This document shows positions 1 through 31,726 of a DNA stretch of 31,726 nucleotides, in pieces (position 1 is the first letter of the stretch; each line of letters starts with the position of its first letter). The position numbers and the translations under genes are program-made. A model generated the notes under the pieces. The model ran no database searches. It was not told the origin of the DNA and saw nothing but the letters and a program-made list of their open reading frames with translations. The stretch lies in the IMG/VR virus record IMGVR_UViG_3300032093_000545, positions 1 through 31,726 of that record; one strand, written 5' to 3'. This DNA is from a virus.

Positions 1-127
1 CAAGCTATAACATCTTCAAGAGATAATGGAACTACTTACTTTGAGCAAACGTTAAACGTTACGCTTAAAAAGCAAGATGTTCAAACACACAAGACTATTA
101 AACTTTTAGCTTACGGACGTCCTCACA
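1..127. repeat. Terminal direct repeat, left copy
   Basis: These 127 bases are identical to 31600-31726. The repeat lies inside one open reading frame that continues without a break from the right end into the left end, so it is the overlap of a circular assembly. The length of exactly 127 matches a common largest k-mer of short-read assemblers, so it is probably an assembly overlap and not a biological terminal redundancy. Confidence 0.95.
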
Positions 128-348
128 TCGTAGTAAGAAACAGAAACAACCAATTCTTTTTGGCAGGATTCAAAAGAGGAATGGATGTAACTGCGGGTAC
201 TGTAGCTAATGGAACTGCACTTGGGGATTTGAGCGGATACACTTTGACATTCACAGGAATGGAAAATGTACCTGCTAACTTCCTTGATTGTTCAGACGAG
301 GCTGCACTTGCTGCGTTGTTTGATGGTGCTACGATTGTAACGGCATAG
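1..348 (+). CDS. Putative major tail (tube) protein, 3' part of the gene that starts at 31396
   Basis: This is the C-terminal part of a 183-residue protein whose gene starts at ATG 31396 and crosses the circular junction (204 nt before the repeat plus 348 nt here, in frame). The whole protein begins MSCDIANGRLEACKDSV and contains GRPHIVVRNRNNQFF and, near the end, DLSGYTLTFTGMENVPANF. This pattern is familiar to me from a protein encoded next to the capsid gene in Bacteroidota siphophages and thought to form the tail tube. It lies between the capsid gene and portal, flanked on both sides by strong terminators, which suggests a separately controlled abundant virion protein. An internal TTG at 160 is not the start, because the frame is open from base 1. 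A head decoration or neck protein is the alternative. Confidence 0.6.
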   Translation, partial: QAITSSRDNGTTYFEQTLNVTLKKQDVQTHKTIKLLAYGRPHIVVRNRNNQFFLAGFKRGMDVTAGTVANGTALGDLSGYTLTFTGMENVPANFLDCSDEAALAALFDGATIVTA

Positions 349-373
349 TTTTTCTTTCATAGTTCATAGATTA

Positions 374-402
374 GGGTAGCTTCGGTTACCCTTTTCTTTT
401 TT
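374..402 (+). terminator. Rho-independent terminator after the putative major tail protein
   Basis: Stem GGGTAGC (374-380), tetraloop TTCG, GTTACCC (385-391; one G-U pair), followed by a T-rich tract TTTTCTTTTTT. The UUCG tetraloop closed by C-G is exceptionally stable. It ends transcription 26 bases after the stop codon at 348. Confidence 0.9.
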
Positions 403-435
403 AAAACAAAATCGAACCGACTTAGTTAATATAGT

Positions 436-768
436 ATGATAGTATTAAATGTGTCAGAACTTAGCCAAATTATTAGCTTTATTCCACGAGATGGAAACTA
501 CGATACTTTGGAGTTAACTGATGAGCAAACAAATGATACACAGGTTGTAAATATAATCGATTCTACGGTAGGTGAATATTACCATACTATAGAAGCTATA
601 TTTGATTTAGTAGAAAACCATTTTTATATGTTGGTTCTAAAAGACGGAACAGATGTATTATTTAAGGATAAGGTATTTTGTACAAACCAGCCTTTGGTAT
701 CATTCAGTGTAAATAATGGTCAGTATGTAAGTTCGACCACAACAAACGATTTTATAATCTATGAATAA
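436..768 (+). CDS. Small conserved phage structural protein (beta-rich), unknown role
   Basis: A 110-residue protein of alternating polar and hydrophobic residues, with no signal peptide or membrane segment, predicted largely beta. It resembles small proteins encoded directly upstream of portal genes in Bacteroidota phages, so a virion, connector or decoration role is likely but is inferred from position. Its stop overlaps the portal start by 8 bases, indicating translational coupling. I recognise no enzymatic motif. The 87-base gap upstream holds the terminator and no clear promoter, so expression probably depends on read-through or on an unrecognised late promoter. Confidence 0.75.
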   Translation: MIVLNVSELSQIISFIPRDGNYDTLELTDEQTNDTQVVNIIDSTVGEYYHTIEAIFDLVENHFYMLVLKDGTDVLFKDKVFCTNQPLVSFSVNNGQYVSSTTTNDFIIYE

Positions 769-2524
769 TATACACGTTTTAAACTTAGCAAAATACGAGC
801 CGCCAGTCATTGAGGAATCAAAGAAAAATGAGTGGGTTACGTATGGAGAAAACAATAGTTACTATCAGTTCTTAATTGACAGGTATAAAAACTCCACTAC
901 AAATAACGCTATTATAAACAATATTAGCCGTTTAATTTATGGTAAGGGTTTAAGTGCTATAGATGCTTCGAGAAAGCCTAACGAATATGCTCAAATGATG
1001 GCTATGATTGCGCCCGATGAGATGCGTAAGGTAGTGTTAGATTTTGAGATGTTAGGACAAGCATCGTTTCAGGTACATTATTCAAAGGATAGAAGCAAGA
1101 TTCTAAAAGTTTATCACATTCCTGTTCAGCAATTAGCACCTGAAAAGTGCAATAAAGATGGACAAATAGAAGCGTATTACTATTCAGACAATTGGGAAGA
1201 TACACGCAACTATGCGCCTAAAAGAATTCCTGCTTTTGGATTCGGTAAAGAGCAAGTAGAAATTATGTTTATCCAACCTTACTCGGTAGGAATGAAATAC
1301 TTTTCTTATGTTGACTATCAAGGTGGGTTGAATTACGCAGTATTAGAAGAAGATATAGCCAACTATTTAATTTCTGAGGTTCAGTCATCTTTTAGTTCAC
1401 GTAGTGTAGTAAACTTCAATAACGGACAACCAACTCCAGAAGAGCAGGATATTATCTCTTCTAAAGTTATGTCTAAGTTGACAGGTACGAATGGTCAAAG
1501 AGTTATCGTAGCTTTTAATAACAACGCTGAAAGTAAAACAACGATAGATTCTATTCCGGTAGACAATGCTCCGGACTTATACAATCAGTTAAGTGAGGAA
1601 TGTATGCGTAAGATAATGCTATCGCACAACGTTACATCTCCTTTACTTTTTGGTATTGCTTCAACAAATGGTTTTAGTTCAAATGCAGATGAGTTACAAA
1701 ATAGTTTTGTGTTATTTGACAACTTAGTTATACGACCAAAACAAGAAGTATTACTTAGCGCTATTGATAGAATCTTAGCTTTTAATGGTATTTCTTTAAA
1801 ACTATATTTTAGAACTCTTAAACCACTTGAATTTACGGATTTAGAGAACGCACAAACTGAGGAGCAAGTAGCAGAAGAAACAGGAACGCAACTAAGCGCA
1901 GAACCTACCGACAAAGAATTAGATGTACTTTTAAACGACTTAGAAGGCGAAGTATTAGGAGACGAATGGGAGCGTATTACAGAGCGTGAAGTAAAAGAAG
2001 ACAATATAAGTACAGAGGAATGGGTAAATAATGCCTTAAATCCAAAGAAAAGCGTATTAGCACGTCTTGCATCTGTGATTAAATCAGAGCCAAGTAGAGA
2101 ATCTAACTTAGATAAGTCTGTTTACAAGGTGCGTTATGAATATGCTGCACGATATAACAAGGCTAACTCCAGAGAATTCTGTGTTAAAATGATGACACGA
2201 ACTAATAACGGAGTAGTATATCGCTTAGAAGATATTGACAAGGCAAGTAGAGCAGGAGTAAACGAAGAGTTAGGACATAAAGGACAACCATACGACTTAT
2301 TTAAATTCAAAGGTGGAGTTAATTGTTCGCACTATTGGAACGAGGTTTTATATAAACTTAAAAAGAAAGACGGAAAATACGTTGACGATAAAGCGTTAAG
2401 TTCGTCTGAGGAAGTAAATACTATTCCTAAATCTTACCAACCAAGACCTACAGGAAACGCACAAAGCAAAGTAGCACCTATTGATATGCCTAACAACGGA
2501 CATCACCCTAATTATAACAAGTAA
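761..2524 (+). CDS. Portal protein with C-terminal extension
   Basis: A 587-residue protein. Residues about 1-370 look like the HK97/SPP1-type portal fold: the N-terminal region GENNSYYQFLIDRYKNS, a central clip/stem region around PYSVGMKYFSYVDYQ, and the wing/crown segment with SPLLFGIASTNGFSS. The portal forms the dodecameric ring at the capsid vertex through which DNA enters and leaves. Residues about 390-460 are very acidic. The last ~125 residues (FCVKMMTRTNNGVVYR, then FKGGVNCSHYWNEVLY) form a separate C-terminal domain that I have seen attached to Bacteroidota phage portals; its function is unknown to me. The portal follows the major tail protein here, far from the terminase, which is an unusual order. 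The stop codon overlaps the next start (TAATG). Confidence 0.9.
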   Translation: MNNIHVLNLAKYEPPVIEESKKNEWVTYGENNSYYQFLIDRYKNSTTNNAIINNISRLIYGKGLSAIDASRKPNEYAQMMAMIAPDEMRKVVLDFEMLGQASFQVHYSKDRSKILKVYHIPVQQLAPEKCNKDGQIEAYYYSDNWEDTRNYAPKRIPAFGFGKEQVEIMFIQPYSVGMKYFSYVDYQGGLNYAVLEEDIANYLISEVQSSFSSRSVVNFNNGQPTPEEQDIISSKVMSKLTGTNGQRVIVAFNNNAESKTTIDSIPVDNAPDLYNQLSEECMRKIMLSHNVTSPLLFGIASTNGFSSNADELQNSFVLFDNLVIRPKQEVLLSAIDRILAFNGISLKLYFRTLKPLEFTDLENAQTEEQVAEETGTQLSAEPTDKELDVLLNDLEGEVLGDEWERITEREVKEDNISTEEWVNNALNPKKSVLARLASVIKSEPSRESNLDKSVYKVRYEYAARYNKANSREFCVKMMTRTNNGVVYRLEDIDKASRAGVNEELGHKGQPYDLFKFKGGVNCSHYWNEVLYKLKKKDGKYVDDKALSSSEEVNTIPKSYQPRPTGNAQSKVAPIDMPNNGHHPNYNK

Positions 2525-3024
2525 TGGCAGAAGCACTTTTAATATCAAGAACAGACGTTGTAAAGTTCACTGCGATGAACGGCAACGTAGACACGGATAA
2601 ATTCATTCAGTTTATCAAAATCGCTCAAGACGTACATATACAGACTATGTTAGGTACTCAGCTATTAAGAAGAATACAAGAAGACATAATAGAAGATACG
2701 TTAGCAAATCCTTATTTAGATTTACTTATTGACTATATAAAACCTATGCTTATTCATTGGGCAATGGTAGAATATTTACCTTTTGCAGCTTATACAATTG
2801 CTAACAAAGGAGTATACAAACACGATTCCGAAAACGCTACTACGGTAGAAAAAAACGAAGTAGACTTTTTAGTAGAAAAGCAAAGACAAATAGCACAACA
2901 CTACACGCAAAGATTTGTAGATTATATGTGTTTTAATATGGCATCTTTCCCAGAGTATAATTCTAATTCAAATGGTGATATGTACCCAAGAGGAGAGAAT
3001 AACTTAAATGGGTGGTATCTATGA
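2524..3024 (+). CDS. Head-tail connector/adaptor protein (DUF6712-like)
   Basis: A 166-residue, mostly helical protein beginning MAEALLISRTDVVKFTAMN. Length, helical character, and position directly after the portal (start overlapping the portal stop) fit the head-completion adaptor that binds below the portal, the counterpart of HK97 gp6 or SPP1 gp15. The sequence resembles a Bacteroidota-specific family (DUF6712) placed at this spot in other genomes. The C-terminal tail (residues ~145-166) is Asn/Gly-rich, perhaps the part that orders on assembly. Family assignment is from memory and not checked by a search. Confidence 0.7.
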   Translation: MAEALLISRTDVVKFTAMNGNVDTDKFIQFIKIAQDVHIQTMLGTQLLRRIQEDIIEDTLANPYLDLLIDYIKPMLIHWAMVEYLPFAAYTIANKGVYKHDSENATTVEKNEVDFLVEKQRQIAQHYTQRFVDYMCFNMASFPEYNSNSNGDMYPRGENNLNGWYL

Positions 3025-3128
3025 AGAAGTACAAGGTAAAAGAAAACAATATACAAAAGTTAAAGTTATACTTAAAGAAAGTAGAGAAAGATGGCAAACA
3101 CGATAGGATGGGGGCAGGGCGTTCTTAA
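3021..3128 (+). CDS. Possible small basic protein, 35 aa
   Basis: ATG at 3021 overlaps the upstream stop (ATGA) and gives a 35-residue Lys-rich product beginning MKKYKVKENNIQKL and containing KKVEKDGKHDRMGAGRS. It overlaps the next gene (3091) by 38 bases in another frame. Coupling by ATGA and the high charge make it plausible as a real minor protein, but it could instead be a spacer. No function can be assigned. Confidence 0.45.
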   Translation: MKKYKVKENNIQKLKLYLKKVEKDGKHDRMGAGRS

Positions 3129-3315
3129 CACAATTGGTTGGGGTGCAGATGGAAGTAAAGGTGGTTTAGAGACTACTAACCTAATATCTGAAGATTCTGA
3201 TTTCTTTGTGACAGAAGCAGAGGACTTTCTTATAGATGAAACATTATTTAATAGCGGTGGGTTTGGCGCAGTCTATGACGTTTCTTACTCAGGCGAAACA
3301 TTATTAGAACGATAA
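3091..3315 (+). CDS. Small IGWG-repeat phage protein
   Basis: A 74-residue protein whose N-terminus contains two copies of the motif NTIGWG (TIGWGQGVLN and TIGWGADG), followed by an acidic middle and a C-terminal GGFGAVYDVSYSGETLL. Short proteins with IGWG repeats sit upstream of fibre genes in Bacteroidota phages. The function is not known to me; a small virion or fibre-associated component is the likeliest reading from its place between the connector and the fibre genes. Confidence 0.65.
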   Translation: MANTIGWGQGVLNTIGWGADGSKGGLETTNLISEDSDFFVTEAEDFLIDETLFNSGGFGAVYDVSYSGETLLER

Positions 3316-3325
3316 AAAATACAAA

Positions 3326-3832
3326 ATGGCAGAGAAAAAAATAAGTGAACTAACGGCAAAAGGAGCAGCGGTTGCAGCTACGGATTTAATGGTTATATCT
3401 GAGGTTAGCGGTGCTTCGTATGTTACTAAAAGCGTTACAGGTGCTAATATTAAATCACTTGCTCAAAGTGGATTGCCTACAGAGATTCAACTTGCTGCAT
3501 CTGACGAGACAACTGCACTTACTACCGGTACTGCAAAGGTTACTTTTAGAATGCCTTATGCAATGACATTGACTGCGGTTCGTGCATCTCTTTCAACTGC
3601 TCAGGCAAGTGGTACAATATTTACTGTTGACATCAATGAAGGTGGCACAACTATCCTATCCACTAAGCTAACAATAGACAACACTGAGAAGACATCTACA
3701 ACGGCTGCCACTCCAGCGGTAATATCTGATAGTGCACTCAGTGATGATAGCGAGATAACAATTGACATTGACCAAATAGGTAATGGTTCAGCAAAAGGTT
3801 TGAAAGTTACATTGATAGGTACAAGAGTATGA
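3326..3832 (+). CDS. Fibre/decoration-type structural protein
   Basis: A 168-residue protein. The N-terminal ~45 residues (KKISELTAKGAAVAATDLM, then SGASYVTKSVTGANI) match the short attachment repeat found at the base of many trimeric phage fibres. The rest is a Thr/Ser/Ala-rich beta-sandwich (FRMPYAMTLTAVRASLS, later LKVTLIGTRV) that recurs in phage fibre and capsid-decoration proteins. Expected role: a trimeric fibre or spike on the virion, possibly contacting the host surface. It overlaps the lectin-like gene that follows (ATGA). The N-terminal motif resembles that of the protein at 28791, so the two may attach to equivalent sites. Confidence 0.7.
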   Translation: MAEKKISELTAKGAAVAATDLMVISEVSGASYVTKSVTGANIKSLAQSGLPTEIQLAASDETTALTTGTAKVTFRMPYAMTLTAVRASLSTAQASGTIFTVDINEGGTTILSTKLTIDNTEKTSTTAATPAVISDSALSDDSEITIDIDQIGNGSAKGLKVTLIGTRV

Positions 3833-4608
3833 TAATCAATCCATATTTAGTGCAGCCAAGTGGGCCTTCCTACGGCACACTAACTACTGCTTGGATAGCT
3901 GCCACTGGAGAAACTGATTTAACTATCTTAGGTGCATTGAATACGCTTGAGACAGACCTGACTACCTATGGACTGACTGCTAAGATGGATGCTTTATATC
4001 CAATGGTGGGAGGAACGGCGGGGAAGCATTCATATAACTTTATGAATACTGCGGCATATCAGTTGACGTTTAATGGTGGGTGGACTCACTCAAGTACTGG
4101 AGCTTTGCCGAATGGTACAAATGCCTATGCCGATACTGGATTTAATGTAAACACATATAAAGATAACAATCACTTATCTTATTATATTCGTACAAATTTA
4201 GATGAGGTAAGAGTAGACGCTGGATTGATTGGCAGCATTGGTCAATATTTTGACATAGAAAGTAGAATTTCTAATGTAGGGTATTTCGGTAATCATATAG
4301 CAGGTGTCAATGTTAATTTTGCAGTAACTGATTCAAGAGGATTGTGGTTAAATACAAGGACAACATCCACTCTTCAAAAGGTATATAAAAACGGAACATC
4401 TCAAGGTTCAAACACAGCTTCAGGAACTACTGCAATAAATGGAAATATTTATTTAGGTGCAAGGAATTTAGTTGGAACTGGAGCAAATTTATATTCTACA
4501 AAACAAACTGCATTTGCATCCATAGGAGATGGATTAGATGACACCGAAGCAGCTAACTTCTACACTGCGGTACAAGCATTTCAAACTACATTATCTCGTC
4601 AAGTATGA
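3829..4608 (+). CDS. Putative receptor-binding fibre with concanavalin A/LamG-like domain
   Basis: A 259-residue protein. After an N-terminal region of about 90 residues, the rest (SYNFMNTAAYQLTFNGGWT through GNIYLGARNLVGTG to FYTAVQAFQTTLSRQV) has the pattern of a concanavalin A-like lectin/glucanase fold: a jelly-roll with an Asn/Gly-rich face and the terminal helix that follows the last strand. This fold is common in phage receptor-binding proteins that recognise surface polysaccharide. It is coupled to genes on both sides by ATGA overlaps. I see no catalytic residues that would argue for a depolymerase. Receptor binding is inferred from fold and position. Confidence 0.7.
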   Translation: MIINPYLVQPSGPSYGTLTTAWIAATGETDLTILGALNTLETDLTTYGLTAKMDALYPMVGGTAGKHSYNFMNTAAYQLTFNGGWTHSSTGALPNGTNAYADTGFNVNTYKDNNHLSYYIRTNLDEVRVDAGLIGSIGQYFDIESRISNVGYFGNHIAGVNVNFAVTDSRGLWLNTRTTSTLQKVYKNGTSQGSNTASGTTAINGNIYLGARNLVGTGANLYSTKQTAFASIGDGLDDTEAANFYTAVQAFQTTLSRQV

Positions 4609-4862
4609 AACTAACAGATATAACACAAGCAGAATATCCTAACTATGTAGGACTTTTGACAGAGGTACAGAAAGATGAATTAGTAGGTCAGCAATACACT
4701 GAGGATAGCTACTTCAATCCTATCCAAGATGCGGATGATAATTGGATTATCTCAACTGAGGAGATGAACTTCTGTACAAACGTAAAATTTATGTGGGTGA
4801 AAGATTTGGATTTGATTCCTTATAATCCTAAACCTACACCACCATTTCCACCTGTAAATTAA
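4605..4862 (+). CDS. Small fibre-associated protein
   Basis: An 85-residue acidic protein with the core SYFNPIQDADDNWIIS and a Pro-rich C-terminus (PKPTPPFPPVN). Proteins with this core often follow fibre genes in Bacteroidota phages, like the small tail-fibre-assembly or accessory proteins of other phages. A role as chaperone or tip component is inferred from position only. It overlaps the fibre gene stop by four bases. Confidence 0.6.
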   Translation: MKLTDITQAEYPNYVGLLTEVQKDELVGQQYTEDSYFNPIQDADDNWIISTEEMNFCTNVKFMWVKDLDLIPYNPKPTPPFPPVN

Positions 4863-4868
4863 TAACCA

Positions 4869-5144
4869 ATGGAATTACTACCATTAATTGAATCAATAAA
4901 GAAACACGGAGTAACGGGAGTTTTAGTGTTAGTTATTTTCTTAATGTTTAATTTCTTTAGTGGAAGGTTGGAGATGGTAGAGGCTAAACTTGAAAAGGTT
5001 GAATCTAAACTATATGACTGCTTAGAAGATAGAATCCAAACAAGCAAAAGACAAATAGATAAACACGTACAATTTACCGAATTAATGGTAGGTATTTTAC
5101 CTGACAAAAAGAAATATGGAACTAAAAGAAAGATGGTTATCTAA
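4869..5144 (+). CDS. Membrane-anchored coiled-coil lysis protein candidate (holin or inner-membrane spanin)
   Basis: A 91-residue protein with one membrane segment at about residues 14-31 (GVTGVLVLVIFLMFNFF), then a charged helical, probably coiled-coil segment (residues ~33-75, LEMVEAKLEKVESKLYD) and a basic C-terminus. It is the first gene of the lysis cassette and overlaps the next by 29 bases. Topology (N-in, one membrane helix, long helical domain) fits an Rz-like inner-membrane spanin or a single-pass holin; sequence alone does not decide between them. Confidence 0.6.
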   Translation: MELLPLIESIKKHGVTGVLVLVIFLMFNFFSGRLEMVEAKLEKVESKLYDCLEDRIQTSKRQIDKHVQFTELMVGILPDKKKYGTKRKMVI

Positions 5145-5328
5145 AACACCTAAGTTTTGGAAGAAAGTGCAAAGAGTAGGAATAGTAGCGGGTGCAGTTG
5201 GTGCTGCAATTATAGCTATGCCTATAGCATTACCTGCTGCAATCATTACGGCAAGTGGATATCTATTAGCAATCGGTGGAGTTACGGCTACATTATCTCA
5301 GTTAACTAAGGAAGATGCAGTTAAGTAA
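5116..5328 (+). CDS. Putative holin
   Basis: A 70-residue protein with a basic amphipathic N-terminus (ERWLSKTPKFWKKVQ) and two adjoining hydrophobic stretches (about residues 22-38 and 40-58) separated by a Pro. This small two-segment membrane design, immediately upstream of and overlapping the endolysin gene, is typical of holins, which form inner-membrane lesions that time lysis. It is similar in pattern to holin-like proteins seen upstream of M15 peptidases in Bacteroidota phages. Confidence 0.7.
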   Translation: MELKERWLSKTPKFWKKVQRVGIVAGAVGAAIIAMPIALPAAIITASGYLLAIGGVTATLSQLTKEDAVK

Positions 5329-5764
5329 GCATTTGAGCAGAGCAGAGTTTGAACGTTCGGATGCTGCTACAAACTACGGAATAAACAACTCTATGAATTC
5401 GGGACAACTTGCTAAAGCTATGGCGTTAGCTATTAATTGTTTTGAGCCTATTAGAGAGCATTTAGGAAAGCCTATCAGAGTGAATAGTGGTTATCGTTCT
5501 CCTGCGGTAAATAAACGCATTGGTGGTGCTTTAACATCTCAGCATAGTTTAGGCGAAGCAATAGACTTAGATTTGCACGATAGAGATTTATTCGAGTGGA
5601 TTATTGATAATGTTACTTTTGACCAATTGATATTTGAAGGCGGTACAGAAGATAGTGCAGCGTGGTTTCATATTTCCTACCGAGAAGGGCGCAATCGTAA
5701 GCAAGTATTAAGAATGCTTAAAAGCGCAGGTAAAACAGTATACCTACCTTACAAACGAAAATAG
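5315..5764 (+). CDS. Endolysin, peptidase M15 family (L,D/D,D-peptidase)
   Basis: A 149-residue peptidase of the M15 (D-Ala-D-Ala carboxypeptidase-like) fold, Pfam Peptidase_M15_3 type. It should cleave peptidoglycan cross-bridges at lysis. The zinc-binding and catalytic pattern is visible: SGYRSP (58-63), SQH with H77, GEAIDLD with D84, and WFHIS with H119. The length equals the catalytic domain alone; no cell-wall binding domain or signal peptide is seen, so release through a holin lesion is expected. The start overlaps the holin gene by 14 bases, and a strong terminator follows directly. Confidence 0.9.
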   Translation: MQLSKHLSRAEFERSDAATNYGINNSMNSGQLAKAMALAINCFEPIREHLGKPIRVNSGYRSPAVNKRIGGALTSQHSLGEAIDLDLHDRDLFEWIIDNVTFDQLIFEGGTEDSAAWFHISYREGRNRKQVLRMLKSAGKTVYLPYKRK

Positions 5765-5787
5765 ACCGAGTAACCCTCGGTTTTTTT
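5765..5787 (+). terminator. Rho-independent terminator closing the virion/lysis operon
   Basis: Perfect stem ACCGAG (5765-5770) / CTCGGT (5776-5781), 5-base loop TAACC, and seven T (5781-5787). It begins at the endolysin stop codon and marks the end of the late region. Confidence 0.92.
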
Positions 5788-5806
5788 ATTTACACTTATT
5801 TTATTT

Positions 5807-6583
5807 ATGAGAAAGCGTCTATTTTTTGACATAGAGACCTCTTTTAATGTTGGTATATTTTGGCGAAGCGGTTACAATCTAACAATACAACCAGATGACA
5901 TTATAAAAGAACGTTCTATAATTTGTGTTAGTTGGAAGTGGGAAGGCAAAGACGAAGTACATAATTTAACTTGGGATAAAAACCAATGCGATAAAAAACT
6001 CTTAAAAGACTTTATTAAGGTATTAAATAAAGCGGATGAGATAGTAGCACACAATGGAGATAGGTTCGATATAAAATGGCTACGTACAAGGTGCTTAAAA
6101 CACAGAATTGATATGTTTCCACAATATCAAACAATAGACACCCTTAAACACGCTAAAAGCCAATTTAACTTCAATTCAAATAAGTTAGATTATATCGCTA
6201 AGTTTTTAGGTGTTGGCGCAAAGCTAAAGCACGAAGGTATGGATATGTGGAAAGCTATAATTTTTAATAAGGATGCTGAGGCTTTAAAACGAATGGTAGA
6301 ATATTGCGATATGGATGTTATTGTACTTGAAAAGGTTTACCACAAATTAGAACCATATACAAAGCAGAAAGTAAACTATGCAGTATTAAGAGGTGGAGAA
6401 AAGTTTGAGTGTCCTAATTGCGGAAAGTTACCACACTATAAAAGTATGTACACAACTGCTGCCGGAACTATTCAACACAGGATGCAATGCTCAGACAGGC
6501 ACGTTTGCAATAAAAAGTTCACTATTAATAACAAAACTTATATCGGTTATTTGCAATTTAAACTGCGTAGTAATATAAAATAG
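5807..6583 (+). CDS. DEDDy-type 3'-5' exonuclease with C-terminal zinc ribbon
   Basis: A 258-residue protein of the RNase H-like exonuclease superfamily (YprB/RNase_H_2 type, as in DNA polymerase proofreading domains). Motifs: FDIET with D8 and E10 (Exo I), AHNGDRFDIKWL with D88 (Exo II), YCDMD with Y166 and D170 (Exo III, DEDDy form). A C-terminal ribbon has four cysteines (C202, C205, C228, C234) and may bind DNA or RNA. No polymerase domain follows, so it is a stand-alone nuclease for replication, recombination or host nucleic acid degradation. The gene stands alone between two terminators (5765 and 6634); I cannot see its promoter. Confidence 0.85.
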   Translation: MRKRLFFDIETSFNVGIFWRSGYNLTIQPDDIIKERSIICVSWKWEGKDEVHNLTWDKNQCDKKLLKDFIKVLNKADEIVAHNGDRFDIKWLRTRCLKHRIDMFPQYQTIDTLKHAKSQFNFNSNKLDYIAKFLGVGAKLKHEGMDMWKAIIFNKDAEALKRMVEYCDMDVIVLEKVYHKLEPYTKQKVNYAVLRGGEKFECPNCGKLPHYKSMYTTAAGTIQHRMQCSDRHVCNKKFTINNKTYIGYLQFKLRSNIK

Positions 6584-6633
6584 TTACCTTAGTAGTAATT
6601 TTTTCGTAAAAGTTATCTGTTTGATAGGTAAGG

Positions 6634-6666
6634 AAGGGAGTTCAGAGATGTTCTCCCTTTGTTTTT
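6634..6666 (+). terminator. Rho-independent terminator after the exonuclease gene
   Basis: Stem AAGGGAG (6634-6640) / CTCCCTT (6653-6659), 12-base loop, then TGTTTTTT. It isolates the exonuclease gene from the early operon whose promoter begins 34 bases downstream. Confidence 0.82.
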
Positions 6667-6699
6667 TCTACCTAAATAAAAATAAATTGTTCAAAAGTA

Positions 6700-6729
6700 T
6701 TGTGGTTATAAACAGAACTATTATATTTG
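6700..6729 (+). promoter_or_regulatory. Bacteroidota-type promoter P1
   Basis: TTG at 6700-6702, 19-base spacer, TATATTTG at 6722-6729. This matches the Bacteroidota housekeeping consensus (-33 TTG, -7 TAnnTTTG). Transcription should start about 6736. The leader up to ATG 6750 ends AACAGATAATT, almost identical to the leaders at 8293 and 13703. Confidence 0.88.
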
Positions 6730-6749
6730 TAGAAACAAAACAGATAATT

Positions 6750-6992
6750 ATGAAAAGAAAAATCAGAGAAGCCTTAGAACTTCACGCAAAAGCAAACGAA
6801 TTGCTTTACCTATGCGAAGGAATGCAGAACCGAATTGATAATATGCTACGGTATAATGCAGAGATAGCAGCACCTAATAATTTTCACGAGCATTCAGAGA
6901 ATGTAATCGATACTTGCCAACGTGGATTAGATAGATTATGGAGAAGCTACCAGATAGTAATTGATAAACTTAAAAGCCTTGATGAGTTATGA
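6750..6992 (+). CDS. Hypothetical helical early protein, 80 aa
   Basis: First gene of an early operon, 21 bases after the -7 box. The reading frame is open upstream to 6621, but only ATG 6750 lies downstream of the promoter, so I choose it. The 80-residue product (MKRKIREALELHAKANELL at the start) is almost entirely helical with heptad-like leucines and no membrane segment. I do not recognise a family. Position as the first early gene suggests a host-takeover or regulatory function, which is inference only. Confidence 0.75.
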   Translation: MKRKIREALELHAKANELLYLCEGMQNRIDNMLRYNAEIAAPNNFHEHSENVIDTCQRGLDRLWRSYQIVIDKLKSLDEL

Positions 6993-7180
6993 AACCAAAA
7001 GAAAAAGCAGAACAACTTGTAAATACATATAAAGTTGCTAACTATCCAAAATTAAATAAGGATGAATGTAAAAAATGTGCTTTAATTGCTGTTGATGAAA
7101 TTTTATTAGCTTGTGCATTAGAGACAAAAGGTAAATTTGAATATTATTTTGAAGTAAAAAAAGAAATAGAAAAACTATGA
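6989..7180 (+). CDS. Small conserved phage protein, 63 aa
   Basis: A 63-residue soluble helical protein with the motif KKCALIAVDEILLACAL, a pattern seen repeatedly in small early proteins of Bacteroidota phages and prophages (CALIAVDEI followed by a tail ending EVKKEIEKL). The function is unknown. It is coupled to both neighbours by ATGA overlaps. Confidence 0.7.
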   Translation: MKPKEKAEQLVNTYKVANYPKLNKDECKKCALIAVDEILLACALETKGKFEYYFEVKKEIEKL

Positions 7181-7314
7181 AAGAGGAACTAATAAAATAC
7201 GTTGAACAATTAGAGATTGAACGACAAGAGAACGCTGAGATTTATTCAGAAGAAACGTTAAACAGATTAGACAATTTAATTAAAGAGTATCACAAACTAA
7301 TATTATCGCTATGA
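7177..7314 (+). CDS. Small hypothetical protein, 45 aa
   Basis: ATG 7177 overlaps the previous stop and the stop overlaps the next ATG (7311), so it fills an otherwise empty 130-base interval in a coupled chain. The product is highly charged and helical (MKEELIKYVEQLEIERQ), probably a coiled coil. No family recognised. Confidence 0.65.
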   Translation: MKEELIKYVEQLEIERQENAEIYSEETLNRLDNLIKEYHKLILSL

Positions 7315-7499
7315 AAACACGAAACATATTTAAGAAAGTAGAACAGGCATTAAACCAACACATAAAGCCTACGACTTTAGAAAACGAGTTCATCCCTAAC
7401 AACGGAGTAAGACACGGAGACTTGAAAAGATATTGGAATCATTACAACGCAGAATTAGTTAACCGGATATCAGAGATAAGAAGCTATGAAAAGATTTAA
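7311..7499 (+). CDS. Small hypothetical protein, 62 aa
   Basis: A 62-residue basic protein (MKTRNIFKKVEQALNQH at the start; VRHGDLKRYWNHYNAELV in the middle). It is coupled by overlap on both sides. There is no membrane segment and no family recognised; the Arg/Lys/His content would allow nucleic acid binding, but this is not shown. Confidence 0.6.
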   Translation: MKTRNIFKKVEQALNQHIKPTTLENEFIPNNGVRHGDLKRYWNHYNAELVNRISEIRSYEKI

Positions 7500-7629
7500 G
7501 ATAACATACAGAGTAAAGCTAAAGACTTGGGAAGAACGATACTTGATAGTAAGTGCTTACACTAAATCAGAAGCTAAAGAGAAATTTGAATTATGGAAAG
7601 GATTAATAACAGATATAAACGAGATATAA
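7486..7629 (+). CDS. Small hypothetical protein, 47 aa
   Basis: ATG 7486 overlaps the preceding gene by 14 bases and the frame ends one base before the next ATG. The 47-residue product begins MKRFKITYRVKLKTWEERYL and has the beta-beta-helix look of small proteins carrying the pattern IVSAYTKSEAKEKF. Function unknown. Confidence 0.6.
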   Translation: MKRFKITYRVKLKTWEERYLIVSAYTKSEAKEKFELWKGLITDINEI

Positions 7630-7630
7630 G

Positions 7631-7795
7631 ATGCCAGATATAGCAATGTGCAAGAATGAAACTTGCAAACTAAAAAAAGAATGTTATCGGTATATGGCAG
7701 AGCCATCTAAATATCGTCAAGCATACGCAGATATAAAACCTAATAAAAAAGGAGGATGCGACTACTTTATTAAATACTATTTACAAAAACACTAA
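7631..7795 (+). CDS. Small Cys-rich protein, 54 aa
   Basis: A 54-residue protein with four cysteines spaced CKNETCKLKKEC near the N-terminus and GGCDYF near the C-terminus, plus RYMAEPSKYRQAY between them. The arrangement suggests a small zinc-binding or iron-sulfur fold. Proteins with this exact pattern (MCKN-x2-C at the start and CxYF near the end) are common in Bacteroidota phage early regions, always without known function. Confidence 0.7.
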   Translation: MPDIAMCKNETCKLKKECYRYMAEPSKYRQAYADIKPNKKGGCDYFIKYYLQKH

Positions 7796-7819
7796 CATTT
7801 GAAAAAACTAATTAGCATT

Positions 7820-8248
7820 ATGAATTACAATATACAATCAATTACAGACACAAAAAACTCATTTCCTAAAAACACGAGGTTCGTCTTTGAGGATTTTTTA
7901 ATCGCTTGTCCTTTTTCTCTGGACTACCTTAGACAAGTTTCACGCAAACGTGAGGTTATGCAATGGCGACAGTTAGGAATGGTTTGGTTAGCAATAGAAA
8001 ATATGCATCTAAGCAAAGCAGGAAAGTTCTTTGATAAAGACCATAGCACAGTAATACACGCTTTAAAGGTTGTTAGGTTAGCTAATAACGGATTTGATTA
8101 TCTTCTAAAGGAAAAGATAGACAAGATTATGAACTGCATTGATTTAAGCGTTCCTTATTCTCACGATTCAAGCGAGAACGAAAAGAACTCTTTGATATAC
8201 CTGGAAAGATTAATTAAGAAAAAATTAGCTGCTGAAGGTATACTATAA
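7820..8248 (+). CDS. DnaA domain IV-like DNA-binding protein
   Basis: A 142-residue protein. Residues about 41-90 match the C-terminal DNA-binding domain (domain IV) of the bacterial initiator DnaA: SRKREVMQWRQLGM, then a helix-turn-helix ending in the DnaA signature FFDKDHSTVIHALK (70-83). In DnaA this signature contacts the DnaA box. The AAA+ ATPase domain of DnaA is absent, so the protein could bind host or phage DnaA boxes, either to block host initiation or to help phage replication. The frame is open to a TTG at 7799; I prefer ATG 7820, which loses no conserved sequence. It closes the first early operon; the next promoter follows at 8261. Confidence 0.75.
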   Translation: MNYNIQSITDTKNSFPKNTRFVFEDFLIACPFSLDYLRQVSRKREVMQWRQLGMVWLAIENMHLSKAGKFFDKDHSTVIHALKVVRLANNGFDYLLKEKIDKIMNCIDLSVPYSHDSSENEKNSLIYLERLIKKKLAAEGIL

Positions 8249-8260
8249 GTTAATAAGTAT

Positions 8261-8268
8261 TATATTTG
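8261..8268 (+). promoter_or_regulatory. Bacteroidota-type promoter P2 (-7 box)
   Basis: TATATTTG, a perfect -7 box, 13 bases after the previous stop. No TTG is found at the expected -33 position. The 5' leader to ATG 8293 ends AAAACAGAATAACT, shared with the other early promoters. Confidence 0.75.
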
Positions 8269-8292
8269 TAAACAATTCAAAACAGAATAACT

Positions 8293-8838
8293 ATGAAAAA
8301 AGAAGAAGTGGTAGACGTTCTACCGAAGACAGAAACGCTTTACACAAAGCTATGGAAAGCCAAACAAGAAATTGGTAAAGTAACTAAGGGTTCAAACAAT
8401 CCTTTCTTTAAATCAAAATACGCCGATTTAAACGCTTTATTAGAAGCAACTGAACCAATCCTATTAAAACACGGGTTAATCGTCTTACAACCTATTAAAA
8501 ACGGCTCTGTGTGTACTCAGATAATAGATGCTGATAGTGGAGATATGGTTGAAAGTATTTTAACCCTTCCAATTATAAGCGACCCACAGAAGTTAATTGC
8601 TTCTATTACTTACTACAGAAGAGGAACTTTACAGAGTTTATTATCCTTACAGGCTATTGATGACGATGGAAACACGGCACGAGAAGCGGTTAAAGAAACT
8701 AAGACCTTTCCACAGGATAGATTTGAAGCAGGACTTTCAAAAGTAGAAAGCGGAGAAATTACATCTAAGCAATTTAAATCTGTTCTTAAATCATATGAAT
8801 TAACTGAGTTACAATATAAAGCACTTGAATTATTATGA
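8293..8838 (+). CDS. erf: ERF-family single-strand annealing recombinase
   Basis: A 181-residue ERF superfamily protein (P22 Erf-like). It should bind resected single strands and anneal homologous DNA in phage recombination. The family core is visible: NNPFFKSKYADLNALLEAT (35-53), KHGLIVLQ (59-66), and SITYYRRGTLQSLLSL (104-119) followed by DDDGN (123-127). The conserved Tyr usually seen after YYRR is replaced by Gly here (YYRRGTLQ where YYRRYTLQ is common). It forms a pair with the exonuclease that follows (ATGA overlap), the standard two-component recombination module. Confidence 0.88.
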   Translation: MKKEEVVDVLPKTETLYTKLWKAKQEIGKVTKGSNNPFFKSKYADLNALLEATEPILLKHGLIVLQPIKNGSVCTQIIDADSGDMVESILTLPIISDPQKLIASITYYRRGTLQSLLSLQAIDDDGNTAREAVKETKTFPQDRFEAGLSKVESGEITSKQFKSVLKSYELTELQYKALELL

Positions 8839-9506
8839 GAATCAGATGCAGCGCAATAGGAAAAATTATGACTTCTCCCCGAACTAAAGGGGAGTTGTTA
8901 TCTGAAACGGCAAAATCTTACGTTCAGGATTATTTTAAAGAAAAGGAGTTAGGAATCTCTAAGGAGTTTTGGAGTCGATACACGGACAAAGGTTTACAGA
9001 TGGAAGACGAAGCTATAGAATTTGCTTCTCAAGTTTTAGGATGGGACTTTGTAGTTAAAAACACGGAGCGATTTAATAACGATTGGATAACCGGAGAACC
9101 AGATGTAATTACAAAGGACTTACTTGCTGATATTAAATGCTCTTGGGATGGTTCTACATTTCCTTTATTTGATTCTGAATTAAAGAATAAAGATTATTTT
9201 TGGCAAATGCAAGGATATATGTGGCTTACAGGATTAGAACAAGCTGAACTGGTTTACTGTTTAATGAATACTCCACACGCAATAGTAGAAGACGAGGTAC
9301 GTAGAGCGCATTGGAAAGCTAATCTTATTGATGAGGATTTAGATTTACGTGAGGCGGTGCAATCTCAGCATAACTTCGACCACATACCAAACAACTTACG
9401 AATTAAACGATTCATAGTAGAAAGAAACGAAGATGCTATTGAGAATATTAAAGAGAAAGTAGAGTTAGCACGAGAGTATTACGGACAATTAAAGAGTATT
9501 TTATGA
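8835..9506 (+). CDS. YqaJ-like viral recombinase (5'-3' exonuclease, lambda Exo type)
   Basis: A 223-residue PD-(D/E)XK nuclease of the YqaJ/lambda-exonuclease group. Motifs: GLQMEDEAI (53-61, contributes the first acidic residue), TGEPDVI with D90, LADIKCSW with D99 and K101, and the Gln-rich helix WQMQGYMWLTG. It would resect double-strand ends to give the substrate for the ERF protein encoded just upstream; together they repair and concatenate phage DNA. Confidence 0.88.
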   Translation: MRIRCSAIGKIMTSPRTKGELLSETAKSYVQDYFKEKELGISKEFWSRYTDKGLQMEDEAIEFASQVLGWDFVVKNTERFNNDWITGEPDVITKDLLADIKCSWDGSTFPLFDSELKNKDYFWQMQGYMWLTGLEQAELVYCLMNTPHAIVEDEVRRAHWKANLIDEDLDLREAVQSQHNFDHIPNNLRIKRFIVERNEDAIENIKEKVELAREYYGQLKSIL

Positions 9507-9589
9507 AAGAAGTTGTATGTTTAACCTTATCAGTAATTGGTTTACTGATTTCAGTTTATGTAATAATTAGAGAGTATTTAAGAGGATGA
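9503..9589 (+). CDS. Very small membrane protein, 28 aa
   Basis: ATG 9503 overlaps the exonuclease stop and the stop overlaps the next ATG (9586). The product is essentially one transmembrane helix (CLTLSVIGLLISVYVII) with a charged end REYLRG. Perfect coupling on both sides supports translation. It could modulate a host membrane protein, but nothing in the sequence says which. Confidence 0.55.
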   Translation: MKEVVCLTLSVIGLLISVYVIIREYLRG

Positions 9590-9771
9590 AAGATAGTATA
9601 GTAGAATCCGTTGTTACTCAATTTAAAGCACGTTCAAGAGTAGGAATAGATAAATACGGAGTAACACTTGACAGAACAGATTTAAGTACGTTAGAATGGC
9701 TAAAACATCTACAAGAAGAATTAATGGATGCAACGCTATATATTGAAAAACTAAAACAAGAATTAAAATGA
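9586..9771 (+). CDS. Small helical phage protein, possible MazG-like relative, 61 aa
   Basis: A 61-residue protein with FKARSRVGIDKYGVTLDR and LEWLKHLQEELMDATLYIE. The second motif (W..H..EE..D...Y) resembles the metal-binding helix of all-alpha NTP pyrophosphatases of the MazG type, and similar short proteins are common in phages. It is much shorter than a full MazG domain, so activity is uncertain and oligomerisation would be needed. Confidence 0.6.
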   Translation: MKDSIVESVVTQFKARSRVGIDKYGVTLDRTDLSTLEWLKHLQEELMDATLYIEKLKQELK

Positions 9772-10040
9772 AACAACTATTTATTATCGCAGCTTTATTT
9801 TTAGCTTCGTGCAGCAAAGACAATCCACAACCAAACAAACCTATTAAGGATTGTGATTGTGATAGAGCAATGGAACACACTAAATTCTATATAGTAGGTG
9901 ATGCTCAAACAGGAAGTTCTGGCTATTATTTTGGTACTTATGTATTAATAAACGATTGCACAGGAGTTCAATATAATGGAAATTGGAATACTAATAATGG
10001 GGATTCAGAACCAATTAACGGAGAATGTTATACAAAATAA
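9768..10040 (+). CDS. Small lipoprotein, candidate superinfection-exclusion protein
   Basis: A 90-residue protein with a signal peptide (MKQLFIIAALFLASC) ending in a lipobox, LASC, with the lipidated Cys at residue 15. The mature part begins CSKDNPQPNKP, close to the charged signals that send Bacteroidota lipoproteins to the cell surface. The remainder is beta-rich with four further cysteines (CDCD, NDC, GEC), possibly two disulfides. A phage-made outer-membrane lipoprotein in an early operon is typical of superinfection exclusion (as T5 Llp). No homolog is recognised, so the role is inferred from localisation. Confidence 0.75.
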   Translation: MKQLFIIAALFLASCSKDNPQPNKPIKDCDCDRAMEHTKFYIVGDAQTGSSGYYFGTYVLINDCTGVQYNGNWNTNNGDSEPINGECYTK

Positions 10041-10066
10041 TTAATAACCAATAAATAAAAAGTAAA

Positions 10067-10303
10067 ATGGAGTACAATAACACGAACAAAGTTGTAATTT
10101 TTAAAAACAACAAGAAAGAAAAAGAAACTCAACCAGATTATACGGGTACAGTGAACGTAGAAGGTAAAGATTATTCTGTGAGTCTGTGGATTAAAGAAGG
10201 TAAGGCAGGAAAGTTTTTTGCGGGTTCAATTCAAGAACCATTTAAAAAGATGGAAAACACTTCTGATAAGATTAGAAACGAAAGTTCTGGACTTCCCTTC
10301 TAA
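10067..10303 (+). CDS. Small DNA-metabolism protein with SSB-like C-terminal tail
   Basis: A 78-residue protein: basic N-terminal part (FKNNKKEKETQPDYTGTVN), a beta-rich core (YSVSLWIKEGKAGKFFAGS), a flexible linker, and the C-terminus SSGLPF. Bacteroidota phage genomes often carry this protein beside recombination genes. The final LPF resembles the conserved tip of bacterial SSB, which recruits helicases and nucleases. It might bind single-stranded DNA or mimic the SSB tail; the fold is not established. Last gene before the structured leader RNA. Confidence 0.65.
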   Translation: MEYNNTNKVVIFKNNKKEKETQPDYTGTVNVEGKDYSVSLWIKEGKAGKFFAGSIQEPFKKMENTSDKIRNESSGLPF

Positions 10304-10325
10304 AACAAAATACAAATAATTTAGT

Positions 10326-10333
10326 TATATTTG
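10326..10333 (+). promoter_or_regulatory. Bacteroidota-type promoter P3 (-7 box)
   Basis: TATATTTG, a perfect -7 box. No convincing -33 TTG is present, so it may need an activator. The predicted start (about 10338-10341) falls at the first base of the hairpin structure described in the next entry, which supports the assignment. Confidence 0.75.
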
Positions 10334-10337
10334 TACA

Positions 10338-10429
10338 AGCGTTCATCCGACATTATAAACGCTAAGGTATTATTGAGCCATTTTAATGAACAAGAGGTCG
10401 GATGCTTGGGATTTAAAGTGGCTTTTTTT
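10338..10429 (+). ncRNA. Structured leader RNA: two hairpins with complementary loops, second hairpin a terminator
   Basis: Starting where transcription from the 10326 box should begin, hairpin 1 is AGCGTT (10338-10343) / AACGCT (10358-10363). Its 14-base loop contains CATCCGAC (10344-10351). Hairpin 2 is AGCCATTTTAA (10376-10386) / TTAAAGTGGCT (10413-10423, one G-U pair), and its 26-base loop contains GTCGGATG (10397-10404). The two loop elements are perfectly complementary over 8 bases. Hairpin 2 is followed at once by seven T. The transcript could be a ~90-base small RNA or an attenuator controlling the replication genes downstream. I recognise no known riboswitch or Rfam family. The structure is read from sequence; the function is inferred. 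Confidence 0.7.
10376..10429 (+). terminator. Attenuator-type terminator within the leader RNA
   Basis: 11-bp stem 10376-10386 / 10413-10423 followed by T7 (10423-10429). The large loop carries the element complementary to the first hairpin loop, so formation of the loop-loop helix could change termination. Confidence 0.65.
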
Positions 10430-10448
10430 ATTTTATTTATTTTATTTT

Positions 10449-10634
10449 ATGAAGTACGTTTTAGATTGTGTAAACGAAAGAAGTTTACAAATTGAAATTG
10501 ATAGTTATGATACTATCAAAATTGGAATTGCAGATGAGAATGCAGTTAAAATTGTTTTTATTGATGAACGTGGATTATACGAATTAATAGGAGCATTGCA
10601 TCACATACAAAAACAAATTAAATCCGATAAGTGA
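10449..10634 (+). CDS. Hypothetical protein, 61 aa (or 82 aa from 10386)
   Basis: The frame is open from ATG 10386, but that start lies at the left arm of the terminator hairpin and adds an implausible hydrophobic stretch (WLFLFYLFYF) read from a T-rich tract. I prefer ATG 10449, giving a 61-residue soluble protein, MKYVLDCVNERSLQIEIDS, with alternating beta strands and a C-terminal helix (YELIGALHHIQKQIKS). Function unknown. The stop overlaps the start of the replication gene, and it is the first gene downstream of the leader RNA. Confidence 0.65.
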   Translation: MKYVLDCVNERSLQIEIDSYDTIKIGIADENAVKIVFIDERGLYELIGALHHIQKQIKSDK

Positions 10635-11272
10635 TGGCAAAGGAATTACCCTATTATAAGCACGAACCTTCGGAATGGTTGGAAGGAGAAATACAAATTT
10701 GTTCAGATGAAGCAATTGTATGTTTTATTAATCTATGTTCTGGCTATTGGCTTAAACTTGGATGCATTAGTTATGCATTTGCATTGCAAAAGTATTGCAG
10801 ACGTAATGCAAACATATTGCAGGAGTTAATTGATGCAGGAATGGTCGATAAAAATCAAGAAGAAATATCAATAAAATTCTTAGATAAACAGTTAAATGAG
10901 TTTAATGATATAAGCGGAAAACGTAGCAATGCCGCTAAAAAGAGATGGAGCGATGCAAATGCATTGCAAGTGCATAGCAAAAGCAATGCTATAAGAGAAG
11001 AGAAGATAAGAGAAAAGAATATGTTTATAGCACCTACACATCAAGAAGTAGTTGAATATTGTAATGAAAGAAATAATAACGTAGATGTAAATAAATTTAT
11101 AGACTTTTACGATTCTAAAGGTTGGATGGTAGGCAAGAATAAGATGAAGGATTGGAAAGCCTGTATTCGTACTTGGGAAAAAAGTTCGACAGAACTTCCT
11201 AAACAACCTTTGAATATTGACCCATTAGTAGAACGTGCTAAAAAATTACAAGAGCAATATGGTATTAAGTAA
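10634..11272 (+). CDS. Replication initiator/primosomal protein containing an internal origin
   Basis: A 212-residue protein; ATG 10634 overlaps the upstream stop, and the GTG one codon earlier is less likely. The N-terminal ~85 residues (LPYYKHEPSEWLEGEI) resemble winged-helix replication-organiser domains (DUF1376/phage replisome organiser type). The C-terminal domain (VEYCNERNNNVDVNKFIDFY, then GWMVGKNKMKDWKACIRTWE) is the DnaD/DnaT-like module of phage helicase loaders. The linker between them (about residues 95-130) is encoded by repetitive TGCATTGC-like DNA, as in lambda O where the origin lies inside the initiator gene. It should bind the origin and load the ATPase/helicase encoded next. 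Confidence 0.8.
   Translation: MAKELPYYKHEPSEWLEGEIQICSDEAIVCFINLCSGYWLKLGCISYAFALQKYCRRNANILQELIDAGMVDKNQEEISIKFLDKQLNEFNDISGKRSNAAKKRWSDANALQVHSKSNAIREEKIREKNMFIAPTHQEVVEYCNERNNNVDVNKFIDFYDSKGWMVGKNKMKDWKACIRTWEKSSTELPKQPLNIDPLVERAKKLQEQYGIK
10761..11022. other. Candidate replication origin: iteron-like repeats followed by a purine-rich tract
   Basis: Inside the initiator gene, variants of TTGCATTGCA/TGCAATGC cluster twice. Cluster 1 is at 10761-10832 (GATGCATTAG, ATGCATTTGCATTGCA, ATTGCAG, AATGCAAA, ATTGCAGG). Cluster 2 is at 10925-10990 (GCAATGC, GATGCAAATGCATTGCA, GTGCATAGC, GCAATGC). A purine-rich tract with few T (10990-11020) follows. Iterons in the linker-coding part of the initiator plus an adjoining AT-rich strand-asymmetric tract is the lambda-type origin layout. 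No unwinding evidence is available from sequence alone. Confidence 0.6.
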
Positions 11273-12170
11273 CGGAAGCGCAAGAAAATACTTGCACGAT
11301 TATAAAGAAGGAAAAATTGCACAAGGTTTAGGTATTGGATGCAAGTTAGATGAGCATTTAAGATTTAAAGTAGGTCAGTATAATGGAATTCTTGGCGGAG
11401 ACAATGTGGGAAAAACTTATTTTATGACTTGGTATATGTTAGCTTTAACTACGAACCATAAATTAAAATGGGGTATATGGATGGATGAGAATTCAAAAGG
11501 ACAAGTATTAAGAGATTTAATACAAATGTATTCTGGCATACCATTTAAAAACTTGTCGCACGAAGAAATTGATTTGTATAATGATTATTTAGAAGATTAT
11601 TTTTTCTTTATTGACAATCGTCAACAATATAAACCACACGACTTGTTAAAAGAATTTGAATCAATACCTGCGGATGGATATTTTATAGACCCATTTAATC
11701 AGTTAGACCACGATATGAATTATGAAAGCAACATTAAATTTATACGTAGCTTAAAAAGATGGTGTAAGATTAATAAAAAGACTGCATATTTATCAATGCA
11801 TCCTGTGACTGCATCTGGAAGAAAAATAAGTGAATATCCTAAAGGTCACGATTGGGAAGGTCAACCTATGATTCCTAATAAATCAATGGCTGAAGGTGGA
11901 AAAATATTTGCTAATATGTGTGACGATTGGATTAATGTACATAGACTTACTAAATTAGAATCAATGCAATATTTTACACTTATTGATATTGATAAAATAA
12001 AGGACAAAGATACGGGCGGAACACAAACGATGAGCAATTCTCCGTTAATGTTTTACTATAATCACGGATTAGGATTTACTATTGATGCGGTTAATCCAAT
12101 AATAAGAGAAGCGCAAGGATTAAAACCTTTAGAACAGAATATTAACTTTGACGATAAACTCCCTTTTTGA
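11259..12170 (+). CDS. RecA/DnaB-like replicative ATPase (helicase candidate)
   Basis: A 303-residue P-loop ATPase of the RecA/DnaB superfamily, matching the C-terminal ATPase domain of replicative helicases. Walker A is GGDNVGKT (46-53); Walker B is GYFIDPFNQLD (140-150); YLSMHPV follows as the sensor-type strand. The C-terminal region (EGQPMIPNKSMAEGGK) is typical of phage DnaB-like proteins. The DnaB N-terminal collar domain is absent, so it is a minimal form. It ends FDDKLPF, the same kind of tip as bacterial SSB. I choose ATG 11259 over an upstream GTG (11235) because it leaves only a 14-base overlap with the initiator gene. Confidence 0.82.
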   Translation: MVLSNGSARKYLHDYKEGKIAQGLGIGCKLDEHLRFKVGQYNGILGGDNVGKTYFMTWYMLALTTNHKLKWGIWMDENSKGQVLRDLIQMYSGIPFKNLSHEEIDLYNDYLEDYFFFIDNRQQYKPHDLLKEFESIPADGYFIDPFNQLDHDMNYESNIKFIRSLKRWCKINKKTAYLSMHPVTASGRKISEYPKGHDWEGQPMIPNKSMAEGGKIFANMCDDWINVHRLTKLESMQYFTLIDIDKIKDKDTGGTQTMSNSPLMFYYNHGLGFTIDAVNPIIREAQGLKPLEQNINFDDKLPF

Positions 12171-12171
12171 T

Positions 12172-12444
12172 ATGAATATATTTGATGTAATACACGCTAA
12201 GACTTCTTTAGATGCAATTATAGGAAGCATCCGTCTTTCACTAAAAGACTTGAGAGAAAAATACCAACACAAGAAGGATTTGATTAGCAACTTAGAAAAA
12301 TACGAAGTATGGATGCTTGAGGCACGAGATACTTTTAGTGCTTTAGAAGATGAGAATAAGCAGTTAATGAAACGACTTGCTCAGTATCATTCTGAATATT
12401 TGAAGCTGAAACACGAAAATGAAGAACTAAAGAAATTTGTATGA
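12172..12444 (+). CDS. Coiled-coil hypothetical protein, 90 aa
   Basis: Starts two bases after the helicase stop; an upstream start (12148) would overlap the helicase and is rejected. The 90-residue product is helical, and residues 40-90 (LEKYEVWMLEARDTFSALE, then LMKRLAQYHSEYLKLKHE) form a clear heptad coiled coil. Function unknown; as a neighbour of replication genes, it could be a structural partner in the replisome. Confidence 0.7.
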   Translation: MNIFDVIHAKTSLDAIIGSIRLSLKDLREKYQHKKDLISNLEKYEVWMLEARDTFSALEDENKQLMKRLAQYHSEYLKLKHENEELKKFV

Positions 12445-12812
12445 ACGAAGAACAGTTATTTAATTATTTAAAAAAGCATTACATATACGACCTATCAAAA
12501 TGCGAAGACCAATTTTCAAGTTATGATTGTTTTAGTACAACTTATAGATGTGTGATTGAATTAAAATGTAGAACTAAACACTACTATGATTTGATGTTGG
12601 AGAAAACAAAGTACGATAGCTTAAAAAAATTAAACTGCAGTGCGCTTTACATTAATTCAACTCCAAAGGGAATCTATATTTTTAACATAAACGATATAAA
12701 GCCTAATTGGATAACGGACACTTCAATGCCTAAACAAACAGAATTTTCAAATAATGACAAAATAGAAAAGACATATACGTTAATTTCTGTACATAATTCT
12801 ATAAAAATATGA
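12441..12812 (+). CDS. Candidate PD-(D/E)XK nuclease, 123 aa
   Basis: A 123-residue protein with D29, then IELKCR (E40-L-K42) on a predicted beta strand, then a helix LMLEKTKYDSLKKL and a strand ALYINSTPKGIYIFNI. This order (acidic residue, ExK on a strand, helix, strand) is that of a minimal PD-(D/E)XK nuclease core. Similar small proteins occur in the recombination region of Bacteroidota phages. Activity is inferred from the motif only. It is coupled by overlap to both neighbours and precedes NinG. Confidence 0.55.
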   Translation: MNEEQLFNYLKKHYIYDLSKCEDQFSSYDCFSTTYRCVIELKCRTKHYYDLMLEKTKYDSLKKLNCSALYINSTPKGIYIFNINDIKPNWITDTSMPKQTEFSNNDKIEKTYTLISVHNSIKI

Positions 12813-13333
12813 AGCCAAAGAAATGCCGTGTATGTAAATCTGAGTTTACGCCTATATACACTACTTCACAGAGCGTTTGTTCTCTTAAATGTGCGGTGGT
12901 TAATGCGGAGGTTAAAAAGTCTAAAGCGTGGAATGAACGTAAGAGGATACTAAAAGACGAACTAACTACGGTGCAGGATTTAATGAAGGTAGCACAACAG
13001 GTATTTAACAAGTACATTCGTTTAAGAGACGAAGGTAATTTATGTATAAGCTGCGGTAAGATACCAAAGAAAGGTAACGCAGGTCACTTCTATTCAGCAG
13101 GTGGACACTTCAACGTGAGGTTCGATGAGCGCAATGTACATCTTCAATGTGAATACTGTAATTCGTTTTTATCTGGCAACCTTTTGCCTTATCGTGAAAA
13201 TCTTTTAGTTAAGTTAGGATATGAAGAATTCGAGAGTTTAAGCGCTGACGCTATGAAAACACGAAAGTTTACAAGAGAAGAATTAAAAGAGATTATAGAA
13301 ATTTACAAGCAAAAAATAAAAGATGAATTTTAA
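12809..13333 (+). CDS. ninG: NinG/Rap-type recombination protein
   Basis: A 174-residue protein of the lambda NinG (Rap) family, a structure-specific endonuclease acting on recombination intermediates. Visible features: an N-terminal zinc knuckle (C6, C9, C24, C28), a helical linker, and the nuclease part with CISCGK (C79, C82), GNAGHFYSAGG (H93, H100) and HLQCEYCNSF (C114, C117), an HNH-like metal-binding arrangement. It would resolve branches made by the ERF/exonuclease pathway. It overlaps the next gene by 11 bases. Confidence 0.88.
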   Translation: MKPKKCRVCKSEFTPIYTTSQSVCSLKCAVVNAEVKKSKAWNERKRILKDELTTVQDLMKVAQQVFNKYIRLRDEGNLCISCGKIPKKGNAGHFYSAGGHFNVRFDERNVHLQCEYCNSFLSGNLLPYRENLLVKLGYEEFESLSADAMKTRKFTREELKEIIEIYKQKIKDEF

Positions 13334-13673
13334 TAGCGATTTCAGATACGATTTAGAGATAGGACAGATTTACGAAAAGCAATTAAATGATTTATTTGGT
13401 AAAAAGATAGAGGTTAAAAGAGATTTTAAATGTTTAGAAACAGGTAATATATTTATAGAATACGAATCAAGAAATAAGAAAAGCGGAATAGCAACTACAG
13501 AAGCAGACTATTGGTGTTATTGGTTAAGCGATGAGCATTGTGTTTTTATAAAAACAAGTAGACTAAAGGAAATGTGTAGGATTTACATAGGAACAAACAG
13601 AGATGTTTTAGGTGGAGATTCAAACACGAGCAAAGGAATTTTACTTCCAACTATTGATTTATTAAAAAGTTAA
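13323..13673 (+). CDS. PD-(D/E)XK-like endonuclease, 116 aa
   Basis: A 116-residue protein with LEIGQIYEKQL (helix with E19), KIEVKRDF (EVK-x-D, 30-34), TGNIFIEYES (40-49) and SGIATTEADYW (54-64). This pattern is that of small phage nucleases of the PD-(D/E)XK superfamily (Holliday junction resolvase-like), where the EVK and IE strands build the active site and the SGI..T.ADYW segment is the conserved third element. The nuclease gene cluster 12441-13673 therefore probably holds three nucleases in a row. Confidence 0.68.
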   Translation: MNFNSDFRYDLEIGQIYEKQLNDLFGKKIEVKRDFKCLETGNIFIEYESRNKKSGIATTEADYWCYWLSDEHCVFIKTSRLKEMCRIYIGTNRDVLGGDSNTSKGILLPTIDLLKS

Positions 13674-13682
13674 TTATATTTG
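13654..13682 (+). promoter_or_regulatory. Bacteroidota-type promoter P4
   Basis: TTG (13654-13656), 18-base spacer, TATATTTG (13675-13682). It lies over the end of the preceding gene. The leader to ATG 13703 ends AAAACAGATAACT, as at the other early promoters. Confidence 0.85.
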
Positions 13683-13702
13683 AACCATAAAAACAGATAA
13701 CT

Positions 13703-14011
13703 ATGAAAGCAGCAATTGACAATTTTACAGGATTACAAAAAGAATTTGAGGTAGACATAACTTACCCAAATGGAGAAACGGAACTCTACTCCGTTAAAGT
13801 TGAATTTAGATATAAGTACAACTTAGCAACCGATACACCCGAATTTATTTTAGAAGGCATACAAGGCGCAAAATGGAATGAAGTAACAAACGTTTACTTT
13901 CCATATACGTTCTCACAGGAAGAATGCGAAGCTATCGAAGTACAGATGGAAGACCAAATCGATTGGGAAGATATCATAGATTATTTAAACAATTGGAATA
14001 ATAGAGACTGA
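13703..14011 (+). CDS. Hypothetical acidic protein, 102 aa
   Basis: First gene after promoter P4. A 102-residue acidic protein, N-terminal beta-sheet (FEVDITYPNGETELYSVKV, residues 15-33) and an acidic helical C-terminus (DQIDWEDIIDYLNNW). Strong negative charge would suit a DNA mimic or a host-protein inhibitor, but no family is recognised. Confidence 0.7.
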   Translation: MKAAIDNFTGLQKEFEVDITYPNGETELYSVKVEFRYKYNLATDTPEFILEGIQGAKWNEVTNVYFPYTFSQEECEAIEVQMEDQIDWEDIIDYLNNWNNRD

Positions 14012-14012
14012 T

Positions 14013-14231
14013 ATGAAAGCAATATTAGAATTTAACCTACCAGAAGATGCGCACGAATACAACCTTATGAACAAGGCGGTAGATATGAGCGTAGTTCTTC
14101 ACGAGTTCGACCAATATTTAAGAGGGCGATTAAAATACGAAGATAATATAACCGAAGATGCTTATGATGCGTTACAGGATGCACGTGATAAGTTATGGGA
14201 AATGGCTAAAGATGGAGGAATAGAACTATGA
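14013..14231 (+). CDS. Conserved small phage protein, 72 aa
   Basis: A 72-residue protein beginning MKAILEFNLPEDAHEYNLM, with VLHEFDQYLRGRLKYE and a C-terminal helix. The opening (L-x-F-x-L-P-E-D) followed by the FDQYLR-x2-LKY segment is shared by small proteins in many unrelated phages; the role is unknown. It lies one base after the previous stop. Confidence 0.72.
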   Translation: MKAILEFNLPEDAHEYNLMNKAVDMSVVLHEFDQYLRGRLKYEDNITEDAYDALQDARDKLWEMAKDGGIEL

Positions 14232-14455
14232 AAAGTAAAGAACTAAAAATCTATCACGCTACAATGTTTGTTGTGTTTAGCGTAATACTTGTTTTAATCG
14301 TTTCTAAGGCACTTTCTTACAAGAGTGATAGCAAAGTATATACAATAGAAAGAACCACGCTTAAAACGTCTTATATTAAAGCGGAAGATTTAGATAAAGA
14401 AAACCTATCTTTGCAAAAAAGAAATTATTTAGAGCAATTATGGAACGAGAAATGA
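14228..14455 (+). CDS. Single-pass membrane protein, 75 aa
   Basis: A 75-residue protein with one transmembrane helix at residues ~10-29 (HATMFVVFSVILVLIVSKAL), followed by a charged domain with TLKTSYIKAEDLDKENLSL. It resembles in layout small phage membrane proteins of unknown function. It overlaps both neighbours. A TATCTTTG motif (14406-14413) lies inside its 3' end. Confidence 0.65.
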   Translation: MKSKELKIYHATMFVVFSVILVLIVSKALSYKSDSKVYTIERTTLKTSYIKAEDLDKENLSLQKRNYLEQLWNEK

Positions 14456-14616
14456 TATTTATATACCTTTTGATTCAAGCATTTTTTATGTTAGGACTAA
14501 GTACGTTAGCATTTAAGATGGAATACTTTAATTTAGCACTTATATTTTTAGCTATTGGTGCTTTAAATTTATTAGCTTTGAGCATCTTTATATATGATTT
14601 ATGGTTAGGAAGATAG
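14440..14616 (+). CDS. Two-helix small membrane protein, 58 aa
   Basis: ATG 14440 overlaps the previous gene by 16 bases. The 58-residue product is nearly all membrane: helix 1 about residues 5-25 (MIFIYLLIQAFFMLGLST) and helix 2 about 31-54 (LALIFLAIGALNLLALSIF). No family is recognised. Two neighbouring early membrane proteins suggest an effect on the host envelope. Confidence 0.58.
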   Translation: MEREMIFIYLLIQAFFMLGLSTLAFKMEYFNLALIFLAIGALNLLALSIFIYDLWLGR

Positions 14617-14627
14617 AGAAAGACGTA

Positions 14628-14726
14628 ATGCACAGAAGGTATCGTATGAAAAGACGGACTTGTGATTGGTTCTTAAATTATATGTACGATGGAATGGCTT
14701 TTATAAGGCTAAATCCTGAAGAATGA
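14628..14726 (+). CDS. Possible small basic protein, 32 aa
   Basis: A 32-residue frame beginning MHRRYRMKRRTCDWFLNYM, overlapping the next small frame by ATGA. It fills an interval with no longer frame. High Arg content is notable, but the evidence for translation is only spacing and coupling. Confidence 0.35.
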   Translation: MHRRYRMKRRTCDWFLNYMYDGMAFIRLNPEE

Positions 14727-14800
14727 AACGCATTTATAAGGTTATAGATTTAATTTGGGTGTATGTTATTAGCCGAGTGTATAGAAGTGAAGACAACTAA
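14723..14800 (+). CDS. Possible micro-protein, 25 aa
   Basis: A 25-residue frame, MKRIYKVIDLIWVYVISR at the start, coupled to the frame upstream and overlapping the sigma-factor gene by 38 bases. It may serve only to deliver ribosomes to the sigma gene start at 14763. Confidence 0.3.
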   Translation: MKRIYKVIDLIWVYVISRVYRSEDN

Positions 14801-15335
14801 GAACAGTTCTGATTGGTTAGCATCGGTAGCAAAGCACCATAAATACTTTATAAGTGTGGTTAAAGGCTTTGGCGAAGATAAATATGCTGAAGATATTGTA
14901 CAGGAGATGTATTTAAGAATCTATAAATACACAAACCCAGAGAAAATAATAAAAGACGGAGAAGTAAATCAAGGCTTTATATGGTTTGTTTTAAGAAATA
15001 TCTATGTAGATTATTGTAAGCAGAAAGGAAAGATAGAGAAGGTTACTATGAATGATGCCTTTGATATCAAGGACGAAGAAGCTACAGGAATAGAAAAAGC
15101 TAAAAACGATATTGAACTTAAAATTTATTTAGAGATAGATTCTTGGCATTGGTACGATACGATGCTATTTAAGTTATATAAAGAAAACAACCATTCTATG
15201 CGTCAACTTTCTGCGTTAACTAAAATATCTGTTACATCTATATTTCACACTATAAAGCATTGTAAGCAACGATTAATAGATAACGTAGGTGAAGACTATG
15301 AAGATTATTTAAATGGCGATTATGAGCGAATCTGA
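14763..15335 (+). CDS. Phage sigma-70-family (ECF-like) sigma factor
   Basis: A 190-residue protein with the two-domain layout of ECF sigma factors. Region 2 spans residues ~38-90: YAEDIVQEMYLRIYKY (41-56, the segment that in sigma2 contacts core polymerase and the -10 element) and FIWFVLRNIYVDYCKQKGK. Region 4 spans ~130-172 and ends in a helix-turn-helix (MRQLSALTKISVTSIFHTI). It would bind host core RNA polymerase and redirect it, most plausibly to the virion genes that begin 3.4 kb downstream and have no Bacteroidota housekeeping promoter that I can see. Confidence 0.78.
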   Translation: MLLAECIEVKTTKNSSDWLASVAKHHKYFISVVKGFGEDKYAEDIVQEMYLRIYKYTNPEKIIKDGEVNQGFIWFVLRNIYVDYCKQKGKIEKVTMNDAFDIKDEEATGIEKAKNDIELKIYLEIDSWHWYDTMLFKLYKENNHSMRQLSALTKISVTSIFHTIKHCKQRLIDNVGEDYEDYLNGDYERI

Positions 15336-15483
15336 AAATACATATCATAGCCTAAGTGAGATTAGAAATAATTATGCTGAACTAATTTCTAAATATTATG
15401 AGTTGGTACAGAAACACGAAAAACTAAAAGTAGAATTTGAACAGTTGAAAGAAAGGTATATGAACTTAATAGACAATAAATGA
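15322..15483 (+). CDS. Coiled-coil hypothetical protein, 53 aa
   Basis: Overlaps the sigma gene end by 14 bases. A 53-residue charged helical protein (SLSEIRNNYAELISKYYEL; KLKVEFEQLKERYMNLI) with a heptad pattern. Unknown; as an immediate partner of the sigma factor gene it could be an anti-sigma or helper, which is speculation. Confidence 0.55.
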   Translation: MSESENTYHSLSEIRNNYAELISKYYELVQKHEKLKVEFEQLKERYMNLIDNK

Positions 15484-15656
15484 AAACAATAAAAGCATAT
15501 TTAGAAAATCAAAAGGAGTTAGCGTATGTAGCATTTGCTCAAAGTATGCAAGGCGAAAACGTTAACCTATTGAATGCAAAACACTATTTAGAAAGAATAG
15601 TACACTTAGAATTATTAATGAAAGAGTTAGGAAATGGAAAAGAAAAGAAGGGGTAG
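15480..15656 (+). CDS. Hypothetical helical protein, 58 aa
   Basis: ATG overlaps the preceding stop (ATGA). A 58-residue helical protein with AFAQSMQGENVNLLNAKHY and a basic end GKEKKG. It overlaps the start of the AT-hook gene by 23 bases. Family not recognised. Confidence 0.55.
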   Translation: MKTIKAYLENQKELAYVAFAQSMQGENVNLLNAKHYLERIVHLELLMKELGNGKEKKG

Positions 15657-16164
15657 AAAGCCCAGATTGAAAATTGAAGACGTTAAAGAGTTTGCAGACG
15701 GACAATTGCAAGGAATTAAATTACCTGAGGTAGTTAATGAAGTTGTAGAAATAGTAAAAGACGAAGCGACAGAATTAGTAAACGACATTAAAGAAGATGT
15801 TGCTGAAGGTTTAGGAGATACGTTAGAGAAGGTTTTTGAGAAAACAGGTATCAAGAAGTTAGTAAAGTTTATAGCTGGAGAGGACTGCGGATGCGATGAG
15901 CGTAAGAAGAAACTAAACGAGTTGTTTCCTTACAGAAAGGCGAACTGCTTATTAGAAGAAGAGTATGTAATACTTGACGAGTTTTTAACCAATGGTAACG
16001 GACAAATTAAACCATCTTCTCAAAAGGATTTATTAGCTATTTACAACCGAGTATTTAACGTTAAGAGAGAACCTACAAGCTGCTCAAGTTGTTGGAGAGA
16101 TATTATTAATCAGTTGAAGAAAGTATACAACCAATATAAAGACGAACAAGATGCCAATTCCTAA
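15634..16164 (+). CDS. AT-hook-containing protein with conserved Cys-rich C-terminus
   Basis: A 176-residue protein. The N-terminus EKKRRGRKPRLKIED contains a canonical AT-hook core (RGRKP), which binds the minor groove of AT-rich DNA. Residues ~20-80 form an amphipathic acidic helix (VVNEVVEIVKDEATELVND). The C-terminal domain contains GCDERKKKLNELFPYRKA and later SCSSCWRDIINQLKKVYN, with conserved Cys pairs; this domain is shared by proteins in other Bacteroidota phages, function unknown. A DNA-architectural or transcription role next to the sigma factor is plausible. Confidence 0.7.
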   Translation: MEKKRRGRKPRLKIEDVKEFADGQLQGIKLPEVVNEVVEIVKDEATELVNDIKEDVAEGLGDTLEKVFEKTGIKKLVKFIAGEDCGCDERKKKLNELFPYRKANCLLEEEYVILDEFLTNGNGQIKPSSQKDLLAIYNRVFNVKREPTSCSSCWRDIINQLKKVYNQYKDEQDANS

Positions 16165-16315
16165 ACCTAACGCCTCAGAAACAGAAAAGGAATTCATACA
16201 GAGATGTATGAGTGATAACGATATGATTTCAGAGTATACAGATATAGACCAAAGATTTGCGGTTTGTATAGGTTCTTACGAGGAATTACAGAAAGATGGA
16301 GACTCTGAACAGTAG
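16151..16315 (+). CDS. Small protein, stand-alone version of a phage head-protein domain, 54 aa
   Basis: A 54-residue protein: MPIPKPNASETEKEFIQRCM followed by DQRFAVCIGSYEEL. The pattern IPKP-x(n)-F-x2-RCM-x(n)-QR-x-AVC is familiar as a short N- or C-terminal module of phage proteases, portals and other virion proteins. Here it is a free polypeptide in the early/middle region. It overlaps the gene before by 14 bases. The role is unknown. Confidence 0.62.
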   Translation: MPIPKPNASETEKEFIQRCMSDNDMISEYTDIDQRFAVCIGSYEELQKDGDSEQ

Positions 16316-16493
16316 CTACTACTTAGTAATAATAAACCCAGAACTCCATAGGAAAGTATGGAATAGTTTAAAGCTAACTTTAGCAATAGCCGAAGCAGGA
16401 TATGTACTATTCTACGATAAGGAGATAAATCGTATCCATATGGAAGAAGTAAGCTATGAAGAGTATTTAGGATATAATTATTCATTGAACTAA
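16296..16493 (+). CDS. Small hypothetical protein, 65 aa
   Basis: Starts 20 bases before the previous stop. A 65-residue protein (MEGLN-type short start METLNSSYYLVIINPELHR, then AEAGYVLFYDKEINRI) predicted alpha/beta and soluble. Not recognised. After it, 16494-16574 holds no gene I accept. Confidence 0.5.
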   Translation: METLNSSYYLVIINPELHRKVWNSLKLTLAIAEAGYVLFYDKEINRIHMEEVSYEEYLGYNYSLN

Positions 16494-16574
16494 TAAGTGC
16501 AGTTAAATACACTTTTAGAAAGTAAATGAATAGAATAAGAGTAAAAGGAAACAAAAAGAGCAATATAAAGCACT

Positions 16575-17159
16575 ATGAAATTTGTAAAAAATACAAAATA
16601 TTATACAGGAACTGTTTACGAATGGAATTTACCAACAGGTCACACGTGTCCTTTTGCGTTAGAATGTTTAGTAAAGGTTAATAGAGAAACAGGAAAATTT
16701 GATAATAAATCAAATGCTTATAAATGTTATGCTGCAAGTCCAGAAAGATTCCCTGCGGTTAGAAATCATCGTTGGAATAATTATGAATATGTATTATTGA
16801 AACAAAAACCAATTTTACCAAAAGATTGCAAAGCGGTTAGGATTCACGCAAGCGGTGATTTTTTTAATCAGGAATATTTTGATATGTGGTTAGAAGTAGC
16901 AAAAGAAAATCCAAATATTGAATTCTGGGCGTATACAAAATCTTTAAAATATTGGGTAAATAGAATTAATGATATACCTGATAATTTAGTATTGACTGCA
17001 AGTTATGGCGGAAGAAATGACGAATTAATTAAACAATACAATTTAAAGCATTCAATAGTTATAAGAGAACAAAAAGATGATATGCCTATTGATTATAATG
17101 ATGACTATGCAAGAAAACCAAATGTAAATTTTTATTTATTAGATAATTTTAAAAAATGA
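16575..17159 (+). CDS. GP88-family protein
   Basis: A 194-residue protein matching the family named after mycobacteriophage gene product 88: LPTGHTCPFALECLVKVNR (19-37), KCYAASPERFPAVRNHRW (50-67), VRIHASGDFFNQEYFDMWL (88-106) and FWAYTKSLKYW. Three conserved Cys (C25, C31, C51) near the N-terminus could bind a metal or iron-sulfur cluster, and the strand-helix order is alpha/beta. No biochemical function is established for the family as far as I know. It is coupled by ATGA to the ParB-like gene, and with it and the ABC-GNAT gene forms a three-gene cassette before the terminase. Confidence 0.8.
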   Translation: MKFVKNTKYYTGTVYEWNLPTGHTCPFALECLVKVNRETGKFDNKSNAYKCYAASPERFPAVRNHRWNNYEYVLLKQKPILPKDCKAVRIHASGDFFNQEYFDMWLEVAKENPNIEFWAYTKSLKYWVNRINDIPDNLVLTASYGGRNDELIKQYNLKHSIVIREQKDDMPIDYNDDYARKPNVNFYLLDNFKK

Positions 17160-17674
17160 AAGTAGATAAAGTAAAAATAAGCGAGGTAAAGACGAACCCA
17201 AAGAATCCACGTTTAATTAAAGACGATAAGTTTAAGAAGCTGGTTAAGTCTATACAGGACTTCCCACAGATGTTAGAACTGCGCCCAATAGTAGTAGATG
17301 AGAATAATATTGTACTCGGTGGAAATATGCGTTTAAAAGCGTGTAAAGAAGCAGGGTTAAAAGAAGTGTTTATTGTTAGAGCAGAAAACCTAACAGAAGA
17401 ACAAAAAGACGAATTCATTGTAAAAGACAATGTAGGCTTTGGAGAGTGGGATTGGGATATTTTAGCGAATGAATGGGATGCTGAAAAATTAGATGAATGG
17501 GGTTTAGACGTTCCTATTTTTAAAGATGGAATGGATGATGAGTTAAAAGATTTGTCAAGTAAGATAGATAATCTTTACAGAATTGAAATAGTTTGTAGAG
17601 ACGAAGAACATCAAGAAAATAGTTATAATAAATTAATTGAGGAGGGTTACGAATGCCGACTTTTGACATTATAA
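17156..17674 (+). CDS. ParB-like domain protein
   Basis: A 172-residue protein whose first ~115 residues form a ParB/Srx-like nuclease-fold domain: VKISEVKTNPKNPRLI (5-20), RPIVVDENNIVLGGNMRLKA (with the GGNMR phosphate-binding loop) and EAGLKEVFIV. The helix-turn-helix and dimer domains of partition ParB are missing. In phages, this short form is usually adjacent to DNA methyltransferases or other base-modifying enzymes, where it may use CTP or act on DNA. It overlaps the ABC-GNAT gene by 22 bases. Confidence 0.85.
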   Translation: MKVDKVKISEVKTNPKNPRLIKDDKFKKLVKSIQDFPQMLELRPIVVDENNIVLGGNMRLKACKEAGLKEVFIVRAENLTEEQKDEFIVKDNVGFGEWDWDILANEWDAEKLDEWGLDVPIFKDGMDDELKDLSSKIDNLYRIEIVCRDEEHQENSYNKLIEEGYECRLLTL

Positions 17675-18711
17675 AAGAATCCAAGCCAAGCAAAACGTTT
17701 AGAGTTGCTTCGGTTATAGGTAAATTTGATTTACAATCTGAAAACATTGTAGAACATTTTAAAGGAGATATTGAACTAGCGAAAGAATGGCAAGTAGGTT
17801 TAATCGTAGGTAAAAGCGGAACAGGAAAAACTACAATAGCAAAGCAGCTATTTGAAAATGCTTATATAACATCTTACGAATACACAAAAGAAACTGTATT
17901 AGATGATATGCCTAAAGAATGTAGCGTAGAACAAATAACGTCTGCATTTAATTCAGTAGGCTTTAGCAGTCCACCAAGTTGGTTAAAACCATATTCAGTT
18001 TTAAGTAATGGACAAAAGATGCGAGTTGACTTAGCACGTGCAATATTAGAAGAACAAAAGTTTTTTGTATTTGATGAGTTTACAAGCGTTGTAGATAGAA
18101 ACGTAGCACAGATAGGTTCGTTTGCTATGCAGAAAGCAATTAGAAAGACGGACAAACAATTTATTGCAGTTACTTGTCATTTTGACGTACAAGATTGGTT
18201 ATTGCCTGACTGGGTATTTAATACAGATACAATGACCTTTCAAAGTTTTGAAGGGCAAAAAAAAAATAGACCAGAAATTAAATTTGAAATATTCAACACA
18301 ACAGATAAAAGCATTTGGAAGATGTTTGCTAAGCACCACTATTTAAGTCACTCACATAATAACGCTGCAAATGTATTTATAGCAACAGTAAATGATGAAA
18401 TAGCAGGATTTATAAGCGTACTACCTCAACCGGGAAAGATAGCAAAAAATAGGCGTGTTCATCGTTTAGTTATGTTGCCAGATTACCAAGGAGCAGGAAT
18501 AGGTATAAGACTATTAGAAGAGGTTGGTTTAGAATATAAAAAAAACGAATATAGATTTACAATTAACACAAGTGCACAAAGTTTAATTTATGCTTTAAAG
18601 AAATCTCATAAATGGAACTGTCATCATTTTGGAAGATTAGATAGATGTGGCAATAGTATGGGAGGAGCAGGAAAAAGCAATAAAATGAGCGCATCATTTG
18701 AATTAAAATAA
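17653..18711 (+). CDS. ABC-type ATPase fused to GNAT acetyltransferase, candidate DNA-modifying enzyme
   Basis: A 352-residue two-domain protein. Residues 1-200 are an ABC ATPase: Walker A GKSGTGKT (53-60), signature LSNGQ (117-121) followed by RVDLARAI, Walker B FFVFDE (137-142), D-loop SVVDR (145-149), H-switch H176 in TCHFD. No membrane domain exists, so it is not a transporter. Residues ~209-352 are a GNAT domain: KHHYLSHSHNN (227-237), strand FIATVNDEIAGFISVL, motif A HRLVMLPDYQGAGIGIRLLE (acetyl-CoA loop QGAGIG, 279-284). Phage Mu Mom, which modifies adenine, is also a GNAT-fold protein with an HY-containing N-terminal motif. With a ParB-like partner just upstream, a role in modifying phage DNA against restriction is my leading inference; a role in modifying host proteins is the alternative. 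Confidence 0.82.
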   Translation: MPTFDIIKESKPSKTFRVASVIGKFDLQSENIVEHFKGDIELAKEWQVGLIVGKSGTGKTTIAKQLFENAYITSYEYTKETVLDDMPKECSVEQITSAFNSVGFSSPPSWLKPYSVLSNGQKMRVDLARAILEEQKFFVFDEFTSVVDRNVAQIGSFAMQKAIRKTDKQFIAVTCHFDVQDWLLPDWVFNTDTMTFQSFEGQKKNRPEIKFEIFNTTDKSIWKMFAKHHYLSHSHNNAANVFIATVNDEIAGFISVLPQPGKIAKNRRVHRLVMLPDYQGAGIGIRLLEEVGLEYKKNEYRFTINTSAQSLIYALKKSHKWNCHHFGRLDRCGNSMGGAGKSNKMSASFELK

Positions 18712-18730
18712 TTAGAAATTAATTAGAGAA

Positions 18731-19063
18731 ATGGCAAACGAAGAAAACTTAATACCTGCTCAATTAGGAGAGGTTAGAAACCCAAACGGAAGACCCAAAG
18801 GAAGTAAGAACAGAAGCACAATAGCACGACAATGGCTTGAAGTAAATCAGTCGCTAAAGAATCCGTTAACAGGCGAACAGGAAACTATGAGCCAAGAAGA
18901 CTTAATGACATTAGCTTTAATTAAGAAAGCACGTGAAGGAGATGTAAACGCATACAAGGCTTTAATGGATAGTGGTTACGGCGCACCTGTTCAGCAGATA
19001 GAACAACACAATGTAGAAATACCTTTATTCCCAGATGTTTCAGAGGACAACGGCAACGAATAA
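18731..19063 (+). CDS. Putative terminase small subunit (DUF5681-like)
   Basis: A 110-residue protein. N-terminal VRNPNGRPKGSKNRSTI (15-31) is the DUF5681-type basic motif (resembles an AT-hook), followed by helical segments (SQEDLMTLALIKKAREGD; AYKALMDSGYGAP) and an acidic C-terminus. Small size, basic DNA-binding N-terminus and overlap of 29 bases with the large terminase gene fit the DNA-recognition subunit that selects the packaging start. Sequence similarity to characterised TerS proteins is weak, so the call is partly from position. Confidence 0.7.
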   Translation: MANEENLIPAQLGEVRNPNGRPKGSKNRSTIARQWLEVNQSLKNPLTGEQETMSQEDLMTLALIKKAREGDVNAYKALMDSGYGAPVQQIEQHNVEIPLFPDVSEDNGNE

Positions 19064-20192
19064 AGTTTTGGCGTTAAAGAAACGTACTAAAATAATTCAA
19101 GGCGGCACGTCGGCTTCGAAAACGTACTCTATTTTAGCGGTGCTTATTGATAAGGCATTGAAGAAAAACACGGAGATAAGCGTAGTAGCTGAAACAATAC
19201 CACATTTAAGAAGGGGAGCGTTAAAAGACTTCTTAAAGATAATGAGGTGGACTAATAGATATGTAGATGCAAACTTCAATAAATCACTTCTAAGATACGA
19301 ATTCGCTAACGGAAGCGTAATAGAGTTCTTTAGTGCTGACGATGCGAGTAAGCTACGTGGTGCAAGAAGGGACATATTATATATCAATGAGTGCAATAAC
19401 GTCACTTTTGAATCATATAACGAGTTAGCTATCCGGACAAAGAAAGAAGTTTACTTAGACTTTAACCCTGCCAATGAGTTTTGGGTGCATACGGAACTAA
19501 AAGACGAACCAGATTCTGATTTTATAATCCTTACCTACTTAGATAACGAAGCCTTAGACCAATCCATAATAGACCAAATAGAAAAGAACAAGGAGAAAGC
19601 AAAGACTTCTGATTATTGGCGTAATTGGTGGAACGTTTACGGACTTGGTTTAGTAGGTAGCTTAGAAGGTGTCGTGTTTAATAATTGGAAAATAATTGAC
19701 ACGATACCAAATGATGCGAGATTAATAGGTATAGGATTAGACTTTGGTTATAGCGTAGACCCTACTGCAATAGTAGAAGTATATCTATACAACGGGCAAA
19801 GAATAGTAAACGAAAAAGTTTACCGGACAGGAATGCTTAACTCTGACATCGCAAAGGAACTACCTAAACACGTAGTAGTATATGCGGATTCTGCTGAACC
19901 TAAATCTATAGAAGAAATAAGAAGGCAAGGAATAACGATTAAAGGCGTTACGAAGGGCAAGGATTCAATTAACTACGGAATAGATGTAATGCAACGTCAG
20001 GACTATTTAGTAACGGCTAATAGCACGAATCTAATCAAAGAACTTAGAAGCTATTGTTGGGACACGGATAAAACAGGAGTGAGATTAAACAAACCCGCAG
20101 GAGGGAACGACCACATTATAGATGCGTTAAGGTATCACGAAATGGAAACTTTAGGACTAAACACAAGCTATGGAACATACGCCATCCGTTGA
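19035..20192 (+). CDS. terL: Terminase large subunit
   Basis: A 385-residue packaging motor ATPase/nuclease. ATPase: QGGTSASKTYS (Walker A-like, GGTSASKT 23-30), DILYINE (113-119, Walker B plus catalytic E119), and the coupling strand VYLDFNP. Nuclease (RNase H-like): GLDFGYSVDPTAI with D236, VVYADSAEP with D285, and GGNDHIIDALRY with D359 and D363. It forms the motor on the portal and cuts the concatemer. The GGTSASKT-type loop is seen in a group of phages with short terminases that includes many headful-packaging phages; the packaging mode itself cannot be told from this. It is followed at once by a small coupled gene. Confidence 0.93.
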   Translation: MFQRTTATNKVLALKKRTKIIQGGTSASKTYSILAVLIDKALKKNTEISVVAETIPHLRRGALKDFLKIMRWTNRYVDANFNKSLLRYEFANGSVIEFFSADDASKLRGARRDILYINECNNVTFESYNELAIRTKKEVYLDFNPANEFWVHTELKDEPDSDFIILTYLDNEALDQSIIDQIEKNKEKAKTSDYWRNWWNVYGLGLVGSLEGVVFNNWKIIDTIPNDARLIGIGLDFGYSVDPTAIVEVYLYNGQRIVNEKVYRTGMLNSDIAKELPKHVVVYADSAEPKSIEEIRRQGITIKGVTKGKDSINYGIDVMQRQDYLVTANSTNLIKELRSYCWDTDKTGVRLNKPAGGNDHIIDALRYHEMETLGLNTSYGTYAIR

Positions 20193-20346
20193 GGAAATGT
20201 GCGCAGTAGTAGAAGCGTATATATATGAAAGAAAAGGGAAGAAGGTACGTATTTTATTAAACAACCTTATGAGTGTGCGAAAGCATATAATTATGCTTAA
20301 CGAGGCTTATTCGTATGTAATTGCATATAACAATAAAGAAAAATAA
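20170..20346 (+). CDS. Small hypothetical protein, 58 aa
   Basis: ATG 20170 overlaps the terminase stop by 23 bases and ends 13 bases before the tail chaperone gene, filling the only gap there. The 58-residue product begins MEHTPSVEEMCAVVEAYIY and is helical with a basic middle (ERKGKKVRILL). Not recognised. Confidence 0.6.
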   Translation: MEHTPSVEEMCAVVEAYIYERKGKKVRILLNNLMSVRKHIIMLNEAYSYVIAYNNKEK

Positions 20347-20359
20347 AAGTTAGAATAAT

Positions 20360-21046
20360 ATGAAGTTAGAACTGCTTATACCAACATCATTAAGTGAGAT
20401 ACCATTAAAGCACTACCAAGAGTTTAGAAAGGTAGCTGAAAACTCAAATGATGAGGAGTTCATCTCTGAAAAGATGATAGAATTATTCTGTGGGATTGAA
20501 CTAAAAGACGTAATTAAAATCAAGGCATCCGATATTAGCGATATGGTGCAGCATTTTAATCAGTTGTTCTCTGGGAAGCAAAACTTTCAGCATCGGTTTA
20601 AGATTGGAGATTTAGAATTCGGGTTCGTTACTGATTTAGAAAATATCAGTTGGGGAGAATACATAGACATCGAAAGAAACCTTACAAGTTGGGACACGAT
20701 GCATAAAGCAATGGCTGCTATGTACAGACCTATAACGAAGCGTAAAGGAGAAAAATACGAAATAGAAGAGTACAACGGAACTGCAACCTATGCAGAGGTA
20801 ATGAAGTACGCACCTTTAAACGTGGTGTTTGGTGCTTCGGTTTTTTTTTGGACTTTAGGAAGCGAATTGTTGACGGCTTTGATGGACTATTTGGAGAAGG
20901 AGATAAAGGGGATGGACTTAACGACTATTCAGAACAAACTCAATTTGGAAAGCAATGGGGTTGGTATCAAAGCATATATGCACTCGCTAAAGGAGACGTT
21001 ACAAGATTTGACGCAGTTACCAGAGAACCATTGGTTAAGTGTTTAA
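20360..21046 (+). CDS. Tail assembly chaperone, short form (G)
   Basis: A 228-residue protein beginning MKLELLIPTSLSEIPLKHYQ. Its position before the tail terminator and tape measure genes, the helical LKHYQEF...EKMIELF start, and the slippery run inside the gene identify it as the chaperone that coats the tape measure protein during tail assembly (counterpart of lambda gpG). At 20842-20848 a T7 slippery sequence allows a -1 shift into the frame ending at 21120, producing the longer GT form. Unlike lambda G, the zero frame continues for 65 further codons after the slip site, with an organised sequence (LLTALMDYLEKEIKG, HSLKETLQDLTQL). Confidence 0.78.
   Translation: MKLELLIPTSLSEIPLKHYQEFRKVAENSNDEEFISEKMIELFCGIELKDVIKIKASDISDMVQHFNQLFSGKQNFQHRFKIGDLEFGFVTDLENISWGEYIDIERNLTSWDTMHKAMAAMYRPITKRKGEKYEIEEYNGTATYAEVMKYAPLNVVFGASVFFWTLGSELLTALMDYLEKEIKGMDLTTIQNKLNLESNGVGIKAYMHSLKETLQDLTQLPENHWLSV
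20842..20848 (+). other. Programmed -1 ribosomal frameshift site
   Basis: Within a run of nine T (20841-20849), T TTT TTT is in register with the chaperone frame (P-site codon 20843-20845, A-site codon 20846-20848). After a -1 slip the ribosome continues with codon 20848-20850 (TTG) into the T frame. Homopolymer heptamers of this kind are classical -1 slippery sites. Confidence 0.75.
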
Positions 21047-21120
21047 CCTTACTCACTTTTGAGAAGCAGAAGACAGAAATAGAAATTAGACAGATTAAAA
21101 AACAACAAAATAAATGGTAG
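20848..21120 (+). CDS. Tail assembly chaperone T extension (made as GT by -1 frameshift)
   Basis: The -1 frame read after the slip site adds about 91 residues: DFRKRIVDGFDGLFGE, then FGKQWGWYQSIYALAKGD and TFEKQKTEIEIRQIKKQQN. The WGWYQSIYALA core is the recognisable T segment found in other tail chaperones. The joint GT product would be 253 residues (163 from the G frame plus 90). The extension has no good start codon of its own (TTG at 20848), which supports frameshift expression. It overlaps the tail terminator gene start by 7 bases. Confidence 0.78.
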   Translation: MDFRKRIVDGFDGLFGEGDKGDGLNDYSEQTQFGKQWGWYQSIYALAKGDVTRFDAVTREPLVKCLTLLTFEKQKTEIEIRQIKKQQNKW

Positions 21121-21887
21121 GATTCTACACGATTATAGGCAAGCTAAAGACGGAGTTAAATAGTTCTCCGTTTGTTAATTCAGTTACAGAAGGAAGCATC
21201 TTCAATGTTGACTTAGCTAAACAAACTATATTTCCTTTATCGCATATTATGGTTAACTCAGCATCGTTTGAGGAAAACGTAATGAGGTTTAACGTAAGCA
21301 TCATTGCAATGGATATAGTTGACATATCAAAAGACGAAACTTCGGATGTATTTGTAGGCAACGATAACGAGCAAGATGTATTGAATACTCAGTTAGCGGT
21401 TCTTCAACGAGTGTATGAAGTAATGAGACGAGGCACGTTATACACGGAGTTATTTCAAGTAGACGGAAGTCCTAATTGTGAACCATTTACAGAACGCTTT
21501 GAAAATCTTTTAGCAGGATGGACAATGACATTTGATGTGTTAGTTCCTAACGAAATGAGCATTTGCGATAATTCACCTACGGTATCTGTTTATAGCCAAG
21601 TGGTTAATTTTGACCCTGCGAATCCTGTAAGACCAAGGTATAACTCAATTCAATATTTATGTGATGGTGATTTTTTAGCTGCATCGTATGGAACGAATGA
21701 AGAGAATTTAACAGATTTAATAGCGATGTTTAATAGTGTGCCACCTGTACAAGAACAAGCTACGTTTTTAGACTACGGAATCTGTTATGACAACGGAGAC
21801 GGAAGAGTAAGAATGGAAATGACACAAGCAGCATATAACGCACTTGGTTGTGATGGAACTTTAACGCTTAACGTTATCTACGATTAA
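21114..21887 (+). CDS. Putative tail terminator/tail completion protein
   Basis: A 257-residue protein. Residues 1-165 (GFYTIIGKLKTELNSSPFV, IFPLSHIMVNSASFEENVM, FNVSIIAMDIVDIS, GWTMTFDVLVPNEMS) show the alternating helix-strand layout of the tail terminator fold (lambda gpU/SPP1 gp17 class), which caps the tail tube. Residues ~190-257 form a separate beta-rich C-terminal domain not usual for the family. The neighbouring HK97 gp10-like gene supports a role at the head-tail junction. Confidence 0.6.
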   Translation: MVGFYTIIGKLKTELNSSPFVNSVTEGSIFNVDLAKQTIFPLSHIMVNSASFEENVMRFNVSIIAMDIVDISKDETSDVFVGNDNEQDVLNTQLAVLQRVYEVMRRGTLYTELFQVDGSPNCEPFTERFENLLAGWTMTFDVLVPNEMSICDNSPTVSVYSQVVNFDPANPVRPRYNSIQYLCDGDFLAASYGTNEENLTDLIAMFNSVPPVQEQATFLDYGICYDNGDGRVRMEMTQAAYNALGCDGTLTLNVIYD

Positions 21888-22420
21888 TGCAGAAAGACGA
21901 AGTACAAAAGGCTTTAGATAGGTTTAAAGACCATATAATAGCACAAGCTAAACGTAACCTTACCAATAAGGATAAGAACGTTAGTAAGAAGCTATACAAC
22001 TCTATCGAAGGAGAAGTAAAAGTATTCCCTAATTCCATCGGTATGTACTTTAGTATGGAAGAATACGGAGCGTATCAAGACTTAGGGATTAAAGGAAAGA
22101 ATAGCGCAAGTAAAGCGCCACAATCTCCGTACAGATTCGGAAGCGGTACAGGTAAAAAAGGTGGACTAACGGCAGCTATGGAGAAATGGGTTACACAAAG
22201 ACGAATCCAATTTAAAGATAGAAATAGCGGTAAGTTTATGAGTTACAAATCTACTGCGTGGTTAATGACCAGAAGTATATACTCTAAAGGAATTAAACCG
22301 AGTTTATTTTTCACTAAGCCATTTGAAGCAGCATACAAAAACCTACCAAACGAGTTAATAGATAAATACGGACTCGAAGCGAGTAAACTATTTAACGACA
22401 TAATAAAACAACCTAAGTAA
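21887..22420 (+). CDS. HK97 gp10-like head-tail joining/neck protein
   Basis: A 177-residue basic protein: an N-terminal helix (VQKALDRFKDHIIAQAKRNL), then LYNSIEGEVKVFPNSIGMYF, then MEEYGAYQDLGIKGK, the pattern of the HK97 gp10/tail completion family where the Y-x-E-xG motif follows the second strand. It is thought to sit at the neck between the connector and the tail terminator. The insertion QSPYRFGSGTGKKGG is typical of the Bacteroidota version. The stop overlaps the next start (TAATG). Confidence 0.7.
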   Translation: MQKDEVQKALDRFKDHIIAQAKRNLTNKDKNVSKKLYNSIEGEVKVFPNSIGMYFSMEEYGAYQDLGIKGKNSASKAPQSPYRFGSGTGKKGGLTAAMEKWVTQRRIQFKDRNSGKFMSYKSTAWLMTRSIYSKGIKPSLFFTKPFEAAYKNLPNELIDKYGLEASKLFNDIIKQPK

Positions 22421-23499
22421 TGGCTGAAAACAGAATATTTGCACGTTCTCCATTTATTGTGAGAATAGCAGAAGCAGGACAAATAGAAACACAAGTAAAA
22501 TTATATATTTGGAATGGCACAGGTTCAGCACCTGCAACTCCAACTTATACTTTGAGCAAGTTAATTCCTGCACCTACAGATATTGAAACGTTATACAATA
22601 TTTCTCCGTATATCAAAGAGTTTATTTCGCACCAATCGTTTCAGAATAACTATAGCAATTTAAACCAATTTTTATTTGCTGATGATTATTGTAATGTAAA
22701 GATAGATACGTTCAAAAAAATAACCTCATCATTTGTGCTTGTTAGTTCCACAACTTACAAAGCGTTTGATGGCTACGGAACTTATACCGAAGGAATGAAT
22801 CCTGATTTAGGGAACGTTCTTTTAGACGAAGGTACTTATTACTATGAGTACGATTCTACGGTAGATTTATTATATGCGCCACTAAAAAGAGCAGGAGCAG
22901 TAACGATAAATATAGAGAGTGGGCACAAGGTAAAATACACCGAACTAAACACGGGAAATATATTTACAAATACTTCTATCACTGTAGGTATGCGTAATGC
23001 TTATAGAGTATATCCTAACTACTACGACAACGGGAATTTAATGCAAGTTTTAGACTCGTCAGACAACGTATTGTGGGAAGCTACATTTAGACCTATTGTA
23101 GAATGTAAGTATACACCTGTAGTAATTGACTTTATCAATAAGTATGGTGGATGGCAACGTGAGTTTTTCTTTAAGGCATCTAAAAACACGGTATCTACAA
23201 CGAACACTACTTACAACTTAATGCAGGATAATTTACAGAACTACGATATCTTAGAAGGGCAACGTAAGATATTTAACTCTGTGATGTTAGAAACTATACA
23301 GGTTAATAGTGATTGGAGAGATGACGACTACTCAGAAGTGATTAGGCAGTTAATGATGAGTGAAAGAATCTTATTAAATAATTCTCCTGTTAAGATAAAC
23401 ACAAATTCTATGGAGATGTTTAAGCAGATAAACACGAAAATGATAAACTATCAATTAGACTTTGAATACGCTTACGATATAAACAATACTGTTGTGTAA
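22420..23499 (+). CDS. Conserved tail structural protein, 359 aa (distal tail candidate)
   Basis: A 359-residue beta-rich protein with no membrane segment. Features: AENRIFARSPFIVRIAEAGQ at the N-terminus, PVVIDFINKYGGWQREFFF in the middle, and near the end a helical part with VIRQLMMSERILLNNSPVK. It is conserved at this place (between neck genes and the large tail protein) in Bacteroidota siphophages. Position before the hub-like protein suggests a distal tail or tail-tip adaptor role, but no Dit signature can be read with certainty. Confidence 0.6.
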   Translation: MAENRIFARSPFIVRIAEAGQIETQVKLYIWNGTGSAPATPTYTLSKLIPAPTDIETLYNISPYIKEFISHQSFQNNYSNLNQFLFADDYCNVKIDTFKKITSSFVLVSSTTYKAFDGYGTYTEGMNPDLGNVLLDEGTYYYEYDSTVDLLYAPLKRAGAVTINIESGHKVKYTELNTGNIFTNTSITVGMRNAYRVYPNYYDNGNLMQVLDSSDNVLWEATFRPIVECKYTPVVIDFINKYGGWQREFFFKASKNTVSTTNTTYNLMQDNLQNYDILEGQRKIFNSVMLETIQVNSDWRDDDYSEVIRQLMMSERILLNNSPVKINTNSMEMFKQINTKMINYQLDFEYAYDINNTVV

Positions 23500-25850
23500 T
23501 GAGAAAGGTACAAGTATACATAGAGAATCAAAAATTAGAGTTATTCAACGATGAGCAAATTCAAATTACAAGTTCAGTCCAAAATGTGCAAGATATTGCT
23601 AAAGTATTCACTGATTTCTCACAATCTTTTACCGTACCTGCCTCTCCTATAAATAATCAAATCTTTCAACACTTCTACCAAACAGATGTAGATTCTACGT
23701 TAGACTACCAATTAAGAAGAGATGCTAAGATAGAAATAGACTTAGTTTTATTTCGCACAGGTAAGATTCAGTTAGAAAAGGCAAACTTAAAGAAGGGTAT
23801 GGCAGAAAGCTATACGATAACTTTCTACGGAGATGTTAGAACGCTACAGGATTATTTTGGAGATGACAAATTAGCGGTATTAGATTACACGCCTTACACA
23901 CACGAATACTCTGGTGCAGAAATTCAAGCACGAATCACTGACACTACAGATTATGATGTTAGATATCCTTTGATTACTTCTGAGCGTGTATGGACTTACG
24001 GAGATGCAGCAAGTACAGATATAAGTGTTACAGGAACACGAATGAACTATTATGAGTTATTTCCTGCGCTAAAAATCAGAAGAGTATTTGATGCTATAGA
24101 ATCTCAATATGGAATAGATTTTCAAGGAGCGTTTTTAACAGATGAAAGATTTGATAACGCATTTTTATATTTAAAGAATAGCGAGACATTTGGTTTTCAA
24201 ACTGAGCCACAAAGAATAAATTTTACTTCTTATAGTGGTTTTGATACTACAGGGTTTGTAGCAAGAGACTGCTTTAATACCGTAGAAGATACCTTACTGA
24301 TAGTTTACGATGACGAGGATTTAAATCCTGCGGTAGGAACTCATAATATTAATTTAGTTTGTTCATCTGTTTCTAACCCAAGTGCAACATATTATATTGA
24401 CGTATATAATAACGGAGTTTTAGAAACTACTTTACAAGCACAAGGTACAGGAAATATTGACACGTTAACTTATAGCAATGATGTAGGATTAAACAATGTA
24501 TTCTACTTTGTAGTAAGAGCAAATGCAGCTATAAATATTGATATAGATATTTATTACAATCAATATCGTACTGAGTGGTATGATAGTGGAGGTGGAGTTT
24601 TTGTACAGATTTACACACTACTTATATTTAACGCTACGACTTCAACACTTGCTTTAGTAGCTGATTTGGATATAGGAAATAACATTCCTGATTTAACCGT
24701 GTCGGATTTTGTTAAAGGAGTGCTTAAAGAATTTAATTTAACTATAGCACCTTTAAGCCCTACATCTTTTGAATTAATGCCGTTAGAAGATTGGTATGCA
24801 AAAGGAAGAATTGTAGATATTACACCACATACTGATATTGATAGCATCGATATTCAAAGAGTCCCATTATATAAAAAGATTTCATTTAAATACCAAAAGT
24901 CGGAATCATTTATTAATACAGGATTTGCAGATACGTTTGGAAGAGAGTACGGAGACTTAGAGCAAACTTTTGATTATGATGGTAGTGATTATGTAGTAGA
25001 ATCTCCATTTGAAAATTTATTACATTCTAAATTCACAGGAACTAATTTACAAGCAGGATATATAATAAACAGAAACTTTGGAAAGTACATTCCTAAACCT
25101 ATATTATTATATATGGCTGAACAAACTGCGTGTAGTTTTAAATTTAATAATGCAACTACCGTAGACACGATTACAGACTATATGCCATTCGGACAAGACA
25201 CGTTTGCGAATGGGCAGTATTTAAGTTTAAACTTTGGACCAGAAATAAGTTCTTTACGTGAGATAGTAATTAACAACCACATATTTGCTACATACTACTC
25301 AAACTACATTAACAACCTTTATGTAAGAAAAAATAGATTAGTTTATGTAAAGTGCTATTTACCTTTAGCGTTATTAACATCTATTCGTTTGAATGATAGA
25401 GTAATAATCAGAGATAAACGCTACGTAATAAACGAGATGAAATCTAACCTAACTACAGGTGAAGTTAATTTAGTTTTACTGCTTGATTTTAGAAGGATTA
25501 AACGCAGAAGACCGAAGTGGACTATTCCAACGGGGGGACTAACTTTAAAAAGTCCTGTGATTATGCCTAACGGAGCGACTGAGTTTAATATTGATGAGGG
25601 TGCTACAGGAATAGTAGCAACTCCAGATAGAGCATTTGTAGATTCAAACATTCAATTTGCGATTCCCGCAAATCCCGATAGTGGATATTTCTTAATGACA
25701 GAAGACGGAGACAACTTAGACACGGAAGACTATAATAATTTAAGAAGTGAAGAAGGAACACCACAAATATTAAACATAGAAATTACATACGATTTCCCTG
25801 ATGGAAGTACAGAAACACAAGATTATCCATTTGTAATATCAGATTTATGA
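23499..25850 (+). CDS. Large tail-tip/hub-like protein, 783 aa
   Basis: A 783-residue protein, the largest in the genome. The N-terminal ~130 residues (VYIENQKLELFNDEQIQIT, then TDFSQSFTVPASPINNQIF) and the section LTIAPLSPTSFELMPLEDWY to VDITPHTDIDSIDIQRVPLY resemble baseplate-hub/tail-associated proteins, with small beta domains in series. A later stretch has KCYLPLALLTSIRLNDRVII, the typical OB/beta-hub end. Residues ~650-783 are an acidic variable C-terminus. No peptidase or lysozyme motif is seen. Role: tail tip contacting the host envelope (inferred). It is encoded just before a small gene and the tape measure, the reverse of the usual order. Confidence 0.62.
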   Translation: MRKVQVYIENQKLELFNDEQIQITSSVQNVQDIAKVFTDFSQSFTVPASPINNQIFQHFYQTDVDSTLDYQLRRDAKIEIDLVLFRTGKIQLEKANLKKGMAESYTITFYGDVRTLQDYFGDDKLAVLDYTPYTHEYSGAEIQARITDTTDYDVRYPLITSERVWTYGDAASTDISVTGTRMNYYELFPALKIRRVFDAIESQYGIDFQGAFLTDERFDNAFLYLKNSETFGFQTEPQRINFTSYSGFDTTGFVARDCFNTVEDTLLIVYDDEDLNPAVGTHNINLVCSSVSNPSATYYIDVYNNGVLETTLQAQGTGNIDTLTYSNDVGLNNVFYFVVRANAAINIDIDIYYNQYRTEWYDSGGGVFVQIYTLLIFNATTSTLALVADLDIGNNIPDLTVSDFVKGVLKEFNLTIAPLSPTSFELMPLEDWYAKGRIVDITPHTDIDSIDIQRVPLYKKISFKYQKSESFINTGFADTFGREYGDLEQTFDYDGSDYVVESPFENLLHSKFTGTNLQAGYIINRNFGKYIPKPILLYMAEQTACSFKFNNATTVDTITDYMPFGQDTFANGQYLSLNFGPEISSLREIVINNHIFATYYSNYINNLYVRKNRLVYVKCYLPLALLTSIRLNDRVIIRDKRYVINEMKSNLTTGEVNLVLLLDFRRIKRRRPKWTIPTGGLTLKSPVIMPNGATEFNIDEGATGIVATPDRAFVDSNIQFAIPANPDSGYFLMTEDGDNLDTEDYNNLRSEEGTPQILNIEITYDFPDGSTETQDYPFVISDL

Positions 25851-26002
25851 TAAAGAACATTTTAGAACTGCTCAAAATAGACGATTTCTACGGAAAGACG
25901 GAATTTATAGACATCGCTAAAGGAAAGTATAAGATACCTACAAGCGTAAGAGAAGCATACAAACAAGGTAAAAGAGAGTTAAAGAGTAAAAGACGTAAGT
26001 AA
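25847..26002 (+). CDS. Small basic protein, 51 aa
   Basis: ATG 25847 overlaps the preceding stop (ATGA) and the stop overlaps the tape measure ATG (TAATG), so the frame is coupled on both sides. The 51-residue protein begins MIKNILELLKIDDFYGK and ends in a strongly basic tail (KRELKSKRRK). Function unknown. Confidence 0.65.
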   Translation: MIKNILELLKIDDFYGKTEFIDIAKGKYKIPTSVREAYKQGKRELKSKRRK

Positions 26003-27855
26003 TGGCAGAAAAGAAAGTAATAGAACTTGAGGTAAAAAGCGATTCGTTAGGTTCGTTAAAATCTCAGTTACGAGCAGCGCAGAATGAAGTTAATGAACTT
26101 GCTGCAAAGTTTGGTGCAACGTCACAGGAAGCTATTGGTGCTGCTAAACGTGCTGCGGAATTAAAGGATGCTATTGGGGATGCTAAAGCGTTAACGGATT
26201 CATTTAACCCAGATGGAAAATTCAATGCCTTATCTGCTTCTATCGGTGGTGCGTTAAATGGGTTTCAAGCGTTTGAAGGTGCGTTAGGTTTAGTAGGTGT
26301 AGAATCGGAAGATTTACAGAAGACTTTACTCAAGGTACAAAGTGCTATGGCTTTGTCACAGGGTGTTCAAGGATTGTTAGAAGCGAAGGATAGCTTTAAA
26401 CAATTAGGAGCGGTAGCAGCAGATGCGTTAAAAGGAATACGTACAGGAATAGCAGCGACAGGTATCGGTTTGTTAGTTGTGGCGGTAGGTACTTTAGTTG
26501 CTTATTGGGATGACATTAAAACTGCTATTAGTGGAGTGAGTTCTGAGCAGGAAGCGTTAAATGCTAAATCACAGAAAGACGTAGACCTACAGAAGGAGAA
26601 GTTAGAAAGTTTAGATTCTCAGGATAACATATTAAAGCTACAAGGCTTAACTGAGAAGCAAATCTTACAACTCAAGATTAAGCAAACAGATGAGGCTATA
26701 AAAGCCTATGAGATATCTATTAAGAATCAAGAACAAACGTTAAAGGCACAGATACAAGCTGAACAACGAAACAAAGAGATACTTAAAGGAATACTTCAAT
26801 TCATATTAGCACCTATAAATCTACTCTTAAAAACCGTAGACGAAATAGGCGCATTCTTGGGTAAAGATTGGAACTTGCAAGACCAAGTAATGGATTGGAC
26901 TGCTTCATTAATCTTCGACCCTAAAGAAGTAGAAGAAGAAGGAATGAAAGCTATTGCAGAATCTAAAAAGGCTTTAGCAGAATTAAAGAACCAACAGGCA
27001 GGATTTAAATTAGAAATACAAGCTATTGACAAAGCTGCTGCGGATGCACGTAGACAAGCACAAAAGGAAGCAGATGCTAAACGTATAGCAGACGAAAAGG
27101 AGAAGAATGATAAGTTAAAAGAACTTGCCGAAGAGAAAGCTAAATTTGATTTAGAGCAAATCGAATTAGATGAGATAAGACAAGAACAAGCATACCAAAG
27201 AAAGTTAGATGCAGCCGCTAAAGCAGCAGAGGAAGAGAAAGCTATGGAAGATGCTTTAAGAGCAGAACGATTAGCAGCAGAAGAATCGGATGAAAAAAGA
27301 CAAGAAGAAGCGTGGGCAAGAGAGCAGGAAGGTATAGCTAAACTACAAGAACTAAAATACGCAGCGGTTCTACAGGGTTTAACTTTAATATCTGACTTAT
27401 CTGAAGTATTTGCTAAGAAAGGAGAAAAACAAGCTAAGAAAGCATTTGAGATACAAAAGGCAGCGAGTATAGCAGCCGCAGTAATTACAACTTATCAGAG
27501 TGCGGTTAGTGCGTATCAATCTCAGTTCCTACCATTGCCTGACCCTACATCGCCAATTAGAGGTGCTATCGCAGCAGGTATAGCGGTTGCGGCAGGATTA
27601 GGAAATGTAGCTAAAATTGCTTCTCAAAAGTTTGAAGGTGGCGGTTCAATTAGTGCTTCAGCTGCACCAAGTGGTGGCGGCGGTGGCGGTGGTGGTGTCA
27701 TTACTCCTAACTTTAATATAGTAGGAAATGCACAATCAACTAATCCTTTGGCAGGTTTAGGTAGCCAACCATTACAGGCTTATGTAGTAAGTGGAGATGT
27801 TACGACTGCTCAGTCTTTAGACAGGAACAGAATTAATTACGCAACGTTTGGTTAA
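26002..27855 (+). CDS. Tape measure protein
   Basis: A 617-residue protein with the typical build: helical N-terminus (SLGSLKSQLRAAQNEVNEL), a hydrophobic segment at about residues 145-168 (IAATGIGLLVVAVGTLVAYW), a long charged coiled coil (about 320-440), a second hydrophobic stretch (AIAAGIAVAAGLGNVAKIA) and a Gly-rich stretch of eight glycines near the C-terminus. It sets tail length and travels into the host envelope. At ~1.5 angstrom per residue it would give a tail of about 90 nm. The presence of a tape measure plus a chaperone indicates a long tail. Confidence 0.88.
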   Translation: MAEKKVIELEVKSDSLGSLKSQLRAAQNEVNELAAKFGATSQEAIGAAKRAAELKDAIGDAKALTDSFNPDGKFNALSASIGGALNGFQAFEGALGLVGVESEDLQKTLLKVQSAMALSQGVQGLLEAKDSFKQLGAVAADALKGIRTGIAATGIGLLVVAVGTLVAYWDDIKTAISGVSSEQEALNAKSQKDVDLQKEKLESLDSQDNILKLQGLTEKQILQLKIKQTDEAIKAYEISIKNQEQTLKAQIQAEQRNKEILKGILQFILAPINLLLKTVDEIGAFLGKDWNLQDQVMDWTASLIFDPKEVEEEGMKAIAESKKALAELKNQQAGFKLEIQAIDKAAADARRQAQKEADAKRIADEKEKNDKLKELAEEKAKFDLEQIELDEIRQEQAYQRKLDAAAKAAEEEKAMEDALRAERLAAEESDEKRQEEAWAREQEGIAKLQELKYAAVLQGLTLISDLSEVFAKKGEKQAKKAFEIQKAASIAAAVITTYQSAVSAYQSQFLPLPDPTSPIRGAIAAGIAVAAGLGNVAKIASQKFEGGGSISASAAPSGGGGGGGGVITPNFNIVGNAQSTNPLAGLGSQPLQAYVVSGDVTTAQSLDRNRINYATFG

Positions 27856-27873
27856 ATTATAAGTTATTAGGAT

Positions 27874-28788
27874 ATGAATAAGATTATAGAATTAGTAATT
27901 GATGAGAACGATGAGACAAGCGGAATAGATGCCGTATCTGTAGTTCATTCTCCAGCTATTGAAGAAAACTTTATAGCACTTAAAAAACACGAAGTAGAAC
28001 TTAAAGAAATAGATGCAGAAAAGCGTATTTTAATGGGTGCTGCTTTAGTCCCTAATAAACATATCTACAGACGCAATGAGAAGGATGAGGAATACTACAT
28101 TTACTTTTCAGAGAAGACAGTAAGAAAAGCAAGTGAATTATTCTTAATGCGTTCTAATCAGAATAACGCTACCTACGAACACAAGGATAAATTAGAAGGT
28201 TTAAGCGTAGTAGAAAGTTGGATTATTGACGATGAGAAATCTGATAAATCCCGACTATATGGATTTGATTTACCTAAAGGAACTTGGATGATTTCTATGA
28301 AGGTAAATAACGATGATGTTTGGAAAGACGTAAAAGAAGGTAAAGTTAAAGGATTCTCTATCGAAGGTTATTTTGCGGATAAATACGAGATGAGCTTAAA
28401 AGAGGAATCAAATGAGCTACAACTTGAAGCTGAATTAATCGAGAAGTTGAAAGCACTTATACTAAAAGCTGAATCATATACTTTAGAAAGCTACACAGAC
28501 TACCCAGAAGCAGCTAAAGAAAACGCTAAAATAGCTTTGAGATACGCAGAAGAAAATGGATGGGGAGATTGCGGAACTCCGGTAGGCAAAGCACGAGCAA
28601 ATCAGTTAGCAAATGGAGAAGCTATAAGCGAAGAAACTATTGCAAGAATGGCATCATTTGAAAGACAACGACAAAACTCTGACAAGGAGTTAGGAGATGG
28701 ATGCGGTAGATTAATGTGGTTAGCTTGGGGTGGTGATGAAGGAGTAGAGTGGGCGCAACGTAAACTTGAACAAATCAGAAATAAATAA
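27874..28788 (+). CDS. XkdF-like prohead protease (peptidase S78-type)
   Basis: A 304-residue protein. Residues 1-172 match the XkdF-like putative serine protease domain: GIDAVSVVHSPAIEENFIAL (18-37), YEHKDKLEGLSVVESWII with catalytic-type H103, and VKGFSIEGYF with S162. It would mature the capsid by cleaving scaffold and capsid precursors. Residues ~207-304 (YTDYPEAAKENAKIALRYAE, GTPVGKARANQLANGE, ETIARMASFERQR, GDGCGRLMWLAWGG) are the widely distributed phage domain found attached to proteases or portals. A head-assembly gene, directly downstream of the tape measure. Confidence 0.85.
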   Translation: MNKIIELVIDENDETSGIDAVSVVHSPAIEENFIALKKHEVELKEIDAEKRILMGAALVPNKHIYRRNEKDEEYYIYFSEKTVRKASELFLMRSNQNNATYEHKDKLEGLSVVESWIIDDEKSDKSRLYGFDLPKGTWMISMKVNNDDVWKDVKEGKVKGFSIEGYFADKYEMSLKEESNELQLEAELIEKLKALILKAESYTLESYTDYPEAAKENAKIALRYAEENGWGDCGTPVGKARANQLANGEAISEETIARMASFERQRQNSDKELGDGCGRLMWLAWGGDEGVEWAQRKLEQIRNK

Positions 28789-28790
28789 GA

Positions 28791-29411
28791 ATGGAAATTC
28801 CTTATTTCATACGATATAAAGATTTCACTACTATTCAAAACACGGACTGCGTTTATTTAGATGACGTAAACTCAAGTGTAATAAAGCGTGTAAACGTAGT
28901 AGACTTTGCAGAAGAATTAGCACCTATTATAGAGCCTTACCTAACTAAAGATAGAGGTTCATTTTACGACACTACCACACAAACTGTTGCAACCAATGGT
29001 ATTGCAGCTATGAAGTTTAATTCTGTAGATACAGATGCTACAAGTGGGGTAAGTGTAGAGGAAGACCCGAGCAACAGAAAGAATAAAATCACGGTAAGTA
29101 AAACAGGTGTTTATAATGTAATGTTCTCTGCTCAGGTATTTAGAGAGTCGGGTGGTACAAGTAAACAAGTTGTAATATGGTTGCGTAAAAACGGGGTTGA
29201 TGTACCTGCTTCTGCAACTCACATAGCAGTACAAGCTAACGCAAGATATTTAGTTGCTGCGTGGAACTTTTTTATTCAACTGGATGCAGGAGAATATTGC
29301 CAAATAATGTGGTCACAAGATAATGACATTACATTGCAATACGAAGCACCTAATACGACTATACCTTACCCAAGTGTACCGAGTATAATTTTAACCGTAA
29401 ACGAAGTGTAG
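28791..29411 (+). CDS. Fibre/decoration protein with C1q/TNF-like head domain
   Basis: A 206-residue protein. N-terminal ~60 residues (FTTIQNTDCVYLDDVNSS, KRVNVVDFAEELAPIIEP) resemble the attachment repeat of phage fibres, similar in spacing to the start of the protein at 3326. Residues ~65-206 form a jelly-roll of C1q/TNF type: SKTGVYNVMFSAQVF, KQVVIWLRKNGVDVP, LDAGEYCQIMWSQDND. Such domains trimerise at fibre tips. Because it lies between the protease and scaffold genes, it may be a head fibre or capsid decoration and not a tail fibre. Confidence 0.65.
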   Translation: MEIPYFIRYKDFTTIQNTDCVYLDDVNSSVIKRVNVVDFAEELAPIIEPYLTKDRGSFYDTTTQTVATNGIAAMKFNSVDTDATSGVSVEEDPSNRKNKITVSKTGVYNVMFSAQVFRESGGTSKQVVIWLRKNGVDVPASATHIAVQANARYLVAAWNFFIQLDAGEYCQIMWSQDNDITLQYEAPNTTIPYPSVPSIILTVNEV

Positions 29412-29482
29412 TGACTCATATATTAGTCATTAAGCACTAAAAACACGGATAATGTATAATATATTAATCAAAAACAAATAAG

Positions 29483-29680
29483 ATGGCAAAACAAAAAACA
29501 GTAAGTAAGACAAGTCCTAAAGGCGGTAAGCGTGGATGCTTATGTAACGATGGCACGTATAAAGCAGAATGTTGTACAGGAGAGTTACAAAATCAAGGTA
29601 TTGGAAGCACGGTAAACCAATCTAATAGCAATGTAACAAACACGAATCAAACGAGAGTAATTACAAGTGTTAACGGATAA
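29483..29680 (+). CDS. Small Cys-rich virion-region protein, 65 aa
   Basis: A 65-residue protein with a basic start (MAKQKTVSKTSPKGGKRGC), a Cys cluster (CLCNDGTYKAECCTG) and an Asn/Thr/Ser-rich end. The core CLC-x3-TY-x3-CC is shared by small proteins of Bacteroidota phages encoded beside capsid genes. The 71 bases before it contain a weak hairpin and a TATAAT, not enough to name a promoter. Function unknown. Confidence 0.65.
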   Translation: MAKQKTVSKTSPKGGKRGCLCNDGTYKAECCTGELQNQGIGSTVNQSNSNVTNTNQTRVITSVNG

Positions 29681-29721
29681 AAATACAACAGAATAAAAAC
29701 ACGAAAGTTATTAAGGTATAA

Positions 29722-30336
29722 ATGTTAAATATGAAAAAGAACGTAATAAACCAAATTAAAGAACTTCTCGGAATGGAAGTTAAATTAGCTACTATGAAGT
29801 TATCAGATGGCGTGACTATTTTGGAAGCTGAAATGTTTGAAGCAGGAGCAGAAGTGTTCGTAGTTGCTGAAGACCAAAAAATTGCTTTGCCTGTAGGTGA
29901 GTATGAGTTGGAAGATGGTAAAATCTTAGTTGTATCTGAAGAAGGTATTATCGCTGAAATTAAAGAAATGGAAGCAGAAGAAGAGATGCCAATGGAAGAA
30001 CCAGAAGTTGAAGTAGAGGTTGAAGCAGAAGCTGAAGCACCAAGAGACATTAAGAAAACGGTTGAATCAATTGTTAAAGAAACGTTCTTCTCTGAGATGG
30101 AAGCATTGAAACTTGAGAACGAAGAGTTGAAAGCTAAATTGGAAATGTTTTCAAAAGTTGAGCCTACTACAGAAGTTGCTACTGAAGAAGCTACTGAAGA
30201 GACAAAGGTTGAACTTGAGGAAGTAACTCCTATTGTATTTAATCCGGAGAACGTAAATAAAGTAGAAGCGTTTAAAATCGCTCCTAAAAGACCACGTTCA
30301 ACTATGGATTCTATCCTTGAAAAATTAAATAAATAA
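29722..30336 (+). CDS. Head scaffold protein
   Basis: A 204-residue (201 if starting at the ATG at 29731) very acidic protein, just upstream of the major capsid gene. The middle is a Glu/Val/Ala-rich run (about residues 75-110, VEVEVEAEAEAP), followed by a coiled coil (ETFFSEMEALKLENEELKAK) and a basic C-terminal helix (KRPRSTMDSILEKL) of the type that binds capsid subunits. Low-complexity acidic plus coiled coil plus basic C-terminal end is the hallmark of phage scaffolds. The protease at 27874 would degrade it. Confidence 0.8.
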   Translation: MLNMKKNVINQIKELLGMEVKLATMKLSDGVTILEAEMFEAGAEVFVVAEDQKIALPVGEYELEDGKILVVSEEGIIAEIKEMEAEEEMPMEEPEVEVEVEAEAEAPRDIKKTVESIVKETFFSEMEALKLENEELKAKLEMFSKVEPTTEVATEEATEETKVELEEVTPIVFNPENVNKVEAFKIAPKRPRSTMDSILEKLNK

Positions 30337-30362
30337 ATTATAAACTAATAAATTAAAAGAAA

Positions 30363-31322
30363 ATGCCTACAAGTGTTTCAATTACTACTACTTACGCTGG
30401 AGAGTTCGCAGGTAAGTACATTGCAGCAGCGCTTTTGTCTGCTCCAACTTTAGAACAAGGTGGTTTAACTATCCACCCAAATGTTAAGTACAAACAAGTT
30501 ATCCAAAAAGTTGCTACTGACGGAATCGTTAAAGATGCTACTTGTGACTTCGATGCTACTTCTACAGTAACGCTTACTGAGAAAGTTCTTCAACCAGAAG
30601 AATTCCAAGTAAACCTACAATTGTGTAAGAAAACTTTTCATTCAACGTGGCAGGCTGCTGAGATGGGTTACGGAGCATTCGATGTTCTTCCTAAATCTTT
30701 CGCTGATTTCCTTATCGCTCACGTAGCTGAAAAAGTTGCTTCTCATATTGAAGGTACTATTTGGGAAGGTAACAACGCATCAGCAGGTGAGTTCTCAGGT
30801 ATTATGCGTCAGTTGACTACAGATGCTGAATTGCCTTCTGCACAAGAAGTAGCAGCAGTTGGTGGTGGTGTTAACGCAGGTAACGTTATTGCTCAATTGG
30901 GTGCTATCGTTGACGCTTGTCCTGCTCGTCTTTATGGACAACCAGACCTTAAATTGTATCTTTCTTCTAACATCGTTCGTGCTTATATCCGTGCTTTGGG
31001 TGGATTTGGTGCATCAGGTTTAGGCGCTAATGGTACTAACAATCAAGGTACACAATGGTACACTAACGGAAGTCTTTCTTTCGATGGTATTCCGATTTTC
31101 CTTGCTAACGGAATGGATAACAACAAAGGTCTTTTGGCACAAACAACTAACTTGCATTTTGCGACAGGTTTGATGAGCGATTTGAATTCTGTGAAAGTCC
31201 TAGATTTATCAGAAGTTGACGGAAGTGAAAATGTACGTGTAGTTATGCGTTTCACTGCAGATGCTAAATACGGATTTGCAGGTGACTTGGTAACTTACGG
31301 AGTAACTAACTCTGCTAACTAA
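30363..31322 (+). CDS. Major capsid protein (HK97 fold)
   Basis: A 319-residue protein beginning MPTSVSITTTYAGEFAGKYI, with the E-loop/P-domain-like DATCDFDATSTVTLTEKVL, LCKKTFHSTWQAAEMG, AHVAEKVASHIEGTIWEG, and the A-domain segment YLSSNIVRAYIRALGGFG. Position between scaffold and the putative tail tube gene and codon use identify it as the capsid subunit. Arg is mostly CGT and Lys/Ala/Leu codons are more C/T-ended than in neighbouring genes, as expected of the most abundant phage protein. The context before the ATG is A-rich (AAAAGAAAATG). A strong terminator follows. Confidence 0.88.
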   Translation: MPTSVSITTTYAGEFAGKYIAAALLSAPTLEQGGLTIHPNVKYKQVIQKVATDGIVKDATCDFDATSTVTLTEKVLQPEEFQVNLQLCKKTFHSTWQAAEMGYGAFDVLPKSFADFLIAHVAEKVASHIEGTIWEGNNASAGEFSGIMRQLTTDAELPSAQEVAAVGGGVNAGNVIAQLGAIVDACPARLYGQPDLKLYLSSNIVRAYIRALGGFGASGLGANGTNNQGTQWYTNGSLSFDGIPIFLANGMDNNKGLLAQTTNLHFATGLMSDLNSVKVLDLSEVDGSENVRVVMRFTADAKYGFAGDLVTYGVTNSAN

Positions 31323-31343
31323 TCTTAACCAATAAAATAACGA

Positions 31344-31373
31344 GGGTGGTGGAATATCTGCCACCCTTTTTTT
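31344..31373 (+). terminator. Rho-independent terminator after the major capsid gene
   Basis: Perfect stem GGGTGG (31344-31349) / CCACCC (31361-31366), 11-base loop, then seven T (31367-31373). It lies 22 bases after the capsid stop and before the putative tail tube gene, which either needs read-through or a promoter of its own. Confidence 0.9.
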
Positions 31374-31395
31374 GTAACACTTAAATAATTAAACA

Positions 31396-31726
31396 ATGAG
31401 TTGTGATATTGCAAACGGAAGATTAGAAGCGTGTAAGGATTCAGTTGCTGGACTTGATGCTATCTATATCATAAACTACGGAGACTATAACTCCGATTCT
31501 GACATCACTTATGATGGAACTTACGAAGATTTAATTAATGCAGTTAATGGAGTTTCTAACCTTTATAAATACGAATTGAAAGGTGCTAACTCTTTTGACC
31601 AAGCTATAACATCTTCAAGAGATAATGGAACTACTTACTTTGAGCAAACGTTAAACGTTACGCTTAAAAAGCAAGATGTTCAAACACACAAGACTATTAA
31701 ACTTTTAGCTTACGGACGTCCTCACA
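31396..31726 (+). CDS. Putative major tail (tube) protein, 5' part (continues at 1-348)
   Basis: ATG 31396 opens a frame that runs to the end of the window and, through the 127-base repeat, in frame into 1-348, giving a 183-residue protein. The N-terminus MSCDIANGRLEACKDSVAG and the following AIYIINYGDYNSDSDI are typical of the Bacteroidota phage protein encoded after the capsid gene. Role: tail tube subunit (inferred). There is no recognisable housekeeping promoter in 31374-31395. The partial nature is an artefact of where the circular genome was cut. Confidence 0.7.
   Translation, partial: MSCDIANGRLEACKDSVAGLDAIYIINYGDYNSDSDITYDGTYEDLINAVNGVSNLYKYELKGANSFDQAITSSRDNGTTYFEQTLNVTLKKQDVQTHKTIKLLAYGRPH
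31600..31726. repeat. Terminal direct repeat, right copy
   Basis: Identical to 1-127; the second end of the circular overlap. Counting it once gives a genome of 31,599 bp. Confidence 0.95.

Follow-up and report, generated by a model that had tools for sequence, protein, structure and literature searches.

Two adjoining genes at positions 17156-18711 of the window (that is, the whole stretch of 31,726 nucleotides of viral DNA analyzed here) form, with a probability that we put at roughly 0.8, a two-gene DNA-modification cassette, in which the first gene encodes a ParB-like protein and the second a DNA acyltransferase that is driven by ATP and belongs to the ABC-GNAT family. Its product is most likely an acetyl-type mark on the DNA of the phage itself, and DNA base acylation, as the predicted function of the enzyme, is well supported by the genomic context. 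This idea stood at the center of an earlier note on this DNA and is not new, since acylation of a DNA base by the ABC-ATPase/GNAT family, with QAX98348.1 as the exemplar, has already been predicted in print (Iyer et al. 2021, PMC7824862, citing Iyer et al. 2013, NAR). What we add is context evidence that we consider strong, namely an in-place exchange of enzymes, a replacement at the end of Mu-like prophages, and a ParB tail specific to ABC-GNAT partners.

The cassette and its ABC-GNAT protein

The earlier note had described three open reading frames (GP88, ParB-like, and ABC-GNAT) and a series of named motifs, all of which are real, as coordinates, Pfam domains, and motif residues agree (Table 1); GP88 and parB overlap by 4 nt in the window. 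The same note had placed the block directly before the terminase, and the location before the packaging genes stands, but a DUF5681 gene intervenes before the large subunit. Its statement that no methyltransferase is present was upheld by a Pfam scan that covered 17 window proteins.

Table 1. Features of the cassette and its surroundings (positions are those of the window, except where a locus is named)
Feature	Position	Strand	Basis
GP88 (PF17338), 194 aa	16575..17159	+	Pfam E 3.6e-35
ParB-like protein, 172 aa, partner of ABC-GNAT	17156..17674	+	ParB_N PF02195, E 3.4e-7
ParB N-domain, residues 1-125, putative constant platform	17156..17530	+	Identity to ParBs with other partners
ParB tail mini-domain, residues ~139-172, NLYRIEIVCRDEEHQENSYNKLIEEGYECRLLTL, ABC-GNAT-specific	17570..17671	+	Profile
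ABC ATPase-GNAT fusion, 352 aa	17653..18711	+	Pfam ABC_tran 1.8e-10 and Acetyltransf_7 4.5e-9
Overlap of parB and ABC-GNAT genes, 22 nt, conserved	17653..17674	+	Gene coordinates in relatives
Walker A GKSGTGKT	17809..17832	+	G53, S55, G56, G58, K59 invariant (18-member alignment)
ABC signature LSNGQ, residues 117-121	18001..18015	+	L117, S118, G120 invariant (18-member alignment)
Walker B FFVFDE, residues 137-142	18061..18078	+	D141, E142 invariant (18-member alignment)
H-loop H176	18178..18180	+	Invariant (18-member alignment)
GNAT domain, residues 203-352	18259..18708	+	AlphaFold2 mean pLDDT 90; 100-sequence alignment
HHYL motif, probable active-site side	18334..18345	+	H229, Y230, L231 invariant in 100 sequences
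Acetyl-CoA pyrophosphate loop QGAGIG, residues 279-284	18487..18504	+	G280, G282 invariant in 18, at least 90% in 100 sequences
Exchanged segment (parB tail and enzyme gene; parB tail and mom in L362)	17529..18783	+	blastn
DUF5681, small-terminase-like (context)	18731..19063	+	PF18932, E 3.3e-10
Terminase large subunit (context)	19035..20192	+	PF04466/PF17288
Formyltransferase overlapping ABC-GNAT, other phages	L086:5125-5598, L090:5107-5724, L092:1826-2473, L100:1823-2473		PF00551

The window protein has the composition that marks the ABC-GNAT family, an N-terminal ABC ATPase with complete motifs (Walker A begins at G53) fused to a GNAT domain, whose HHY segment is at residues 228-230. An alignment of 18 ABC-GNAT proteins of phages from very different hosts kept Y230 and R271 invariant together with the residues credited to it in Table 1, which indicates that the motifs are under selection, and R271 and W321 were also invariant across 100 GNAT domains. 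PHROG_11143 matched the window protein over its full length (E 6e-98), and the published exemplar QAX98348.1 (gene ASfcp2_2 of Aeromonas phage AsFcp_2) is homologous to it end to end, with 36.9% identity over 84%. Searching with QAX98348.1 as the query returned largely the same set of phages as the window protein, which also matched Tenacibaculum phage pT24, named beside that exemplar by Iyer et al.

We found no experimental test of an ABC-GNAT protein in the searchable open papers, nor any modified nucleoside measured in an ABC-GNAT phage in the searchable papers. Klebsiella phages KP15 and KP27, whose DNA carries a modification of an undescribed kind, were considered as a ready experimental case and dropped, as neither was among the listed tblastn matches for ABC-GNAT. 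Separate ABC and GNAT genes were observed in Firmicutes phages (L082, L084, L096, L101, and L102), where existing annotations include siderophore or oligopeptide transporter and DNA polymerase, and ParB is labeled as a methylase. Of these, L101 is Lactococcus phage P335, which has the split genes together with ParB; Leptospira biflexa phage LE3 (L091) is another carrier of the family.

Enzyme exchange and the ParB tail

Relatives of this virus have different enzymes in the place that lies behind parB and ahead of the terminase genes. Locus L362 is co-linear with the window through GP88, the ParB N-domain, DUF5681, and TerL (amino acid identities of 87% for the N-domain, 80% for DUF5681, and 82% for TerL), and only the parB tail (15% identity) and the enzyme differ, the latter being Mom (PF25680, E 3.9e-33) in the ABC-GNAT slot. 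At the nucleotide level, blastn homology between L362 and the window extends to window position 17528 and is found again from 18784, while the ABC-GNAT-bearing L361 is continuous with the window. Among relatives with GP88, the same ParB is followed by Mom in L348 as well as L362, by a TET-associated glycosyltransferase (TAGT) in L353, L354, L359, and L381, and by a C5 DNA methyltransferase in L363, and it is fused to an N6/N4 methyltransferase in L386. The gene after a ParB in L364 gave a weak match of the Tet/JBP type. The N-domain of the window ParB is 69% identical to ParBs paired with TAGT or the C5 methyltransferase, and TAGT cassettes use the same ParB-TerS/TerL slot in relatives, although chemistry and fold differ from those of ABC-GNAT. 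With Mom, DNA methyltransferases, or TAGT in this slot in relatives, the earlier suggestion that ABC-GNAT takes the place of a methyltransferase before the packaging genes is borne out.

This pattern was also seen when about 109 different ParB loci were surveyed, where the partner was an N6/N4 methyltransferase fusion in 36, TAGT in 27, Mom in 21, ABC-GNAT in 7, and a C5 methyltransferase in 5, with a partner outside these classes in 10 and no gene in 3. The query ParBs came mostly from GP88-bearing loci whose partner gene was already listed, so these shares apply to this ParB subfamily rather than to ParBs at large; the enzyme-class profiles did not overlap in the pairs checked. Modification enzymes were concentrated at the ParB itself and just behind it (36/106, 58/99, and 8/92 at offsets 0, +1, and +2) and were rare elsewhere nearby (3/406 at -5 to -1 and 1/197 at +3 to +5).

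Unrecognized or unexpected genes follow the same ParB in L396, L416, L417, L420, L431, L439, L462, L518, and L526. The one in L416 is an FkbM methyltransferase and that in L431 is Asp/Arg hydroxylase-like, and the others gave no significant Pfam match. All of these genes are candidates for further modification enzymes. Ten of the ~109 partners are not recognized DNA modifiers, and the slot could also hold several kinds of anti-defense genes.

Replacement of Mom by ABC-GNAT was also found in Mu-like prophages. One ABC-GNAT branch sits in proviruses of 33-39 kb, and 11 of 20 full-size prophages of this branch carried a Mu transposase domain, mostly near the end opposite ABC-GNAT, so that ABC-GNAT takes the right-end position that mom has in Mu. 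A profile search found Mom in none of these 20 prophages, with the positive control matched, and in all eight Mom-bearing Mu relatives used as a control; conversely, ABC-GNAT was found in none of these eight, while three ABC-GNAT controls were recovered. The swap at the Mu right end is a second, independent replacement, and the sampled genomes have one enzyme or the other, never both.

The ParB-like protein itself belongs to the ParB/Srx superfamily (ParB_N at 30.7 bits against a cut-off of 26.3), for relatives of which NTP binding or nuclease activity has been reported (PMC12704722, PMC5512222), and its nearest PHROG is 498, the ParB-DNA methyltransferase family (E 1.4e-28). The ParB-N6/N4 methyltransferase fusions of PHROG 498 are of the same ParB subfamily and occupy the same place, but they unite enzyme and ParB in one protein, whereas the window has a separate ABC-GNAT and a ParB with what may be a docking-type tail. 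ParB lies directly 5' of ABC-GNAT in 80/80 close IMG/VR relatives, it also precedes ABC-GNAT in 45/45 Pmp13-like loci and in 61/80 loci from bacterial or archaeal genomes, and the 22-nt gene overlap is kept in all 80 close loci and in 32 of the 61 genome loci with the tail mini-domain. In the Mu-like loci (L103-L182), the upstream "ParB" matches are microproteins of ~50-60 residues that lack ParB_N and match the ParB C-terminus only. From these microproteins, we built a profile of the tail (~35 residues, pattern f.Vvv.C.dE.eQ..y.kL.e.Gy.crvltl), to which no Pfam family corresponded above cut-off.

This tail mini-domain precedes ABC-GNAT in 80/80 close, 80/80 Mu-like, and 44/45 Pmp13-like loci and in 61/80 genome loci, with about ten more of the last group having it slightly further upstream. 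Among the surveyed ParBs, it was present in all seven paired with ABC-GNAT, and the profile search found it in none of the 102 with other or unrecognized partners. Compared with the published ABC-GNAT exemplars, the window member is distinguished by a ParB partner with a family-specific tail, which the T4-like and jumbo exemplars lack in the stretches examined (no recognizable ParB or tail was found in the T4-like and jumbo relatives L087, L088, L093, and L095-L097). More generally, at N-domain identities of 40 to 90%, ParB tails are alike within an enzyme class and not between classes (mean similarity scores of 0.32-0.55 and 0.09-0.10, respectively). The difference of 0.283 was never approached by label shuffles (at most 0.024), which ignore relatedness, and the effect is strong for ABC-GNAT and the C5 methyltransferase, while Mom shows a bimodal effect and TAGT a weak one. 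Matched tails could simply be a by-product of crossovers in the conserved N-domain part of parB, and the better argument for a function of the tail with ABC-GNAT is that the microprotein stands alone in Mu-like phages.

Relation to Mom and alternative readings

By the literature, Mom of phage Mu belongs to the GNAT superfamily, as does the GNAT domain of the window, and the two have in common an HY motif after the first strand and a genomic slot, which lies ahead of the terminase or, in Mu, at the right end. Mom lacks, however, the ABC domain and the canonical QxxGxG loop of the window protein. Comparing the GNAT domain of ABC-GNAT with 26 Mom sequences by hhalign gave a probability of 2% (E 0.023), aligned around the shared HY motif only, and PF25680 (Mom) was not among the 25 best of 34 Pfam matches for the window protein. 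The best PDB matches of the predicted GNAT domain were RimI-type and small-molecule GNATs, and the Mom structure 8bv8 was not among the best 50 of 521 structural matches (E<=0.001). Close kinship with Mom, for which the earlier note had proposed a structure comparison, is rejected on these grounds. ABC-GNAT would thus work like Mom by position and probable role, and not as a member of its family.

The RimI-type likeness bears on what the enzyme modifies. If the GNAT domain acetylates a protein (e.g., RNA polymerase, a restriction enzyme of the host, or a protein for phage packaging), genes in this slot would serve counter-defense in general, and this reading fits both the fold, which is nearest to those of RimI and further acetyltransferases of proteins or small molecules, a class read elsewhere as protein-directed (PMC5512222), and the proposal that phage GNATs modify host proteins (PMC7824862). 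We nevertheless regard a protein target as unlikely, because DNA- or base-modifying enzymes occupy the slot in ~89 of 109 ParB loci even with ABC-GNAT excluded and because ABC-GNAT and Mom interchange in two unrelated phage groups. That same exchange with DNA-modifying enzymes counts against a cargo gene in which an orphan transporter ATPase is joined to an acetyltransferase for small molecules or of the antibiotic type. Many records do label the ABC part as a siderophore transporter, and the GNAT fold is generic, but no transporter membrane gene adjoins ABC-GNAT, its gene has a fixed overlap with parB, and the place before the terminase is kept across many hosts. We hold cargo to be very improbable.

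The earlier note had joined GP88 to ParB and ABC-GNAT in a three-gene system, in which GP88 would give specificity or cofactor chemistry. GP88 is securely recognized (PF17338, 122 bits against a cut-off of 24.4), and it overlaps or abuts parB in the window and in five related contigs, of which one has exactly the window's sequence across these genes. It has three conserved cysteines (C25, C31, and C51), and its predicted fold (pLDDT 84) had the radical SAM protein NifB as best PDB match, a weak and non-significant likeness (E 0.048, none below 0.001); no sequence match to GP88 was found in the PDB. We therefore do not assign GP88 as a radical SAM enzyme, a structural hint of this kind being a lead at most. 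GP88 fused to ParB also occurs (L351:190-1368), but this fusion precedes a mom gene and not ABC-GNAT. Co-occurrence decides against the larger unit: ParB and ABC-GNAT are conserved together, whereas 9 of 80 close ABC-GNAT loci contain GP88, which touches parB in five, and 71 lack it in the sequence examined, some stretches of which were short. Elsewhere, as much as 3.4 kb separates GP88 from parB, or GP88 is on the downstream side, and only ~8 of 43 GP88 loci have ABC-GNAT, the others carrying Mom, TAGT, or methyltransferase cassettes. On these counts we reject GP88 as a partner of ParB and ABC-GNAT, and the three-gene system is largely refuted and very improbable; GP88 is a bystander here, a mobile, unrelated neighbor that is probably outside the system. 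The earlier note had named these two outcomes as counting against its idea; even with Mom kinship and the three-gene unit both refuted, DNA modification is still supported, because the slot evidence is independent of them.

Probable chemistry, mechanism, and meaning

Genes next to ABC-GNAT in other phages suggest what kind of group may be transferred. In Gordonia, Porphyromonas, and Pseudomonas phages, ABC-GNAT and a formyltransferase gene overlap at the 3' end of the former (Table 1), and a formyltransferase gene lies downstream in 34 of the 55 Mu-like loci with enough sequence. In Rhodococcus phage Jace (L094:5101-6212), aspartate decarboxylase and CoA-transferase III genes were observed directly after ABC-GNAT, as if supplying beta-alanyl-CoA. 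Such tailoring neighbors would fit an amine-bearing acyl group open to formylation. The window cassette has no formyltransferase or comparable tailoring gene adjoining it, and plain acetylation is thus the simplest guess for this virus.

For the two-gene DNA-modification cassette, we infer from the context that DNA is the substrate, and we propose the following mechanism. The ParB N-domain would be the constant platform and make contact with phage DNA or with the replication and packaging machinery, while the short ParB tail would dock the ABC ATPase. ATP-driven closure of the ABC dimer may then engage the DNA and present a base, so that the GNAT domain could acylate an exocyclic amine, with acyl-CoA as the donor of an acetyl or similar group. 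A comparable working is known from the RNA cytidine acetyltransferases TmcA/NAT10, in which an NTPase domain is joined to a GNAT domain that acetylates a base amine; these act on RNA and use a helicase-type ATPase rather than an ABC one, and the likeness is in working only. The mark would shield progeny DNA against host nucleases during synthesis and packaging, and certain other phages probably elaborate the added group (by the formyltransferase, or with the aspartate decarboxylase and CoA-transferase).

A wider scheme, which we offer tentatively and give rather less than an even chance, is that of a constant ParB whose tail is matched to whichever base-modifying enzyme is encoded by the next gene. 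ABC-GNAT would then be an ATP-driven plug-in that writes an acylated base, which would be formylated further in Mu-like, Gordonia, and Porphyromonas phages and maybe built from beta-alanine in Jace.

The candidate minimal set is ABC-GNAT with the ~35-residue tail or, in Mu-like phages, with a microprotein of ~55 residues. Looking at the gene after this ParB is a simple route to more such enzymes, with other candidates in 10 of the ~109 loci. If our reading of the cassette is true, ATP-dependent acylation of DNA bases would be an added class in phage counter-restriction.
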